This document shows positions 1 to 64,000 of a stretch of 64,000 nt of DNA, piece by piece. Origin of the DNA: Mycobacterium mantenii (lineage in GTDB: Bacteria; Actinomycetota; Actinomycetes; Mycobacteriales; Mycobacteriaceae); assembly GCF_010731775.1 (NCBI RefSeq), contig NZ_AP022590.1, positions 3,286,001 through 3,350,000 of the forward strand, read 5' to 3'. The position numbers and the translations under genes are program-made. Under the pieces are notes generated by a model, which had not been told where the DNA came from, did not search any database, and saw only the letters and a program-made list of their open reading frames with translations. Numbering within the stretch: position 1 is the first letter of the stretch; each line of letters starts with the position of its first letter.

Positions 1-1
1 C

Positions 2-412
2 GAGCGCGTCGCCGACATCCGCAACGCGTTGCAGCAGTCGATGGACAACAATGCCGCCGTGTTCCGCACCGAGGAGACGCTCAAGCAGGCGCTCACCGAC
101 ATCCACGCGCTCAAGGAGCGCTACGCCCGAATCACCGTGCACGACAAAGGGAAACGGTTCAACAGCGACCTGCTCGAGGCCATCGAACTGGGCTTCCTGC
201 TGGAGCTCGCCGAGGTCACCGTCGTCGGGGCGTTGAATCGCAAGGAGTCTCGCGGCGGCCACGCCCGCGAGGACTATCCCAACCGCGACGACGTCAACTT
301 CATGCGCCACACCATGGCCTACAAGCAGGGCACCGATCTGCTGAGCGACATCACGCTGGACTTCAAGCCCGTCGTGCAGACTCGCTACGAACCCAAGGAG
401 CGCAAGTACTGA
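2..412 (+). CDS. sdhA: Succinate dehydrogenase flavoprotein subunit, C-terminal part
   Basis: Only the last 136 residues are present; the gene enters from the left edge in frame 2. This is the flavoprotein subunit that oxidises succinate to fumarate at the cytoplasmic face of the membrane complex. The C-terminal signature NRKESRGGHAREDYPNRDD is visible; its RGGHAREDYP core is the family's conserved end, and the Arg there helps position the dicarboxylate. The stop codon overlaps the sdhB start (TGATG), so the two subunits are translationally coupled. The partner is a classical iron-sulfur subunit, and the order resembles the Sdh2-type sdhCDAB operon of mycobacteria. The FAD-binding N-terminus lies outside the window and could not be checked. 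Confidence 0.95.
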   Translation, partial: ERVADIRNALQQSMDNNAAVFRTEETLKQALTDIHALKERYARITVHDKGKRFNSDLLEAIELGFLLELAEVTVVGALNRKESRGGHAREDYPNRDDVNFMRHTMAYKQGTDLLSDITLDFKPVVQTRYEPKERKY

Positions 413-1218
413 TGGCTGTCGATTCAGACGTCGAGACCAGCCTGGAACCACCCCTGCCGCCGGTTCCGGACGAGGCGGTCATGGTGACCGTGAAGATCGC
501 CCGGTTCAATCCCGACCAGCCCGACGCCCACGCGGAAACCGGTGGCTGGCAAAGCTTTCGGGTGCCGTGTCTGCCCAGCGACCGGATGCTCAACCTGCTG
601 ATCTACATCAAGAGCTACCTGGACGGGACGCTGACCTTCCGACGCTCCTGCGCGCACGGGGTGTGCGGCTCGGACGCCATGCGCATCAACGGCGTCAACC
701 GGCTGGCGTGCAAGGTGCTGATGCGCGACCTGCTGCCGGCGCGCAAGAAGGGGAAACCGGGGAAGGCACTGACCATCACGGTCGAGCCGATCCGTGGGCT
801 GCCGGTGGAGAAGGACCTGGTGGTCGACATGGAGCCGTTCTTCGACGCCTACCGGGCGGTGAAACCGTACCTGATCACCACCGGCAACCCGCCGACCCGC
901 GAACGCATTCAGAGCCCGACCGACCGCGCCCGCTACGACGACACCACCAAGTGCATCCTGTGCGCGGCGTGTACCACCAGTTGCCCGATCTTCTGGCACG
1001 AGGGCAGTTACTACGGCCCGGCGGCGATCGTCAACGCGCATCGCTTCATCTTCGACAGCCGCGACGAGGCCGCCGCCGAGCGCCTGGACATCCTCAACGA
1101 GGTCGACGGCGTGTGGCGCTGCCGCACCACGTTCAACTGCACCGAGGCCTGTCCGCGCGGCATCCAGATCACCAAGGCGATCCAAGAGGTCAAGCGCGCG
1201 ATCATGTTCTCGCGCTAG
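412..1218 (+). CDS. sdhB: Succinate dehydrogenase iron-sulfur subunit
   Basis: A 268-residue subunit that carries electrons from the SdhA flavin to the membrane quinone site. All three cluster ligands are visible in order: a plant-ferredoxin-type [2Fe-2S] motif (SCAHGVCGSDAM plus a later Cys), a [4Fe-4S] motif (CILCAACTTSCP), and a [3Fe-4S] motif (FNCTEACPRGI). Length is normal for the family. The ATG overlaps the sdhA stop by one base. It is the last gene of its operon: the next 128 bases hold a pair of palindromes (1238-1290) before an apparently independent gene. Assignment to the Sdh2 rather than the Sdh1 type rests on the order A-B and the neighbourhood, and is an inference. Confidence 0.96.
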   Translation: MAVDSDVETSLEPPLPPVPDEAVMVTVKIARFNPDQPDAHAETGGWQSFRVPCLPSDRMLNLLIYIKSYLDGTLTFRRSCAHGVCGSDAMRINGVNRLACKVLMRDLLPARKKGKPGKALTITVEPIRGLPVEKDLVVDMEPFFDAYRAVKPYLITTGNPPTRERIQSPTDRARYDDTTKCILCAACTTSCPIFWHEGSYYGPAAIVNAHRFIFDSRDEAAAERLDILNEVDGVWRCRTTFNCTEACPRGIQITKAIQEVKRAIMFSR

Positions 1219-1237
1219 GCGCGCCCCCTCCGGCCGC

Positions 1238-1290
1238 GAGCGTCACGCCAGGGTGACGTTCAGCACCGAGCGTCACACCAGCGTGACGCG
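1238..1290. repeat. Two tandem palindromes, 30 bp period, after sdhB
   Basis: Two copies of CGTCAC-N6-GTGACG (1241-1258 and 1271-1288), each preceded by GAG, repeat with a 30 bp period downstream of the sdhB stop. Each can form a 6 bp stem hairpin with a 6-nt loop. No T-tract follows. It could act as a terminator or mRNA-end stabiliser for the sdh operon, or be a dispersed mycobacterial palindrome. Confidence 0.6.
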
Positions 1291-1346
1291 CAGGCGCTGG
1301 TTCCCGAGGCCCGTCACACTTCGCGGGCCTGCCTCGTCTGACGGAT

Positions 1347-1934
1347 ATGACACAGAAAACCCGCATCGAGCCCCTGCCACCCAAGCGCACCGGATTGCTG
1401 GCCCGGGCCATGTACCGGATCGCCAAGCGGCGGTACGGCCAGGTCCCCGAACCGTTCACCGTTGCCGCACACCATCGCGGGCTGATGATCGCCGGCGCCT
1501 TGCACGAGACCATGCTGGACCGGGCGTCGAAAACCCTGCCGGTCAGCGTGCGCGAACTCGCGGTGCTCTGGACCGCACGCACGGTCGGCTGCTCGTGGTG
1601 TGTCGACTTCGGGTCCATGCTGCAGCGGCTGGACGGCCTGGACATCACGCGCCTGAAGGAGATCGACAATTACGCCACCTCAACGGCATTCACCGACGAC
1701 GAGCGCGCCGCCATCGCCTATGCCGATGCGATGACCACCGACCCGCACACCGTGACCGACGAGCAGGTCGCCGACCTGCGGGCCCGCTTCGGTGATGCCG
1801 GGGTGATCGAGCTGACCTACCAGATCGGTGTGGAGAACATGCGGGCGCGGATGAACACCGCGCTGGGCATCACCGAGCAGGGTTTCAACTCCGGCGACGC
1901 CTGCCGGGTGCCCTGGGCGACCGAGGCGACCTAG
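1347..1934 (+). CDS. Carboxymuconolactone decarboxylase-family protein (AhpD-like)
   Basis: A 195-residue cytoplasmic protein of the CMD/AhpD fold. The core segment SVRELAVLWTARTVGCSWC followed by VDFG matches the family. The active-site-like dicysteine is absent in its usual CxxC form: the sequence reads GCSWCVDFG, so Cys-x-x-Cys is in fact present as C-S-W-C. This spacing is compatible with peroxidase-partner or thiol-disulfide chemistry as in AhpD, but many members have no known substrate. The ATG gives a plausible N-terminus (MTQKTRIEPLPPK). It follows the sdh operon after a palindrome pair and converges on the sigma factor gene, with one base between the two stop codons. Substrate unknown. 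Confidence 0.85.
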   Translation: MTQKTRIEPLPPKRTGLLARAMYRIAKRRYGQVPEPFTVAAHHRGLMIAGALHETMLDRASKTLPVSVRELAVLWTARTVGCSWCVDFGSMLQRLDGLDITRLKEIDNYATSTAFTDDERAAIAYADAMTTDPHTVTDEQVADLRARFGDAGVIELTYQIGVENMRARMNTALGITEQGFNSGDACRVPWATEAT

Positions 1935-1935
1935 C

Positions 1936-2859
1936 TCAACGGGTCCGCAGCGGAGAGCCGGTGAATTTGTCGGGGTTGGCGACATCCCATAGGGCGCAGA
2001 CCTTTCCGTCGCGCACCGTCGCGGCCATGATCCGCGGCATCATCTCCCGGTACCCGTCGCTGGCGGGGCAGCCGGGTGTGTAACCGCCCAGCTCGCCGTT
2101 GACCAGCCCCAGCTGGTACGAGTTGAACATCGCCGGGCCGTAGCGCTGGGCGAGGCCGAAGAAGAATCGGGCGACCTTGTCCGCACCGCGGATGACGTTG
2201 ATTGCCGTGGGCGCCTTGCCATTCGCGTCGCCGGTCAGGATCACATCGGGGTGCAGCAGCGCCACCACGGCCTCCAGATCGCCGGATGCCATGGCGGCCA
2301 GCAACTTGCCGACGACCTCGTCGTGCGCCGGATCGGGCTCGGGCGCGGCCTCGGCCGAGACGGCCTTGCGGGCCCGCGACGCGAGTTGCCGGGCGGCGGC
2401 CTCGTTGGTCCCCAGCACCTGCGCCACCTCCGCGAACGGCACGGCGAACCCGTCGTGCAGCACGAAGGCGACCCGCTGATCGGGCGACAACCGCTCCAGC
2501 ACCACCATGGCCGCGAACCGCGCGTCCTCGCCGGCCACCACCGCCGACAGCGGGTCGGCCGCTTGAGAGTCCGAGAAGCCGGTGACCACCGGCTCGGGCA
2601 GCCAGTTGCCGGTGTAGGTCTCGCGACGATGCGCGGCCGACCGCAACCGGTCCAGGCCCAGCCTGCTCACCACCGTGGTCAGCCAGGCCCGCAGGTCGGT
2701 GATCTCCGTTCGGTTTTCGGGGTCCTGCTTGTGCCAGCGCAGCCACGCATCCTGGACGATGTCCTCGGCGTCGGCCACGGTGCCGGTGAGCCGGTAGGCG
2801 ACCGACATGAGGTGGGGCCGTAACGACTCGAACTCGCTGACCTGCTGTGCTGAGGTCAT
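1936..2859 (-). CDS. sigJ: ECF-type sigma factor, SigJ group, with SnoaL-like C-terminal domain
   Basis: A 307-residue sigma factor. Region 2 (about residues 10-75, with YRLTGTVADAEDIVQDAWLR) binds core polymerase and the -10 element. Region 4 (about 110-165, with LSPDQRVAFVLHDGF and VAQVLGTNEAAARQLASRAR) reads the -35. A SnoaL/NTF2-like domain (about 180-300) follows, as is typical of the SigJ/ECF41-type group that lacks a separate anti-sigma factor and may sense ligands through this tail. The start at 2859 (MTSAQQVSEF) is chosen because the frame stays open upstream only through a 57 bp repeat that encodes Arg-rich low-complexity sequence. It lies divergent from the aminotransferase gene, as sigJ does in M. 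tuberculosis. Confidence 0.92.
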   Translation of the reverse strand: MTSAQQVSEFESLRPHLMSVAYRLTGTVADAEDIVQDAWLRWHKQDPENRTEITDLRAWLTTVVSRLGLDRLRSAAHRRETYTGNWLPEPVVTGFSDSQAADPLSAVVAGEDARFAAMVVLERLSPDQRVAFVLHDGFAVPFAEVAQVLGTNEAAARQLASRARKAVSAEAAPEPDPAHDEVVGKLLAAMASGDLEAVVALLHPDVILTGDANGKAPTAINVIRGADKVARFFFGLAQRYGPAMFNSYQLGLVNGELGGYTPGCPASDGYREMMPRIMAATVRDGKVCALWDVANPDKFTGSPLRTR

Positions 2860-2862
2860 GTG

Positions 2863-2989
2863 ATCGAGCCTAGCCCGGCGACGGCGAGCGCCGAAACGGC
2901 GCGAGCGAGGAGCCGGGCCATCGAGCCTAGCCCGGCGACGGCGAGCGCCGAAACGGCGCGAGCGAGGAGCCGGGCCATCGAGCCTAGCG
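2863..2989. repeat. 57 bp tandem repeat, two full copies plus 12 bp (MIRU-like)
   Basis: Identical 57 bp units begin at 2863 and 2920, and a 12 bp partial third unit begins at 2977. The array fills the intergenic space between sigJ and the divergent aminotransferase gene, so both promoters must lie in or beyond it. Unit length is a multiple of three. The bottom-strand frame therefore stays open and produces a false 47-residue N-terminal extension of sigJ. Size and position resemble mycobacterial interspersed repetitive units. Confidence 0.9.
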
Positions 2990-3005
2990 TTAGGCTCCAC
3001 ACGAC

Positions 3006-4337
3006 ATGACTGACAACCTGTGGCTGCACTTCGCCCGGCACGGTCCGGACATCACGCCGCCGATCATCACCCGCGGCGAGGGCGTCACCATCTTCGACGA
3101 CCGCGGCAAGGCCTACCTCGACGGCCTGTCCGGACTGTTCACCGTGCAGGTCGGCCACGGCCGCACCGAACTCGCCGAGGTCGCCGCCCGGCAGGCGAGC
3201 ACGCTGGCGTTCTTCCCGCTGTGGGGCTACGCGACTCCACCCGCGATCGAGCTCGCCCAACGCCTCGCCGGCTACGCCCCGGGCGACCTGAACCGGGTCT
3301 TCTTCACCACCGGCGGCACCGAGGCCGTCGAGACCGCCTGGAAGCTGGCCAAGCAGTACTTCAAGCTCACCGGCAAACCCGGTAAGCACAAGGTGATTTC
3401 GCGATCGGTCGCCTACCACGGCACCACTCAGGGCGCGCTGGCGATCACCGGGCTGCCGAAGTACAAGGCGCCGTTCGAGCCGGTGACGCCCGGCGGCTTC
3501 CGGGTGCCCAACACCAATTTCTACCGGGCGCCCGAGCCGTTCGGAACCGACCCGAAGGCCTTCGGGCAGTGGGCCGCCGACCGGATCGCCGAGGCCATCG
3601 AGTTCGAAGGCCCCGACACCGTGGCCGCGGTGTTCCTGGAGCCGGTGCAGAACGCGGGTGGCAGCATCCCGCCTCCACCAGGCTATTTCGAGCGGGTGCG
3701 CCAGATCTGCGACGAATACGACGTGCTGCTGGTCTCCGACGAGGTGATCTGCGCGTTCGGCCGGATCGGATCGATGTTCGCCTGCTCAGACTTCGGCTAC
3801 GTGCCGGACATGATCACCTGCGCCAAGGGGATGACGTCGGGCTACTCGCCCATCGGCGCCATGATCGCCGACGACAGGCTGTTCGAACCGTTCAACGACG
3901 GCGCCACCATGTTCCCGCACGGGTATACCTTTGGCGGCCATCCGGTTTCGGCGGCCGTCGGGCTGGCCAACCTCGACATCTTCGAGCGTGAGGGTCTCAA
4001 CGACCACGTCCGAACCCACGCCCCCGCCCTGCGCGCCACCCTGGACAAGCTCTACGACCTCCCGATCGTGGGCGACGTGCGCGGCGAGGGTTTCTTCTAC
4101 GGCGTCGAACTGGTCAAGGACCAGGCGACCAAGCAGACATTCAGCGACGAGGAACGCCGCCCGCTGCTCGCCCGGGTCGGCGCGGCGCTGTTCGAGGCCG
4201 GGCTGTATTGCCGCACCGACGACCGCGGCGACTCCGTCATTCAGCTGGCGCCGCCGCTGATCAGCGGGCAGGCCGAGTTCGACACCATCGAGTCCATCCT
4301 GCGCGAGGTGCTGACGCGGGAGTCCGCGCGGCTCTAA
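3006..4337 (+). CDS. Class III (omega) aminotransferase, PLP-dependent
   Basis: A 443-residue fold-type I enzyme that transfers an amino group from an omega-amino donor to a keto acid such as pyruvate. Visible landmarks are the substrate/PLP segment TTGGTEAVETAWKLA, the cofactor-stacking YHGTTQGALAITG, FLEPVQNAGG, the Asp-containing DEVICAFGRIG, and the Schiff-base Lys near residue 274 in CAKGMTSGYSPIG. The ATG at 3006 gives MTDNLWLHFARH, a normal start for the family. It is the ortholog, by position beside sigJ, of H37Rv Rv3329. The donor substrate is not known; beta-alanine, GABA or a diamine would all fit. The next gene follows after only 10 bases, so the two may be cotranscribed. Confidence 0.9.
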   Translation: MTDNLWLHFARHGPDITPPIITRGEGVTIFDDRGKAYLDGLSGLFTVQVGHGRTELAEVAARQASTLAFFPLWGYATPPAIELAQRLAGYAPGDLNRVFFTTGGTEAVETAWKLAKQYFKLTGKPGKHKVISRSVAYHGTTQGALAITGLPKYKAPFEPVTPGGFRVPNTNFYRAPEPFGTDPKAFGQWAADRIAEAIEFEGPDTVAAVFLEPVQNAGGSIPPPPGYFERVRQICDEYDVLLVSDEVICAFGRIGSMFACSDFGYVPDMITCAKGMTSGYSPIGAMIADDRLFEPFNDGATMFPHGYTFGGHPVSAAVGLANLDIFEREGLNDHVRTHAPALRATLDKLYDLPIVGDVRGEGFFYGVELVKDQATKQTFSDEERRPLLARVGAALFEAGLYCRTDDRGDSVIQLAPPLISGQAEFDTIESILREVLTRESARL

Positions 4338-4347
4338 AGTCCTGGGC

Positions 4348-5352
4348 ATGGCGCGCAAACCCCGTATCCACCCGGTCCGGTGGCAGCCGCCGCCGGTCGA
4401 CCCGTTGCCCGACATGCCGGCGCCGGGCGTCACCGTCGTCCCGTTGCCCGGCAACGGTCCCGAGGATGTCGTCGTCGACACGGCCGGCCGGTTGTGGACA
4501 GGCCTCGACGACGGGCGCATCGTGCGGATTGACGCCGACGGCGACAACCCCACCGTTATCGCCGATACCGGCGGGCGCCCGCTCGGTCTGCACGTCGCCC
4601 GCGATGGCCGAATCCTGATCTGTGACAGCCATCGCGGATTGCTCACGCTGGACCCGGCCAGCGGCACGCTTGAAGTGCTGGTCGAATCGGTGGCCGGCAG
4701 GCGGCTCAAGTTCTGCTCCAACGTCACCGAAACAGCCGACGGCACAATCTATTTCACCGAGTCCACGAGAGACTTTCATTTCGAGCACTTCGGCGCCCCG
4801 ATCCTGGAGGCGCGCGGAACCGGCGGCTTGTTCCGCTTCGGCACGGACGGCACCGTCACCACGCTGCTCGACGGGCTGTACTTCGCCAACGGGCTGACGG
4901 CGACGGCCGACGGGTCGGCGCTGGTCTTCGCCGAGACCCAGGGGCGCCGGCTGTCCAAGTACTGGTTGACCGGGCCGCGGGCCGGATCGGTGACGCCGTT
5001 GGCGGTGCACCTACCCGGCATGCCCGACAACATATCCACCGGTGCCGACGGCCGCATCTGGACCGCGATGGTCACCGAGGCGAACCCGGCGCTGGAATCG
5101 CTGTTCCCGCGCGCCCCAATCATCCGCAAGCTGGTGTGGCGGCTGCCCGAGCGGGTGCAACCGAAGATCAAGCCGGAGATTTGGGCGGTCGCGTTCGATC
5201 CGGACAGCGGCGGCGCCGTCGCCGGCCTGCGCACCCGGCATCCGGACTTCGGCGCCGTCACCGGTCTGGTCGAGGCGGCCGGCAAGCTCTGGATGAGCAC
5301 GATCAGCTACCCGACCCTCGCGCAGGTGGACTTGGCGGCCACCAAGCTCTAG
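4348..5352 (+). CDS. SMP-30/strictosidine-synthase-like beta-propeller protein
   Basis: A 334-residue six-bladed beta-propeller, apparently cytoplasmic since no signal peptide is seen. Blade-type repeats recur: PEDVVVDTAGRLWTG, RPLGLHVARDGRILICD, FCSNVTETADGTIYFTEST, FANGLTATADGSALVFAE, GMPDNISTGADGRIWTAMV. The Asn in SNVTE and the NGL and DN pairs match the family's metal-site positions (Glu/Asn/Asp around a divalent cation). Related proteins are lactonases or gluconolactonases, but strictosidine-synthase-like members often have no proven activity. It starts 10 bases after the aminotransferase. Its TAG stop overlaps the stop of the convergent small gene. Confidence 0.85.
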   Translation: MARKPRIHPVRWQPPPVDPLPDMPAPGVTVVPLPGNGPEDVVVDTAGRLWTGLDDGRIVRIDADGDNPTVIADTGGRPLGLHVARDGRILICDSHRGLLTLDPASGTLEVLVESVAGRRLKFCSNVTETADGTIYFTESTRDFHFEHFGAPILEARGTGGLFRFGTDGTVTTLLDGLYFANGLTATADGSALVFAETQGRRLSKYWLTGPRAGSVTPLAVHLPGMPDNISTGADGRIWTAMVTEANPALESLFPRAPIIRKLVWRLPERVQPKIKPEIWAVAFDPDSGGAVAGLRTRHPDFGAVTGLVEAAGKLWMSTISYPTLAQVDLAATKL

Positions 5353-5603
5353 CGGGCCGCCCGCTTCACCGCGTCGGCGGCCATCAGTACCTCACGCGAA
5401 TGGGCCGGCGACGAGGCGTTGGCCAGCCGCGTCAACGCGTTACAGAGCCACGCGAGCGATGACCGCAGCTCGGGATCCGATGTGGACTCGCGAAGCTGCC
5501 TGAGTTCGGCCAGCACCTGCTCGGTCCCCGCGCGCTGCACCTGGGTCGCCTTCTCGGCCTGCCTGAGCAGTTGGTCCAGCGACCGCGGACCCGTCGACCA
5601 CAA
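5349..5603 (-). CDS. Small hypothetical protein, helical
   Basis: An 84-residue frame with a strongly helical, Gln/Leu/Arg-rich sequence (LDQLLRQAEKATQVQRAGTE, then LAWLCNALTRLAN). It ends with its stop overlapping the stop of the upstream propeller gene. The start is uncertain. TTG at 5603 is the only usual initiation codon close to the coding-like part, and the frame is open to an in-frame TGA about 45 bases further up. A competing frame from ATG 5649 begins protein-like (MTAPNAYTDRYSKV) but soon turns low-complexity, so a frameshift between the two frames is possible. I do not recognise a family. Real coding status is moderately likely. Confidence 0.45.
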   Translation of the reverse strand: MWSTGPRSLDQLLRQAEKATQVQRAGTEQVLAELRQLRESTSDPELRSSLAWLCNALTRLANASSPAHSREVLMAADAVKRAAR

Positions 5604-5751
5604 CCGAAACCTTGGAATAGCGGTCAGTGTAGGCGTTCGGTGCGGTCATCGCGCGCCGGCGGCCTGGTAACTCGTGCTTGTAACTTGTGCCCCATCAGTC
5701 ACAGCGCGGCTCCCGCGAATCTGGCGCGCGATCGCCTAGTCTGCAACCACG

Positions 5752-7041
5752 ATGATCCCGTTACGTTCCGCATCATGCCTGGCAGCGGCGCTTTTCCTGG
5801 TGGCCGCCCCGGTCACGCTGGCAGCGCCGGCGACATTGCCGCTCGGGATGCCGCTCGGGATGCCGCTCGGGATGCCGCTCGCCACGGCCGAACCAGCCCC
5901 CGGACCCAATGCCGCGCCTCCGGACTGCCCGTACAAGGTGAACACCCCGAAGGCCGTGGATTCGTCGGAGGCCCCCACCGCCGGCGACCCGCCGATCCCG
6001 CTGGCGGTGCCCGCCAAGCCGGTCGGCGGCGACGCGCTGAGCAGCTGCGGGATCGTCGCCGCGCCAAACACGCCGGCCCTGCCCAACGACGTCTCCGCCG
6101 AGGCCTGGCTGGTGGCGGACCTGGACAGCGGCGCGGTGATCGCGGCCAAGGACCCGCACGGGCGGCACCGCCCGGCCAGCATCATCAAGGTGCTCGTCGC
6201 GATGGCCTCCATCAACGCGCTCAACCTGAACAAGGCGGTCCCGGGAACCGCCGACGACGCCGCCGCCGAGGGCACCAAGGTCGGCGTCGAGGAGGGCGGC
6301 GTCTTCACCGTCAACCAGCTGCTGCACGGGCTGCTGATGCACTCCGGCAACGACGCCGCCCACGCGCTGGCGATGCAGCTGGGCGGCATGCAGCAGGCGC
6401 TGGAGAAGATCAACGTGCTGGCCGTCAAGCTGGGCGGTCAGGACACCCGGGTGGCATCGCCGTCGGGACTGGACGCGCCCGGCATGAGCACCTCGGCCTA
6501 CGACATCGGGCTGTTCTACCGCTATGCCTGGCAGAACCCGACGTTCGCCGACATCGTCGCGACGCGGACCTTCGACTTCCCCGGCCATGGCGATCACCCG
6601 GGCTACGAGCTGGAAAACGACAACCAGCTGCTCTACAAGTATCCCGGCGCGCTGGGCGGCAAGACCGGCTACACCGACGACGCCGGCCAGACATTCGTCG
6701 GCGCCGCCAACCACGACGGGCGCCGGTTGGTGGCGGTGCTGCTGCACGGGACGCGGCAGCCGATCGCCCCGTGGGAACAGGCCGCGCACCTGCTGGACTA
6801 CGGCTTCTCCACCCCGCAGGGCACCCAGGTCGGCTCGCTGATCGCGCCCGACCCATCCCTGGCGCCGGCCAAGCGCGACACCGCCGCCGACCCGGTCGCG
6901 AACAACGCTGCGGCGGGCGACATCATCGGTTCGGCGGACGCCATGCCGATCCGGGTCGGCGTGGCGGTGATCGGGACGATCGTGGTGTTCGTGCTGATCA
7001 TGATGGCGCGCTCGATGAACCGCCGACCGCAACACCGCTGA
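5752..7041 (+). CDS. dacB1: D-alanyl-D-alanine carboxypeptidase (penicillin-binding protein)
   Basis: A 429-residue serine peptidase that trims the terminal D-Ala from peptidoglycan stem peptides in the periplasm. The three penicillin-binding motifs are intact: SxxK with Ser143 and Lys146 (PASIIK), SGN at Ser198 (HSGNDAAH), and KTG at Lys304 (GGKTGYTDD). A signal peptide ([21 protein letters not shown]) exports it. A C-terminal hydrophobic helix ([18 protein letters not shown]) with a basic tail anchors it in the membrane. Just after the signal peptide core a 12 bp tandem repeat encodes PLGM three times. The sugar transporter gene begins three bases after the stop, matching the order dacB1-sugI-nagA of M. 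tuberculosis. Confidence 0.93.
5838..5880 (+). repeat. 12 bp coding microsatellite (PLGM x3) in dacB1
   Basis: Three identical 12 bp units (GCCGCTCGGGAT) at 5838, 5850 and 5862, plus a 7 bp partial unit, lie at the signal-peptide/mature junction of DacB1. Copy-number change would keep the frame and alter only the length of the exported N-terminus. Confidence 0.85.
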
Positions 7042-7044
7042 GCG

Positions 7045-8397
7045 GTGCCCACTGTGTCGCGGCGCGGTCTGCTGGTCGGGCTGACCGCCGCCAGCGTCGG
7101 CGTCATCTACGGCTACGACCTGTCCATCATCGCCGGGGCGCAGTTGTTCATCACCGAGGACTTCGGATTGTCCACGCGCCAGCAGGAATTGCTCACGACG
7201 ATGGTGGTGATCGGCCAGATCGTCGGGGCGCTCGGCGCCGGCGTGCTGGCCAACGTGATCGGGCGGAAAAGGTCGGTGGTGCTGATCCTGTTCGCCTACA
7301 CGGTTTTCGCGCTGCTGGCCGCATTCTCGCTGTCGCTGCCGATGCTGCTGACCGCGCGGCTGCTACTGGGTCTGACCATCGGCGTGACGGTGGTGGTCGT
7401 CCCGGTGTACGTGGCGGAATCGGCCCCGACGGCGGTGCGCGGCTCGCTGCTGACGGCCTATCAACTGGCCATCGTCAGCGGGCTCATCGTCGGCTACCTG
7501 ACCGGATACCTGCTGGCCGGCACGCACAGCTGGCGCTGGATGCTGGGACTGGCCTGCGTGCCCGCATTGCTGTTGCTGCCGTTGGTGATTCGGATGCCCG
7601 ACACGGCCCGGTGGTACGTGTTGAAGGGCCGGATGGACGACGCCCGCCGGGCGCTGCTGCGGGTCGAACCCACCGCACAGGCCGACGACGAGCTCGCCGA
7701 GATCGGCCGCGCACTCAGCGAGGCCACCCCCGGCACCAAGGGCGCCGGCTCCGAGATGCTGCGGCCCCCGTACCTGCGGGCCACCGTCTTCGTGGTCGTC
7801 CTCGGCTTTTTGATCCAGATCACCGGGATCAACGCGATCATCTATTACAGTCCCCGAATCTTCCAGGCCATGGGCTTCACCGGTAACTTCGCGCTGCTGG
7901 GGCTGCCGGCGTTGCTCCAGGTCGCCGGGCTGGCGGCCGTCGGCGTGGCCCTGCTGCTGGTCGATCGGGTGGGGCGGCGGCCAATCCTGTTGTGCGGCAC
8001 CGCGATGATGATCGTCGCCGACGTCGTGCTGATGGCCGTGTTCGGCCGGGGCTTCGGCGCCCCGATCGCCGGGTTGGCCGGCATCCTGCTGTTCATCATG
8101 GGCTACACCATGGGCTTCGGCTCCCTGGGCTGGGTGTACGCCAGCGAAAGCTTCCCGTCCCGGCTACGCTCGATCGGGTCGAGCACCATGTTGACCTCCA
8201 ACCTGGTGGCTAACGCCATCATCGCCGCCGTCTTCCTGAGCCTGCTCCATTCCCTGGGCGGCGCAGGAACTTTCGCGCTGTTCGCGTCGCTCGCCGCGGT
8301 CGCGTTCGTCTTCGTCTACCGCTATGCGCCGGAGACCAAGGGCCGCCAGCTCGAGGACATCCGCCACTTCTGGGAAAACGGCGGCCGATGGCCGTGA
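7045..8397 (+). CDS. sugI: Sugar porter, major facilitator superfamily
   Basis: A 450-residue, 12-helix MFS proton-sugar symporter of the inner membrane. Sugar-porter signatures are plain: GYDLSIIAGAQLF in helix 1, GRKRSVVL in loop 2-3, PVYVAESAPTAVRGSL after helix 4, the substrate-site helix 7 QITGINAIIYYSP, VDRVGRRPILL in loop 8-9, and the terminal PETKGR. The start is GTG at 7045, three bases after dacB1; a second GTG at 7054 is equally placed. Its 3' end overlaps nagA by 10 bases. Coupling to nagA suggests uptake of an amino sugar or cell-wall sugar, but the substrate is not shown by sequence. Confidence 0.9.
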   Translation: MPTVSRRGLLVGLTAASVGVIYGYDLSIIAGAQLFITEDFGLSTRQQELLTTMVVIGQIVGALGAGVLANVIGRKRSVVLILFAYTVFALLAAFSLSLPMLLTARLLLGLTIGVTVVVVPVYVAESAPTAVRGSLLTAYQLAIVSGLIVGYLTGYLLAGTHSWRWMLGLACVPALLLLPLVIRMPDTARWYVLKGRMDDARRALLRVEPTAQADDELAEIGRALSEATPGTKGAGSEMLRPPYLRATVFVVVLGFLIQITGINAIIYYSPRIFQAMGFTGNFALLGLPALLQVAGLAAVGVALLLVDRVGRRPILLCGTAMMIVADVVLMAVFGRGFGAPIAGLAGILLFIMGYTMGFGSLGWVYASESFPSRLRSIGSSTMLTSNLVANAIIAAVFLSLLHSLGGAGTFALFASLAAVAFVFVYRYAPETKGRQLEDIRHFWENGGRWP

Positions 8398-9500
8398 TCG
8401 CCGCGGGCACCATGGTGCTCGACGGTCGGGTCTGCCGCCCGGGTTGGCTCGAAACCACCGGCGGACGGATCGCGGCCTGCGCGCCCGGGGCGCCGCCCCG
8501 CCCGGCCGACCGGAACTTCCCCGATTGCACTGTGGTGCCGGGCTTTATCGACATGCACGTCCACGGCGGCGGCGGCGCTTCCTACACCGACGCCGACGGC
8601 ATCGCCGGCGCGGCCGCGTTTCACCTGCGGCACGGCACCACCACCACGCTGGGCAGCCTGGTGACCGCCGCGCCATCCGAATTGCTCAGCGGGGTGCGGG
8701 CGCTCGCCGAGGCCACCCGGGCAGGCACCGTCGCGGGCATCCACCTGGAGGGGCCGTGGCTGAGCCGGGCGCACTGCGGAGCCCACGACCGCACCCGGAT
8801 GCGTGATCCGGACGCGGACGAGATCGACGCGCTGCTGGCCGCGGGCGGCGGCGCGATCAAGATGGTGACGCTGGCGCCCGAGCTGGCCGGGGCCGACGCG
8901 GCAATCCGCCGTCTCGTGGACGCGGGAGTCGTTGTGGCGGTAGGGCATACCGGCGCCACCTACGAGCAGACCAAGGCGGCGATTGACGCGGGCGCCACGG
9001 TCGGCACGCACTTGTTCAACGCGATGCCACCGCTGCACCATCGCGAACCCGGCCCGGCACTGGCCTTGCTGCGGGACCCGCGGGTGACCGTCGAGGTCAT
9101 CGCGGACGGCGTGCACCTGCACCCCGACGTGGTGCGGGCGGTCATCGCGGCTGCCGGCGCGGAACGGGTCGCCACGATCACCGACGCGATCGCCGCGGCG
9201 GGCCGCGCCGACGGCGCATTTCGGCTCGGCGGGGTGCCCATCGATGTCGTCTCCGGTGTGGCACGGGTGCACGGGACGTCGACGATCGCGGGCAGCACTG
9301 CCACCATGGACCGGCTCTTTGGCACCGTGCACGCCGACGCAGGACTCGTCGCCGCGGTACAGACCACCGCCGCGACGCCGGCTCGAGCGCTCGGCCTACA
9401 GCGAGTGGGCGTGCTCGAAGCCGGCTATGACGCCGACCTTGTTGTGCTGGACGGTGATCTGCGCGTGTCGGCGGTCATGGTGCGCGGCGCCTGGCGCTAA
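8388..9500 (+). CDS. nagA: N-acetylglucosamine-6-phosphate deacetylase
   Basis: A 370-residue amidohydrolase that converts GlcNAc-6-P to glucosamine-6-P and acetate in amino-sugar or peptidoglycan recycling. Visible are the metal-binding HVHGGGG strand, the HLEGPWLS segment with the metal-ligand Glu, VGHTGA with a metal His, HLFNAMPPLHHREPG in the substrate loop, and the catalytic Asp in TDAIAAAG. ATG at 8388 lies inside the end of sugI (10 base overlap), so translation is probably coupled to the transporter. The TAA stop overlaps the stop of the convergent YihY gene. Confidence 0.93.
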   Translation: MAVIAAGTMVLDGRVCRPGWLETTGGRIAACAPGAPPRPADRNFPDCTVVPGFIDMHVHGGGGASYTDADGIAGAAAFHLRHGTTTTLGSLVTAAPSELLSGVRALAEATRAGTVAGIHLEGPWLSRAHCGAHDRTRMRDPDADEIDALLAAGGGAIKMVTLAPELAGADAAIRRLVDAGVVVAVGHTGATYEQTKAAIDAGATVGTHLFNAMPPLHHREPGPALALLRDPRVTVEVIADGVHLHPDVVRAVIAAAGAERVATITDAIAAAGRADGAFRLGGVPIDVVSGVARVHGTSTIAGSTATMDRLFGTVHADAGLVAAVQTTAATPARALGLQRVGVLEAGYDADLVVLDGDLRVSAVMVRGAWR

Positions 9501-10525
9501 CGCAGCAAGCGGGCGATCCGGGAAAGTGTCAGCGCCCCAACGGCTCCCAACGCCATCGCGGTCAGCGTCTGGCGGTAACCCAGACCCTCGTCCAGGTGCA
9601 CCCGCGGCGCGATGATCGCCGGCGCCGGAGGGGCAACGGGTTGACTGCGCGGATCCGTGGATGCTGTCGCCGCCCACGCGGTGCAGAACAGCACGAGATA
9701 GGCGGTGATGTAAGCGAACACCATCAACCCCAGCACCGGGCCGAACGTCGCGCCCGCCGGGCTGCGCAGCACCGTCCTCAGATAGATGGACGCCACCTGC
9801 TTGAACACCTCGAAGCCGATCGCCGCGATCAGCCCGGCCCGCATCGAATCGACCAGGCTGACCTTTTCGCGGGGCAGCCGGGCGATCATCCAGGTGAACA
9901 GCAGCCACGACACCAGCGTCGCGATCAGAATCGAGAACAGCCAGAAGAGCCAGTCGAACACCACAAACTGCGGTATGCCAAGCCATTTCAACAGCGCGGC
10001 CAGGGGCGCGGCATGGCCGACGGTGGTCAGCGCGACGGTGACGACGATCACCGCGAACGTCCCGACCATCGCCAGCAGATCGGAGAACTTGTTGTGCACG
10101 AAGCCCGGTGACTCGATCTGCTGGTCCCACCACATCTCCGTCAACGCCTGGCGCAGGTGCGATATCCAGCCCATGCCCGCCCACACCGCGGTGGCCAAAC
10201 CGATGACCCCGACCGAAGTCCGGGCGTCGATGGCCGAGTTCATCAGCTCCTGCAGCTGATTGCCCAGTGTGCCGGTCACCTGGGAGCGGATGTGGTCGTC
10301 GATCGTGCTCAGCAGCTGCGGCCGCCGGGCCAGCACAAACCCGAAGGCCGCGAAACCGACCATGAGCAAAGGGAACAACGCGAAGATCGTGTAGTACGTG
10401 AGGCCGGCCGCGAAGAACCCGCCGTTGCGCTCGTCGAACCGCTTATAACCGCGCAGGACGTGGTCCAACCAGCCGTACCGGGCCCGCAGCCGGTCGAGGG
10501 CACCCGCCTTGGCCGGCTCGCTCAT
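9497..10525 (-). CDS. YihY/BrkB-family inner membrane protein
   Basis: A 342-residue integral membrane protein with about six hydrophobic helices, for example AAGLTYYTIFALFPLLMVGF, SVGVIGLATAVWAGMGWI, and AVIVVTVALTTVGHAAPLAA. The early FAAGLTYYTIFALFPLL segment is the family hallmark. Family members were once called ribonuclease BN; that activity has been reassigned to another protein, so no enzymatic role should be inferred. The gene starts 7 bases after the end of trpS on the same strand, so they are probably cotranscribed. The same pair occurs in M. tuberculosis (Rv3335c-Rv3336c). A Pro-rich stretch precedes a final short helix. Confidence 0.88.
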   Translation of the reverse strand: MSEPAKAGALDRLRARYGWLDHVLRGYKRFDERNGGFFAAGLTYYTIFALFPLLMVGFAAFGFVLARRPQLLSTIDDHIRSQVTGTLGNQLQELMNSAIDARTSVGVIGLATAVWAGMGWISHLRQALTEMWWDQQIESPGFVHNKFSDLLAMVGTFAVIVVTVALTTVGHAAPLAALLKWLGIPQFVVFDWLFWLFSILIATLVSWLLFTWMIARLPREKVSLVDSMRAGLIAAIGFEVFKQVASIYLRTVLRSPAGATFGPVLGLMVFAYITAYLVLFCTAWAATASTDPRSQPVAPPAPAIIAPRVHLDEGLGYRQTLTAMALGAVGALTLSRIARLLR

Positions 10526-10532
10526 GGTGAAC

Positions 10533-11567
<1,035 letters not shown>

Positions 11568-11656
11568 TCACGCGAAGCCGCCGGGCCTGCACAGACGGGT
11601 GCGCGCGGAGGCGGCTCGCTTGCGGTACCGGCGGTACCGCCTTTAATGTCGGCACT

Positions 11657-12517
11657 ATGGGGAGTACCAGCAGCACGGGGACGCGGCCACCAATCCACCT
11701 CGGTTCCGGGGAGCCGGTCTTGTTGCTGCACCCGTTCCTGCTGTCCCAGGCGGTCTGGGAGGACGTCGCCCAGCGGTTGGCCGACACCGGCCGATACGAG
11801 GTTTTCGCCCCGACGATGGCCGGCCACAACGGCGGCGCCCCCGCGGGGACCTGGTTCTTGTCCTCGGCGGTGCTGGCCGACGACGTCGAGCGCCAACTCG
11901 ACGAACTGGGCTGGGACACCGCGCACATCGTGGGCAACTCGCTGGGCGGCTGGGTCGCGTTCGAACTCGAGCGGCGCGGACGGGCGCGCAGCGTCATGGG
12001 CATCGCCCCGGCCGGCGGATGGACGCGCTGGAGCCCGGCCAAGTTCGAGGTGATCGCCAAGTTCATTCTGGGCATCCCGCTGCTGGTGCTGGCCGCGCTG
12101 TTCGGCCCGAGGGTGATGCGCCTGCCGTTCAGCCGCCAGCTGGCCACCTACGCGATCAGCGCCACGCCCGACGGGGTCAGCGACGCCCAACTGCTCGGCT
12201 GCATCGACGACGTCGCGCACTGCCCGGCCTATTTCCAGTTGCTGGTCAAGTCGCTGCTAATGCACGGGCTGCGGGAGCTGGCCGAGAACGCCGTCCCGGC
12301 GCACCTGGTGATCTGCGAAAAAGACCGAATCGTGCCCGCCCCCAGGTTCAGCAGGCATTTCACCACTCACTTGCCCGACGACCACCAAGTCACCGAGCTC
12401 GATGGCGTGGGGCACATCCCGATGTTCGAGGCGCCCGAGCGCGTCACCGAACTGATCATCGACTTCCTCGAGGAGTGCAGCCAAGCGAACCGGGGCGCCA
12501 ACCCCTCGGCTAGTTAG
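11657..12517 (+). CDS. Alpha/beta-fold hydrolase
   Basis: A 286-residue cytoplasmic hydrolase. The nucleophile elbow is GNSLGGW (Ser near residue 97), the acid is the Asp in [10 protein letters not shown], and the His is in [14 protein letters not shown], so the triad is complete and in order. A cap region with hydrophobic helices ([19 protein letters not shown]) sits between. ATG at 11657 follows a Gly/Ser/Thr-rich head that may be disordered. The 3' end overlaps the convergent icd1 by 8 bases. In M. tuberculosis this position is annotated, as I recall, as two smaller genes (Rv3337 and Rv3338), so the intact gene here suggests decay there. Substrate unknown. Confidence 0.88.
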
Positions 12518-13739
12518 CCAGCTTCTTTTCCAGGTTCTCGGCGATCGAGTTTAGGAATTGCTCGCTCTGCTGCCACTTCTGGTCGGGGCCGATCAGCAGG
12601 GCCAGGTCCTTGGTCATTTTCCCGCTCTCGACGGTGGAGACCACCACGTTCTCCAGGGTCTGCGCGAACTCGATCACCTCGGGGGTGTTGTCCAGCTTGC
12701 CGCGGTGCGCCAGTCCCCGCGTCCAGGCGAAGATGGACGCGATCGGGTTGGTCGAGGTCGGCTTGCCGGCCTGATACTGGCGGAAGTGGCGGGTGACGGT
12801 GCCGTGCGCGGCCTCGGCCTCGACCGTCTTGCCGTCGGCGGTCATCAGCACCGACGTCATCAGCCCCAGTGAGCCGTAGCCCTGCGCGACGAGGTCCGAC
12901 TGGACGTCGCCGTCGTAGTTCTTGCAGGCCCAAACGTAGCCGCCCTCCCACTTCAGGCAGGCCGCGACCATGTCGTCGATCAACCGGTGCTCGTAGGTCA
13001 GTCCCTCGGCCTCGAACTTGTCCTTGAACTCCTCGTCGTAGACGCGCTGGAACTCGTCTTTGAACATGCCGTCGTAGGCCTTGAGGATGGTGTTCTTGGT
13101 GGACAGGTACACCGGCCATTTGGCGTCCAGCCCGTACTTCAGCGAGGCGCGCGCGAAGTCCCGGATGGAGTCCTTGAAGTTGTACATGCCCATCACCACG
13201 CCGCCGTCGGGGGGAATGGACACCACCTTGTGCACTATCGGCTCGCTGCCGTCGGCGGGGGTGAAAGTGATTGCGACGGTTCCGGGTTTGTCGACCTTGA
13301 AGTTCGTCGCCCGGTACTGGTCGCCGAAGGCGTGACGGCCGATGACGATCGGCTTGGTCCAGCCCGGCACCAGGCGCGGCACGTTCGAGATCACGATCGG
13401 CTCGCGGAAGATGGTGCCGCCCAAGATGTTTCGGATCGTGCCGTTGGGCGACAGCCACATCTTCTTCAGGTTGAACTCGGAAACCCGGGCCTCGTCGGGG
13501 GTGATGGTCGCGCATTTGACGCCCACGCCGTGCTTCTTGATGGCGTACGCGGCGTCGATGGTCACCTGGTCGTTGGTGCGGTCGCGGTTCTCGATGCCCA
13601 GGTCGTAGTAGTCCAGGTTGATGTCGAGGTGCGGCAGGATCAGCAGGTCTTTGATGAATTTCCAGATGACGCGGGTCATCTCGTCACCATCGAGCTCGAC
13701 CACGCGGCCTTTGACCTTGATCTTGGCTTCGCCTGCCAT
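12510..13739 (-). CDS. icd1: NADP-dependent isocitrate dehydrogenase, homodimeric (eukaryote-like) type
   Basis: A 409-residue enzyme that converts isocitrate to 2-oxoglutarate in the TCA cycle and makes NADPH. Family landmarks are [13 protein letters not shown] at the N-terminus, the substrate-binding [18 protein letters not shown], the Tyr and Lys of the active site in [44 protein letters not shown], and [20 protein letters not shown] at the NADP site. This is the dimeric type related to the mitochondrial enzyme, unlike the monomeric type encoded next door. It starts 27 bases downstream of the end of icd2 on the same strand, so a bicistronic message is likely. Confidence 0.97.
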
Positions 13740-13766
13740 GTCGAGTCCGGCTTCCTGCTTGCGGCC

Positions 13767-16001
13767 CTAGCCTGTCGAAGCCGCCAGCGCCTCGTTGAAT
13801 GTCTTGCTCGGCCGCATGATCGCCGTCGTCTTCTCGGTGTCCGGCTGGTAGTAGCCGCCGATGTCGACCGCCTCGCCCTGCGCCTCGGCCAGTTCGGACA
13901 CGACGCTGTCCTCGTTTTCACCCAACGACTCGGCCAGCGCGGCGAAGTGCTTGCGCAGCTCCTCGTCGTCGGATTGCGCGAGTTCCTGCGCCCAGTACAG
14001 CGCCAGGTAGAACTGGCTGCCGCGGTTGTCGAGCTCACCTGTCTTGCGCGATGGGCTCTTGTTGTTCTCCAGCAGCTTGCCGATCGCGGCGTCCAGCGTC
14101 TTGCCCAGCACCTTGGCGCGCTCGTTGTCGGTCTTGATGCCGATGTCTTCGAAACACGCTCCCAGAGCCAGGAATTCACCCAAGGAATCCCAGCGCAGGT
14201 GGTTCTCCTCGACCAGCTGGTGCACGTGCTTGGGCGCCGAACCACCCGCCCCGGTCTCATACATTCCGCCGCCGGCCATCAACGGCACGATGGACAGCAT
14301 CTTGGCGCTGGTGCCCAGTTCCAGGATCGGGAACAGGTCGGTGAGGTAGTCGCGCAGGATGTTTCCTGTCGCGGCGATGGTGTCCTGTCCGCGCATCGCG
14401 CGCTCCAGCGTGTACCTCATGGCCCACACCTGCGGCATGATCTGGATCTCCAGGCCCTCGGTGTCGTAGTCCTTCAGGTACTTCTTGACCTTCTTGCGCA
14501 GCTCGACCTCGTGCGGCCGTTCGGTGTCCAACCAGAACACCACCGTCATGCCCGAATTGCGCGCCCGGGTGACGGCCAGCTTGACCCAGTCGCGGATCGC
14601 CGCGTCAGTGACGATGGGCATCCGCCAGATGTCGCCGGATTCCACGTTCTGGGTCAGCAGGACTTCCCCGGAGTCCAGGTCGACGATGTTGGCGACGCCG
14701 TCCTCGGGGATCTCGAACGTCTTGTCGTGCGAGCCGTACTCTTCGGCCTGCTGCGCCATCAGCCCGACGTTGGGAACCGTGCCCATCGTCCGCGGATCGA
14801 ACTGCCCGTGGGTCTTACAGAAGTTGATGATCTCTTGGTAGATGCGGGAGAACGTCGACTCCGGGTTGACGGCCTTGGTGTCCTTCTGCCGTCCGTCGGC
14901 GCCCCACATCTTGCCGCCGGCGCGGATCATCGCCGGCATCGACGCGTCCACGATCACGTCGCTGGGCGAATGAAAGTTGGTGATGCCCTTGGCCGAATCG
15001 ACCATGGCCAGTTCGGGGCGGTGTTCGTGGCAGGCGTGCAGGTCGCGGATGATCTCCTCGTGCAGCGACGCGGGCAGCGACTCGATCTTGTTGTAGAGGT
15101 CGACCAATCCGTTGTTGACGTCCACACCCAATTCGTCGAAGAGCGCCCCGTGCTTGGCGAAGGCGTCCTTGTAGAAGACCCTGACGGCGTGGCCGAAGAC
15201 GATGGGGTGCGAGACCTTCATCATGGTCGCCTTGACGTGCAGCGAGAACATCACGCCGGTCTCATAGGCGTCCTGCATCTGCTCCTCGTAAAACTCCACG
15301 AGGGCCTTTTTGCTCATGAACATGGAGTCGATGACGTCGCCCTCGCGCAACTCGACCTTGGGCTTGAGCTCGAGGGTCTGCCCGCTCTCGGTCTCCAGCA
15401 CCATCTTCACGTTGCGCGCGCGGTCCAGCGTCATCGACTTCTCGCCGTGGTAGAAGTCGCCTTGCTTCATAGTCGCGACGTGCGTGCGCGAGGCCGGCGA
15501 CCAGTCGCCCATGCTGTGCGGGTGCTTGCGGGCGTACTCCTTGACGGCCTTGGGCGCGCGCCGGTCCGAGTTGCCTTGGCGCAGTACCGGGTTGACCGCG
15601 CTGCCAAGGCATTTGGCGTAGCGCGCACGGATTTCCTTGTCCTCGTCCGTCTTCGGATTGTGCGGAAAGTCCGGGATCTTGAATCCCTTGCCCTGCAGCT
15701 CCTTGATGGCGGCGATCAGCTGGGGAACCGAGGCGCTGATGTTCGGCAGCTTGATGATGTTGGTATCGGGGAGCTCCGTCAGCCGGCCCAGTTCACCCAG
15801 GTTGTCCGGCACCCGCTGTTCTTCGGTCAGGTGTTCGGGGAACTCGGCCAGGATCCGGGCCGCGACGGAGATGTCGCTGGTCTTGATCTCGATGCCTGCC
15901 GGCTCGGCGAAGGCGCGCACGATCGGCAGGAACGCGTAAGTCGCCAGCAGCGGCGCTTCATCGGTCAGTGTGTAGATGACGGTCGGTTGTTCGGCGCTCA
16001 C
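13767..16001 (-). CDS. icd2: NADP-dependent isocitrate dehydrogenase, monomeric type
   Basis: A 744-residue monomeric IDH, a different family from the neighbour but with the same reaction. The N-terminus ([20 protein letters not shown]) and segments such as [49 protein letters not shown] and [18 protein letters not shown] are characteristic. Length is the family's usual 735-745. ATG is at 16001. In H37Rv icd2 is, to my recollection, Rv0066c, far from icd1; here the two isozyme genes are adjacent and codirectional. Its upstream region is shared with the divergent methionine operon leader. Which isozyme carries most flux cannot be read from the sequence. Confidence 0.97.
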
Positions 16002-16113
16002 GGTCCCTCTCCCGGCGTCAATGATGGGTTCGAATTTTGGGGGCTCAGCGTTCTGACTGCCACGTTATCAAGGGTGTTTGGACAGGTGTCGACCTGCACG
16101 TGTACCGCGAGGG

Positions 16114-16142
16114 TTGGCACCGGGTCGGCACAGTAAGATAGT
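16114..16142 (+). promoter_or_regulatory. Putative promoter of the metY leader
   Basis: TTGGCA at 16114-16119 is a possible -35. TAAGAT (16134-16139, 14 bp spacing) or GATAGT (16137-16142, 17 bp spacing) could be the -10. A start some 6-10 bases downstream would place the 5' end just at the SAM-IV aptamer. Prediction by position and sequence only. Confidence 0.4.
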
Positions 16143-16151
16143 CTTTGTATT

Positions 16152-16274
16152 GGTCATGAGCGCCAGCATCAAGCCCCGGCTTGCTGGCCGGCAACCCTCC
16201 AACCGCGGTGGGGTGCCCCGGGTGATGACCAGGTTGAGTAGCCACACAAACCGGCTATCCGGCAAGCGCGGGTC
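16152..16274 (+). ncRNA. SAM-IV riboswitch upstream of metY
   Basis: The sequence from GGTCATGAGCGCCAGC through CAAGCCCCGGCTTGCTGG, CCGGCAACCCTCCAACC, GCGGTGGGGTGCCCCGG and GTGATGACC to AAGCGCGGGTC matches, as I recall it, the actinobacterial SAM-IV aptamer almost base for base. That includes the P1 closing pair GGTCAT/ATGACC, the core and the 3' pseudoknot arm. It binds S-adenosylmethionine and normally lowers expression of methionine-synthesis genes. The 3' end (GGGTCC, 16270-16275) can alternatively pair with GGGCCC at 16284-16289, giving a plausible expression-platform hairpin that competes with the aptamer. It sits about 160 bases before the metY start. Confidence 0.93.
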
Positions 16275-16310
16275 CGCCATGACGGGCCCCTGAGTAGACA
16301 GGGAAACGTG

Positions 16311-16358
16311 ATGTGCATTCGCTCGGCCCATCCGCGCCTCATCGTGTGTCGCTGCTAA
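16311..16358 (+). CDS. Putative Cys-containing leader peptide upstream of metY
   Basis: A 15-codon frame, MCIRSAHPRLIVCRC, ends in TAA and lies between the SAM-IV aptamer and metY. It has a good ribosome-binding sequence (AGGGAAA, 16300-16306) just upstream of the ATG; the GTG three bases earlier is in frame. Cys occupies positions 2, 13 and 15, with CRC directly before the stop. Cysteine-rich upstream ORFs are known in mycobacteria to attenuate sulfur-assimilation genes when Cys-tRNA is scarce. That this one works so is inference from composition, position and the hairpin 9 bases after its stop. The host enzyme uses a sulfur donor, so cysteine/sulfide sensing would be logical. Confidence 0.55.
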   Translation: MCIRSAHPRLIVCRC

Positions 16359-16367
16359 TCCGCGCCC

Positions 16368-16396
16368 CCGGTTGACGCCCCCTTTCGGCGTCCCGG
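16368..16396 (+). terminator. Strong hairpin between leader ORF and metY (possible attenuator)
   Basis: CCGG-TT-GACGCC, a 7-nt loop, then GGCGTC-CCGG form a stem of ten pairs with a small bulge. No U-tract follows, so it may be a non-canonical mycobacterial terminator or a translational attenuator close to the metY start at 16436. Confidence 0.5.
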
Positions 16397-16435
16397 CCAT
16401 CCGTTAGCAGACCCCTACCAGCAGAAAGCAACCCC

Positions 16436-17818
16436 GTGACCTCCGACAACGCCGATCACGAAGCCGCCCACGACACCGATCCGACAGCAAACTGGACATT
16501 CGAGACCAAGCAGGTGCACGCCGGTCAGCGGCCGGACCCGGCCACCAACGCCCGCGCCCTGCCGATCTACCAGACCACGTCGTACACCTTCGACGACACC
16601 ACGCACGCCGCCGCCCTGTTCGGGCTGGAAGTGCCGGGCAACATCTACACCCGGATCGGCAACCCGACCACCGATGTCGTCGAGCAGCGCGTCGCCGCAC
16701 TCGAGGGCGGGGTGGCGGCGCTGTTCCTGAGCTCCGGACAGGCCGCTGAGACTTTCGCCATATTGAACCTGGCTTGTGCCGGAGATCACATCGTCTCGAG
16801 CCCGCGGCTCTACGGCGGGACGTACAACCTGTTCCACTATTCGCTGGCCAAGCTCGGCATCGAGGTCACCTTCGTGGCGGATCCCGACGACCTGGATTCG
16901 TGGCAGGCGGCGGTGCGGCCGAACACCAAAGCCTTCTTCGGCGAGACGATCTCCAACCCGCAGATCGACATCCTGGACATCCCGGGAGTCGCCGGGGTGG
17001 CGCATGCCAACGGCATACCGCTGATCGTCGACAACACCATCGCGACGCCGTATCTGATCCAGCCGTTCAAACACGGCGCGGACATCGTCGTGCACTCGGC
17101 CACCAAATACCTCGGCGGGCACGGCTCGGCGATCGCCGGGGTCATCGTCGACGGCGGCACCTTCGACTGGACGCAGGGTCGCTTCCCGGGATTCACCACA
17201 CCCGACCCGAGCTACCACGGCGTGGTGTTCGCCGAACTCGGTCCGCCGGCCTACGCGCTCAAGGCGCGCGTGCAGCTGCTGCGCGATCTCGGGTCGGCCG
17301 CGTCGCCGTTCAACGCGTTTTTGGTCGCCCAGGGCATCGAGACGCTGAGCCTGCGCATGGAGCGCCATGTCACCAACGCGCGACGCGTGGCCGAGTACCT
17401 GGCCGACCATGATGGCGTGTTGTCGGTCAACTACGCAGGCCTGCCCGGCTCGCCCTGGCATGAGCGCGCAAAGAAGCTGGCGCCCAAGGGAACCGGCGCG
17501 GTGTTGGCGTTCGAGCTGGCCGGCGGCGTCGAGGCCGGCAAGGCGTTCGTGAACGCGTTGAAGCTGCACAGCCACGTCGCCAACATCGGCGATGTGCGCT
17601 CCCTGGTGATCCACCCGGCGTCCACGACGCACGCGCAGCTGTCCGCGCAGGAGCAACTGAGCACCGGGGTCAGCCCCGGGCTGGTGCGCCTGGCCGTCGG
17701 CATCGAGGGCATCGACGACATCCTGGCCGACCTGGAGCTCGGATTCGCCGCGGCAAGCAAATTCGGCGCGACCGCGGGCGCATCCGGCACCGATCCGCAA
17801 GCCGTGGCGGCGTTCTAA
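16436..17818 (+). CDS. metY: O-acetylhomoserine sulfhydrylase (metY family)
   Basis: A 460-residue PLP enzyme of the Cys/Met metabolism family. It makes homocysteine from O-acetylhomoserine and sulfide. Landmarks are [20 protein letters not shown], the cofactor-stacking [27 protein letters not shown], and the PLP Lys at residue 224 in [11 protein letters not shown]. The length and the inserted segments mark the MetY (sulfhydrylase) rather than the shorter MetB/MetC branch, although the H37Rv gene at this place is named metC. The GTG start at 16436 has a purine-rich AGAAAG upstream. It is led by the SAM-IV riboswitch and followed 11 bases later by metX, its substrate supplier. Confidence 0.95.
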
Positions 17819-17829
17819 GGAGCCCGGCC

Positions 17830-18972
17830 ATGACGATCTCCGACGTCCCGACCCAAACACTGCCCGACGAAGGCGAAATCGGCTTCGTCCCCATCGGTTC
17901 GCTGACCACCGAAAGCGGCGCGGTCATCGACGACGCGCACATCGCCATCCAGCGCTGGGGCGAGTTATCGCCGACGCGGGACAACGTGGTGGTGGTGCTG
18001 CACGCGCTTACCGGCGACTCGCACGTCACCGGGTCCGCCGGACCCGGACACCCCACCGCCGGCTGGTGGGACGAAATGGTCGGGCCGGATGCGCCGATCG
18101 ACACTAACCGCTGGTGCGCGCTGGCCACCAATGTGCTGGGCGGTTGCCGCGGCTCCACCGGCCCCAGCTCGCGGACCCGGGACGGAAAGCCTTGGGGCTC
18201 AAGGTTCCCCCGGATCTCGATCCGCGATCAGGTGGAGGCCGACATCGCCGCGCTGACCGCCCTGGGGATCGAGCGGGTCGCCGCCGTGGTCGGTGGATCC
18301 ATGGGTGGCGCAAGAGCTTTGGAGTGGATCGTCGGCCACCCGAACCGGGTCCGTGCCGGGCTGCTGCTGGCGGTGGGCGCGCGCGCCACCGCCGATCAGA
18401 TCGGCACCCAGTCCACGCAGATCGCGGCGATCAAGGCCGACCCGAACTGGCAGGGCGGCGACTACCACGACACCGGGCTCGCGCCGGATACCGGGCTGAC
18501 CATCGCCCGCCGCTTCGCGCATCTGACCTATCGCGGTGAAGTCGAGCTCGACACCCGGTTCGGCAACGACGGGCAGAACGACGAGGATCCGAACAACGGC
18601 GGCCGCTACGCGGTGCAAAGCTATCTCGAATACCAGGGCGACAAGCTGCTCGAGCGCTTCGACGCGGGCAGCTACGTGGTGTTGACCGAGGCGCTGAACA
18701 GTCACGATGTCGGCCGGGGTCGCGGTGGGGTGCATAAAGCGTTGCGTCACTGCCCGGTTCCGGTCGTGGTCGGCGGCATCACCTCCGACCGGCTGTACCC
18801 GCTGCGCCTGCAGCAGGAGCTGGCCGAGCACCTGCCCGGCTGCGCCGACCTTCAGGTCGTGGACTCCGTCTGCGGGCACGACGGCTTCCTGGTGGAATCC
18901 GACGCGGTCGGCGAAATGATCCGTAAGACACTAGTGTTGGCCGACTCGGACAACAGGGAAGGCGCGTCGTAA
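17830..18972 (+). CDS. metX: Homoserine O-acetyltransferase
   Basis: A 380-residue alpha/beta-hydrolase-fold transferase that makes O-acetylhomoserine from homoserine and acetyl-CoA, the first committed step of methionine synthesis. The nucleophile elbow [12 protein letters not shown] puts Ser at residue 157. The Asp/His pair lies near the C-terminus in [26 protein letters not shown] and [14 protein letters not shown] form the oxyanion and substrate loops. H37Rv calls this gene metA, but the fold and motifs are MetX. A clear AAGGAGCCCGGCC ribosome site overlaps the end of metY. Regulation by the upstream riboswitch should extend to this gene. Confidence 0.96.
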
Positions 18973-18975
18973 CGC

Positions 18976-19710
18976 ATGACCCGCTCGCGGCACGACCGCT
19001 CCCTCTCGTTCGGCTCGGCGGCCGCGGCGTATGAGCGTGGCCGCCCCTCCTATCCCCCGGAAGCGATCGACTGGCTGCTGCCCGTCGGGGCGCGCCACGT
19101 GCTCGACCTCGGCGCCGGCACCGGGAAGCTGACGACCCGGCTGGTGGAACGCGGACTGGACGTGGTTGCCGTCGACCCGATACCGGACATGCTGGAGGTG
19201 TTGCGTACCTCGCTGCCGGAGACCCGGGCGCTGCTGGGCACCGCGGAAGAGATTCCGTTGGAGGACAACAGCGTTGACGTGGTGCTGGTGGCGCAGGCCT
19301 GGCATTGGGTGGATTCGGAGCGTGCGATTCCGGAGGTGGCCCGGGTGCTGCGGCCCGGCGGTCGGCTGGGTTTGGTGTGGAACACCCGCGACGAACGGCT
19401 CGGCTGGGTGCGCGAACTGGGCCGGATCATCGGCAGCGACGGCGACGGCGGCCGCACCCAGGTGACGCTGCCCGAGCCGTTCGCCGATCTGGCGCATCAT
19501 CGGGTCGAGTGGACGAGTTACCTGACGCCGCAGGCGTTGATCGACCTTGTCGCATCCCGCAGCTACTGCATCACCTCGCCGACCGAGGTCCGCACCCAGA
19601 CGCTTGACCAGGTGCGCGAATTGCTGGCCACCCATCCGGCGCTGGCGAATTCGACGGGCCTGGCGCTGCCCTATGTCACCATGTGCACCCGGGCGACGCT
19701 GGCCGGTTAG
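18976..19710 (+). CDS. Class I SAM-dependent methyltransferase
   Basis: A 244-residue Rossmann-fold methyltransferase. Motif I is VLDLGAGTGKLTTRL, followed by VVAVDPIPDMLEVLR (motif II, acidic end of beta 2) and VDVVLVAQAWHWVD (motif IV), then RVLRPGGRLGLVWN. The QAWHW element is typical of a group of cytosolic methyltransferases with small-molecule targets. It starts 3 bases after metX, so it belongs to the riboswitch-led operon (H37Rv Rv3342 position). A methyltransferase under SAM control downstream of methionine synthesis suggests linkage to SAM supply or disposal; the acceptor is unknown. Confidence 0.9.
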   Translation: MTRSRHDRSLSFGSAAAAYERGRPSYPPEAIDWLLPVGARHVLDLGAGTGKLTTRLVERGLDVVAVDPIPDMLEVLRTSLPETRALLGTAEEIPLEDNSVDVVLVAQAWHWVDSERAIPEVARVLRPGGRLGLVWNTRDERLGWVRELGRIIGSDGDGGRTQVTLPEPFADLAHHRVEWTSYLTPQALIDLVASRSYCITSPTEVRTQTLDQVRELLATHPALANSTGLALPYVTMCTRATLAG

Positions 19711-19756
19711 CGGCAGTCGCCTTGATACGGTGGCGAATATCCCTGGGGCCCATCCT

Positions 19757-19770
19757 CACTACGCGTAGTG
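19757..19770. promoter_or_regulatory. Perfect 14 bp palindrome CACTACGCGTAGTG
   Basis: A perfect inverted repeat ends 9 bases before the likely ATG of the VOC-fold gene. Its position would allow repressor binding over the start of transcription or translation. No regulator gene is adjacent. The match could be chance, although a perfect 14 bp palindrome in a 69 base gap is notable. Confidence 0.4.
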
Positions 19771-19779
19771 TCTCGTCGC

Positions 19780-20214
19780 ATGGAGCAACGACTAAGTTTG
19801 ATTACCCTGGGCGTTGCCGATCTGGATCGCACCCACGATTTCTATGAATGCCTCGGCTGGCGCGGTCAACGGGTGCAGGAAACGGTCTTCTTCCAGGCTG
19901 GCGGTCTCGCGGTCAGTCTGTGGGTACGCGAGAAGCTTTCGGCCGATCTCGGCATCACCGACCAAGGTGATGACGGCTTCGGCGGCGTCGCGTTGGCTCA
20001 CAACATGCGCACGCGCGCCGAAGTAGACCAGATCCTCGCCACGGCAGAGGATGCCGGAGCGACCATTACCCGCACTGCCACCGAGACGTTCTATGGCGGG
20101 TATGCGGGCGCATTCCGCGATCTCGATGGTCACGCGTGGGAGGTGGCCCACAACCCAGGGTTCCCGCTAGCCGAAGACGGCGCGATCACCGTGCCCGACT
20201 TCTCGGATGTCTAA
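19780..20214 (+). CDS. VOC-fold (glyoxalase/bleomycin resistance-like) protein
   Basis: A 144-residue protein with two beta-alpha-beta-beta-beta modules. The first begins LITLGVADLDRTHDFYECLGW; the second includes GGYAGAFRDLDGHAWEVAHN, where the Glu in WEVAHN is the usual metal ligand at the end of the fold. The ATG at 19780 is preferred because the family starts with the first strand directly. A GTG at 19768 would add MSRR and overlap the palindrome. VOC proteins include dioxygenases, isomerases and resistance proteins, so no reaction can be given. It seems to be a single-gene unit, converging on the DUF222-HNH gene. Confidence 0.88.
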   Translation: MEQRLSLITLGVADLDRTHDFYECLGWRGQRVQETVFFQAGGLAVSLWVREKLSADLGITDQGDDGFGGVALAHNMRTRAEVDQILATAEDAGATITRTATETFYGGYAGAFRDLDGHAWEVAHNPGFPLAEDGAITVPDFSDV

Positions 20215-20237
20215 TCACCGTAGTTCAAGCACGCGAG

Positions 20238-21602
20238 CTACCACTTATCGTCGTCGTCCTCACGTAGCAGCTTTTCGGGGTGGTGGAAGGTGTTGGTGCG
20301 GGGTTGACCCCGGTCGAGGTGTGGTGGTGGGATCCATTCGGTGTCGCCTTTGGTGTTCTTGCGGGTCGCCCAGCCGCGGGGTTTGAGTAGGCGGTGGTGG
20401 GGGCCGCAGGCGAAGGTGAGTTGGTCGGTGTCGGTGGTGTGGCATTTTGACCAGTCGGTGACGTGGTGGACTTCGCAGTAGTAGCCGGGCACGGTGCATC
20501 CGGGTGCCGAGCAGCCGCGGTCCTTGGCGTACAACATGATTCGCTGGCCGGGTGAGGCCAGGCGTTTGGTGTGATACAGCGCCAGCGCCGTGCCTTTGTC
20601 GAAGACGGCGAGATAGTGGTGGGCGTGGCGGGCCAGGCGGATGACGTCCCTCATCGGCAAGATGGTGCCGCCGCCGGTCAGGCCGCGTCCGGCGGCGGCT
20701 TCGAGCTCTTGCAGGGTGGTGGTGACGACGATGGATGCGGGTAGGCCGTTGTGTTGGCCCAGGTTGCCGGAGGCCAAGATGCCGCGCAGGGCGGCCAGCA
20801 GGCCGTCGTGGTTGCGTTGGCTGGCCGAGCGCGGGTCGTGCTCGATGGCTTCTTGGCTGGGTGCCCCGTCCACGCACGGGGTCTCGTCGAGGGGGTTGCA
20901 CATGCCGGGGGCGGCGAGTTTGGCCAGCACCGCCTCGAGGGTGGCGCGCGCCTCGGGGGTGAGCCAGCCGCGCAGCGCCGACATGCCGTCGGGTTGCTGG
21001 TTGCCCAGCGTCAGGCCGCGCTGCCGGGCCCGGTCCTCGTCGGTGAAGGTGCCGTCGGGGTTGAGACAATCGGCCAGGATGTCGGCCAGCTTGCCGAGTT
21101 GCTCGGGCCGATACCGGGTTCCTTCCCAGGCGAGCTTGGCCTCGGCCTGCTCGCGGGTGGCCGCATCTATCCAGCCGGGCAGTTGGTGGTAGAACGTGCG
21201 GATCACCGCGACTTGGCCGGCCCCTAGTGTGCCGTCGCGTTGGGCGGCCGCGGTGGCGGCCAGCACCGGTGCGACGGGTTCACCGGTCAGGCCGTGCCGC
21301 GGGCCCAGATCCCGCGCTTCCTTGATGCGCCGGGAGGCTTCGCCGCGGCTGATCAGCGTCGATTCGGTGAGCGCATGAGCCAGCGTGCCGCCGAGTTCCT
21401 CGGACGGGGCCTGGCGGGCAAGGGAATTGATCACCGGGTGTTCGATGGCCGGGATGCGCCGGCGCACCTTCTCGCAGCGCTCCAAGACCGCCAATTGTTG
21501 CCGCGAGGTCAACGCATCGAATGTCAACGCGCAGGCACGGTCCAAGTCGGCATCGAGCGCGTCGAACACCGCGTCGACTTCCTGGGCACCAGTTGGACTC
21601 AC
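20238..21602 (-). CDS. DUF222 - HNH endonuclease protein (13E12 repeat family)
   Basis: A 454-residue protein with an N-terminal DUF222 helical domain (about 20-330) and a C-terminal HNH nuclease-like module (about 360-430). The HNH part shows CSAPGC, then [11 protein letters not shown] and [15 protein letters not shown]: two metal-binding Cys pairs or His and the HH catalytic pair. Such genes form the multi-copy 13E12 repeat family of mycobacteria; in M. tuberculosis some copies serve as prophage integration sites. The start is GTG at 21602 ([14 protein letters not shown]). No inverted repeats typical of an insertion sequence were seen. Biological role unproven. Confidence 0.9.
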
Positions 21603-21751
21603 ACCGCCAAACTAGCCCGACCCACCGACAAAAATCGGCTTGCCAACCGCCATAGATTCACACTCGCGCAATTGATTTCATCATATCCAGGCGATTCGGA
21701 GTTGGCCCTCTCCCGGCGGGTCGTTCTGGACCACGCAGTAGCCGTGCGCGG

Positions 21752-23203
21752 TTAGAAATCCAGCCCCGAGAACATCATCCGGTTGGGGTCGTACTTCTGC
21801 CGTACGGTGGTCAGCCGCGGCAGGTTCGGGCCGTAGTAGCGCGCCGGCGCCGCGTTGGCCTCCAGGTAGTTGACGTAGCCGCCGACCGAGAACTGTTGCA
21901 CCGCCTGGTGCGCGGTGCCCAGCCAAGTGGTCGCCGCACCCACCTGGCTGGCGGCCGGTTCGACGTACCACTGCACCACGGCGGACTGCGTGCGCCACGG
22001 AAACGCGGTGTCACCCGGGGCCACGTCGGCCACCGCGCCACCCAGCGGATCGATCAGCACCGAAGCCTGACCCGCCCCGGAGGCGGGCCACTGCCCGGCC
22101 GCGGTCGCAATGGCGTGCGCCGCATCGGAAGTCATCGGTCCGATCACATCGCAGCCGGCCACGAAACCGCGCGCCGGACTGGTCCCGCTGCCGCCGGCCA
22201 GATAGGTGACCAGCTCCAGGTGGCTGAGCTTCTTGTTGGTCACGGCGCTGGGCGCCAGCCCTACCGCCGATTTGAGGGCGTCGACCACACCGGAGCCGGT
22301 GCCGGCAGGGGATGTCGCCAGCACATGGCAATTCGCCTGCGCCGAACCGACCGACAGGTCGACCATGCCCCACGTGTTCCGGTCGGCGCCCGCCAGCCAG
22401 GACTGCCAGCCGGTGAGCACCTGCACCGCCGACGACGGCGGAAAGTCCAGCCGGACCAGATCGCTGTCGGCGGTGGCGAAGGTCGCGAACGTCATCGAGG
22501 TCGTCACCCCGAAATTGCCACCGCCGCCACCGCGCAACGCCCAGAACAGATCCGGGTTGTCGTTGGCCGACGCGGTGACCACGTCGCCGCTGGGCAACAC
22601 CACCGTCGCGGACTGCAGCGCGTCGCAGGTGAGCCCGGCACGCCGAGTGTCGGCCCCCACCCCGCCGCCCAGCGCAAGCCCCGCCATGCCGACGGTGGGG
22701 CAGGTGCCGGTGGGAACGGCGCGGCCCGCACCGGCCAAGGCCTGGTGTACCGCATACACATTCGTCGCCGGGGTCACCGTGACGTTGTTGCCGTCGAAGT
22801 TCGCCCCGCCGGGAAGCCCGCGCAGGTCGAGCACCATGGTGCCGTTGGCGCCGGACGCTCCGACATACGAATGCCCACCGCCGCGCGGGGCGATCTTGAG
22901 GTTGTTGGCTTTTGCGAACGCGACCGCCTTCTGCACGTCGGCCTGCGACGAAACCCGGACTACCGCCGCGGGATTGGAATTGTTGTAGAAGGAGTTGAAA
23001 ACCTGTTTGGCGCTCGCGAATTGGGCGCCGTTGGCCGGCAGCAACACACTTCCGCCGATCGACGAGGCCAGGCTGCCCCAACCGGCGCCGGGGTCCGCGA
23101 CCGCCGGTGCGGTCCCGAACACCGCTCCCGTAGCCAACATTCCGACGGCGCCGCGAAGAAACGTTTGACGCGAGATCTCGTGGTTGAGTGGGCGGCTGGT
23201 CAT
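21752..23203 (-). CDS. Secreted FAD-linked oxidase with berberine-bridge-like C-terminus
   Basis: A 483-residue flavoprotein of the PCMH/vanillyl-alcohol oxidase superfamily. The FAD domain shows RGGGHSYVGAS with His111, the usual 8-alpha-histidyl site. CPTVGMAGLALGGGVG with Cys168 fits a 6-S-cysteinyl link, so bicovalent FAD is predicted. The BBE tail YVNYLEANA and YYGPNLPRL and YDPNRMMF closes the active site. The N-terminus SRQTFLRGAVGMLATGAVFG resembles a Tat signal, but the twin Arg is replaced by Arg-Gln, so export route is uncertain. Substrate is probably an alcohol or carbohydrate; this is inferred from the family only. Confidence 0.9.
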   Translation of the reverse strand: MTSRPLNHEISRQTFLRGAVGMLATGAVFGTAPAVADPGAGWGSLASSIGGSVLLPANGAQFASAKQVFNSFYNNSNPAAVVRVSSQADVQKAVAFAKANNLKIAPRGGGHSYVGASGANGTMVLDLRGLPGGANFDGNNVTVTPATNVYAVHQALAGAGRAVPTGTCPTVGMAGLALGGGVGADTRRAGLTCDALQSATVVLPSGDVVTASANDNPDLFWALRGGGGGNFGVTTSMTFATFATADSDLVRLDFPPSSAVQVLTGWQSWLAGADRNTWGMVDLSVGSAQANCHVLATSPAGTGSGVVDALKSAVGLAPSAVTNKKLSHLELVTYLAGGSGTSPARGFVAGCDVIGPMTSDAAHAIATAAGQWPASGAGQASVLIDPLGGAVADVAPGDTAFPWRTQSAVVQWYVEPAASQVGAATTWLGTAHQAVQQFSVGGYVNYLEANAAPARYYGPNLPRLTTVRQKYDPNRMMFSGLDF

Positions 23204-23415
23204 GGGGCGGATTCTGGTTCATTCCGCGCCGGGAAATCCGGCGCCGTCGCCCGTGTTCACATCACAGTGTGGCGTCGATCTGCCCACCGGGCTTGCGCAA
23301 TCGGGTCGCGTAATAACCGACGTCGCGGACACCGTGGCCTCACGAAACGCTTATTGCGCGAACCTTTACCCCACCGTGTCGCAAACGTGACAGTCATGGT
23401 TCAGAGTTCGTAGGC

Positions 23416-24030
23416 GTGAACCGAGTGTCTCAGACGCACTCCAAGGCGGACGGGGAGGCTGGCGTGAAGGCAGTTGCACGAACTCATCAATGGATCTGGA
23501 TCTTTCGTCATCAACCCTTCACCATTCGCCTGCTGGCCGCGGCCGCCGGCCTGCTGACCGTGGCCTCGGCGTTCGCGGCGCCGGCCGGAGCGGACGGAAA
23601 CGGCGACGAATTCATCGACGCGCTCAACCACGCCGGAATCGACTTCGGCGAGCCCGGCAACGCGATGGCCGTCGGTGAGTCGGTGTGCCCGATGCTGTCG
23701 CAACCCGGCGGCAACTTCGCCGCGGTCGCGTCCACGGTCTCCGGCCGGGGCATGTCACCCACGATGGCCCGCATGTTCACCACGATCGCGATTCAGACGT
23801 ACTGCCCCGAGGAGATGGCAAACATCGCCAGCGGCAACCTGTCCGGCGCCATGCCGCAGGTTCCGGGAATGGCCGGGCAGATGCCGGGCATGACGGGACA
23901 AATCCCGGGCGTGCCGGGCCAAATCCCCGGCGTGCCGGGCCAACTGCCCGCGATGACCGGCCAGGTCCCCGGCATGGCCGGGCAACTCCCCGCGATGGGG
24001 GGCCAGGTGCCTGCCCTGCCGAGGGTCTGA
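23416..24030 (+). CDS. Secreted DUF732 protein with C-terminal heptapeptide repeats
   Basis: A 204-residue exported protein. A signal peptide core (LLAAAAGLLTVASAFAAPAGA) precedes the DUF732 domain (about residues 57-135: EFIDALNHAGIDF, then VCPMLSQPG and TYCPEEM, with two Cys likely forming a disulfide). From residue 149 seven 7-residue repeats of the type [VIML]-P-[GA]-x-x-G-Q follow to near the end. The GTG at 23416 gives a long N-region; the GTG at 23464 (MKAVARTHQW) gives a more usual signal peptide. The place next to DUF3017 and folD matches H37Rv Rv3354. Some DUF732 relatives bind haem, but this is not shown here. Confidence 0.85.
   Translation: MNRVSQTHSKADGEAGVKAVARTHQWIWIFRHQPFTIRLLAAAAGLLTVASAFAAPAGADGNGDEFIDALNHAGIDFGEPGNAMAVGESVCPMLSQPGGNFAAVASTVSGRGMSPTMARMFTTIAIQTYCPEEMANIASGNLSGAMPQVPGMAGQMPGMTGQIPGVPGQIPGVPGQLPAMTGQVPGMAGQLPAMGGQVPALPRV
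23860..24006 (+). repeat. 21 bp coding repeats (seven heptapeptides)
   Basis: Seven consecutive 21 bp units encode VPGMAGQ, MPGMTGQ, IPGVPGQ, IPGVPGQ, LPAMTGQ, VPGMAGQ and LPAMGGQ; a degenerate eighth (VPALPRV) ends the gene. Units three and four are nearly identical in DNA. Confidence 0.9.
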
Positions 24031-24034
24031 GCGC

Positions 24035-24316
24035 CTAGCGGGTGCCCAGCGGGTCGATGGTCCACGCGATGTAGAACATCGCCGCCCCGACCGTCGCGGT
24101 GGTCACGAAGTCGATTCCCTTGCCGCGCACCACCAAAAGGCCAGCCCGGTCCTCGGACAACAGCAAGCGCAGCAGCGCCGCCACGCCGACACCGATACCG
24201 ATCAACAGCGAACCGCGACGCCAGAAGTTGGCCCCGACCAACGCCAGCGCCGTCGCAAAGATCAAGCCCACCACCAGAATTGGCCATTGGGCCCGCAGCA
24301 CGATGCGTGCGGTCAT
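24035..24316 (-). CDS. DUF3017 small membrane protein
   Basis: A 93-residue protein with three hydrophobic segments ([51 protein letters not shown]), so a small polytopic membrane protein. ATG at 24316 overlaps the folD stop (ATGA), showing translational coupling to folD; the same pair exists in M. tuberculosis (Rv3355c-Rv3356c). The frame is open further upstream but there it only shadows folD. Function unknown. Confidence 0.88.
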
Positions 24317-25158
24317 TTCCGCTCGGCCAGCTCGACGACGTTGGTCAGCAGGAAGGCTCGGGTCAGCGGTCCGACGCCGCCAGGGTTGGGCGACACGTGA
24401 CCGGCCACGTCCCATACGTCGGGGTGCACGTCGCCGGCGAGCTTGCCATCCACCCGGCTGACGCCGACGTCGAGCACCGCGGCGCCGGGCCGCACCATGT
24501 CGGCGGTGAGCATGTGCGGCACCCCGACGGCCGCGACGATGATGTCGGCCTGCCTGGTCAGCGCCGGCAGGTCGCGAGTCCCGGTGTGGCACAACGTCAC
24601 CGTGGCGTTCTCGGAGCGGCGGGTCAGCAGCAGCCCCAGCGGGCGGCCGACCGTGACGCCGCGGCCGATGACGACCACGTGCGCCCCGGCGATCTCGATG
24701 TCGTAGCGGCGCAACAGGTGCACGATGCCGCGCGGCGTGCAGGGCAGCGGGGCCGGGTTATTGAGCACCAGCCGGCCCAGGTTGGTCGGGTGCAGGCCAT
24801 CGGCGTCCTTGTTCGGGTCGACCCGCTCCAGCGCCGCGTTCTCGTCCAGCTGCTTGGGCAGCGGCAACTGCACGATGTAACCGGTGCAGTCCGGGTTGGC
24901 GTTGAGTTCGTCGATGGTCTCGTTGAGCGCGGCGGTGCTGATGTCGGCGGGCAGGTCGCGACGGATCGAGGTGATGCCGACCCTGGCGCAGTCGGCGTGC
25001 TTGCCCCGCACGTACGCCTGGGAGCCGGGGTCATCGCCGACCAGGATGGTACCCAAGCCGGGAGTGCGGCCCGACGCGGTCAACGCGGTAACCCGCTGTT
25101 TGAGGTCGACGAAGATCTCGTCGCGGGTGGCCTTGCCGTCCAGCGTGATTGCTCCCAC
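24313..25158 (-). CDS. folD: Bifunctional methylene-THF dehydrogenase/cyclohydrolase
   Basis: A 281-residue enzyme that interconverts 5,10-methylene-THF and 10-formyl-THF with NADP, feeding one-carbon units to purine and formyl-Met synthesis. Typical elements are [18 protein letters not shown] with the catalytic Tyr and following Lys, [56 protein letters not shown] (NADP loop) and [15 protein letters not shown] at 25158 ([14 protein letters not shown]) gives the usual length and matches the family N-terminus. An open extension up to 25284 reads through the intergenic repeat and is rejected. The gene is divergent from the flavin oxidoreductase. Confidence 0.96.
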
Positions 25159-25180
25159 GCTGACAGTCTGGCAGACATCG

Positions 25181-25283
25181 ATAATGGCGACCCGCCACGC
25201 CCGGCTTCGCCGCGCTTGCGATCGCCACGGTGCCCAATAATGGCGACCCGCCACGCCCGGCTTCGCCGCGCTTGCGATCGCCA
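25181..25283. repeat. 56 bp tandem duplication between folD and the flavin oxidoreductase
   Basis: Two copies start at 25181 and 25237 and share an identical 47 bp core; the last nine bases of the units differ. Each core begins TGGCGA and ends TCGCCA near its edges, so it has terminal inverted symmetry. The array occupies most of the divergent promoter region. Confidence 0.88.
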
Positions 25284-25296
25284 TTAGGCTCCCGAT

Positions 25297-26502
25297 ATGT
25301 CAACCCCTCCGGACGTGTTCAGCCCCGCGAAGCTCGGTCCGATAACGCTGCGCAACCGCACCATCAAGTCCGCCACCTTCGAGGCGCGCACCCCCGAGGC
25401 GCTGGTGACCGACGACCTCATCGAATACCACCGGCTGCCGGCCGCCGGTGGGGTCGGCATGACGACCGTCGCCTACTGCGCCGTCTCCCCCGGCGGCCGC
25501 ACCGAGGGCAACGGAATCTGGATGCGACCGGAGGCCGTGCCCGGGTTCCGCCGGCTCACCGACGCGATCCATGCCGAGGGCGCGGCGGTCAGCGCGCAGA
25601 TCGGCCACGCCGGCCCGGTGGCAAACGCCAAGTCCAACAAGGCGAAGGCCCTGGCGCCGGTCCGGTTCTTCAATCCGATCGGCATGCGGTTCGCCAAGAA
25701 GGCGACACGCGAGGACATCGACGAGGTGATCGCCGGGCACGCCAACGCCGCGCGGCTGGCCATCGAAGCCGGCTTCGACGCCGTCGAAATCCATCTGGGG
25801 CACAACTATTTGGCGAGCTCGTTTCTGTCCCCACTGATCAACCGCCGCGACGACGAGTTCGGTGGATCGCTGCAGAACCGGGCCAAGGTCGCCCGCGGCG
25901 TGGTGATGGCCGTTCGCCGCGCGGTGGAAAAGGAAGGCACGCCCATCGCGGTGACCGCCAAGCTGAACATGGCCGACGGCGTCCGCGGCGGCATCAACAC
26001 CGAGGAGTCGCTGACCACCGCCAAGTGGCTGGAGGAAGACGGCGGGCTGGACGCGATCGAACTCACCGCGGGCAGCTCGCTGGTCAACCCGATGTACCTG
26101 TTCCGCGGCGACGCCCCGCTCAAGGAGTTCGCCGGGGCGTTCAAGCCGCCGCTGAGCTGGGGCATGCGCATGACGGGCAAGAAGTTCCTGCGCGAGTACC
26201 CCTACCGCGAGGCCTATCTATTGCGCGACGCCAAGCTGTTCCGCAACGAGCTGAAGATGCCGTTGATTCTGCTCGGCGGCATCACCAACCGGGAGACGAT
26301 GGACCTGGCGATGGCGGAGGGATTCGACTTCGTCGCGATGGCCCGGGCGCTGCTGGCCGAGCCGGACCTGATCAACCGAATCGCCGCTGATGGCGCCCGG
26401 CACCAGGTGCATTCGGCGTGCACGCACTGCAATCGGTGCATGCCCACGATCTACACCCGAACACACTGCGTGGTCACGGGCGCGCCCGACGCTCAGAGCT
26501 AA
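25297..26502 (+). CDS. Old yellow enzyme-family NADH:flavin oxidoreductase
   Basis: A 401-residue FMN TIM barrel. Landmarks are [20 protein letters not shown] at the start, [10 protein letters not shown], the active-site [19 protein letters not shown] with [12 protein letters not shown], and [12 protein letters not shown] with [17 protein letters not shown] near the phosphate site. The end carries a Cys cluster (CTHCNRC, then a Cys nine residues on), the [4Fe-4S] pattern of dienoyl-CoA reductase and trimethylamine dehydrogenase. The C-terminal FAD/NADPH domains of those enzymes are missing. Either the cluster passes electrons to a separate partner or it is a relic. Position matches H37Rv Rv3359. 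Confidence 0.9.
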
Positions 26503-26526
26503 ACCACAGGGCTGCAAGCTACAGTT

Positions 26527-29178
26527 GTGGCGATGTCAGCACCAGCCCCGCCAGCGCTAACCGTCCATCACGAAGGATCGGAACGTACCTTCGCAGCGGG
26601 CCACGACGTCGTCGTCGGGCGCGATCTGCGAGCGGACATGCGCATCACCCACCCGCTGATCTCGCGCGCCCACCTGCTGCTGCGTTTCGATCAGGGCAAG
26701 TGGCTGGCGATCGACAACGGTTCGCTCAACGGAACCTTCGTCAACGGCCGGCGCGTGCCGGTGGTCGAGATCCACGACGGGCAGGCCCTCAACATCGGAA
26801 ACCCGGACGGACCGCTGCTGACGTTCGACGTCGGTCGCCACCAGGGTCTGGCCGGGCGTCCGCCCCGAACCGAATCGATGGGCATCCCGGTGGCGGCTCC
26901 GCCGCAGGCCGCGGCGTGGTCGGCGCAGCCCGCCCCGCTCGCTCCGCCCCCTCCCCCGCCCGGCCGCACGCCGAACTGGGCGGCCCCACCCCGGCGACCG
27001 CAGCCCGCGCCCGTGCCGCGGCAAGGCCCGCCGGGACAAACCATGTACGGGGGCGGTGCTGGGCGCCCACCCGCCTTCCCGCCCGGCGCGCCACCCCCGC
27101 CGCACCGCGCCCCGCCCCCCGCGCAGATGCCGGCCGTGGGCTCGGAGAGCCCGCACACCCGGATGGCCCCCACCTCCGCCAAGCCTCCCGAGGTGGCGAA
27201 CCTGGCGACCAAGATGTTCCAGGCGTTGTTGCCGTCGCGCTCCGGTTCGATTCAGAAGCCGGCCGGGTCGCAAACCATCGGCCGGGCGACCGACAACGAC
27301 ATCGTGATCCAGGACGTCCTGGCCTCGCGCCATCACGCCTTCCTGCTCCAGACGCCGCTGGGCACCGAGATCCGCGACGCGCACAGCGTGAACGGAACCT
27401 TCGTCAACGGCGTCCGGGTCGGCTCGGCGGTGCTGACCGACGGCGACGTGGTCACCATCGGCAACGTCGACCTGGTGTTCACCGGCGACAGCCTGATGCG
27501 GCGGACCGAGGCGGCGTCGCGGACCGGCGGGCTGGAGGTCAACTCCGTCTGCTACAGCGTCGACCACGGCAAACAGCTGCTCGACCACATCTCGCTGACC
27601 GCTCGGCCCGGGACGCTGACCGCGATCATCGGTGGCTCGGGTGCCGGCAAGACCACGCTGTCGCGCCTGATCGTCGGCTACACCAGCCCGACTTCGGGCA
27701 ATGTGACCTTCGAGGGCCACAACATCCACACCGAGTACGCGTCCATGCGAAGCAGGATCGGGATGGTCCCGCAGGACGACGTGGTGCACCGCCAGTTGAC
27801 GGTCAACCAGGCACTGAACTACGCCGCCGAGCTGCGCTTGCCGCCCGACACCAGCAAAGAGGAGCGGGCCCGCATCGTCGCGCAGGTGCTCGAGGAACTC
27901 GACATGACCCAGCACGCCGACACCCGGGTGGACAAGCTCTCGGGCGGCCAGCGCAAGCGCGCCTCAGTCGCCCTGGAGCTGCTCACCCAGCCGTCGCTGC
28001 TGCTGCTGGACGAGCCGACGTCGGGTCTGGACCCGGCGCTGGACCGCCAGGTAATGCTGATGCTGCGCCAGCTGGCCGACGCGGGCCGCGTGGTGCTGGT
28101 GGTGACCCACTCGGTGTCCTACCTGGACGTGTGCGATCAGATCCTGCTGGTCGCACCCGGCGGCAAGACCGCGTTCTGCGGGCCGCCCGACCAGGTCGAG
28201 TCCGCCATGGGTACCCGCAACTGGGCCGACATCTTCGCCAAGGTGGGCGCCGACCCGGACGAGGCCAACCGCCGCTTCAAGGAGCGCAATCAGCGGTCGG
28301 CGCAGCCACCGACCCCGGAGAGCCCGGCGGATCTGGGCGAACCACCCCAGACCGACTTGTTCCGGCAGCTGTCCACGATCGCGCGCCGCCAGGTTCGCCT
28401 CGTGGTATCCGACCGCGGTTACACGATCTTCCTGGCGATCCTGCCGTTCCTCATCGGTGCGCTGTCGCTGACGGTGAAGGGCCCCCACCCCGGCCTCGGC
28501 CCGGCCGACCCGCTGGGTCCCGCCCCCACGCAGCCGCAGTACATCATGGTGCTGCTCAACATCGGTGCCGTCTTCATGGGCACCGCGCTGACCATTCGCG
28601 ACCTGATCGGCGAGCGCGCCATCTTCCGGCGAGAACAGGCGGTCGGCCTGTCCACCACCGCCTATCTGCTGGCCAAGATCGCGGTGTTCTGCGTCTTCGC
28701 GACGGGCCAGGCGGCGATCGCCACCGTCATCGTGCGGCTGGGTAAGGGCGCGCCGACGGCGCATCCCCAGTTCTTCGGCAACTCGACCTTCTCGCTGTTC
28801 GTCACCGTCGCGGGCACCTGTGTGGCGTCGGCCATGCTCGGGCTGCTGCTGTCGGCCCTGGCGCAGTCCAACGAACAGATCATGCCGCTGCTGGTGGTGT
28901 CGATCATGTCGCAGCTGGTGTTCTCCAGCGGCATGATCCCGGTGTATCAGCGCATCGGTCTCGAACAGATGGCGTGGCTGACGCCCGCCCGGTGGGGCTA
29001 CGCCGCGGGCGCGTCCTCGATCGACTTCCCGTCGCTGGTCAAGGTCAAGCAGATCCCGACCAACGACCCGATCTGGCAGCACTCGAAACACATCTTCGTC
29101 TTCGACATGTTGATGCTGGCGGCGTTGTCGATCGGCTACACCGGGTTCGTGCGCTGGCATATCCGGCTGAAACGCTGA
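26527..29178 (+). CDS. ABC exporter with two FHA domains (Rv1747-like), copy 1
   Basis: An 883-residue fusion. FHA1 (about 10-95, VVVGRDLRADMRI...SRAH and NGTFVNGRR) is joined by a Pro-rich linker (about 105-220) to FHA2 (about 255-325, TIGRATDNDIVI, ASRHH, VNGTFVNG). The ABC ATPase follows, with Walker A GGSGAGKTT near residue 369, LSGGQRKRAS signature and LLLLDEPTSGLD Walker B, then a six-helix ABC-2 permease. FHA domains bind phosphothreonine, so Ser/Thr kinase control is expected as for Rv1747 with PknF. Rv1747 is linked to export of phosphatidylinositol mannosides; the substrate here is inferred only. GTG 26527 (MAMSAPA) or ATG 26533 start. Confidence 0.93.
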   Translation: MAMSAPAPPALTVHHEGSERTFAAGHDVVVGRDLRADMRITHPLISRAHLLLRFDQGKWLAIDNGSLNGTFVNGRRVPVVEIHDGQALNIGNPDGPLLTFDVGRHQGLAGRPPRTESMGIPVAAPPQAAAWSAQPAPLAPPPPPPGRTPNWAAPPRRPQPAPVPRQGPPGQTMYGGGAGRPPAFPPGAPPPPHRAPPPAQMPAVGSESPHTRMAPTSAKPPEVANLATKMFQALLPSRSGSIQKPAGSQTIGRATDNDIVIQDVLASRHHAFLLQTPLGTEIRDAHSVNGTFVNGVRVGSAVLTDGDVVTIGNVDLVFTGDSLMRRTEAASRTGGLEVNSVCYSVDHGKQLLDHISLTARPGTLTAIIGGSGAGKTTLSRLIVGYTSPTSGNVTFEGHNIHTEYASMRSRIGMVPQDDVVHRQLTVNQALNYAAELRLPPDTSKEERARIVAQVLEELDMTQHADTRVDKLSGGQRKRASVALELLTQPSLLLLDEPTSGLDPALDRQVMLMLRQLADAGRVVLVVTHSVSYLDVCDQILLVAPGGKTAFCGPPDQVESAMGTRNWADIFAKVGADPDEANRRFKERNQRSAQPPTPESPADLGEPPQTDLFRQLSTIARRQVRLVVSDRGYTIFLAILPFLIGALSLTVKGPHPGLGPADPLGPAPTQPQYIMVLLNIGAVFMGTALTIRDLIGERAIFRREQAVGLSTTAYLLAKIAVFCVFATGQAAIATVIVRLGKGAPTAHPQFFGNSTFSLFVTVAGTCVASAMLGLLLSALAQSNEQIMPLLVVSIMSQLVFSSGMIPVYQRIGLEQMAWLTPARWGYAAGASSIDFPSLVKVKQIPTNDPIWQHSKHIFVFDMLMLAALSIGYTGFVRWHIRLKR

Positions 29179-29211
29179 GGCCGCTCACAGGCAACGATCT
29201 CTAACCTGGGT

Positions 29212-31740
29212 GTGATGACTCGATCTGCGCAGCCCGTGCTGACGGCTCGCTCCGACCGATCCGAAGGCAGCTTCGCCGCCGGCCGCGACGTGGTCGTCGG
29301 CAGCGACCTGCGCGCCGACCTGCGCGTGGCGCACCCGTTGATCGCCCGCGCGCACGTGCTGCTGCGCTTCGATCAGGGTCGCTGGCTCGCGGTCGACAAC
29401 AACTCGCTGAACGGGGTTTACCTGGACGGCCAGCGGGTGCCGGTCGTCGACATCCACGATGGCCAGAGCATCAACATCGGCAAGCCCGACGGCCCGCGGA
29501 TCACCTTCGAAGTGGGCCAGCATCAGGGCAGCGTCGGCCTGCTCCCGCCGACCACGAAGTCGATCCCCATCATCACGGCGCCGCCCGGCGCGTCGGCGCC
29601 GGCGCAACCCACCGGCCCGGGTCCCGCGGCCGCCCCGCACCGGCCCGCGCCGGCGCCATCGCGGCCCTTCCGCCGCCGGGATGCCCAGAGCAGCGCCGCC
29701 GTTCCGGTCGTCCCGCCGGACACCGCGACCCGTGCCGTGCCGCAACCGGCGGGCGGCAGGAGCGCCGACAGCGCGGACTTCCCGACCACGTGGGTCGACG
29801 TCCCGGGACAGGGACCCGACCGCGGGCCGGCGCCCGGGCGCACCGCCTGGATCGGGCGGGCGCTCAACAACGACATCGTCGTGCACGACGTGCTGGCCTC
29901 ACGCCATCACGCCTTCCTGAACCCGACCCCGACGGGCGCCGAGATCCGCGACGCGAACAGCAGCAACGGCACGTTCGTCAACGGTGTCAGGGTCGGGTCC
30001 GCGGCGCTGTCCGACGGCGACGTGGTGACGATCGGCAACGTCGACCTGGTGTTCCACGACGGCACGCTGGTTCGCCGCCAGGAGGCGGCGACCCGGGCCG
30101 GCGGCCTGGAGGTGCGCGAGGTCAACTTCGCCATCGACGGCAAGAACCTGCTGGAACGGATCTCGCTGGTCGCCCGGCCGGGCACCCTGACCGCGCTGAT
30201 CGGCGGGTCCGGCGCCGGCAAGACCACGCTGTCGCGGCTGATCGCCGGGTACGCCACCCCGTCGACGGGCTCGGTGACGTTCGAGGGGCACGACATCCAC
30301 TCCGAGTACGCGTCGCTACGCACCAGGATCGGGATGGTCCCGCAGGACGACGTCGTGCACCGCCAGCTCACGGTGAGCCAGGCGCTCGGCTACGCCGCCG
30401 AGTTGCGCCTGCCGCCCGACACCAGCAAGGCCGACCGCGAGCAGGTCGTCGCCCAGGTCCTCGACGAGCTGGGGCTGACCGAGCACGCGAACACCCGGGT
30501 CGACAACCTCTCCGGGGGTCAGCGCAAGCGCGCGTCGGTGGCCCTGGAATTGCTCACCGGGCCGTCGCTGCTGATCCTCGACGAACCGACGTCGGGCCTG
30601 GATCCGGCGCTGGACCTTCAGGTCATGACCATGCTGCGTCAGCTCGCCGACGCCGGCCGCGTCGTGCTGGTGGTCACCCACTCGCTGACCTACCTCGACG
30701 TGTGCGACCAGGTGCTGCTGATGGCGCCGGGCGGCAAGACGGCCTTCCTCGGCCCGCCCGGCCAGATCGGCCCGGCGATGGGGACCACCAACTGGGCGCA
30801 CATCTTCGCCAAGGTCGGCGCGGACCCCGACGAGGCCAATCGCCGGTTTTTGGCCCAGAACAAGCCCCCGCCGCCGGCTTTGACCGAGGCGCCCGCCGAG
30901 CTGGGCGTCCCGGCGCAAACCAGTAAGCGCCACCAGTTCTCCACGATCGCCCGCCGCCAGGTCCGGCTGGTGGTCGCCGACCACGCCTACTTTCTGTTCC
31001 TGGCGATCCTGCCGTTCGTGATGGGCGTGCTGTCGCTGACGGTCCCCGGCAGCGTCGGTTTCGGCTACGCCGATCCGGCCGGCGAGTCGGCCGGTGAGGC
31101 CGGGATGATCCTGACGCTGCTCACCATGGCCGCCGCGTTCATGGGTACCGCGCTGACCATCCGCGACCTCATCGGCGAGCGCGCCATCTTCCGGCGAGAA
31201 CAGGCGGTCGGCCTGTCCAGCACGGCCTACCTGCTGGCCAAGGTCGCGGTGTTCTGCACGTTCGCCGTCGTGCAGGCGGCCATCGCGACGGCCATCGTGG
31301 TGGTGGGCAAGGGGCCGCCGACGCGGCCCGCGGTGCTGCTCGGCAACGCCACGCTCGAGCTGTTCGTCGGGGTCGCGGCGACGTGCGTGGCGGCGGCGAT
31401 GCTGGGTCTGCTGCTCTCGGCGCTGGCCCGCTCCAACGAGCAGATCATGCCGCTGCTGGTGGTGTCGCTGATGATGCAGATGGTGCTCTGCGGCGGCATG
31501 GTGCCGGTCACGAACCGGATCTTCCTCGACCAGCTGTCCTGGCTGGTGCCCTCGCGGTGGGGGTACGCGGCGCAGGGGTCGACCGTCGATCTGTGGACGG
31601 TGTCACCCGGCCCGCAGAGCCCGCGGGACAGCCACTTCGAGCACACGCCGGTGGCGTGGCTGTTCGACATGGGCATGCTCGCGGTGCTCACCGTGGTCTA
31701 CGCGGCGCTGGTGCGGTGGCGCATCCGGCTCACCCGCTGA
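29212..31740 (+). CDS. ABC exporter with two FHA domains (Rv1747-like), copy 2
   Basis: An 842-residue tandem paralog that begins 33 bases after copy 1, with the same plan. It has FHA1 (VVVGSDLRADLRV, ARAH), a Pro/Ala linker, FHA2 (WIGRALNNDIVV, ASRHH, SSNGTFVNG), an ATPase (Walker A near residue 331, GGSGAGKTT; LSGGQRKRAS; LLILDEPTSGLD) and a six-helix permease (with LSALARSNEQIMPLLVVS). In FHA1 the sequence NNSLNGVYLDG replaces the NGTFVNG of copy 1, so ligand choice may differ. Each copy has one ATPase and one permease, so homodimers or a heterodimer are possible. It converges on mfpA with four bases between stop codons. GTG 29212 or ATG 29215 start. Confidence 0.93.
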   Translation: MMTRSAQPVLTARSDRSEGSFAAGRDVVVGSDLRADLRVAHPLIARAHVLLRFDQGRWLAVDNNSLNGVYLDGQRVPVVDIHDGQSINIGKPDGPRITFEVGQHQGSVGLLPPTTKSIPIITAPPGASAPAQPTGPGPAAAPHRPAPAPSRPFRRRDAQSSAAVPVVPPDTATRAVPQPAGGRSADSADFPTTWVDVPGQGPDRGPAPGRTAWIGRALNNDIVVHDVLASRHHAFLNPTPTGAEIRDANSSNGTFVNGVRVGSAALSDGDVVTIGNVDLVFHDGTLVRRQEAATRAGGLEVREVNFAIDGKNLLERISLVARPGTLTALIGGSGAGKTTLSRLIAGYATPSTGSVTFEGHDIHSEYASLRTRIGMVPQDDVVHRQLTVSQALGYAAELRLPPDTSKADREQVVAQVLDELGLTEHANTRVDNLSGGQRKRASVALELLTGPSLLILDEPTSGLDPALDLQVMTMLRQLADAGRVVLVVTHSLTYLDVCDQVLLMAPGGKTAFLGPPGQIGPAMGTTNWAHIFAKVGADPDEANRRFLAQNKPPPPALTEAPAELGVPAQTSKRHQFSTIARRQVRLVVADHAYFLFLAILPFVMGVLSLTVPGSVGFGYADPAGESAGEAGMILTLLTMAAAFMGTALTIRDLIGERAIFRREQAVGLSSTAYLLAKVAVFCTFAVVQAAIATAIVVVGKGPPTRPAVLLGNATLELFVGVAATCVAAAMLGLLLSALARSNEQIMPLLVVSLMMQMVLCGGMVPVTNRIFLDQLSWLVPSRWGYAAQGSTVDLWTVSPGPQSPRDSHFEHTPVAWLFDMGMLAVLTVVYAALVRWRIRLTR

Positions 31741-31744
31741 GCGG

Positions 31745-32302
31745 TCAGCCGTCCCCGTCCAGCCGCAACCCGTGGGCGAGCGCGAACGCCACGGCCTGAT
31801 CGACGTCGACGCGGGCGCCGGTCAGCGAGGCGGTCGTCCACAACGTCGGGTCCACGATGGTGCCGCGCAGATCGGCGCCGTCCAGCCGGGTGCCGGCTGT
31901 CCGCGCGCCCCGCAGGTCCGCGCCCCGCAGCACGGCCTTGCGCAGGTCGGCTTCGACCAGGCTGGTTTCCCGCAGCCGGCAGCCGCTCAGGTCGACGCCG
32001 CGAAGGTCGATCGCGCCGAGCACGGCCAGCGTGAAATCCACCTCGTCGAACGTGATCGGCCGCAGCCGGCACTGCTCGAACACCGACCCCAGCATGGTGC
32101 ACTGGGTAAAGGTGCTGTGCCACAACGACGTCCGCCGGAAGGTGCAGTTGCGGAACGCCGACCCGCGGTGTTGCGATTCGGCCAGGTTGGCGCCGCGGAA
32201 ATCGCATTCGGTGAACACGACCCGCTCGGTCTGCAGCCGGCTGAGGTCTTCGTCGGTGAAGTCGTGTCCCTCGAATTCCTGGTCGGCCCACTGCGTGGTC
32301 AA
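31745..32302 (-). CDS. mfpA: Pentapeptide-repeat DNA-mimic protein (gyrase protection)
   Basis: A 185-residue right-handed quadrilateral beta-helix. Repeats of the A(D/N)Lxx type run throughout, for example FRGANLAESQHRGSAF, DLRGVDLSGCRLRETSL and DLRKAVLRGADLRGA. MfpA of M. tuberculosis mimics B-form DNA, binds DNA gyrase and modulates fluoroquinolone action. Conserved residues in LWHSTFTQC and VLGAIDLRGVDL suggest the same fold and dimer. The start is TTG at 32302, overlapping the TGA stop of the upstream GTPase gene (TTGA), so coupled translation is expected. This last place in the sensor-roadblock-DUF742-GTPase operon matches Rv3361c. Confidence 0.93.
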   Translation of the reverse strand: MTTQWADQEFEGHDFTDEDLSRLQTERVVFTECDFRGANLAESQHRGSAFRNCTFRRTSLWHSTFTQCTMLGSVFEQCRLRPITFDEVDFTLAVLGAIDLRGVDLSGCRLRETSLVEADLRKAVLRGADLRGARTAGTRLDGADLRGTIVDPTLWTTASLTGARVDVDQAVAFALAHGLRLDGDG

Positions 32303-32886
32303 TTGGCCGACAGGCTGGCCAGGGCGTATTCGCTGACCGCGATCAGGGCGTCGGTCGCCGACCGGCGATCCCGGGCGTCGACGGTGATCACCGGGATGTG
32401 CGGCGGCAGGGTCAGCGCCTCGCGCACCTCGGCGACCGGGTAGCGCGGCGCGCCGTCGAACTCGTTGACCGCGACGAGAAACGGCAGGTTCCGATGCTCG
32501 AAGAAGTCGACCGCGGCGAAGCTGTCCTGCAGGCGCCGGCAGTCGACCAGCACGACCGCGCCGATCGCGCCGCGCACCAGGTCGTCCCACATGAACCAGA
32601 AGCGGCGCTGCCCCGGCGTGCCGAACAGGTAGAGCACCAAGTCCTCGGCCAGCGTGATCCGGCCGAAATCCATTGCGACGGTGGTGGTCCGCTTGTCCGG
32701 GGTGGCCTCGAGCGCGTCAACACCGGCCGAGGCGTCGGTGAGCATCGCCTCGGTGCGCAGCGGCATGATCTCCGACACCGCCCCGACGAAGGTGGTCTTG
32801 CCGGCCCCGAAGCCGCCGGCGATCACGATCTTCGTCGACGCGTGGGCGCCGGAGTCGGGCTGCACCTCAGAGTGCGCGTAAGCCAC
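32299..32886 (-). CDS. Ras-like small GTPase of the conservon operon (MfpB/CvnD)
   Basis: A 195-residue P-loop protein. Walker A is GGFGAGKTT (about 24-32), the switch-II-like region is FGTPGQRRFWFMWDDL in which Gln and Arg follow the DxxG-equivalent GTPGQ, and the guanine motif is VNEFDGA in the NKxD position. It is related to MglA-like bacterial GTPases and called MfpB in mycobacteria, where it acts with MfpA. The start is GTG at 32886, 20 bases inside the DUF742 gene, and its stop overlaps the mfpA start. This tight packing indicates one polycistronic message. Confidence 0.92.
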   Translation of the reverse strand: MAYAHSEVQPDSGAHASTKIVIAGGFGAGKTTFVGAVSEIMPLRTEAMLTDASAGVDALEATPDKRTTTVAMDFGRITLAEDLVLYLFGTPGQRRFWFMWDDLVRGAIGAVVLVDCRRLQDSFAAVDFFEHRNLPFLVAVNEFDGAPRYPVAEVREALTLPPHIPVITVDARDRRSATDALIAVSEYALASLSAN

Positions 32887-33241
32887 GCAGTGTCCTTCCT
32901 ATGAGTTCGTGGCGTTCATCCCTGGTCGAACGCTCGGACAACGTCTTGTGCACTCGAAGGTAGCCGGACAGCACCAGATCCCCGACCAGGACGCGCGCGA
33001 CGCCGAGCGGAACGTCCAGCCGGGCCGAGATCTCGGCGACCGACGGGCTGTCGACGCACAGTTGGATGATCCTGCCCCGCGCATCGTTGGGCGGCCACTG
33101 GTGGGTCAGGCCGGCCTGCAGCGTCTGAATCGGCGCCTCCAGGGGGAGGTCGACATTGGTGTCGGTTCGCCCGGACGTCAGGGTGTACGGGCGGACCAGG
33201 TTCCCCTTACGGTGCGCCGGCCAGGTCTCGGGGGTGTCCAT
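32867..33241 (-). CDS. DUF742 protein of the conservon operon (CvnC-like)
   Basis: A 124-residue protein with a winged-helix-like C-terminal part (RIIQLCVDSPSVAEISARLD followed by VPLGVARVLVGDLVLSGYL). It has an N-terminal segment that begins VRPYTLTSGRT, the standard opening of DUF742. In Streptomyces conservons this component joins a membrane-bound complex with the sensor, roadblock and GTPase proteins. DNA binding has been suggested from the fold but is not shown here. The start lies 6 bases from the roadblock stop and its end overlaps the GTPase gene. Confidence 0.92.
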   Translation of the reverse strand: MDTPETWPAHRKGNLVRPYTLTSGRTDTNVDLPLEAPIQTLQAGLTHQWPPNDARGRIIQLCVDSPSVAEISARLDVPLGVARVLVGDLVLSGYLRVHKTLSERSTRDERHELIGRTLRGLRAL

Positions 33242-33247
33242 CGGGGC

Positions 33248-33655
33248 TCACGAGTGCTGTTGCGCGGCCGACCGGCGCGTCGACTCCACCGCACCGCCCA
33301 CCCGTTCGACGAGGACGGCCATCTCGTAGCCGATCTGGCCGATGTCGCACGACGTGATGGCGAGCGTCGCCAGGTGCGAGCCGTCCCCGACCCGCATCAG
33401 CAGCAGGTAGCCGTTCTGCATCTCGACCACCGACTGCAGCACCTGCCCGCCGTCGAACAGCTGCGCGGCGCCGGTGGCCAGGCTGGCCAGCCCGGAGGCC
33501 ACGGCGGCCAGCTGGTCGGCGCGTTCCCGCGGCAGATGCTCGCTGGCGGCGATGGGCAGCCCGTCGACGGACACCAGCAGCGCGTGCGCGACGCCGGGGA
33601 CCTCGCGGGCGAACCGGGTCACCAGCCAGTCGAGGGAGTTGTCGGGTGACGTCAT
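33248..33655 (-). CDS. Roadblock/LC7-domain protein (CvnB-like)
   Basis: A 135-residue Roadblock/LC7 protein ([20 protein letters not shown], then [46 protein letters not shown]). Such proteins are the regulatory partners or GTPase-activating proteins of MglA-like GTPases; the MglB-like link to the GTPase two genes downstream fits. Equivalent to Rv3364c in M. tuberculosis. ATG at 33655 overlaps the sensor gene stop (ATGA), so translation is coupled. Confidence 0.93.
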
Positions 33656-36474
33656 TGTTGGTCGGGTCCTTGGGTGGTGTCACGGGCGTGCGAGCGTCCG
33701 GTGCGCACGCCATCGAAATGTTTACTGAACGAGGCGCGCACCGCTTCGGGGTCCCTGGTGACGGCCGCGTGCTGCGGCTCCCGGTGCGACGCGGATCCGC
33801 CGTTGAGCCCCTCGCCGGGCTCGGCCGGCTCGTCCTGTTCGGTCCCGTTGGCGCCGCCGGGGATCAGCCGGGCTCCGGGGGTGCGCACCGGTAGGCCGTG
33901 ATCGGTGGTGTGCTCCTCGACGGGCTTCTCCTCGGCCGCAGCCGCCAGCGTCCAGCCGCGGTCCCAGACCGACTGCCAGTCCAGGTCCGGGCTGTTGACC
34001 AGGTCGTGCGGATCGCCCAGCATCTCCGACAGCATCCGCCGGTAGATGACATCATCGTCGGCCGGGGCGGCCGGGGCTTTCGGGGTTTTCGGGGTTTTCG
34101 GGGTTTTCGGGGTTTTCGGGGTTTTCAAGGCCTTCGGGGTCTCCGCGCGCCTGTCGATGGACCGGGCGGCGAAGAAGGCCGAGGTGTCCGACGCCGCACG
34201 GGCCGGCCGGACCGGCGCCGGTTCGGGAGCAGTCGGCGGTTCGGCAGCCGCTGGGGGCTCGGGAGCCGGCGCCGGCTTGGGCGTCTTCTCCCACCAGGGC
34301 GTCGCCAGCTCGCGGCGCTGGCGGCGGGGTTGCTGTTCGGCGGGCGGGGCGGGAACCTCGGTGATGCCGCTCGATCCCGGGTTGCGCCGCGGCAGCAGCG
34401 TGACCGACGGCTCGGACGCGTCCGGGGCGGTGCGCGCCGCCGGCTCGAGCGAGCCGGCGTCCTTGGCCTCGTCGGCGGCGGGCGCGGCGATCGCACTGGC
34501 CAGCTTGGCGCTCGGCGACGAGACCGCGCGGATGTGGCGGGGGGCCGACATGGGAGCCGTCATGCCGTCGAGCACCGTCGGCGGCAGGTAGATCTCGGCG
34601 GTGGTGCCCGAGCCCGATTCGTTGGCCGCCGGCCCACGCAGCCCCACCCGGATGCCGTGCCGGGCCGCGATCCGGCCGACCACGAAAAGACCCATGTGCC
34701 GGGCGTTGTCGGGGCTGACGTCCCCGCCGGCCTGCAGCCGCATGTTGGCCATCCGCCGGTCGGCGTCGTTCATCCCCAGACCGGAGTCGGCGATGCGCAC
34801 CACGACTCCCCCGTCGGTCCCGCGTGACGCCGAGACGCGGGCGGAGGTCGTCGGCGGCGAGTAGCGCAGCGCGTTGTCGATCAGCTCGGCGAACAGATGG
34901 ATGGCGCCACCCGCGGCCGCGCCGATCAGATCGCACTCGGGCAGCCCGGCGAGTTCGACGCGGCGGTAGTCCTCGACCTCGGACACCGCGGCGTTGATCA
35001 CCGTGGCCAGCGGCACCGGGTCGCGCTGGTCGCGGGCGAGCGGCGCGCCGGCCAGCACCAGCAGGTTGGCGCTGTTGCGGCGCAGCCGCGCCGCCAGGTG
35101 GTCGAGCCGGAACAGGCTGTCGAGGCGTTCGGGATTCTCCTCGTTGCGCTCCAGCCGATCGATGAGCGCCAGCTGCTGGTCCACCAGCGAGCGGCTGCGC
35201 CGCGACATGGTCTCGAACATGTCGTTGACCAGCAGCCGCAGCCGTGCCTCGTCGCCGGCCATCAGCAGGGCCTGGGTGTGCAGCTCGTCGACGGCGTGCG
35301 CGACCTGACCGATCTCCTCGGTGGTGTACACCGGCACTGGACTCGGAATCGGTTCGGCCCCACCGGCTTTCACCAGGGCGATCTCCTCTTCGAGATCGGT
35401 ATGGGCGACTTTGAGCGCGCCGTCGCGCAGGATGCGCAGCGGCCGCACCAGGGCGCGCGCCACCAGCAGCACCACCGCCAGCGCGATCACGATGGCGGCC
35501 AGCACCAGGACGGTGTCCATGATCGCGGCCGAGCGGCGCTCGGCGGCCTGGGCGTGCACCGACTTGGTCACCGCCGTGGTGGCGTTCTTGATGACCTGGT
35601 CGGCGATGTCGTCGGTGGTCTGGATCGAACGCAGCAGGTCGGCGTTGTCGACGAGCACGCTGGCCGGATCGGACATGATCGCCATCCGGCTCACCATCTG
35701 CTGCTGCAGCGTCCTGGCCTCGGACGATCCGGCGCCGAGCACTTCGCTCATGCCGAACAGCGTCGACGGTTCGGTGCCCGCCAGGGTGGCCATCGAGGTC
35801 CGCAGCTGCGGCTCGGGAAGTTCCGCTCCTCGGGTGACCAGAATCTTCTGCATCGTCATCTGCCCGCGGGCGCCGACCGCCCGGCTCAGGCCCTGCGCCT
35901 GGGCGCGGATCTTTTCGTCGTCGACGCGCACCGAGGCGTTGATGACGTCTTCGGCCGTCAGCAGGATCGGCGCGTAGAGCGTGACCCGCTCCCGCAAACC
36001 GAGGCCGGGGTCGGTCGCCTTGTTCACCAGCATCTGACCGCCGTCGAGCAGGTTGTTCACCCCGGAACGGACGTCGTCGCTGACGTCGGTGTCATCCAGC
36101 CTGGCCGTCAGTTCGCCCTTGCGCGCCTCGTAGTTCTTCCTGGCGCCGTCCACGTCGCGTCCGGTGGAGCCCGCCAGCAGCGCGACATCCAGCGCCGACA
36201 TGTACTTGGTGATCACCGGGACCACATCGGCACGGGTGGCGGCCAGCCGCAGGCCGGCCGAGTTGGCCATGGCGCCGTGGATGCGCAGCGCCCCGAAGAC
36301 GGTCGCCAATACCAGCGGAACCAGCACAATCGCCAGCACCTTCCAGCGGACCGGCCAGTTGCTCAGCGACCAGGTCGGCGGGCGTTTGACCGGCGCGGCG
36401 TCGGCACCGGCGGTCGGTGCGGGCTCTACGACATCCGCCTCGGCCGGGTTGGTCGGGCGGGTGAACATGGTCAC
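33652..36474 (-). CDS. Nitrate/NIT-type sensor with histidine-kinase-like ATPase domain (CvnA-like)
   Basis: A 940-residue membrane sensor. It has a first helix ([18 protein letters not shown], about 50-67), an extracytoplasmic NIT-type helical domain (about 70-310), and a second helix ([21 protein letters not shown]). A HAMP segment ([11 protein letters not shown]) and a dimerisation region follow. The ATPase domain has the N-box [15 protein letters not shown], the G1 box DSGLGM and the G2-like [15 protein letters not shown]. No clear phospho-acceptor His in an H-box was found, as usual in conservon sensors. The C-terminal third (about 650-940) is Pro/Ala-rich and probably disordered; it carries a KTP repeat. 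GTG 36474 or ATG 36468 start. It heads the mfpA operon (H37Rv Rv3365c). Confidence 0.9.
34081..34125 (-). repeat. 9 bp coding microsatellite (Lys-Thr-Pro) in the sensor gene
   Basis: Five perfect CGGGGTTTT units in the top strand (34081-34125) encode consecutive Lys-Thr-Pro triplets on the bottom strand. Degenerate copies flank them on both sides. Slippage would change the sensor tail by multiples of three residues without a frameshift. Confidence 0.9.
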
Positions 36475-36723
36475 GTCATCGCGGCCGCGCGATGGGCCGC
36501 TGCGCTGACGCTGAGCGCTGAGAAGAACGAGAGGCTCATGAAACTTCCTGCTTTATTTCACCCGCCCCGCGCCAGATAGGCGTGTGCGTGTAGGTGTGGC
36601 AATCCGACGAGTATGACAGCCCGCGGCGCAGGCCACCAGAATCGTTACTGAGTAGACAGGTCCCTCCAAGGTGGCGCCGCACCCGCGCGGACACCGCTGG
36701 CAAACACCGCGGGCGCGCAACGC

Positions 36724-37329
36724 CTAGGCGGGACGAAGGAGCGCGACCAGGAAATCGGAGTCGTCGGTGAACGGCCGCAGATCCCAGGTGGACAGCAGCA
36801 GATCGGGCACGAAGCCCGCGTCGACCGCGTCGTTGATGAACTCGCCGAACTCGTAATCGCGGCCGGCGCCGAAGCCGATCGCGGCCCGGCCGTCGTCCGC
36901 GACGTGGGCACGCAGCCGGCTCAGCACCTGGATCCGGGTGCTCGGGGCCAGGAACGTCATGACGTTGCCGGCGGACACGATGACGTCGAAGGGTTCGGCG
37001 ATGCCGCGCGCGGGCAGGTCCAGCTCGGCGAGGTCGCCGACCAGCCAGCGCGGGCCGGGGTAATCCTCCTCGGCCGCCGCGATCAGCGCCGGGTCGACGT
37101 CCACACCGACCACCCGGTGACCCACCGTGGCCAGATAGCCGCCCAACCGGCCGGGCCCGCAGCCGGCGTCGAGGATCCGGGCGCCGCGCGGCGCCATGGC
37201 GTCCACGAAGCGGGCCTCGCCGGCCAGGTCGTCGCCGGCGCGGACCATGGCGCGGAAACGCTCGATATACCAATGCGAATGCCCCGGATCGACAGCGACC
37301 TTCTGCATCCAGATGCTCTGCTCGACCAT
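36724..37329 (-). CDS. Class I SAM-dependent methyltransferase
   Basis: A 201-residue Rossmann methyltransferase. Motif I is ILDAGCGPGRLGGYLA, motif II VVGVDVDPALIAAAE, then PRWLVGDLAELDL and FDVIVSAGNVMTFL. The N-terminal HSHWYIERF is typical of a group annotated only as methyltransferases. ATG at 37329 (MVEQSIWMQ) is 18 bases from the divergent spoU start, so each gene's promoter must lie in the other gene's 5' end. The acceptor is unknown. Confidence 0.88.
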   Translation of the reverse strand: MVEQSIWMQKVAVDPGHSHWYIERFRAMVRAGDDLAGEARFVDAMAPRGARILDAGCGPGRLGGYLATVGHRVVGVDVDPALIAAAEEDYPGPRWLVGDLAELDLPARGIAEPFDVIVSAGNVMTFLAPSTRIQVLSRLRAHVADDGRAAIGFGAGRDYEFGEFINDAVDAGFVPDLLLSTWDLRPFTDDSDFLVALLRPA

Positions 37330-37347
37330 GCGACCATTATCGGCGTT

Positions 37348-37812
37348 GTGTTCAAGCTGATGTTCGTGTCCCCGCGGATCCCGCCCAACACGGGCAACGC
37401 CATCCGCACGGTGGCGGCAACGGGCTGCGAATTGCATCTGGTCGAGCCGATGGGATTCGACCTGTCCGAACCCAAGCTGCGCCGTGCCGGGCTGGACTAC
37501 CACGACCTCGCGTCGGTCACCGTGCACGCCTCGCTGGCGGCGGCCTGGCCCGCGCTGTCACCGGAGCGGGTGTTCGCGTTCACCTCGCACGCGCCCACCT
37601 CGTTCGCCGACGTGCGCTACCGGGCCGGCGACGTGCTGATGTTCGGCCCCGAACCCACCGGGCTGGACGCCGCGACGCTGGCCGACCCGCACATCACCGC
37701 GCAGGTGCGCATCCCGATGCTCGCGGGCCGGCGTTCGCTGAACCTGTCCAACGCCGCGGCGATCGCCGTCTACGAGGCCTGGCGGCAACACGGCTACCCG
37801 GGTGCGCTGTGA
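37348..37812 (+). CDS. spoU: SpoU/TrmL-type tRNA 2'-O-methyltransferase
   Basis: A 154-residue SPOUT methyltransferase with a deep trefoil knot. Motif 1 is IPPNTGNAIRTVAATGCELHL (Asn and Arg conserved), motif 2 LMFGPEPTGL, and motif 3 RSLNLSNAAAIAVYEAWRQ. Short length without an N-terminal RNA-binding extension indicates the TrmL type that methylates the wobble ribose of some tRNA-Leu; the target here is inferred. The start is GTG at 37348, matching the 154-residue H37Rv SpoU. A CATTAT hexamer at 37335-37340 would place transcription start about at the GTG, compatible with a leaderless message. It ends exactly beside the nitroreductase stop. Confidence 0.93.
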   Translation: MFKLMFVSPRIPPNTGNAIRTVAATGCELHLVEPMGFDLSEPKLRRAGLDYHDLASVTVHASLAAAWPALSPERVFAFTSHAPTSFADVRYRAGDVLMFGPEPTGLDAATLADPHITAQVRIPMLAGRRSLNLSNAAAIAVYEAWRQHGYPGAL

Positions 37813-38457
37813 TTACCAGGCGTTCCAGTGGGTGAGCTGCTCGGCGGGCAGCCGCTTGGCCGGGCGGAAGTCGGTGCCCTTGGTGTAGGCGATGGGGAAC
37901 AGCCCGCCCTGGCTGTACTTGTCGTGCGGGATGCCGAGCACGTCCGCGACCTGCTGTTCACCGCCATTGAGCAGGTGCAGCGTGGTCCAGCAGGACCCCA
38001 ATCCCCGGGAGCGCAGCGCCAGGCAGAAGCTCCAGACCGCCGGGAACAGCGAGGCCCAGAACGAGACGCCGCCCAGCGGCTGCTTCTCCTCCCGGCCGAA
38101 GATGCAGGGGATCATCAGCACCGGGGCCTCGTGCATGTGCTCGGCCAGGTAGGTCGCGGAGTCCCGGACCTTGTCCATCCGCTGCCCCCGGGTGTCCCCC
38201 TCGCCGTACTCGGGAGCGGGTGAGCTGAGGTAGGCCCGGGCGTTTTTCAGGTAGACGTCCCCGATCGCCTTCTTCTTGTCCGCGTCCTCGACGAACACCC
38301 ATTGCCAGCCCTGCGAGTTGGAACCGGTCGGCGCCTGCAGCGCCAGCTCGAGGCATTCCATCAGCACCTCCCGCCCGACCGGCCTGTCGAAGTCCAGGCG
38401 CTTGCGGACCGAGCGGGTGGTGGTGAGGACTTCGTCGACGGACAGGTTGAGGGTCAT
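37813..38457 (-). CDS. Nitroreductase-family FMN flavoprotein
   Basis: A 214-residue dimeric flavoprotein. FMN-binding motifs are TTRSVRKRLDFDRPV near the start, LQAPTGSNSQGWQWVFV, and GLGSCWTTLHLLNGGEQQ late in the protein. The start ATG at 38457 (MTLNLSVDEVLTTT) gives the length of its H37Rv counterpart Rv3368c; a longer frame to 38496 adds an unlikely N-terminus. The physiological substrate is unknown, though members reduce nitro-compounds, quinones or act as NAD(P)H oxidoreductases. The stop codon abuts that of spoU. Confidence 0.9.
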   Translation of the reverse strand: MTLNLSVDEVLTTTRSVRKRLDFDRPVGREVLMECLELALQAPTGSNSQGWQWVFVEDADKKKAIGDVYLKNARAYLSSPAPEYGEGDTRGQRMDKVRDSATYLAEHMHEAPVLMIPCIFGREEKQPLGGVSFWASLFPAVWSFCLALRSRGLGSCWTTLHLLNGGEQQVADVLGIPHDKYSQGGLFPIAYTKGTDFRPAKRLPAEQLTHWNAW

Positions 38458-38545
38458 GCCGTGGAGACTACATTCGGCCGCGAAACTGTATTCCACGACG
38501 CGTTTCTCGAGTGAATCCGTCGCTAGCTGCAGTCTCGCGAAGACC

Positions 38546-41500
38546 TCAGCGGAAGTCGCGCGACTTCGAGCCGACCGCCAGGGTGATGCGGCCCATCCGC
38601 TCGGCGACGACGGTGATCGCGCCGCTGGCGTTTTGGACCTGCCCGCGCACCAGCAGCGCCGGGGCCGAGTTCGCCAGCTTGCGGTGCCGCGCCCACACCC
38701 CCGGCACGCAGAGCACGTTGACCATCCCGGTCTCGTCCTCGAGGTTGATGAACGTGACCCCCTGCGCCGTTCCGGGTCGCTGCCGGTGGGTGACCGCGCC
38801 CGCGATCAGCACCCGGTCGCCGTCGGGCACCGAGCCCAGTTTCTCGGCGGGCACCACCCCCATCGCGTCCAGATCGGCCCGGAGGAACTGCGTCGGGTAA
38901 CTGTCCGGGGAGACGCCGGTGGCCCACACGTCGGCGGCGGCCAGCTCCAGCTCGCTCATCCCGGGCAGCGCCGGGATGTGCGAGGACGACCCCACCCCGG
39001 GCAGCCGGCCCGGCCGCTGGGTGGCCGCCGCCCCGGCCGCCCACAACGCCTCGCGCCGGGACATGTCGAAGCAGCCCAGCGCCCCCGCCGTCGCCAGCGC
39101 CTCGGTCTGCGGCACCGAGAGCTGCAATCGGGTCGTCAGGTCCAGCAGAGAGGTGAACGGGCCGTTGACTTTTCGCTCGTCGACGAGTTGTTCGGCCAGA
39201 TCGTCGCCGATGTGGCGGACCGCACCCAGGCCGAGGCGGACCTCCGTCCCGTCGTTCTCGAGGGTGGCGTGCGCCAGGCTGGCGTTGACGTCCGGGCCGT
39301 GCACCGTCACGCCGTGCCGGCGCGCGTCGGCCACCAGCGACTGCGGCGAGTAGAACCCCATCGGCTGGGCGCGCAGCAGCGCCGCACAGAACGCCGCCGG
39401 GTGGTGCAGCTTGAACCACGACGAGTAGAACACCAGCGACGCGAAGCTCAGCGCATGGCTTTCCGGGAAGCCGAAATTGGCGAAGGCCTCCAGCTTTTCG
39501 TAGGTGCGGTCGATCACCTCGTCGTCGGCACCGTGCAGTGCGCGCATGCCCTCGTAGAACCGGCCGCGCAGCCGTCGCATGCGTTCGGTCGACCGCTTGG
39601 AGCCCATGGCGCGGCGCAGCTGATCGGCCTCGGCGGCCGAGAATCCGGCGCAGTCGACCGCGAGCTGCATCAACTGCTCCTGAAAGAGCGGCACTCCCAG
39701 CGTCTTTCGCAGCGCCGGCTCCATGGACGGGTGGTCGTAGACGACTGGGTCGAGACCGTTGCGCCGCCGGATGTAGGGGTGCACCGAGCCGCCCTGGATG
39801 GGGCCGGGGCGGATCAGCGCGACCTCCACCACCAGGTCGTAGAACACCCGCGGCTTCAGCCGCGGCAGGGTGGCCATCTGCGCGCGCGACTCCACCTGGA
39901 ACACGCCGACGGAATCGGCGCGGGCCAGCATCTCGTACACCGCCGGCTCGGAGAGGTCGAGGCGGGCCAGGTCCACCTCGATCCCCTTGTGCTCGGCCAC
40001 CAGGTCGATGGCATAGTGCAGCGCCGAGAGCATCCCCAGCCCGAGCAGGTCGAACTTCACCAAACCGATTGCCGCACAGTCGTCTTTGTCCCACTGCAGG
40101 ACGCTGCGATTCTCCATGCGCGCCCACTCCACCGGGCACACGTCGGCGATCGGGCGGTCGCAGATCACCATGCCGCCGGAATGAATCCCCATGTGCCGCG
40201 GCAGGTTCCGGATCTGGTTCGCCAAATCGACCACCGGTTCGGGGATGCCCTCCACATCGGGTGAGTCGGCCAGCCCGCTCCAGTGGCTGATCTGCTTGCT
40301 CCACGCGTCCTGCTGGCCCTGCGAGAAGCCCAGGGCGCGGGCCATGTCGCGCACCGCGATCTTGCCCCGGTAGGTGATGACGTTGGCGACCTGGGCGGCG
40401 TAGTCGCGGCCGTATTTGTCGTAGACGTACTGGATCACCTTTTCGCGCTGATCGGACTCGATGTCCATGTCGATGTCGGGCGGCCCGTCGCGGGCCGGCG
40501 ACAGAAAACGCTCGAACAGCAGCTCGTTGGCCACCGGGTCGACGGCCGTGACGCCGAGGGCGTAACAGACCGCGGAGTTGGCGGCCGATCCCCGGCCCTG
40601 GCACAGAATGTTGTTGTCCCGGCAGAACCGGGCGATGTCGTGCACCACCAGGAAATATCCCGGAAATGTCAGCTGGGCAATGACTTTCAGCTCGTGTTCG
40701 ATCTGGGAATACGCGCGTGGCGCACTTTCGGCCGATCCGTAGCGGTCGCGCGCGCCGGCCATGGTCAACTGCCGCAGCCAGCTGTCCTCGGTGCGCCCGG
40801 CGGGCACGTCGAACGGCGGCAGCTGCGGCGCGATGAGCGCCAGCCCGAACGCGCACTGCTCACCCAGGTCGGCGGCCGCGGCCACCACGTCGGGCCGCTG
40901 GGCGAACAGCCGGGCCATCTCCGCGCCGGAGCGCAGGTGCGAACCGCCCAGCGGGGCCAGCCAACCGGCGGCCGAATCCAGGGACTGCCGCGCCCGGATG
41001 GCGCCCATCGCCATCGCCAGCCGGCGCCGCGACGGCGCCGCGAAATGCGCGCCGGTGGTGGCGACGACGCCGACCCCGAAGCGTGGGGCCAGCGCGGCCA
41101 GCGCGGCGTTGCGTTCGTCGTCGAGCGGTTGACCGTGATGGGTCAGCTCGATACTGACCCGGTGAGCGCCGAACCGGTCCACCAGGTCGGCCAGTGCCCG
41201 CTCGGCCGCCGGTGGGCCGCCCTCGGAAAGCGCTTGTCGCACATGCCCTTTGCGACAGCCGGTCAGGATGTGCCAGTGCCCGCCGGCGGCCTCGGTCAGC
41301 GCGTCGACATCGTAACGGGGCTTGCCCTTCTCACCGCCGGCCAGATGCGCCGCGGCCAGTTGCCGCGACAACCGCCGGTAGCCCTCCGCCCCGCGGGCCA
41401 GCACCAGCAGGTGCGGGCCGGGTGGATCGGGCTGCTCGGTGCGGGCACCGGGGCCAAGCGACAGTTCGGCGCCGAACACGGTGTGCAGGTCGAGTTCGGC

Positions 41501-41827
41501 CGCCGCTTCGGCGAACCGCACCGCCCCGTACAGGCCGTCGTGATCGGTGAGCGCCAGGGCGCGCAGGTCCAGCCGGGCCGCCTCCTCGGCCAGCTCCTCG
41601 GGCGTGCTCGCCCCGTCGAGAAAGCTGAACGCCGAATGCGCGTGCAGTTCGGCATAAGCGACGGACGAGCGGGGCGCCCGCCCGTCATCCGGAGGCCGGT
41701 AGGTTCCACGCTTGGGCGACAGTGGGGCGTCCTCCCCGGGCACCACCGGCACGCCGGCATGGCGCGGCTTGCTGTCGAGCACCCGCTCCATTTCCGCCCA
41801 ACTCGGCGGCCCGTTAAACCAGCCCAC
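38546..41827 (-). CDS. dnaE2: Error-prone DNA polymerase III alpha subunit, DnaE2
   Basis: A 1093-residue C-family polymerase for translesion synthesis and SOS mutagenesis. It has the N-terminal PHP domain (AYAELHAHSAFSFLDGAS, ALALTDHDGLYGAVRF), the palm with the catalytic pair in PPDIDMDIES, and the thumb and fingers with FQEQLMQLAVDCAGFSAAEA and LRRAMGSKRSTERM. An OB domain lies near the end (RVLIAGAVTHRQRPGTAQG). It lacks the tau/clamp-interacting tail of DnaE1, as expected for DnaE2. ATG 41827 is preceded 13 bases upstream by a perfect LexA box, so DNA damage should induce it. It works with ImuA' and ImuB, encoded at 53.4-55.7 kb in this window. Confidence 0.96.
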   Translation of the reverse strand: MGWFNGPPSWAEMERVLDSKPRHAGVPVVPGEDAPLSPKRGTYRPPDDGRAPRSSVAYAELHAHSAFSFLDGASTPEELAEEAARLDLRALALTDHDGLYGAVRFAEAAAELDLHTVFGAELSLGPGARTEQPDPPGPHLLVLARGAEGYRRLSRQLAAAHLAGGEKGKPRYDVDALTEAAGGHWHILTGCRKGHVRQALSEGGPPAAERALADLVDRFGAHRVSIELTHHGQPLDDERNAALAALAPRFGVGVVATTGAHFAAPSRRRLAMAMGAIRARQSLDSAAGWLAPLGGSHLRSGAEMARLFAQRPDVVAAAADLGEQCAFGLALIAPQLPPFDVPAGRTEDSWLRQLTMAGARDRYGSAESAPRAYSQIEHELKVIAQLTFPGYFLVVHDIARFCRDNNILCQGRGSAANSAVCYALGVTAVDPVANELLFERFLSPARDGPPDIDMDIESDQREKVIQYVYDKYGRDYAAQVANVITYRGKIAVRDMARALGFSQGQQDAWSKQISHWSGLADSPDVEGIPEPVVDLANQIRNLPRHMGIHSGGMVICDRPIADVCPVEWARMENRSVLQWDKDDCAAIGLVKFDLLGLGMLSALHYAIDLVAEHKGIEVDLARLDLSEPAVYEMLARADSVGVFQVESRAQMATLPRLKPRVFYDLVVEVALIRPGPIQGGSVHPYIRRRNGLDPVVYDHPSMEPALRKTLGVPLFQEQLMQLAVDCAGFSAAEADQLRRAMGSKRSTERMRRLRGRFYEGMRALHGADDEVIDRTYEKLEAFANFGFPESHALSFASLVFYSSWFKLHHPAAFCAALLRAQPMGFYSPQSLVADARRHGVTVHGPDVNASLAHATLENDGTEVRLGLGAVRHIGDDLAEQLVDERKVNGPFTSLLDLTTRLQLSVPQTEALATAGALGCFDMSRREALWAAGAAATQRPGRLPGVGSSSHIPALPGMSELELAAADVWATGVSPDSYPTQFLRADLDAMGVVPAEKLGSVPDGDRVLIAGAVTHRQRPGTAQGVTFINLEDETGMVNVLCVPGVWARHRKLANSAPALLVRGQVQNASGAITVVAERMGRITLAVGSKSRDFR

Positions 41828-41840
41828 CCGCCCGAGTATA

Positions 41841-41856
41841 TCGAACTGATGTTCGA
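41841..41856. promoter_or_regulatory. LexA/SOS box upstream of dnaE2
   Basis: TCGAACTGATGTTCGA is a perfect match to the mycobacterial SOS operator TCGAAC-N4-GTTCGA. It lies 14 bases upstream of the dnaE2 start, where LexA would block initiation until cleaved. Confidence 0.95.
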
Positions 41857-41998
41857 TTAACCCCGGCTCAGTACAACCGTTGTTAAACCGATCTTCAACT
41901 CCTAAACAAGGTCTTAACGCTGCGGGTACTACCGCGGATCACGCGCTGCACAGATACTGGTACAAGTTCAAAGAAGCGGACTACAACGGGGACCGGGC

Positions 41999-43348
41999 AT
42001 GGCACAGACACTGGATACGGCATTCCTTCAAGCCCATGACCCGGACCAGCACGCGAGCCTGGCGATCGGGGCGGTCGCCATCGTCGGCGGCGTCGCGCCC
42101 GACTACGAGCGGCTGAAACGCCTTCTGGCGGAACGTATCCAGCCGATCGCGCGCTGCACGCAGCTGCTCCGCGCGCATCCGCTGAGCCAGGCGTGGGTCG
42201 ACTGCCCGGACTTCAACCTGGCCCACCATGTGCGCCGGGTGGCGATTCCCCACCCCGGTGACGAGGCCGAGCTGTCCCGGGCCATCGCCTACGCCCTGGA
42301 ACGGCCCCTGGATCTGGACCGGCCGCCGTGGGAGTGCTGGGTCATCGAAGGCCTCAAGGGCAACCGCTGGGCGATCCTGATGAAAACCCATCACGGCCTG
42401 CTCGACGGCAACTCGGCCGCGCGCCTGATCAGCCGGCTGTGCGACGACGCCGACGCCGATACCTTTGCCAACAACGCTGCGGGCAAGCAGGTTTCGCCAC
42501 CGCCGGTGGACAAACCGGGCTGGGCGGAGGCGCTGTGGCGGGCGTCGTCGGTCGCCGGCAACGTCACCGCCACCCTGGTCGGTGCGATGTGGCCGGCCGT
42601 GCGTACCGACGCGGCCACCACGTCCCAGCGCTACAGCACGGTGCGGGTCCCGATCGCCGACGTCGACAGCGTCTGCCGCAAGTTCAAAGTCAGCGCCAAC
42701 GATGTCGCGCTCGCCGCCATCACCGAGGGGTTCCGCACCGCGCTGCTCGGCCGCGGCGAGGAGCCGCGGGCCGACTCGCTGCGCACCCTGGCTCCGATGC
42801 CGGTCCGCTCGGCCATGCTCTCGCACCTGCCCGTCGAACACGACGACCCGGTGCGGCGCTTGCAGACGGTGCACACCAGGTGGCAGGCCAAGCAAAGCGC
42901 CCAGCCGCGACCGGCCGGCATCGTGGAGTCGGCGATCGGCTTCCTGCCAACCGTGTTGCGCAGCAACGTCTTACAGTTGCTCTCCCGCCTGCCGCAGCGC
43001 GCCATCGTGACGTTGGCCACCAACGCGCCGGGGCCGCGCCGTCGGCTTCAGGTGATGGGCCAGACGCTGGAACGGCTGCTGCCGATCCCCCCGACCGCCA
43101 CGGCGCTGCACACCGGCGTCGCGGTGTTGAGCTACGGCGACGAACTGGTCTTCGGGATCACCGCCGAACAGGGCGACGCGTTCGACGTCAAGCAGCTGGC
43201 CGCCGGCATCGAGCTGGGCATGGCGCGACTGGTGGCGCTCGGCGACGACTCCGTGCTGCTGTTCAACCGGCGCAAGCGTCCCGCGCGCCCGGTGGTTCGG
43301 CCCGTGCCGCCGACGCATCCGTCGGCGCCGGGGCAAGCGCGCCACTGA
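41999..43348 (+). CDS. Wax ester synthase/diacylglycerol acyltransferase (WS/DGAT)
   Basis: A 449-residue acyltransferase that joins acyl-CoA to diacylglycerol or long alcohols to form storage lipid. The catalytic motif HHGLLDG (KTHHGLLDGNSA) with the second His active is intact, as are PLDLDRPPWECWVIEGL before it, and, later, NVTSIAR-like TLAPMPVRSAM and TNAPGPRRRLQVMGQ. The C-terminal YGDELVFGITAEQGD segment is typical of the family. ATG 41999 starts MAQTLDTAFLQAH; members usually begin with a similar Leu/Asp-rich segment. It is divergent from dnaE2, and the position corresponds to Rv3371. The gap (41857-41998) may carry its promoter; no DosR box is evident. Confidence 0.92.
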   Translation: MAQTLDTAFLQAHDPDQHASLAIGAVAIVGGVAPDYERLKRLLAERIQPIARCTQLLRAHPLSQAWVDCPDFNLAHHVRRVAIPHPGDEAELSRAIAYALERPLDLDRPPWECWVIEGLKGNRWAILMKTHHGLLDGNSAARLISRLCDDADADTFANNAAGKQVSPPPVDKPGWAEALWRASSVAGNVTATLVGAMWPAVRTDAATTSQRYSTVRVPIADVDSVCRKFKVSANDVALAAITEGFRTALLGRGEEPRADSLRTLAPMPVRSAMLSHLPVEHDDPVRRLQTVHTRWQAKQSAQPRPAGIVESAIGFLPTVLRSNVLQLLSRLPQRAIVTLATNAPGPRRRLQVMGQTLERLLPIPPTATALHTGVAVLSYGDELVFGITAEQGDAFDVKQLAAGIELGMARLVALGDDSVLLFNRRKRPARPVVRPVPPTHPSAPGQARH

Positions 43349-43373
43349 TCCGTTCGCCGGAAGACCAACCACC

Positions 43374-44543
43374 GTGAGAAGGTTGGTCATGGGCAAGTCG
43401 GGGCCGGTTATCATCGACCCGCGCCGCCATGACGCGGTGCTCTTCGACGCCGACGGCGCGCTCGGCTCGACGTTGGCGGCCCAACTGCGGGAGAACGGGT
43501 TGGGCACTGCCGTCATCGCGGCCGACGGCCCGGTGCAGGCCGCCGACCGGCTGACGGTGCGCCCCGGCCGCTGCGTCGTGGTCGCCGGGGGCGCCGCGGG
43601 TGTCGAGGCCGCGCGCGCCGCGGGGTTCGCGTTGGTGATCGGCGTCGACCCGGGCGGGCAGGGCGACGCACTGGGTGAGGCCGGGGCCGACGCGGTGGTC
43701 GGGGACCTCGGCGACATCACCGTACGGACCGGGGATCACCGGATGTCGCAGCTGCCCGATGCGTTGCAGGCCCTGACAGGCGCCGCCGATGGCCCGGCCA
43801 CCCGGCGACCGGCCGTGTTCTTCGATTTCGACGGCACGCTCTCGGACATCGTCGACGATCCGGACGCGGCGCGGCCCGTCGCCGGGGCCACCGAGGCGCT
43901 GGGCAAGCTGGCCACCCGCTGCCCGGTCGCGGTGCTGTCCGGCCGCGACTTGGCCGACGTGACGAAACGCGTTGGCGTACCGGGTATCTGGTATGCGGGT
44001 AGCCACGGTTTCGAGCTGACCGCACCCGACGGCAGCCACCACCAGAACGACGACGCGGCCGCCGCCATCCCGGTGCTCGAACAGGCGGCCGGGCAGCTGC
44101 GCGACCGGCTGGGCGCGATCCCCGGTGTTGTGGTGGAGCACAAGCGATTCGGGGTCGCCGTGCACTACCGCAATGCCGCGCGTGACCGTGTCGGCGAGGT
44201 GCTGGCGGCGGTGCGCGCCGCGGGCCGCCGCGACGCGCTTCGGGTGACCACCGGCCGCGAGGTCATCGAGCTGCGCCCAGACCTGGACTGGGACAAGGGG
44301 AAAACGCTGCGCTGGGTGATCGACCACCTGCACGAGGCCGAGTCGGGTCCGCTGACGCCGGTCTACCTCGGCGACGACATCACCGACGAGGACGCGTTCG
44401 ACGCCGTGCGCGCCGATGGCGTGCCGATCCTGGTGCGGCACAGCGACGACGGCGACCGCGCCACCGCGGCGCTGTTCGCGCTGGACAGTCCCACCCTAGC
44501 CGCCGAATTCACCGACCGGCTGGCCGATCAGCTGGCGCGCTAG
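43374..44543 (+). CDS. otsB: Trehalose-6-phosphate phosphatase
   Basis: A 389-residue protein. The C-terminal HAD domain (about 140-385) removes phosphate from trehalose-6-phosphate. HAD motif I is FFDFDGTLSDI, motif II is VLSGRDLADV, motif III includes KRFGVAVHYRN and KGKTLRWVIDHL, and motif IV is YLGDDITDEDAF. The N-terminal third (HDAVLFDADGALGS) is a degenerate extra HAD-like domain, as in mycobacterial OtsB2. GTG 43374 or ATG 43389 can start it. Trehalose is needed for mycolate transfer and the envelope. It converges with htdY; its own TAG stop is the first codon of the 36 bp repeat. Confidence 0.94.
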   Translation: MRRLVMGKSGPVIIDPRRHDAVLFDADGALGSTLAAQLRENGLGTAVIAADGPVQAADRLTVRPGRCVVVAGGAAGVEAARAAGFALVIGVDPGGQGDALGEAGADAVVGDLGDITVRTGDHRMSQLPDALQALTGAADGPATRRPAVFFDFDGTLSDIVDDPDAARPVAGATEALGKLATRCPVAVLSGRDLADVTKRVGVPGIWYAGSHGFELTAPDGSHHQNDDAAAAIPVLEQAAGQLRDRLGAIPGVVVEHKRFGVAVHYRNAARDRVGEVLAAVRAAGRRDALRVTTGREVIELRPDLDWDKGKTLRWVIDHLHEAESGPLTPVYLGDDITDEDAFDAVRADGVPILVRHSDDGDRATAALFALDSPTLAAEFTDRLADQLAR

Positions 44544-44612
44544 CGGCGGTCGCAAGCGGGCCGCCGCCATCAGGGCTAGCGGCGGTCGCAAGCGGGCCGC
44601 CGCCATCAGGGC
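44541..44612. repeat. 36 bp tandem repeat between otsB and htdY, with a hairpin in each unit
   Basis: Two identical 36 bp copies at 44541-44576 and 44577-44612, and a 3-base start of a third, separate the convergent otsB and htdY. Each unit contains GCGGCGG, an 11-nt loop, and CCGCCGC, a 7 bp stem. The stop codon of otsB is in the first unit, and that of htdY begins just after the second. It is a likely bidirectional terminator as well as a candidate polymorphic locus. Confidence 0.9.
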
Positions 44613-45481
44613 TAGGCGTATTCCACCGCGCCGTCGTCGAGTACCACCCGACCGGCCTCCGATCCTTCGGCACCGGAAGCCTCGGTGCGGAACACCGCCT
44701 TACCCGGCTCGGTGCGCCAGATCAGCGTGGTCAGCGTCTCGCCCGGGAACACCGGCGAGGTGAACCGCGCGGCGATCGAGGTGACGTTGGCCGCGACGCC
44801 CTGGCCGAGCTCGGCCACCAGCGCGCGACCCGCAACCCCGTAGCTGCACAGTCCGTGCAGGATCGGCTTGGGGAAACCGGCCATCTCGCGGGCGAACCAC
44901 GGGTCGCTGTGCAGCGGGTTGCGGTCACCGGAGAGCCGGTAGATCAGCGCCTGGTCTTCGCGGGTGGGCAGGGCGATGCGGGCGTCGGGCTCGCGGTCGG
45001 GGAATTCGGGTGCGACCGGCCGCTGACCCGGCATGCCCCCGAAGCCGCCCTCGCCCCGGATGACCAGGGTGGTGAGCGTCTCGGCGATCAGCTGCCCGGA
45101 CTCCGGCTCGGTGCCACGGCCGCGCAACACCAGGATCGCGTTCTTGCCCTCGCCCTTGTCCTGGATGTCGGCGACCTCGGAAACCACCGAAAGCCTTCCC
45201 GCGGGCGGCAGCGGTGCATGCAGGCGGATGCTCTGCGATCCGTGTAACAGCATGGCCCAGTTGAACTTTCCGACCAGGCCGCCCGCGCCGAAGGCCGGGC
45301 AGCAGATCACCGCGTAGGTGGGCAGCACCTGCTGGTCGATGTCGTGGCTGTTCTCGGTGGTGAAAGCCAGGTCGTCGATCCCGGCGCCGACACCGAGCGC
45401 GTAGAGCAGCGTGTCCCGGTCGTTCCATTCGAACTGCATTGGTTCGGTGACCGCGCCGACGGCACTCGGATCAATCGCCAT
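44612..45481 (-). CDS. htdY: (3R)-hydroxyacyl-thioester dehydratase, HtdY type
   Basis: A 289-residue double hot-dog hydratase that dehydrates (3R)-hydroxyacyl-CoA. The hydratase-2 catalytic motif is in the second half: LSGDRNPLHSDPWFAREMAG, with Asp and His, followed by PILHGLCSYG. The first half (ICCPAFGAGGLVG) is the degenerate hot dog. ATG 45481 (MAIDPSAVGAVTEP) has a ribosome site AAGGAGA upstream and gives the length known for Rv3389c. A longer frame to 45523 is less likely. It is divergent from the lpqD gene. Confidence 0.93.
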   Translation of the reverse strand: MAIDPSAVGAVTEPMQFEWNDRDTLLYALGVGAGIDDLAFTTENSHDIDQQVLPTYAVICCPAFGAGGLVGKFNWAMLLHGSQSIRLHAPLPPAGRLSVVSEVADIQDKGEGKNAILVLRGRGTEPESGQLIAETLTTLVIRGEGGFGGMPGQRPVAPEFPDREPDARIALPTREDQALIYRLSGDRNPLHSDPWFAREMAGFPKPILHGLCSYGVAGRALVAELGQGVAANVTSIAARFTSPVFPGETLTTLIWRTEPGKAVFRTEASGAEGSEAGRVVLDDGAVEYA

Positions 45482-45564
45482 GGAAGTCTCCTTTCGAGGA
45501 TTTTCTGCACGTAACCATCGCAAACCCTTCCCACCGGAGCCGTCGGCAGGGCAGGCTAATCGCC

Positions 45565-46281
45565 ATGCCCAAGCGCAGCATGATCAAAAAGGCCGCGGTC
45601 GCGCTGGCCGCGCTCACCGCCATGATGATGGTCGCCGGCTGCGGCGGCTCCTCCCCCCAGGCGCGGTCCATCACGGTGACGTTCATCCGGCACGCCCAGT
45701 CGGAGGCCAACGCCAGCGGCACCATCGACACCGAGGTGCCGGGCCCGGGTCTGAGCCCGGAGGGCAAAGGGCAGGCCGAACAGATCGCGCACCAACTGGG
45801 CCGCAAGGACTACGACGCCGTCTACGCCTCCACCATGACCCGGGCGCAGCAGACCGCCGCCCCGCTGGCCGCCGAACTCGGCAAGCAGGTCGAGGTGTTG
45901 CCCGGCGTCCAGGAGATCAACGCCGGCTGGTACAACGGCAAACCGGAGTCGATGGCGAAGTCGACGTACATGTTGGCGCCGGTGAACTGGATCAACGGCG
46001 ACGTGTCCGACAGTATCCCCGGCTCGATCAGCGGCAAAGAGTTCAACGAGCAGTTCACCGCGGCCGTCAACAAGGTCTACAACAGCGGCCACCGTAACCC
46101 GGTGGTGTTCTCGCATCTGAACTCGATCATGGTGTGGACGCTGATGAACGCCCGGAACGCCAAGGACAGCCTGATGAACACCCACCCGATACCCAACACG
46201 GGTCGCGTGGTGATCAGCGGTAACCCGATGACCGGCTGGACGCTGGTCGACTGGGACGGGATCCGCGACTTCCGCAACTGA
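45565..46281 (+). CDS. lpqD: Histidine-phosphatase-fold lipoprotein
   Basis: A 238-residue lipoprotein with a signal peptide ending in the lipobox VAGC (Cys26), then a histidine phosphatase domain. The RHG-type motif is FIRHAQSEAN, with Arg and His in the phosphate pocket. The conserved downstream His is probably in FSHLNSIMVW. The Arg-His pair supports phosphatase activity, yet the substrate is unknown; members range from phosphoglycerate mutases to lipid or sugar phosphatases. Corresponds by place and kind to H37Rv LpqD (Rv3390). It precedes acrA1 with a 41-base gap, in the same direction. Confidence 0.9.
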   Translation: MPKRSMIKKAAVALAALTAMMMVAGCGGSSPQARSITVTFIRHAQSEANASGTIDTEVPGPGLSPEGKGQAEQIAHQLGRKDYDAVYASTMTRAQQTAAPLAAELGKQVEVLPGVQEINAGWYNGKPESMAKSTYMLAPVNWINGDVSDSIPGSISGKEFNEQFTAAVNKVYNSGHRNPVVFSHLNSIMVWTLMNARNAKDSLMNTHPIPNTGRVVISGNPMTGWTLVDWDGIRDFRN

Positions 46282-46322
46282 CCTGCTCAGTCGCGCTTGA
46301 CGGGTGCGGCTACCATTGCTCC

Positions 46323-48335
46323 ATGCGGTATGTCGTTACCGGCGGTACCGGGTTTATTGGTCGCCGCGTCGTGTCTCGTCTTCTGGAATCCCGGCCCGAT
46401 GCGCAGGTGTGGGTGCTGGTGCGACGGCAGTCGCTGGGCCGCTTCGAGCGGCTCGCCGAACACTGGGGTGAGCGGGTCAAGCCGCTGGTCGCCGCGCTGC
46501 CGGAGCTGGAGCTGAGCGACGCGGACATCGCCGAGCTGGGCGAGATCGATCACGTGGTGCACTGTGCGGCGATCTACGACATCACCGCCGGCGAAGCCGA
46601 GCAGCGAGCCAGCAACGTCGAGGGCACCCGCGCGGTGATCGGGCTGGCGCAGCGGCTGGACGCGACGCTGCACCACGTGTCGTCGATCGCCGTGGCGGGT
46701 GATTTCGCCGGCGAATACACCGAGGACGACTTCGACGTGGGCCAGCAGCTGCCGACGCCGTATCACCAGACCAAGTTCGAGGCCGAGCTGCTGGTGCGCG
46801 CGGCGACCGGGCTGCGGCATCGCATCTACCGCCCGGCGGTGGTGGTGGGCGATTCCCGCACCGGCGAGATGGACAAGGTGGACGGGCCGTACTACTTCTT
46901 CGGGGTGCTGGCCAAGCTGGCGGTGCTGCCGTCGCTGACCCCGATCCTGCTGCCGGACACCGGTCGCACCAACATCGTCCCGGTCGACTACGTCGTCGAC
47001 GCGCTGGTCGCGCTAATGCACGCCGAGGGCCGCGACGGGCAGACGTTCCACCTGACCGCCGAGAAAACCATCGGCTTGCGCGGCATCTACCGCGGCGTGG
47101 CCAGGGCGGCCGGGCTGCCGCCGCTGCGCGGGTCGCTGCCGCGTTCGGTGGCCGCCCCGGTGCTCAAGGTGCGCGGGCGCGCCAAGGTGGTGCGCAACAT
47201 GGCGGCCACCCAGCTCGGCATCCCCGCCGAGGTGTTCGACGTCGTCGACCTGGCGCCCACGTTCGTCAGTGAGAAGACTCGGGATGCCCTGCAGGGCACC
47301 GGGATACGCGTTCCGGAGTTTTCCGGCTACGCACCCAAGCTGTGGCGGTACTGGGCGGAGCACCTGGATCCGGATCGCGCGCGCCGCGACGATCCGCAGG
47401 GACCGCTGCAGGGCCGGCACGTCATCATCACCGGCGCGTCCAGCGGCATCGGGCGGGCGGCGGCCGTCGCGATCGCCGAGCGGGGCGCCACCGTGTTCGC
47501 GCTGGCGCGCAACGGCGCGGCGCTGGATGCGCTGGTGGCCGAGATCCGCGCCAACGGCGGTGCCGCCCATGCCTTTACCTGCGATGTGACCGATTCCGCG
47601 TCGGTGGAACACACCGTCAAAGACATTTTGGGACGCTTCGACCACGTCGACTATCTGGTGAACAACGCGGGCCGGTCGATCCGCCGCTCGGTGGTCAACT
47701 CCACCGACCGGCTGCACGATTACGAACGGGTGATGGCGGTCAACTACTTCGGTGCGGTGCGGATGGTGCTGGCGCTGCTACCGCATTGGCGCGAGCGCCG
47801 ATTCGGTCACGTCGTCAACGTGTCGAGCGCCGGGGTGCAGGCACGCAATCCCAAGTACAGCTCCTACCTGCCGACCAAGGCCGCGCTGGACGCGTTCTCG
47901 GACGTGGTGGGTTCGGAGGTGCTGTCCGATCACATCACCTTCACCAACATCCATATGCCGCTGGTGCGCACCCCGATGATCGTGCCGTCGCACCGGCTCA
48001 ACCCGGTGCCGGCGATCAGCCCCGAACGCGCGGCGGCGATGGTGGTGCGCGGCCTGGTGGAGAAGCCGGCCCGCATCGACACGCCCCTGGGCACGCTGGC
48101 CGAAGCCGGCAATTATTTCGCCCCGCGCACTTCGCGGCGGGTTCTGCACCAGCTCTATCTCGGCTATCCCGATTCGGCCGCGGCGCGCGGGGAGACCACC
48201 GAACCGCCGCCGGCGGTGGCTCCGCGGACGGCACGCCGCAAGCCCAGCCGGCCCGTGCGCGCCGTCACCCGGGGCATCCGGACACCCCGGGGCGTCAAGC
48301 GGCTGGTCCGCCTGGTGCCCGGCGTGCACTGGTAG
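46323..48335 (+). CDS. acrA1: Fatty acyl-CoA reductase with two SDR domains
   Basis: A 670-residue fusion. The N-terminal half is an extended SDR/thioester-reductase-like domain (YVVTGGTGFIGRRVVSRLL at residues 3-21, catalytic YHQTK after VSSIAVAG). The C-terminal half is a classical SDR (HVIITGASSGIGRAAAV near 363, NNAGRSIRR, Ser in VNVSSAGV, YLPTK). The family reduces long-chain acyl-CoA to aldehyde and then alcohol, one step per domain. Its neighbours include a cyclopropane mycolate synthase and, upstream, WS/DGAT, so wax-type or meromycolate modification is plausible. A basic Arg/Pro-rich C-terminal tail follows. The TAG stop directly abuts the cmaA1 stop. Confidence 0.93.
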   Translation: MRYVVTGGTGFIGRRVVSRLLESRPDAQVWVLVRRQSLGRFERLAEHWGERVKPLVAALPELELSDADIAELGEIDHVVHCAAIYDITAGEAEQRASNVEGTRAVIGLAQRLDATLHHVSSIAVAGDFAGEYTEDDFDVGQQLPTPYHQTKFEAELLVRAATGLRHRIYRPAVVVGDSRTGEMDKVDGPYYFFGVLAKLAVLPSLTPILLPDTGRTNIVPVDYVVDALVALMHAEGRDGQTFHLTAEKTIGLRGIYRGVARAAGLPPLRGSLPRSVAAPVLKVRGRAKVVRNMAATQLGIPAEVFDVVDLAPTFVSEKTRDALQGTGIRVPEFSGYAPKLWRYWAEHLDPDRARRDDPQGPLQGRHVIITGASSGIGRAAAVAIAERGATVFALARNGAALDALVAEIRANGGAAHAFTCDVTDSASVEHTVKDILGRFDHVDYLVNNAGRSIRRSVVNSTDRLHDYERVMAVNYFGAVRMVLALLPHWRERRFGHVVNVSSAGVQARNPKYSSYLPTKAALDAFSDVVGSEVLSDHITFTNIHMPLVRTPMIVPSHRLNPVPAISPERAAAMVVRGLVEKPARIDTPLGTLAEAGNYFAPRTSRRVLHQLYLGYPDSAAARGETTEPPPAVAPRTARRKPSRPVRAVTRGIRTPRGVKRLVRLVPGVHW

Positions 48336-49223
48336 TCACTTCTGCAGCGTGAACTGGTTGACGTCGATGTATCCGATCCGGAACGCGTCGGCACAACCGG
48401 TCAGGTATTTCATGTACCGCTCGTAGACTTCCTCGGACTGCACCGCGATGGCCTCGTCCTTGTGGGCCTGCAGCGCGGCGGCCCAGATGTCGAGGGTCTT
48501 CGCGTAGTGCGGTTGCAGCGACTGCACGCGGGTCACGGTGAACCCGTTGGCGGTGGCGCGCTCTTCCACCATCGGTATCGACGGCAGCCGCCCGCCCGGG
48601 AAGATCTCGGTGACAATGAATTTGATGAACCGGGCGAAGGTGAACGAGATCGGCATGCCGCGTTCGGCCATCTCGGTCGGGTGCAGCCCGGTGATGGTGT
48701 GCAGCAGCATGACCCCGTCGTCGGGCAGCAGGTCGTGCGCCAGGGTGAAGAACGCGTCGTAACGCTCGTGCCCGAAGTGCTCGAACGCGCCGATGCTGAC
48801 GATCCGGTCGACCGGCTCGTCGAACTTCTCCCAGCCCTCCAGCAGGATCCGCGCCGAACGAGGGCTGCCGGACTTCGCGATCAGCTCCTCGACGTGGTCG
48901 GCCTGGTTGCGGCTCAGGGTGAGGCCGACGACGTTGACGTCGTACTTTTCCATCGCGCGCATCATGGTCGCGCCCCAACCGCAGCCGACGTCGAGTAACG
49001 TCATGCCGGGTTGCAGCCCGAGCTTGCCGAGCGCGAGGTCGATCTTGGCGATCTGCGCCTCTTCCAGCGTCATGTCGTCGCGCTCGAAGTAGGCGCAGCT
49101 GTACGTCTGGGTCGGGTCGAGAAATAGCCGAAAGAACTCGTCCGACAAGTCGTAGTGGGCCTGCACATCGTCGAAGTGCGGCGTTAACTCAGCACCCTCG
49201 GGGGGCTCCGACGTCGTTGGCAT
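48336..49223 (-). CDS. cmaA1: Cyclopropane mycolic acid synthase
   Basis: A 295-residue SAM enzyme that adds a cyclopropane to unsaturated mycolate on its ACP. Motif I is [20 protein letters not shown]. The substrate and active-site elements are [20 protein letters not shown], the [16 protein letters not shown] helix, and [17 protein letters not shown], where the Glu helps hold the bicarbonate-like ion. The terminal [13 protein letters not shown] supports CmaA1-like identity; CmaA2 and MmaA members share most of this, so the precise position of cyclopropanation is inferred from synteny with Rv3392c. It lacks a signal peptide. It starts at ATG 49223. Confidence 0.94.
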
Positions 49224-49250
49224 CGTGCCAGCCTAGTCGCCGAACTGAGT

Positions 49251-50297
49251 ATGTTGGAAACAATGAATTCTCCCGTGTTCGTCGACGTCGATACCGGCGT
49301 GGATGATGCGCTGGCGCTGATGTATTTGCTCGCCAGCTACGACGCCGAAGTGGTCGGTATCGCCTCGACCGGGGGAAACGTTGGGGTAGAGCAGGTTTGC
49401 GAGAACAATCTGGGGTTGCTGGCGCTGTGCGAACGCACCGACATCCCGGTGTCCAAGGGTTCCGGACAGACCCTGAGCGGGCCGATGCGGCTGCCGTCGA
49501 AAGTCCACGGCCCCAGGGGGTTGGGCTATGCCGACCTGCCGCCCGGCGGGCGCGGGCTCGCCGATTACGACTCGGCGAGCGCCTGGGTGCGCGCGGCGCG
49601 GGCCTTTCCCGGTGAGCTCATCGGCGTGGCGACCGGTCCGTTGACCAATCTGGCGCTGGCACTGCGCGCCGAGCCCGAGCTGCCCACCCTGCTGCGCCGG
49701 TTGGTGATCATGGGCGGCTCCTACGACCATCGGGGTAACACCACCGCGGTGGCGGAGTGGAACATCAGCGTGGATCCCGAGGCGGCGGCCGAGGTGCTGG
49801 CGGCCTGGTGTCCGGAAACCGTTGGGCAACAGCGGCTTCCAATCCTGTGCGGCCTGGATCTGACCCGCAAGGTTGCGATGACGCCGGATCACCTCGCGCG
49901 GCTGGCGGCGGCCGCGGAGTCGACGACGACCCAGCTGAGCGAGCACGACGAGCGCGGAACCCGGTCGGCGGCTTCCAACCCGCTGATCCGGGTGATCGAG
50001 GACGCGATGCGGTTCTACCTGGAGGCCTATCACGAACTCGGCCACGGGTATCAGGCACACATGCACGACCCGTTGGCCGCCGCCGTCGCGCTGGATCCCG
50101 GGCTCGTCGCGACGCGTCCGGCCACGGTGGACATCGAACTGACCGGAACCCTGACCCGCGCCATGACGGTGACCGACTGGTCCGATCGTCGAGAACCCAA
50201 CGCACTGATCGGGATTGACGTGGATGCGGCGGGATTCTTCGATCGGTTCATCGAACGGGTGGGGCCCTTTGCCCGTCGGTTGGGGGGTGTGGGATGA
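49251..50297 (+). CDS. iunH: Inosine-uridine nucleoside N-ribohydrolase
   Basis: A 348-residue nucleoside hydrolase. The calcium-binding DVDTGVDDALALMYLL motif lies near residue 10, ATGPLTNLALAL and LVIMGGSYDHRGN form the active-site rim, and a late segment (HELGHGYQAHMHDPLAAAVAL) carries the catalytic His and the second Asp. It releases ribose from purine or pyrimidine nucleosides for salvage. ATG at 49251 or 49263 could start it. Its stop overlaps the next gene by 4 bases. Residues 195-235 are longer than in the H37Rv protein; this may be a lineage feature. Confidence 0.93.
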   Translation: MLETMNSPVFVDVDTGVDDALALMYLLASYDAEVVGIASTGGNVGVEQVCENNLGLLALCERTDIPVSKGSGQTLSGPMRLPSKVHGPRGLGYADLPPGGRGLADYDSASAWVRAARAFPGELIGVATGPLTNLALALRAEPELPTLLRRLVIMGGSYDHRGNTTAVAEWNISVDPEAAAEVLAAWCPETVGQQRLPILCGLDLTRKVAMTPDHLARLAAAAESTTTQLSEHDERGTRSAASNPLIRVIEDAMRFYLEAYHELGHGYQAHMHDPLAAAVALDPGLVATRPATVDIELTGTLTRAMTVTDWSDRREPNALIGIDVDAAGFFDRFIERVGPFARRLGGVG

Positions 50298-50770
50298 GGA
50301 TTCGTGCGATCGAACTGATCCGGGCGGGGTGGGGCGCGGTGCTGCTGGCCGCCCCCGCCGAGGTGCTCGGCCACCTGCACGGGGTGCAAGTCGATCGCAA
50401 GGCGCTCGTCGTCACCCGGATCCTGGGCGCGCGGCATCTGACCCAGGCGCTGCTGTCGGGAGTCGACCCCGGACCGGAGGTGCTGGCGGCCGGGGTCTGG
50501 GTCGACACCGTGCACTCGGCGACCGCACTCGGCCTGGCCGTGGTCGACCGGCGCCGCGCCCGCGGCGGGCTGATCGACGCGGCCGTCGCCGCGTCCTGGG
50601 CGGGGCTGGGCTGGCGCCACCTGAGCGCCGGAAAAGCCCGCACCCAGGGTGTCCGCGGCCGCGACCGGTTGGCCCGCGCGGTCGTCGGCGCCCTGCCAGG
50701 CGGTCGCGGGCTGATGGCGCGAGCGCAGGCGGTGCGTGCCGATAGCGCAGGGCGATCGGCGCCGAGATAG
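50294..50770 (+). CDS. Small conserved hypothetical protein, coupled to iunH
   Basis: A 158-residue protein with two or three weakly hydrophobic stretches ([49 protein letters not shown]) and a basic Gly/Ala/Arg-rich tail. No clear domain is recognised. The start overlaps the iunH stop (ATGA), so it is translated with it. The helical pattern is compatible with a small membrane-associated protein. Confidence 0.7.
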
Positions 50771-50874
50771 GCGTCGGGCGCAACGGGGGCAATGGTGGAT
50801 TGTGTTTTGATGATTGGGAGTGGGCTCGACGTCAAGGGTGGTCAGCTCGCATCAAGTGGAAGGTTTCGCGGGGC

Positions 50875-52128
50875 ATGACTGAGCTGGTTACCGGGAAAAC
50901 GCTGCCGAATGTGGTCGTCACTGGCGTTGCCATGACGACCGCGCTGGCAACTGACGCCGAGACCACTTGGAAGCTGTTGCTGGACAAGCAAAGTGGTATC
51001 CGTAAGCTCGAGGATTCGTTCGTCGAGGAGTTCGATCTGCCGGTGCGCATCGGCGGGCACCTGCTGGAGGAGTTCGACGGCGGACTGACGCGCGCCGAAC
51101 GCCACCGGATGGGTTACCTGCAGCAGATGTCGACGGTGTTGGGCCGGCGGGTGTGGGAGAACGCGGGTTCGCCCGAGGTCGACGGCGACCGGCTGATGGT
51201 GTCCATCGGCACGGGCCTGGGGTCCGCCGAGCAGATCGTGTTCAGTTACGACGATTTGCGGGCCCGTGGCATCAAGGGGGTCTCGCCACTGGCGGTGTCG
51301 AAGTACATGCCCGACGGGGCGGCCGTCTCGGTGGCACTGGAGCGGCACGCCAGGGCCGGGGTGATCACCCCGGTGTCGGCGTGCGCGTCGGGATCCGAGG
51401 GGGTGGCGCAGGCCTGGCGCAACATCGTGTTCGGCGAGGCCGACATCGCCATCTGCGGTGGCGTGGAGGTCAGGATCGAGGCGGTCGCGATCGCGGCGTT
51501 CGCCCAGATGCGCATCGTGATGTCGACCAAGAACGACGACCCGGTGGGCGCGTGCCGCCCGTTCGACCGCGACCGCACCGGGTTCGTGTTCGGCGAGGCC
51601 GGCGCGCTGATGGTCATCGAGACCGAGGAACACGCCAAGGCCCGCGGCGCCAACATCCTGGCCCGCATCATGGGCGCCAGCATCACCTCCGACGGCTACC
51701 ACATGGTCGCCCCGGACCCCAACGGCGAACGCGCCGGGCACGCGATGAGCCGCGCCATCCAGCTCGCCGGGCTCAGCCCCTCGGACGTCCACCACGTCAA
51801 CGCCCACGCCACCGGCACCTCGGTCGGTGACGTCGCCGAGGGCAGAGCCATCAACAACGCGCTGGGCGCCAACAAGCCGGCGGTCTACGCCCCCAAAGCC
51901 GCCCTGGGCCACTCGGTGGGTGCGGTCGGCGCCGTGGAATCCATCCTGACCGTGCTCGCGCTGCGCGACCAGGTGGTCCCACCCACGCTCAACCTGGAAA
52001 ACCTCGACCCCGAGATCGACCTGGACGTGGTGGCAGGCAAGCCACGGCCGGGCAACTACGAGTACGCGATCAACAACTCGTTCGGATTCGGCGGACACAA
52101 CGTGGCCATCGCCTTCGGGCGGTACTGA
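50875..52128 (+). CDS. KasB-like beta-ketoacyl-ACP synthase
   Basis: A 417-residue condensing enzyme that elongates meromycolate-type acyl-ACP chains with malonyl-ACP. The Cys-His-His catalytic triad is intact: Cys170 in [10 protein letters not shown], His in [11 protein letters not shown], His in [10 protein letters not shown], with Lys in APKAALGHS. The end [15 protein letters not shown] is typical. The N-terminal opening [22 protein letters not shown] resembles KasB more than KasA. A TTG-start frame reaches back to 50800, but ATG 50875 gives the expected length and places Cys at the usual 170. It is not beside acpM or accD6, unlike the standard kas operon, so it is likely an extra paralog. 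The acceptor range is not inferable. Confidence 0.9.
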
Positions 52129-52199
52129 CGCCGGCATCAGCGGGGGCCGGATCCTGACGCGCTCGTTTGGTGGGTGAACCACGGGGTAAAGCAGCGACT

Positions 52200-53363
52200 A
52201 TGGCTTTCGCCGAGTATCAAAACGAGCTGTACGACCAGTCGCTGTACGGCAATCAGCCGCAGTACCCGATCAGGTTCGAGGAGCTGGAGAAGACGGCGAC
52301 GGCGGCGATGACGCCGAAGGTGCTGGGCTACGTGGCGGGCGGCGCCGGTGACGAGCACACCCAGCGCGCCAACTGCGCGGCCTTCAAGCGGTGGGGGCTG
52401 TACCCGCGCATGGGGATCGCCCCCGAACAGCGCGATATGTCCGTCGAGTTGTTCGGCATGAGGTTTCCGTCGCCGATATTCATGGCACCCATCGGCGTCA
52501 TCGGGGTGTGCGACCCAGACGGCCACGGGGACATGCTCTGCGCGCGGGCCTCGGTCCGCACGGGCGTGCCGTTCTTCGCGGGAACACTATCGGCCGACCC
52601 GATGGAAGACCTCGCCGCCGAACTGGGCGATACGCCGGCGTTTTTCCAGCTGTACACGCCGCCGGACCGCAAGATGGCCGCCAGCCTGGTGCACCGGGCC
52701 GAGGCGGCCGGCTTCAAGGGCATCGCCGTCACCCTCGACACCTGGGTCACCGGCTGGCGCCCCCGCGACCTGAGCGGCGGGAACTACCCGCAGGTGCCCA
52801 GTGGCTGCCTGGCCAACTACACCAGCGATCCGGTCTTTCGCGCCAACCTGAGCCGGGGCGAAGACGCCACCGAGGCGGCGGTGCGCAAGCTGCCGATCTT
52901 CGGTGGGCCGTTCCGCTGGTCCGACCTGGAGTGGCTGCGATCCGAGACCAGCCTGCCGCTGATGGTCAAGGGCATCTGCCATCCCGACGATGTTCGCCGC
53001 GCCAAAGACATTGGTGTGGACGGCATTTACTGCTCCAACCATGGCGGACGGCAGGCCAACGGCGGGCTGCCCTGCTTGGATTGCCTGCCCGGGGTGATCG
53101 AGGCCGCCGAGGGGATGCCGGTGCTGTTCGACTCGGGTGTCCGCGGCGGCGCCGACATCATCAAAGCGCTCGCGCTGGGCGCGACCGCCGTGGGGATCGG
53201 CCGCCCCTACGCCTACGGGCTGGCCATCGGTGGCGTCGACGGCCTCGTGCACGTGCTGCGCTAGCTGCTGGCCGAGGCCGATTTGATCATGGCCGTCGAC
53301 GGATATCCCTCGCTCAAGGACCTGACCCCCGACGCGCTGCGGCGCGTCGAATACGCTCAATGA
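52200..53363 (+). pseudogene. Lactate 2-monooxygenase-like FMN enzyme, interrupted by an in-frame TAG
   Basis: The frame runs 354 codons from ATG 52200 (MAFAEYQNELYDQSLYGN) to TAG at 53262-53264. It then continues 32 more in-frame codons ([20 protein letters not shown] and on) to a TGA at 53361. The extra part matches the C-terminal end of the family, as I recall it ([15 protein letters not shown]), so TCG to TAG is the simplest explanation. The catalytic barrel is intact before the stop: FAPIGV-like MAPIGVIGVCD, SNHGGRQ with the active His and Arg, DSGVRGGADIIKAL and IGRPYAYGLA. The shortened protein lacks only the last helix and tail, which may affect stability or oligomer contacts. A pseudogene or a truncated active enzyme are both possible. 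Confidence 0.8.
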
Positions 53364-53379
53364 CAACGATTTTCGTAGA

Positions 53380-54954
53380 TTATTCGTAGCTGCCCTCCAC
53401 ATACCAGCGCCGCTGGCGATAGCACAGCAGCAGCGCGCGCTCGTTCTCCAGCAACACCTGGGCGCGGGCGGTGCGGCCCTTGCCCAGGTCGGGGTCCCAC
53501 CAACGCTCGTCGACCGGCCAGGGCCCCGACCACCAGCACAGCCGTTCGTCTCGGCCGTGGGCAACCATGCGCGCGGGGTCGGCGGAGAACAGCCCCCGGA
53601 TGGTCACCCGTATCGGGTTTCCTTGGGCGTCAAGCAGTTCCACCGGGTCGTCGAGCAGCACCGCCGGTGACGGCTCGGGCAGCCGGCCGGGCCACGGCAG
53701 CTCGGGATCGGCGCGCGGTACCGGCTCATCGCCGAGCGGGATCAGCGTGATGCGCCCGGCCGGGCCCCGCCCGCCGGACAGCACCGGCACTCGCACCGCC
53801 TCCGGACCGAGCAGACCCTGCACCCGCACCAGGGCGCGGCGGGCCCGCAGCCTGTCCTCCTCGCCCAGGCCGCCCCAGAGCGGCAACTGCAGCGCCTCGG
53901 CGGATACCGCCTCGACCGCCTGCAGCCGCAACCGCGTCACCGCGGCGGTGGGACGCGGATTGCGCGCGGTGCGGCTGCTCAACCAGCCGTCGAGCTGCCA
54001 GCGCACCCGGTCGGCGGTGGCGTCCTCGGTCAACGGCTCGGCGCACCGCCACACCCGGTGCAGTTCTTCGCCGTTGGGGGTGACGGCGTGGATGGCCAGC
54101 CGGGTGCATCCCACGCCGGCGGCCATCAGCGTCTGATGCAACCTGCCGGCCAGTGAGCGCCCGGCGAACGCCGCGGCATCAACCCGGTCGATCGGCGGAT
54201 CGCAGTCCAGCACGGCCTCGAGCTCGGCCGGTGGTTCCCGGCCCGACGGTGGTCGTTCGGGTTCGCCGCGCGCCAACCGGTGTGCGGCCACGCCGTCGGC
54301 GCCGAACCTGGAAGCCACGTCGCTGCGCGCCAGCGCGGCGAACTGCCCGATGGTGCGAATCCCCATCCGCCACAACAGGTCCGTCAGTTCTTCGCGGCCC
54401 GCACCGGACAGGCTCGGCTCGGTGGCGAGTTGGCGGATGGACAGCACCGACAAAAACCTCGCGTCGCCCCCCGGCTCGACGACACGGCCCGCCCGCGCCG
54501 CGAAGACCGCGGTGGACAACTGGTCGGCGATCCCGGCCTGACACTCGGCGCCGGCCACCGCCACCGCATCGATCAGCCGTTCGGCGGCGGTGGCCTCGGA
54601 CCCGAAATAGCGGGCCGCCCCGCGCACCGGCAACACCAGCAGGCCGGGCCGCAGCACCTCGGCGCGAGGCACCAGGTCGTCCACCGCCGCGATCACCGCT
54701 TCGAAGAAGCGGGCGTCGCGGTCCGCGTCGGCGGCGGTGACGTGCAGTTGCGGGCACCGGGCCGCCGCCTCCCGGCGTCGCAGCCCCCGCCGCACTCCCG
54801 CCGCGCGTGCGGCCGACGAGCAGGCGATCACCCGGTTGGCCAACGTGACAGCGATCGGGGTGGAGGCGGACAGGCCCGCGGCCGCCGCCGCCGCGACCGC
54901 GGGCCAATCCATGCACCAGATCGCCAACACCCTTGAACCAGAAGGGGATACCAC
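53380..54954 (-). CDS. imuB: ImuB, Y-family polymerase-like mutasome hub
   Basis: A 524-residue Y-family relative. It brings DnaE2 to the sliding clamp during SOS mutagenesis. The catalytic acidic residues of true polymerases are not conserved in this group; the palm here reads LAIWCMDWPAVAAA, then [15 protein letters not shown]. The clamp-binding motif QLPLWG is at residues 356-361. The C-terminal region (VDERWWDPD, LLLCYRQRRWYVEGSY) is the ImuA'/DnaE2 interaction zone. GTG at 54954 or GTG 54930 can start it. It lies 3 bases downstream of imuA' on the same strand and shares the LexA-regulated promoter. Equivalent to Rv3394c. Confidence 0.94.
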   Translation of the reverse strand: MVSPSGSRVLAIWCMDWPAVAAAAAAGLSASTPIAVTLANRVIACSSAARAAGVRRGLRRREAAARCPQLHVTAADADRDARFFEAVIAAVDDLVPRAEVLRPGLLVLPVRGAARYFGSEATAAERLIDAVAVAGAECQAGIADQLSTAVFAARAGRVVEPGGDARFLSVLSIRQLATEPSLSGAGREELTDLLWRMGIRTIGQFAALARSDVASRFGADGVAAHRLARGEPERPPSGREPPAELEAVLDCDPPIDRVDAAAFAGRSLAGRLHQTLMAAGVGCTRLAIHAVTPNGEELHRVWRCAEPLTEDATADRVRWQLDGWLSSRTARNPRPTAAVTRLRLQAVEAVSAEALQLPLWGGLGEEDRLRARRALVRVQGLLGPEAVRVPVLSGGRGPAGRITLIPLGDEPVPRADPELPWPGRLPEPSPAVLLDDPVELLDAQGNPIRVTIRGLFSADPARMVAHGRDERLCWWSGPWPVDERWWDPDLGKGRTARAQVLLENERALLLCYRQRRWYVEGSYE

Positions 54955-54957
54955 GCT

Positions 54958-55650
54958 TTATCCCGCTCGCGCTCGGGTCATCACCCGTCGTCCCGCACAC
55001 ATCCCGCTGACCTGCAGCCGCACCGCAGCGATCCGGCCGAATCCAGGGACGGGCGGCACCCGATCACCCGGAGTGATGTCATAACCGCAGACCCGGGCGG
55101 CAAGGCGCGTCGGCGCCCCCTGCCAATCGCCGCCGGTGACCAACAGGGTGCAGCCCCTGTTCCGGGCGCGGGCCACCACCGCCCGCGCCCGGGTAGGCGG
55201 CACCCGGCGCCCGCCCAGCCCCAGCACCACCAGATCCATGCCGTCGACGAGCACCGCGGCCACCTCCACCGGATCGGTTCCGGGATCCGGGATCACCGCG
55301 AGCCGGCTCAGGTCCGCCCCCATCTCCGCGGCGGCCAGCAGCCCGATGTCCGGCTGACCGACGATTGCGGCGTTGCCACCGGCCGCCGTGACCGCGGCCA
55401 CCATGCTCAACAACAGCGACCGGGCACCCGAGAGCACCGCGACCGTCCCCCGCGGCACCGGCGCGGGCAGCAGCTCGGCCAGCCACGCCGGGAGCGCCAG
55501 CTGGGACTCCGCGTCCGGCAGCAGGTCCTCGGCGGGCACGGCGGCGGCCGGCCCCCTCTTCCCGGAGATGCTCGCCATCCGTCGGCGAAGCGATTCTAGC
55601 TGTTCAGCACGGGTTTCCTGGCGGTGACTGGAGGCAAAAGCCGCGGTCAT
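54958..55650 (-). CDS. imuA': ImuA', RecA-fold-like mutasome accessory protein
   Basis: A 230-residue protein with a degenerate RecA/SulA-type core ([20 protein letters not shown] in the place of a P-loop, then [15 protein letters not shown]). No canonical Walker A is present, consistent with the non-catalytic accessory role of ImuA'. It works with ImuB and DnaE2. ATG 55650 is followed upstream, after 46 bases, by a LexA box, and imuB starts 3 bases after its stop. It corresponds to Rv3395c. C-terminal residues interact with ImuB in the known system; this was not checked here. Confidence 0.9.
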
Positions 55651-55696
55651 GACAGCCTCCTATCACCCGCTTTCCGGGAGCTTCCGGGGAGTGTAT

Positions 55697-55712
55697 TCGA
55701 ATGTATGTTCGA
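55697..55712. promoter_or_regulatory. LexA/SOS box upstream of imuA'-imuB
   Basis: TCGAATGTATGTTCGA matches the operator TCGAAC-N4-GTTCGA at all but one position of the 12 fixed ones. It lies 47 bases before the imuA' start. Together with the box at 41841, both arms of the mutasome are under the same repressor. Confidence 0.92.
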
Positions 55713-55842
55713 TGCATTTCGCAGTAAACACCCGCCCTCCGACAACCGTCAAGCGACGCGAGGGACAGCGTTATGCGATCGATACTGGTGGGGCTGATGG
55801 GTGCCATGTGGCCGCATTCTCGCGGAAATCAGGCCGGGCCAG

Positions 55843-57402
55843 CTACTCCCACTCGATGGTGCCGGGGGGTTTGCTGGTGATGTCCAGCACCACCCGGTTG
55901 ACCTCGGCCACCTCGTTGGTGATGCGGGTCGAGATGCGCTCGAGCACCTCGTAGGGGACCCGGGTCCAGTCGGCGGTCATGGCGTCCTCGCTGGACACCG
56001 GCCGCAGCACGATCGGGTGCCCGTAGGTGCGGTTGTCGCCCTGCACACCGACCGAGCGGACCTCGCCCAGCAGCACCACCGGGCACTGCCAGATCAGGTT
56101 GTCCAGGCCGGCGGCGGTGAGTTCCTCACGCGCGATCAAGTCGGCGCGGCGCAGCGTCTCCAACCGCTGCGCGGTGACCTCGCCGACGATCCGGATGCCC
56201 AGACCGGGGCCCGGAAAGGGTTGGCGCGCAACGATTTCCTCCGGCAGGCCAAGCTCACGTCCGACGGCGCGCACCTCGTCCTTGAACAGCAGCCGCAGCG
56301 GCTCGACGAGCTTGAACTTCAGGTCGTCGGGCAGGCCACCGACGTTGTGGTGGCTTTTGATGTTGGCGGTCCCGCTGCCCCCACCGGATTCCACCACGTC
56401 CGGGTACAGCGTGCCCTGCACCAGGAAATCAACCTCAGACCCGGTGTCGCTCAAGATCTCCCGCACCGCGCCCTCGAAGGCGCGGATGAACTGGCGACCG
56501 ATGATCTTGCGCTTGCCCTCGGGGTTGGTCACTCCCGACAGCGCCTGCAGGAAGGTGTCGGCAGCGTCGACGGTGACCAGGTTGGCTCCGGTGGCGGCGA
56601 CGAAATCGCGCTGCACCTGCGCGCGTTCGCCGGCGCGCAACAGCCCGTGGTCAACGAAAACACAGGTCAACCGGTCACCGATGGCGCGCTGCACCAGCGC
56701 GGCGGCCACCGCGGAGTCCACGCCGCCGGACAGCCCGCAGATGGCGTGGCCGTCGCCGATCTGTTCGCGCACCTGCTCCACCAGCGCGCTGGCGATGTTG
56801 GCCGTCGTCCAGTCCGCGCCCAGCCCGGCGAAGTCGTGCAGGAAGCGGCTGAGCACCTGCTGTCCGTGCGGGGTGTGCATGACCTCCGGGTGGTACTGCA
56901 CGCCGGCCAGGCCCCGCTGGCGGTTCTCGAAGCCGGCCACCGAGGCACCGGAGCTGCTGGCCACCACCTCGAACCCGTCCGGCGCGGCCGTGACCGCGTC
57001 ACCATGGCTCATCCATACCGGTTGCGAACTCGGTAGCCCCGAATGCAGTTCGCCGCCAAGAACTTTCAGCTCGGTACGACCGTATTCACTGGTTCCGGTA
57101 TGGGCGACGGTGCCGCCGAGGGCCTGCGCCATGGCCTGAAACCCGTAGCAGATGCCGAACACCGGCACCCCGAGATCGAACACCGCCGGATCGAGCTGCG
57201 GCGCGCCCGGCTCGTACACGCTGGACGGTCCGCCGGAGAGCACCAGCGCCAGTGGGTCGCGGGCCTTGATCTCCTCGACCGTGGTGGTGTGCGGGATGAC
57301 CTCGGAGAACACCCGGGCCTCGCGGACGCGACGGGCGATCAGCTGCGCATACTGTGCGCCGAAATCGACGACCAACACGGGCCGCTGCGAGGGGGTTTCC
57401 AC
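55843..57402 (-). CDS. guaA: GMP synthase (glutamine-hydrolysing)
   Basis: A 519-residue enzyme that aminates XMP to GMP with glutamine and ATP. The class I glutamine amidotransferase domain has [15 protein letters not shown] at the start, the nucleophile Cys in [10 protein letters not shown], and the His-Glu pair in [11 protein letters not shown]. The ATP pyrophosphatase domain has the PP-loop [26 protein letters not shown], and [18 protein letters not shown]. The dimerisation region ends [18 protein letters not shown] ([13 protein letters not shown]). ATG 57402 gives the usual length. Position next to imuA' matches M. tuberculosis (Rv3396c). Confidence 0.97.
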
Positions 57403-57508
57403 GGCAGCCAGCTTAGTGGCTACCGGAGGCTGCCCGGGTGCGGCCGTACCCTCGCCCAGCGCTCATCGACGCGCTGCTCGGAATCCGGGATTGATCGCGG
57501 GGAACCCC

Positions 57509-58150
57509 CTACAGCGAAAACGCTTGACACACCGCACTGACGGTCTGAAGGTCACCTTCGAAGTGAACTCGCCGCAGCGCCGCCTTACGCTTGGCCTCGG
57601 TTGACCCCAGCCGCGCGTTCACCAGATCGGTCGCGCCGGCGGTGAGCGTCACCGAGGGCTCGCCGCGAGCGGCGGCCAGGCGCCCCTGCGTTATCGCGAA
57701 TTCGAATCTGCGGCCGTCGATCTCGGCGCGGCACGTCACCTCCAACCCGGCCGCGCGCGCCGAGTTGAAGCCCAGCAGGAGGCCGGCCAGGAAGCCGTTG
57801 AGGGGCGTCGCCGGGCCGTCCCCGATCGGGTCGAGCCGGTCCAGCCCGAACCACGCGACACTTTGCAAGATGGGCAGTACCCGCTGCCACCCCATGTCGC
57901 TGAGGGTGTAGACGGTGCGCCCGATCGGCGCCGGCAGGTCGGCACGGTCGACGAGCCCGGCTTCCTGTAGTTCCCTTAGCCGCTCGGCCAGCAGATTCGT
58001 TGCGATGCCCGGCAGCTCGTCGCGCAGGTCACCGTAGCGGCGCGGTCCGCCGACCAGCTCACGCAGGATCAGCAACGTCCACCGCTCGCCCAGGACGTCG
58101 AGCCCGCGCGCGATCGGACAGTTCTGGTTGTAGTTCCTGCGGGACGCCAC
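57509..58150 (-). CDS. HxlR-family regulator with SCP2-like ligand domain
   Basis: A 213-residue repressor or activator. The winged-helix HxlR domain is at residues 1-100: NCPIARGLDVLGERWTLLIL, GPRRYGDLRDELPGIATNLL (recognition helix) and LERLRELQEAGLV-like AERLRELQEAGLVDRA. The C-terminal half (about 120-213: GFLAGLLLGFNSARA, ARGEPSVTLTAGATDLVNAR) resembles a sterol-carrier-protein-2 fold found behind HxlR domains, which could bind a small hydrophobic ligand. The Cys in NCPIA is the conserved HxlR cysteine. It is divergent from the MFS-methyltransferase genes over an AT-rich 80-base gap, so it probably controls them and itself. Confidence 0.9.
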   Translation of the reverse strand: MASRRNYNQNCPIARGLDVLGERWTLLILRELVGGPRRYGDLRDELPGIATNLLAERLRELQEAGLVDRADLPAPIGRTVYTLSDMGWQRVLPILQSVAWFGLDRLDPIGDGPATPLNGFLAGLLLGFNSARAAGLEVTCRAEIDGRRFEFAITQGRLAAARGEPSVTLTAGATDLVNARLGSTEAKRKAALRRVHFEGDLQTVSAVCQAFSL

Positions 58151-58171
58151 CCCGCCAGGCTACCGCATGGT

Positions 58172-58217
58172 ACACGTGTTTTTCAACTTATTACTTGAAT
58201 TATTTGTCTATTAGATT
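58172..58217. promoter_or_regulatory. Putative promoter/operator region between HxlR gene and exporter
   Basis: The 80-base gap is very AT-rich for this genome. It has ACACGTGT (58172-58179), an inverted repeat TTCAA-N8-TTGAA (58182-58199), and a possible -10 (TAGATT, 58212-58217) 14 bases before the exporter ATG. The symmetrical site is a good candidate for HxlR binding. Sequence-based inference only. Confidence 0.45.
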
Positions 58218-58230
58218 TATTGTCTTGTTC

Positions 58231-59748
58231 ATGCTTCTCGCACCGATAGTCCGCAGTCATCCTGTTCCCGCACTCGCCGTAATCTGCCTCGGCGTCTTCG
58301 TCATCAGCGTCGACGCCACCATCGTCAACGTCGCGTTGCCCACGTTGTCGCGCGAACTCGGCGCCGACACCGCCCAGCTGCAATGGATCGTCGACGCCTA
58401 CACCCTGGTGATGTCCGGCCTGCTGCTGTCGGCCGGCAGCCTGTCCGACCGTTACGGCCGCAGGGGGTGGCTCAACTCCGGGCTGGCCCTGTTCGCGCTC
58501 ACCTCCGCCGTTGCGGCGCAAGTTAATTCGGCCGACGCGCTGATCGCGGCCCGCGCGGCCATGGGCATAGGCGCGGCGGTGATCTTCCCGACCACACTGG
58601 GACTGATCACCAACATCTTCACCGACGCGGCGGCGCGCGCCAAGGCGATCGGGCTGTGGGCGGCGATGGTGGGCGTCGGGGTGGCCGTGGGACCGATCAG
58701 CGGCGGCTGGCTGCTCGAACACTTCTGGTGGGGCTCGATCTTCATGGTGAACATTCCCATTGCCGCACTGGCCATCATCGGCGGCCTCCTCTTCGTCCCG
58801 ACCTCACGTGACCCGGCCGCGCCGCGCATCGACGTCCCCGGCCTCGTCCTGTCGGCGGCCGGCGTCACAACGCTGGTCTACACGGTCATCGAGGCGCCCA
58901 CCTGGGGATGGACCGACGGCCGGACCGCGGCCGGATTCGCCTTGGCGACAGGGCTTCTCGCCGGGTTCGCGCTCTGGGAACGGCATACCGCCCAGCCGAT
59001 GCTGGACGTGTCGGTGTTCTTCGACCGCCGGTTCTCCGGCGGCAGCCTGGCGGTGACCGCCGGCTTCCTCACCTTGTTCGGGTTCATCTTCGTCATCACC
59101 CAGTATTTCCAATTCATCAAGGACTACAGCGCTTTTCAGAGTGGCGTACGGCTGCTTCCGGTCGCCGCCTCGATCGCGCTGGCCAGCATCCTGGGACCCC
59201 GGCTGGTGCAACGGGTCGGCACCACGGCCGTCGTCGCCGCCGGTCTGACCGTGTTCGCCGCCGGTCTTGCGTGGGCGTCGACGGCGGATGCCGCCACACC
59301 CTATGACCAGATCGCCATCCAGATGCTGCTGCTCGGCGGCGGCCTCGGCCTGACCGTTTCGCCGGCCACCGAGGCGATCATGGGATCGCTGTCCGTCGAC
59401 AAGGCCGGCGTCGGCTCGGCCGTCAACGACACCACGCGTGAACTCGGCGGCACCCTGGGCGTCGCCATCGCCGGCAGCATCTTCGCGTCGGTGTATTCGG
59501 GACACCTCGGGGCGGCCGCGTTGACCGGATTGCCCGCCGAGCCCATGCGGCACTCAATGGCATTGGCGCACCGGGTGATTCAGCAATTGCCCGCGCCGCA
59601 AGCCGGCTACGTCCGCGGCGTCGTCGATCGCGCGTTCCTGGACGGCCTGCAGGTGAGCTCGCTGGTCTGCGCGGGCATCGCGCTGGGGGCCGCAATCGTC
59701 GTCGGCTGGCTACTGCCGGCGCGTCAAACCGAAAGGGAAGTCTCATGA
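58231..59748 (+). CDS. MFS exporter, DHA2 (14-helix) drug:proton antiporter type
   Basis: A 505-residue DHA2-type transporter. Landmarks are LGVFVISVDATIVNVALPTL in helix 1, LLLSAGSLSDRYGRRGWL in loop 2-3, GIGAAVIFPTTLGLITN, and GVGVAVGPISGGWLLEHFWWGSIF (motif C, antiporter signature). Length and repeated pattern fit 14 helices. ATG 58231 is selected; upstream extension would run through the AT-rich promoter. It overlaps the first methyltransferase by 4 bases, so export and methylation seem linked. The substrate is unknown and may be a product or an inhibitor, possibly a compound of the two methyltransferases. Confidence 0.92.
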   Translation: MLLAPIVRSHPVPALAVICLGVFVISVDATIVNVALPTLSRELGADTAQLQWIVDAYTLVMSGLLLSAGSLSDRYGRRGWLNSGLALFALTSAVAAQVNSADALIAARAAMGIGAAVIFPTTLGLITNIFTDAAARAKAIGLWAAMVGVGVAVGPISGGWLLEHFWWGSIFMVNIPIAALAIIGGLLFVPTSRDPAAPRIDVPGLVLSAAGVTTLVYTVIEAPTWGWTDGRTAAGFALATGLLAGFALWERHTAQPMLDVSVFFDRRFSGGSLAVTAGFLTLFGFIFVITQYFQFIKDYSAFQSGVRLLPVAASIALASILGPRLVQRVGTTAVVAAGLTVFAAGLAWASTADAATPYDQIAIQMLLLGGGLGLTVSPATEAIMGSLSVDKAGVGSAVNDTTRELGGTLGVAIAGSIFASVYSGHLGAAALTGLPAEPMRHSMALAHRVIQQLPAPQAGYVRGVVDRAFLDGLQVSSLVCAGIALGAAIVVGWLLPARQTEREVS

Positions 59749-60563
59749 CCAACAGCACCTATGTCCTCGGCCACGCCGACGTGGAAGTGCGGCGGCTCCT
59801 CCTGCAGGGACGGCTGTACAACCACTACACCGAGCACGCGCTGCGGCTCGCCGGGCTGCGCCCGGGCATGCTGGTGCTCGATATCGGGTGCGGGCCCGGT
59901 GACGTGTCGTTCGTCGCCGCCCGGCTGGTCGGCCCGACGGGAAGTGTCCTCGGGGTGGACGCCGCGCCCGCGATGGTCGACCTCGCCCGCATGCGCGCCG
60001 CCGAACAAGGCTTGGGCACAGTACAATTCACCCAGGCTGTCGTCGACGAGCTCGCGCTGGACCAACCGGTGGACGCGGTCATCGGCCGGCTGATCCTGAT
60101 GCACCTGCCCGACCCGGCCGCCACGCTGCGGCACCTGCGCACGCAGGTGCGCCCCGGCGGCGTCCTCGCGTTCTCCGAGAACGACATCACCGCGACGCGC
60201 AGCATCCCCGACCTGCCGCTGTTCGGGCGGGTCACGGGCGGGATCGTCCGTGCCTTCGAGGCCATGGGGCTGCGCGCCGAGTTCGGCACCACCCTGCACC
60301 GGGTGTTCGCCGACGCCGGCCTGGGCGCGCCCAGCCTGACGCAGGGCACGCCCATCGGGACCGCCGCCGACGCCGACATCCTGGCCTATGCCGCGGAAGT
60401 CTGGCGGTTGGTCTCCCCCATCGCCGAACAGGGCGGCTTCGCCATCGACGAGCTCGCCGACATCGAGGACTTCGTGCCGCGATTCCGCGAGGAGGCGCTC
60501 GCGGTCAACGCCCTCATCACCATGCCTCCGCTGATCACCGCATGGACAAAGGTGGACAAATGA
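59745..60563 (+). CDS. Class I SAM-dependent methyltransferase, coupled to the exporter
   Basis: A 272-residue methyltransferase. The N-terminal YVLGHADVEVRRLLLQGRLY followed by YTEHALRLAGLRPGM is typical of a group near small-molecule transporters. Motif I is VLDIGCGPGDVSFVAARLV, motif II VLGVDAAPAMVDLAR, and the later ADAVIGRLILMHLPDP and RPGGVLAFSEND complete the SAM fold. The start ATG overlaps the exporter stop (ATGA). The end overlaps the next methyltransferase in the same way. The two are unlike each other in the substrate half, suggesting successive or different methylations. Confidence 0.92.
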   Translation: MTNSTYVLGHADVEVRRLLLQGRLYNHYTEHALRLAGLRPGMLVLDIGCGPGDVSFVAARLVGPTGSVLGVDAAPAMVDLARMRAAEQGLGTVQFTQAVVDELALDQPVDAVIGRLILMHLPDPAATLRHLRTQVRPGGVLAFSENDITATRSIPDLPLFGRVTGGIVRAFEAMGLRAEFGTTLHRVFADAGLGAPSLTQGTPIGTAADADILAYAAEVWRLVSPIAEQGGFAIDELADIEDFVPRFREEALAVNALITMPPLITAWTKVDK

Positions 60564-61375
60564 ACGACACGATCGCCGTCCAATACTCGACCGGGCTGTC
60601 GCGGCGCAACATCGAGAACGCCCTGGCCGCCGCCGGCAAGGACCTCGACCACCTGGAACCCGCGGACCTGGGGCTGCTGGAGGACTTTCACACCATGGGT
60701 CGCTTCGCCACCAGCCAACTGGTGGACCTGGCGGCCATCACCGGCGCAAGCCGGGTGCTCGACGCGGGCAGCGGGATCGGCGGCACCGCCCGCTACGTCG
60801 CCGACCGGTGTGGCTGCGCGGTGACCGCCGTGGACCTCACCGAGGAATACTGTGACACACACCGCTGGCTCAACCGGCTTGTCGGGCTGGATGATTCGAT
60901 CACCGTTTTCCAAGGCGACGTCACCGCATTGCCCTTCCCGCCCGGCTCGTTCGACGTCGTCGTCAGTCAACACGTTCAGATGAACGTGGCCGATAAGGCG
61001 GGTCTGTACCGCGAAGCCCGCCGCGTACTCACCGCCGGTGGCCGGCTTGCCATGTGGGACTTGACCATTGGTGACCGCCGCGCGCTCGACTTCCCGCTGC
61101 CCTGGGCCAACACACCCGCCAACAGCCATCTGGTGACCCCCGAGGAGCTGCGATCCCTCGTCGCTTCCGCGGGGTTCACCGTCGAGCGCTGGAACGATCT
61201 CACCGACACCGCGAGCTCGCTCATGCAGGCGTTGCTCGCACAACCGCCCCAACCGCTGGGCCTGCACGCGTTTGTCACCGACTTTCGTCGCAAGGCCGAA
61301 AACCTCACCCAGGCGCTAGCCGACGGACGCCTGCGCGCGATCCAGGGGGTCGTGTGCGCAGCGAGTGCGGGCTGA
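60560..61375 (+). CDS. Class I SAM-dependent methyltransferase, third gene of the exporter cassette
   Basis: A 271-residue enzyme of a different branch from its neighbour. The N-terminal region (QYSTGLSRRNIENALAAAGK, then EDFHTMGRFATSQLVDLAA) resembles the gamma-tocopherol/sarcosine-dimethylglycine methyltransferase type, in which the helical start forms the substrate lid. Motif I is VLDAGSGIGGTARYVA, motif II AVTAVDLTEEYCDT, then FDVVVSQHVQMNV and GRLAMWDLTIG. ATG 60560 overlaps the previous stop. It ends 129 bases before the DUF222-HNH gene stop on the other strand. Acceptor unknown; N-methylation of amines or C-methylation of aromatic rings would be compatible with the fold. Confidence 0.92.
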   Translation: MNDTIAVQYSTGLSRRNIENALAAAGKDLDHLEPADLGLLEDFHTMGRFATSQLVDLAAITGASRVLDAGSGIGGTARYVADRCGCAVTAVDLTEEYCDTHRWLNRLVGLDDSITVFQGDVTALPFPPGSFDVVVSQHVQMNVADKAGLYREARRVLTAGGRLAMWDLTIGDRRALDFPLPWANTPANSHLVTPEELRSLVASAGFTVERWNDLTDTASSLMQALLAQPPQPLGLHAFVTDFRRKAENLTQALADGRLRAIQGVVCAASAG

Positions 61376-61416
61376 ATATAGTGCGGCCCAACTAGATTCC
61401 AGGACAGCGTTACACG

Positions 61417-61506
61417 ATGACGTGGAGCGGCGGCCGCGGAGAGGTCATGTTCCTGCAGCGGTCCGACGGCTCGGGATTGCGTTACTTCACGACCGGAACC
61501 GGGGCT
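61417..61506 (+). pseudogene. Alpha/beta hydrolase remnant, N-terminal stub
   Basis: An ATG-started frame reads MTWSGGRGEVMFLQRSDGSG, then LRYFTTGTGA, which resembles the beginning of an alpha/beta hydrolase (usually followed by P-LVLLHTVRTQ). After GTGA the likeness ends exactly where the DUF222-HNH gene stop begins, so the rest of the gene is gone. The frame continues a short way over the HNH gene without further homology. Confidence 0.55.
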
Positions 61507-62761
61507 AGTTGTTTGTCGGTGGTGGTTGGGGCTGGAAGGGTTCATACCACCACCAGTCGGCGCGCTCGCCGGTAGGTCCCGGGCAGGGCGCCACCGCGGG
61601 AGGGGGTTGGGTCGGTGGGCGTGCCAGAGATCCCGGGCTCAGTAACCGGCCGGCGTCGTCGGTGACGGTGAGAGCGCCTGCGGGTCCGGTGATGGTGATG
61701 ACGCCCCGATGGTGCAACCGGTGATGATGAGGGCATAGCAGCACCAGGTTGGCCAACTCCGTGGGGCCGCCGTCCTCCCAGTGCCAGATGTGATGGGCGT
61801 GCAGACCACGGGTGGCACCGCAACCCGGAACCACGCACGTGCGGTCGCGGTACTCCAGCGCGCGGCGAAGCCGCCGGTTGATCAGGCGGGTCGCCCTCCC
61901 GGCACCGATGACCTCACCGTGACGCTCGAACCAGACTTCGGCAGTGCCATCACACGTGAGGTATCGGCGTTCGGCGTCGGTGAGCAGCGGACCCAGATGC
62001 AGTGCCGCAGCGGGCTGCTCGACGTCGACATGCACCACCACGGTGGTGTGCTGCCCGTGCGGGCGGCGGGCCGCCTCGGCGTCCCATCCGGCCTCAACCA
62101 GGCGCATAAACGCCTCGGCGGTGCCCGGCAACGGGGGCCGCTGATCTAAAGCGCCCCGGCCCTCACCGTGATCGTGCTTCCACTCGGCGATCAGCGCATC
62201 ACGGTGAGACGCCAAGGCGGCGTCGAACTTCGCGGCGTCCTGGTGGGCAAGTGCGATCCGATAGCAGCTGCCCTGCTCGTTGGTGGTCGTCGTGATCGAG
62301 CAGCGCTCGAGCCCGGGCCGGGGGTCGGGTTCGGGTCGCGGTTCCAGCTTGACCGCGGTGCGCAGCTGATTGACCGTGGCGCAGCGCGCCAGCTGCGCGT
62401 AGTGCTCATCAGAACCCGCCCCGGCCCGCGCCGCGATGACGCCGACCTGATCGGTCGACAGCCGGCCCTCTCGCATGCCTTGAGCGCAGCGTGGGAACTC
62501 CTCGAGCCGGCTCGCGATGGTGCTGATCGTGTGCGCGTTCGCCGGCGAGCAGCCCGTCTTCCAGGCCACCAACGCCGGCACCGACCGCGCGCCGGTGACG
62601 CCACACAATTGGTCGCGATCGATCTCGGCGACGATCTCAACGATGCGCCCATCAATCGCGTTGCGCTGACCCGTCAACTCCGCCAGCTCCTCGAACAACA
62701 CCGCAACACGCTCGCTGGGACTCACCACCACAGCACCAGCGGATGCGGTCAAAGACATCAC
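61505..62761 (-). CDS. DUF222 - HNH endonuclease protein (13E12 family), second copy
   Basis: A 418-residue protein with DUF222 (about 15-290, e.g. RVAVLFEELAELTGQRNAID, GCSPANAHTISTIASRLEEF) and an HNH module (RDRTCVVPGCGATRGLHAHH, then HWEDGGPTELANLVLLCPHHHRLHH in separate parts). The HH/N/H catalytic residues and the Cys pairs are all present, so the nuclease may be functional. Sequence differs much from the first copy at 20.2 kb and from another subgroup. GTG 62761 or ATG 62758 starts it. Gene remnants abut it on both sides, which marks an insertion or deletion junction. Confidence 0.9.
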   Translation of the reverse strand: MMSLTASAGAVVVSPSERVAVLFEELAELTGQRNAIDGRIVEIVAEIDRDQLCGVTGARSVPALVAWKTGCSPANAHTISTIASRLEEFPRCAQGMREGRLSTDQVGVIAARAGAGSDEHYAQLARCATVNQLRTAVKLEPRPEPDPRPGLERCSITTTTNEQGSCYRIALAHQDAAKFDAALASHRDALIAEWKHDHGEGRGALDQRPPLPGTAEAFMRLVEAGWDAEAARRPHGQHTTVVVHVDVEQPAAALHLGPLLTDAERRYLTCDGTAEVWFERHGEVIGAGRATRLINRRLRRALEYRDRTCVVPGCGATRGLHAHHIWHWEDGGPTELANLVLLCPHHHRLHHRGVITITGPAGALTVTDDAGRLLSPGSLARPPTQPPPAVAPCPGPTGERADWWWYEPFQPQPPPTNN

Positions 62762-62850
62762 ATCATCATTGCAGCCACCACCGACAAGTCCGGGCTGCCC
62801 GATCCCCGGCCGACGCGCGGGATCTAGGTTCGCCGGGCCGATCGCTGCCC

Positions 62851-63536
62851 TCCACGACCAAGTTCATCTTCCGTTCGGCGTGGAAAGGCGGCGAACTGGT
62901 GCGCTGCAAGGGATCGGCGGCCGTGGCCGACGCAGCCGCTGCCGCCAACGTTCCCCGCTTGGTGCAGGAATCAGTGGCGATGATCTATCGCGAGGGCGCG
63001 GACCGATGGATCGACGAAAACTGGCCGACAGACCACTACCCCGTTGCCGTTGGTAATCACGCCGCCGAGGCCAACGCCCGCCGATTCGGCGACCTTGATG
63101 GCATGGCCGTGATTCTTCGATTCGGCGTCTTTTACGGAGTCGGCGCGGCGCACAGCGAGCAGATCATGGGGATGGCGTGCGCCACATGGCATTTCAAGCA
63201 GGCCGCCCCCAAAGCTATGTGTCGTCGATCCACCTTGCCGATGCCGCCAACGCGGTGGTGGCCGCACTCACTTGCCAGGCCGGCACCTACAACGTCGTTG
63301 ACGATCAACCCGTGACCGCGCGGGACAGCGCGCTGGCGATGGGCGCGGCACTCGGCGCCAAACCATGGTTGCGCGGACCGGGACGCCTCGCGCTGCTGCT
63401 CGGGGACCGGGCCACGTCGCTGACACGGTCCTTGAGAGTCAGCAATGCCCGGTTGCTTGGCGACAGACATGGCGGCGTGGTGGAGTGGGTATCGGTTCAA
63501 CCAGCCCCCGACACCAGGAAGCGAGGACCGCGGTGA
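62851..63536 (+). pseudogene. NAD(P)-dependent epimerase/SDR remnant with frameshift
   Basis: Two frames join into one extended SDR without its N-terminal Rossmann motif. The first (62851 to about 63177) reads TTKFIFRSAWKGGELVRC, VPRLVQESVAMIYREG, VGNHAAEANARRF and FGVFYGVGAAHSEQIMGM. The second (from 63177, GTG) continues [35 protein letters not shown] and [14 protein letters not shown]. One base is apparently missing near 63175. The N-terminal third is absent where the DUF222-HNH gene begins. Its end overlaps the start of the HAD gene. Confidence 0.75.
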
Positions 63537-64000
63537 GCTCATCCCTGGGTCTGCCAGAGAAAGTGCGTGCCTGCCTGTTCGACCTCGACGGAGTGCTCAC
63601 CGACACCGCCAGTGTGCACACCAAAGCCTGGAAGGCCATGTTCGACGCCTACCTGTCCGACCGGGCCAAGCGCACCGGCGGCGAGTTCGTTCCCTTCGAC
63701 GCGGCCACCGACTATCGCGAATACGTCGACGGCAAGAAGCGCGAGGACGGGGTCCGCTCGTTCCTGGAAAGCCGCGACATCCACCTGCCCGACGGCAGCC
63801 CCGACGATCCCGACGACGCCGAGACGATCTACGGCCTGGGCAACCGCAAGAACGACATGTTCCAAAAGGTTTTGAAGGAGGACGGCGTCGAGGTGTTCGA
63901 CGGGTCGCTGCGCTACCTCGAGGCGGTGTCGGCCGCGGGGCTGGGGATCGCGGTGGTGTCGTCGAGCGCCAACACCCGCGACGTCCTGAAGATCACCGGC
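63533..64000 (+). CDS. HAD-superfamily beta-phosphoglucomutase-like protein, N-terminal part
   Basis: The first 156 residues are present; the gene runs off the right edge. From GTG 63533 it reads [20 protein letters not shown], with HAD motif I DLDGVLTD carrying the nucleophile Asp. The cap domain ([34 protein letters not shown]) is typical of beta-phosphoglucomutases, and motif [14 protein letters not shown] closes the visible part. It interconverts beta-glucose 1- and 6-phosphate; the H37Rv homolog is Rv3400, which precedes a glycoside phosphorylase-like gene for trehalose or maltose metabolism. The start is chosen for the short overlap with the upstream remnant; a longer N-terminus as in the H37Rv protein may have been lost with the rearrangement. 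Confidence 0.9.

Follow-up and report, generated by a model that had tools for sequence, protein, structure and literature searches.

A SAM-IV riboswitch followed by a cysteine-codon upstream ORF before metY in Mycobacterium mantenii: a putative two-input leader

The window, that is, the whole 64 kb stretch of Mycobacterium mantenii DNA analyzed here, carries on its plus strand a SAM-IV riboswitch aptamer (Rfam RF00634) at 16152–16274, which scores 113.6 bits in cmscan against a gathering score of 38 and is matched over the full length of the model (positions 1–116 of 116). The preliminary description of this DNA had read a near-canonical SAM-IV aptamer at these positions, and the Rfam match bears it out. 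It is the sole Rfam element of the window at gathering thresholds and the only SAM-IV match in the genome at E <= 0.001. The gene metY, encoding O-acetylhomoserine sulfhydrylase, follows on the same strand at 16436–17818 with a GTG start, an assignment that draws on the ORF list and on relatives up to 97% identical, the closest named one being MetY of Mycobacterium colombiense (97%). Directly behind it, the ORF list gives a plus-strand frame of 380 amino acids (17830–18972), which we take to be homoserine acetyltransferase, while two long ORFs upstream of the leader, at 12510–13739 and 13767–16001 on the minus strand, are presumably the isocitrate dehydrogenase genes icd1 and icd2. Related leaders have been noted before: in the available part of PMC3774663, SAM-IV is located in the 5' UTR of the M. 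avium metY orthologue (MAV_4315), annotated there as O-acetylhomoserine sulfhydrylase, and PMC9232105 lists M. tuberculosis metC among genes with a predicted SAM riboswitch.

Between the aptamer and metY lies a short upstream ORF (uORF) on the plus strand, MCIRSAHPRLIVCRC with its stop included (16311–16358), which runs from an ATG at 16311 to a TAA at 16356–16358 and has a GTG at 16308, directly before the ATG, as an alternative start. This is the 15-codon, Cys-containing ORF of the preliminary description, and it is upheld by the sequence and by the comparative Cys enrichment described below. Three of its codons specify Cys (positions 2, 13, and 15), a content that, taken alone, is modestly beyond chance (dinucleotide shuffles, p = 0.020 for the Cys count and p = 0.010 for Cys near the end). 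Since the window alone reaches a p of about 0.02, the case for this uORF depends on comparison with its relatives. All three Cys are kept in frame in the window and in loci L002 and L009, while 7 of the 12 other residues vary; a lack of in-frame conservation, which the preliminary description had named as grounds for refutation, was thus not observed. The uORFs nearest to that of the window encode the peptides MCARFAHSLLIVCRC and MCSHPPHPRLIACRC. None of the four metY uORF peptides of at least 20 amino acids matched the NCBIfam leader-peptide profiles, the window peptide, at 15 amino acids, being below the length handled by the tool. The window uORF is probably not a leaderless ORF of the kind associated with Canestrari, because 36 nt separate the end of the aptamer match from the uORF start and because SAM-IV of the M. 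avium metY orthologue lies in the 5' UTR (PMC3774663).

The comparison was based on 80 named metY loci and 90 SAM-IV loci, the latter picked from about 150 listed SAM-IV places and not a random draw, in an order in which SAM-IV occurs in 204 of 298 genomes. A script searched these 171 sequences, the window included, for the core motif of SAM-IV and used tblastn to find metY. The motif was found in 145 sequences, 91 with metY and 54 with another gene; L105 and L118 were removed from the metY set because metY is not the adjacent gene. Loci in which no more than 80 nt lie between the aptamer tail and the start of metY are termed direct (n = 28) and those with a longer distance gap loci (n = 61), the latter raised to 64 by the addition by hand of L060, L074, and L079, which the motif had missed and in all of which Rfam confirms SAM-IV. 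The motif missed 26 of the 171 sequences, and 23 stayed out after these three had been restored; L093, L121, L123, L126, L132, L139, L147, L168, and L170 were left out although they have SAM-IV matches. The remainder of the 23 are metY loci without a recognized SAM-IV, and an Rfam scan of 13 of these (all but L034) returned no match.

A short ORF with at least two Cys in four codons was found in 44 of the 64 gap loci, whereas dinucleotide shuffles predict 3.7 and the antisense strand gives 6, and a cluster of at least three Cys in 24 of them (0.07 expected; antisense 0), counts that are not independent of one another since the loci are related. Within a fixed span of 140 nt, Cys clusters occur in 35 of the 61 gap loci (2.9 expected), in none of the 28 direct metY loci (0.2 expected), and in 2 of the 54 loci with SAM-IV before other genes, which is not above chance (1.4 expected). 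These counts show that the signal is specific to the combination of SAM-IV, metY, and a gap, and they were made automatically for all three groups, whereas the uORF starts for the peptide list were chosen by hand, so that the list favors Cys. The cluster rule fails in 20 of the 64 gap loci. Of the 61 uORFs assigned by hand, 13 contain a single Cys and 3 lack Cys altogether (L144, L162, and L165 have no assigned uORF); low Cys content is found in close relatives of the window, with a single Cys in L007, L008, and L010 and none in L017, L018, and L091, as well as in the M. gordonae/asiaticum group. The claim that a SAM sensor and a Cys-codon uORF stand together in one leader is strongly supported, and the uORF is almost certainly under selection for Cys codons, as judged from comparison of sequences.

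With starts assigned by hand, the uORF peptides include MRSPHMCRCC, MCMCP, and MRCCP in mycobacteria, MCCCRR, MCCCCRR, and MCCCLD in Rhodococcus, MCCCG in Nocardia, and MSCCRR in Aldersonia. The arrangement was followed further in the genus of G160, which groups with Rhodococcus in the MetY tree and is termed here the Rhodococcus-type genus. A family search placed SAM-IV in 37 of its 37 genomes, and one metY locus per genome was taken for 36 of them (that of G160 itself being L115) by choosing a metY-like SAM-IV match in each, which proved to lie upstream of metY in 36 of 36. Every one of these 36 loci has at least one uORF Cys and 33 have at least two; by the automatic rule, 31 have at least two Cys in the first seven codons, 23 of these with M-C-C-C, and of the other five uORFs, assigned by inspection, two are MFSHRLCCSRR and three are MCRSPR. 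A strict pattern matched only 6 of the 37 genomes of this genus, and a first MetY motif, which recognized 1 of the 36 loci, proved too narrow and gave way to another.

Beyond the order, two loci have metY as the next gene, L189 with the uORF MCCCRMQQVTGA and a SAM-IV of 96.0 bits and L190 with the uORF MCCCCRMTRR and a SAM-IV of 104.9 bits. They come from a class-wide pattern that matched 23 of 394 genomes: 20 loci were inspected, five further matches without a locus being left out, and four of them have SAM-IV (L182, L183, L189, and L190), two of the four falling within the order. Across the phylum, only 2 of 396 genomes matched a strict pattern, and SAM-IV is present in one of the two (the L182/L192 locus); this low yield is attributable to the few relatives in the sample and to a pattern that demands M-C-C close behind the aptamer.

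Codon choice in the uORFs is skewed as well, TGT accounting for 113 of 147 Cys codons compared with 101 of 346 in the long ORFs of the same stretches, a contrast that is somewhat inflated because the comparison ORFs were filtered for GC-rich third positions, which favors TGC. In five loci (L017, L049, L062, L091, and L115) the uORF overlaps the metY start, which suggests translational coupling there. These stop/start overlaps, together with the Cys-free uORFs of L017, L018, and L091, would suit a uORF that serves only to load ribosomes or to couple translation under the riboswitch, its amino acids being irrelevant, and coupling of this kind has been shown for a B12-riboswitch uORF, as the available part of PMC11260477 reports. 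However, the Cys clusters greatly exceed chance, seldom occur on the antisense strand, and stay at the chance level behind the control SAM-IV elements, the Cys codons are biased toward TGT, and the sister loci L050, L055, and L066 keep the Cys run without an overlap, all of which makes a purely mechanical role very unlikely. A uORF that senses Cys-tRNA is a very likely reading.

The position of the riboswitch relative to the uORF provides the second part of the argument. The 3' end of the aptamer match enters a hairpin, H1 (16270–16289, plus strand), in which GGGTCCG (16270–16276), overlapping the last bases of the match, pairs with CGGGCCC (16283–16289). Mononucleotide shuffles, scored like the loci at their best offset, would give 5.4 loci with all seven pairs, whereas these are present in 76 of 91, namely, in 26 of the 28 direct and 50 of the 63 gap loci. 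The common form is GGGUCCG with CGG(G/A)CCC, and pairing is also kept where both arms differ from it, as in GGGUUCU/AGGACCC, GGGUCGG/CCGGCCC, and GGUCCGC/GUGGACC. The competing hairpin that had been proposed at the 3' end of the aptamer is hereby substantiated. A second hairpin predicted by folding, H2 (16288–16303, plus strand), pairs CCCTG (16288–16292) with CAGGG (16299–16303), overlaps H1 at 16288–16289, and is predicted to cover the likely ribosome-binding site (RBS) of the uORF, although the full 52-nt stretch shows no unusual stability (z −0.93).

This platform of H1 and H2 abuts the uORF start in the window, H2 ending 7 nt before it and 132 nt before metY. Corresponding hairpins stand immediately before metY in direct loci (e.g., L004, L015, and L029) and before the uORF in gap loci, and in the Nocardia loci L064, L074, and L080 an AGGAGG-like site within about 10 nt of the aptamer tail is followed by the uORF start. 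Since the platform adjoins the start of the uORF here and that of metY in direct loci, this placement suggests that the riboswitch is likely to act on the uORF, most probably by controlling its translation. The contrary reading, in which the window uORF is a chance frame and SAM-IV acts directly on metY, would agree with the modest significance of the window taken alone and with the direct arrangement of 28 related loci. Nevertheless, the position of H2, the three Cys shared with L002 and L009, and the enrichment across loci leave this reading highly improbable.

The direct and gap states have changed at least 16 times on a quick MetY tree of 92 rows, a count that gives no direction. Most of these changes are read as losses, the gap state with Cys being that of the Rhodococcus and Nocardia rows and of several early branches among the mycobacteria. 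On balance, and by a slight preference, the metY SAM-IV of many actinobacteria may have been ancestrally a switch for a Cys-sensing leader peptide, the uORF having been lost repeatedly and the metY start having moved behind the riboswitch.

Downstream of the uORF, the preliminary description had also drawn attention to a hairpin of ten pairs. This hairpin is real, folding on the plus strand at 16368–16396 with 4 + 6 pairs at −15.7 kcal/mol (z −1.89), a stability reached by 7 of 200 shuffles, but it is not generally conserved, being present in five near relatives picked by eye (L002, L009, L020, L025, and L048) and absent in L003, L006, L010, and L022, compared beside them. Over the six loci that have it, it is 93% paired and covariation does not go beyond that of shuffles (194 of 500 as good). 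It is followed by CCATCCGTTAG with no T run, and thus it is not a classical terminator. A role as terminator or as a general part of the leader was therefore rejected, since it has no T run and is confined to near relatives.

How the state of the uORF would reach metY was approached through folding. The minimum free energy (MFE) fold of 16311–16436 (z −1.91) contains a possible plus-strand pairing of CTGCTAAT at the uORF end (16352–16359) with GTTAGCAG (16403–16410), enclosing the ten-pair hairpin (16352–16410 overall). The uORF–spacer duplex was not significant in the window (p 0.795), and over 55 loci the duplexes between the Cys tract and downstream sequence were no better than those of shuffles (mean z −0.22; 7 of 55 at p < 0.05), this test leaving out L018, L019, L024, and L106, in which the start is unresolved, and L017 and L091, which have no Cys. 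In single loci (L068, L086, and L102), the Cys tract seems, by eye, to pair convincingly with the start region of metY. As a general mechanism such pairing was dropped, because as a group the loci do no better than shuffles.

In a further test, a ribosome footprint was made to block the Cys tract, and the opening of the metY start region was scored against a shuffled tract; spacers over 130 nt (L014, L107, L140, L146, L152, and L157) were additionally left out, which leaves 49 loci. This test bears on translational attenuation of the polycysteine type, in which the uORF and spacer fold over the metY RBS and a ribosome stalled at Cys codons opens it. Large gains are seen in L086 (7.2 kcal/mol) and L075 (3.9 kcal/mol; p 0.00 in both), in L038 (3.2 kcal/mol, p 0.02), and among Rhodococcus-type loci in L267 (8.9 kcal/mol, p 0.00) and L247 (5.7 kcal/mol, p 0.04), and the 16 non-redundant loci of that type average 2.6 against 1.9 kcal/mol for shuffles, four of them at p <= 0.1. 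However, only 8 of these 16 exceed their own shuffles, and over the 49 loci the gain is 0.67 against 0.57 kcal/mol (Wilcoxon p 0.80), with only three at p < 0.05 and a value of −0.7 kcal/mol in the window. Opening of the RBS by a stalled ribosome was therefore rejected as the general relay, and attenuation of this type is a rather unlikely account of the leader; it may be used in some lineages, while the window bears no sign of it.

The spacer offers another candidate. C-rich, G-poor RNA is associated with loading of the termination factor Rho, and the plus-strand spacer at 16359–16420, which separates the uORF from the ribosome-binding region of metY, has this composition (C 0.48, G 0.23), at the 98.6th percentile of segments in its stretch. 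Over 46 spacers, the mean values are C 0.44 and G 0.22, and the difference of C minus G is 0.22 compared with −0.01 in 71 control 5' regions; 41 of the 46 lie above the control 90th percentile, with a Mann-Whitney p of 2e-18 that is only indicative, since related loci were counted and the gene starts of the controls were guessed mechanically. Rho together with a uORF is documented at the Mbox leader of M. tuberculosis (available part of PMC12810186), and Rho-dependent attenuation has been proposed for actinobacterial cys leaders (available part of PMC1262725). These precedents and the C-rich spacer lead us to favor, to a moderate degree, a relay through Rho, whose loading here is suggested by composition; that Rho in fact carries the signal from the uORF to metY is given somewhat less than an even chance.

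Taken together, and with somewhat more conviction than doubt, the leader can be read from its sequence as a two-input device in series, in which SAM-IV governs the Cys uORF and the Cys uORF governs metY. The proposal that one leader holds both sensors thus stands, with the change that they would act one after the other, the platform lying on the uORF start. In a first step, suggested by position and conservation, SAM-IV would control initiation at the uORF through the mutually exclusive hairpins H1 and H2. According to the available part of PMC6890682, the 3' end of SAM-IV is a strand of pseudoknot PK-2, from which it would follow that binding of SAM holds the 3' tail of the aptamer in the pseudoknot and weakens H1, the freed C residues then pairing with the uORF RBS, whereas without SAM H1 would form and the uORF would be translated. 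In a second step, ribosomes short of Cys-tRNA would slow at the clustered, mostly TGT, Cys codons. In a third step, the least certain, the position of the ribosome would decide whether transcription crosses the C-rich, G-poor spacer and reaches metY, the likeliest means being that the ribosome masks a site of Rho loading. As a net result, metY would be made only at low SAM, and most when cysteine is also short.

The sign of the Cys input deserves separate consideration, and metY is probably expressed more when Cys is low. Sulfide is shared by MetY and cysteine synthesis, which compete for it. This competition, along with the five uORFs that overlap the metY start, would suit the opposite sign, in which metY is made at low SAM and sufficient cysteine, since only ribosomes that get past the Cys codons would reach or protect it. 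Against this stands the report, in the available part of PMC8557817, that MetY is more abundant by log2 2.9–3.1 in sulfate-free dibenzothiophene culture of R. qingshengii IGTS8, a rise for which its authors state no unambiguous explanation and which low SAM may explain too; the opposite sign is held to be unlikely. Low SAM and low Cys would account for the rise equally well. In a different R. qingshengii genome, SAM-IV, the uORF MCRTCR, and metY stand together at L202, and a second metY without a recognized SAM-IV is found at L052. The counted part of either MetY protein contains 0 Cys and 1 Met, so that the published paralogue cannot be assigned to either copy. More widely, MetY of readable named loci averages 0.14 Cys in 37 gap loci, 0.37 in 19 direct loci, and 0.00 in 3 loci without SAM-IV. 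Low Cys content of MetY was rejected as a sign of Cys control, as the protein is nearly Cys-free in every class.

In the literature searched, supplements excepted, a SAM-IV riboswitch combined with a Cys uORF ahead of metY is not reported, in agreement with the remark in the preliminary description that no such tandem was known. SAM-IV before metY, Cys leaders, and riboswitch-controlled uORFs are each known, and what appears to be new is their probable joining in series. A riboswitch and an amino-acid leader peptide are generally regarded as alternatives to each other. In this leader, the output of a metabolite riboswitch seems to pass to a leader peptide that responds to another metabolite, forming a compact AND-type circuit at the branch point of methionine and cysteine synthesis. 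Sister loci that lack the uORF provide natural controls, so that what the Cys input adds is directly testable. Moreover, the tandem leader may bear on the incompletely explained rise of MetY in sulfur-starved Rhodococcus.

Among known systems, the polycysteine leaderless short ORFs of mycobacteria, reportedly described by Canestrari in 2020, carry clustered Cys codons upstream of a sulfur-metabolism gene, and a stalled ribosome is said to open the downstream RBS. The leader described here resembles them in its short, Cys-clustered ORF before a gene of sulfur metabolism and differs from them in that the uORF lies behind a riboswitch and is not leaderless and in that the test for RBS opening failed overall; Cys-codon leaders of actinobacteria would thus not be limited to leaderless transcripts. 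The aptamer resembles known SAM-IV riboswitches (RF00634) in matching the model over its full length, whereas the first frame behind the platform is here a Cys uORF and not the enzyme gene, a uORF of which the available text of these sources makes no mention. Cys leaders in mycobacteria are themselves established (available parts of PMC4633059, PMC9094748, and PMC1262725). The cys/cbs leaders of actinobacteria (PMC1262725) and uORFC-8-2 before cysS (PMC8632094) likewise place Cys codons before a sulfur or Cys-tRNA gene, but the genes differ, and the available text of these two sources describes no riboswitch in front. Further parallels are the riboswitch-controlled uORFs of M. tuberculosis, Mbox-uORF2 (PMC12810186) and B12-uPPE2 (PMC11260477), in which a uORF upstream of the main gene is controlled by a riboswitch that has a translational platform and, in the Mbox case, Rho takes part (PMC12810186). 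The uORF1 of the same Mbox leader has several Cys codons, which its authors, in the available text, read only as rare codons (PMC12810186). Neither Mbox-uORF2 nor B12-uPPE2 is described in the available text of these sources as an amino-acid sensor, and it is the conserved Cys cluster that would add a second input to the leader of metY.

The MetY proteins encoded behind these leaders are nearly devoid of the two sulfur-containing amino acids, with means of 0.14 Cys and 1.0 Met per approximately 432 residues among 37 of the loci in which at least 80 nt separate the SAM-IV element from metY, as read from the proteins of loci L002–L081 and from the metY gene of the window (16436–17818). MetY copies without SAM-IV, of which few were read, likewise contain almost no Cys or Met. 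This composition appears as if suited to the synthesis of the enzyme during sulfur shortage.

The leaders themselves vary among relatives. In M. lepraemurium (L010), the uORF retains a single Cys codon, located at its very end, and the sequences of the two platform hairpins behind the aptamer, H1 and H2, are intact. The M. manitobense genome carries two metY genes, one without a recognised SAM-IV (L034) and the other directly behind a SAM-IV element (L196), and therefore metY paralogues can have differing leaders. Divergently from metY, two differing adjacent genes, both of which we take to be isocitrate dehydrogenase-like, occupy 12510–16001 on the minus strand of the window, and a 110-codon ORF (16068–16400, minus strand) runs antisense through the metY leader, probably as a by-product of the GC-rich sequence.

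SAM-IV elements that do not precede metY (L085, L088, L194, L200, and others) often stand before a gene with the motif YANxDYAASAP near the start of its product. This product may correspond to the one that is encoded downstream of SAM-IV in S. lividans and carries the annotation cysteine desulfurase (PMC8079986). Behind the SAM-IV elements of 54 such other-gene loci, a Cys uORF was found in only two, not beyond chance. Several genomes of the Rhodococcus-type genus (G1015, G1020, G1045, and others) carry a third, weaker SAM-IV match of about 71–81 bits.

The short ORF downstream of the SAM-IV element in locus L155 contains CRRLHIDLMRAASSSACC and weakly matches the NCBIfam model cis_reg_atten (13.6 bits against a cut-off of 27), so that another leader type may exist behind SAM-IV. 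The S. lividans metL peptide, termed a methionine leader, ends in RCMCRRMCAF (PMC8079986) and may be a Cys leader rather than a methionine leader. According to PMC12810186, uORF1 in the Mbox leader of Mtb pe20 contains four Cys codons (TGC, TGC, TGT, and TGT), which are referred to in that paper only as rare codons; the Mbox leader is, like the metY leader, a riboswitch leader with a Cys-containing uORF.
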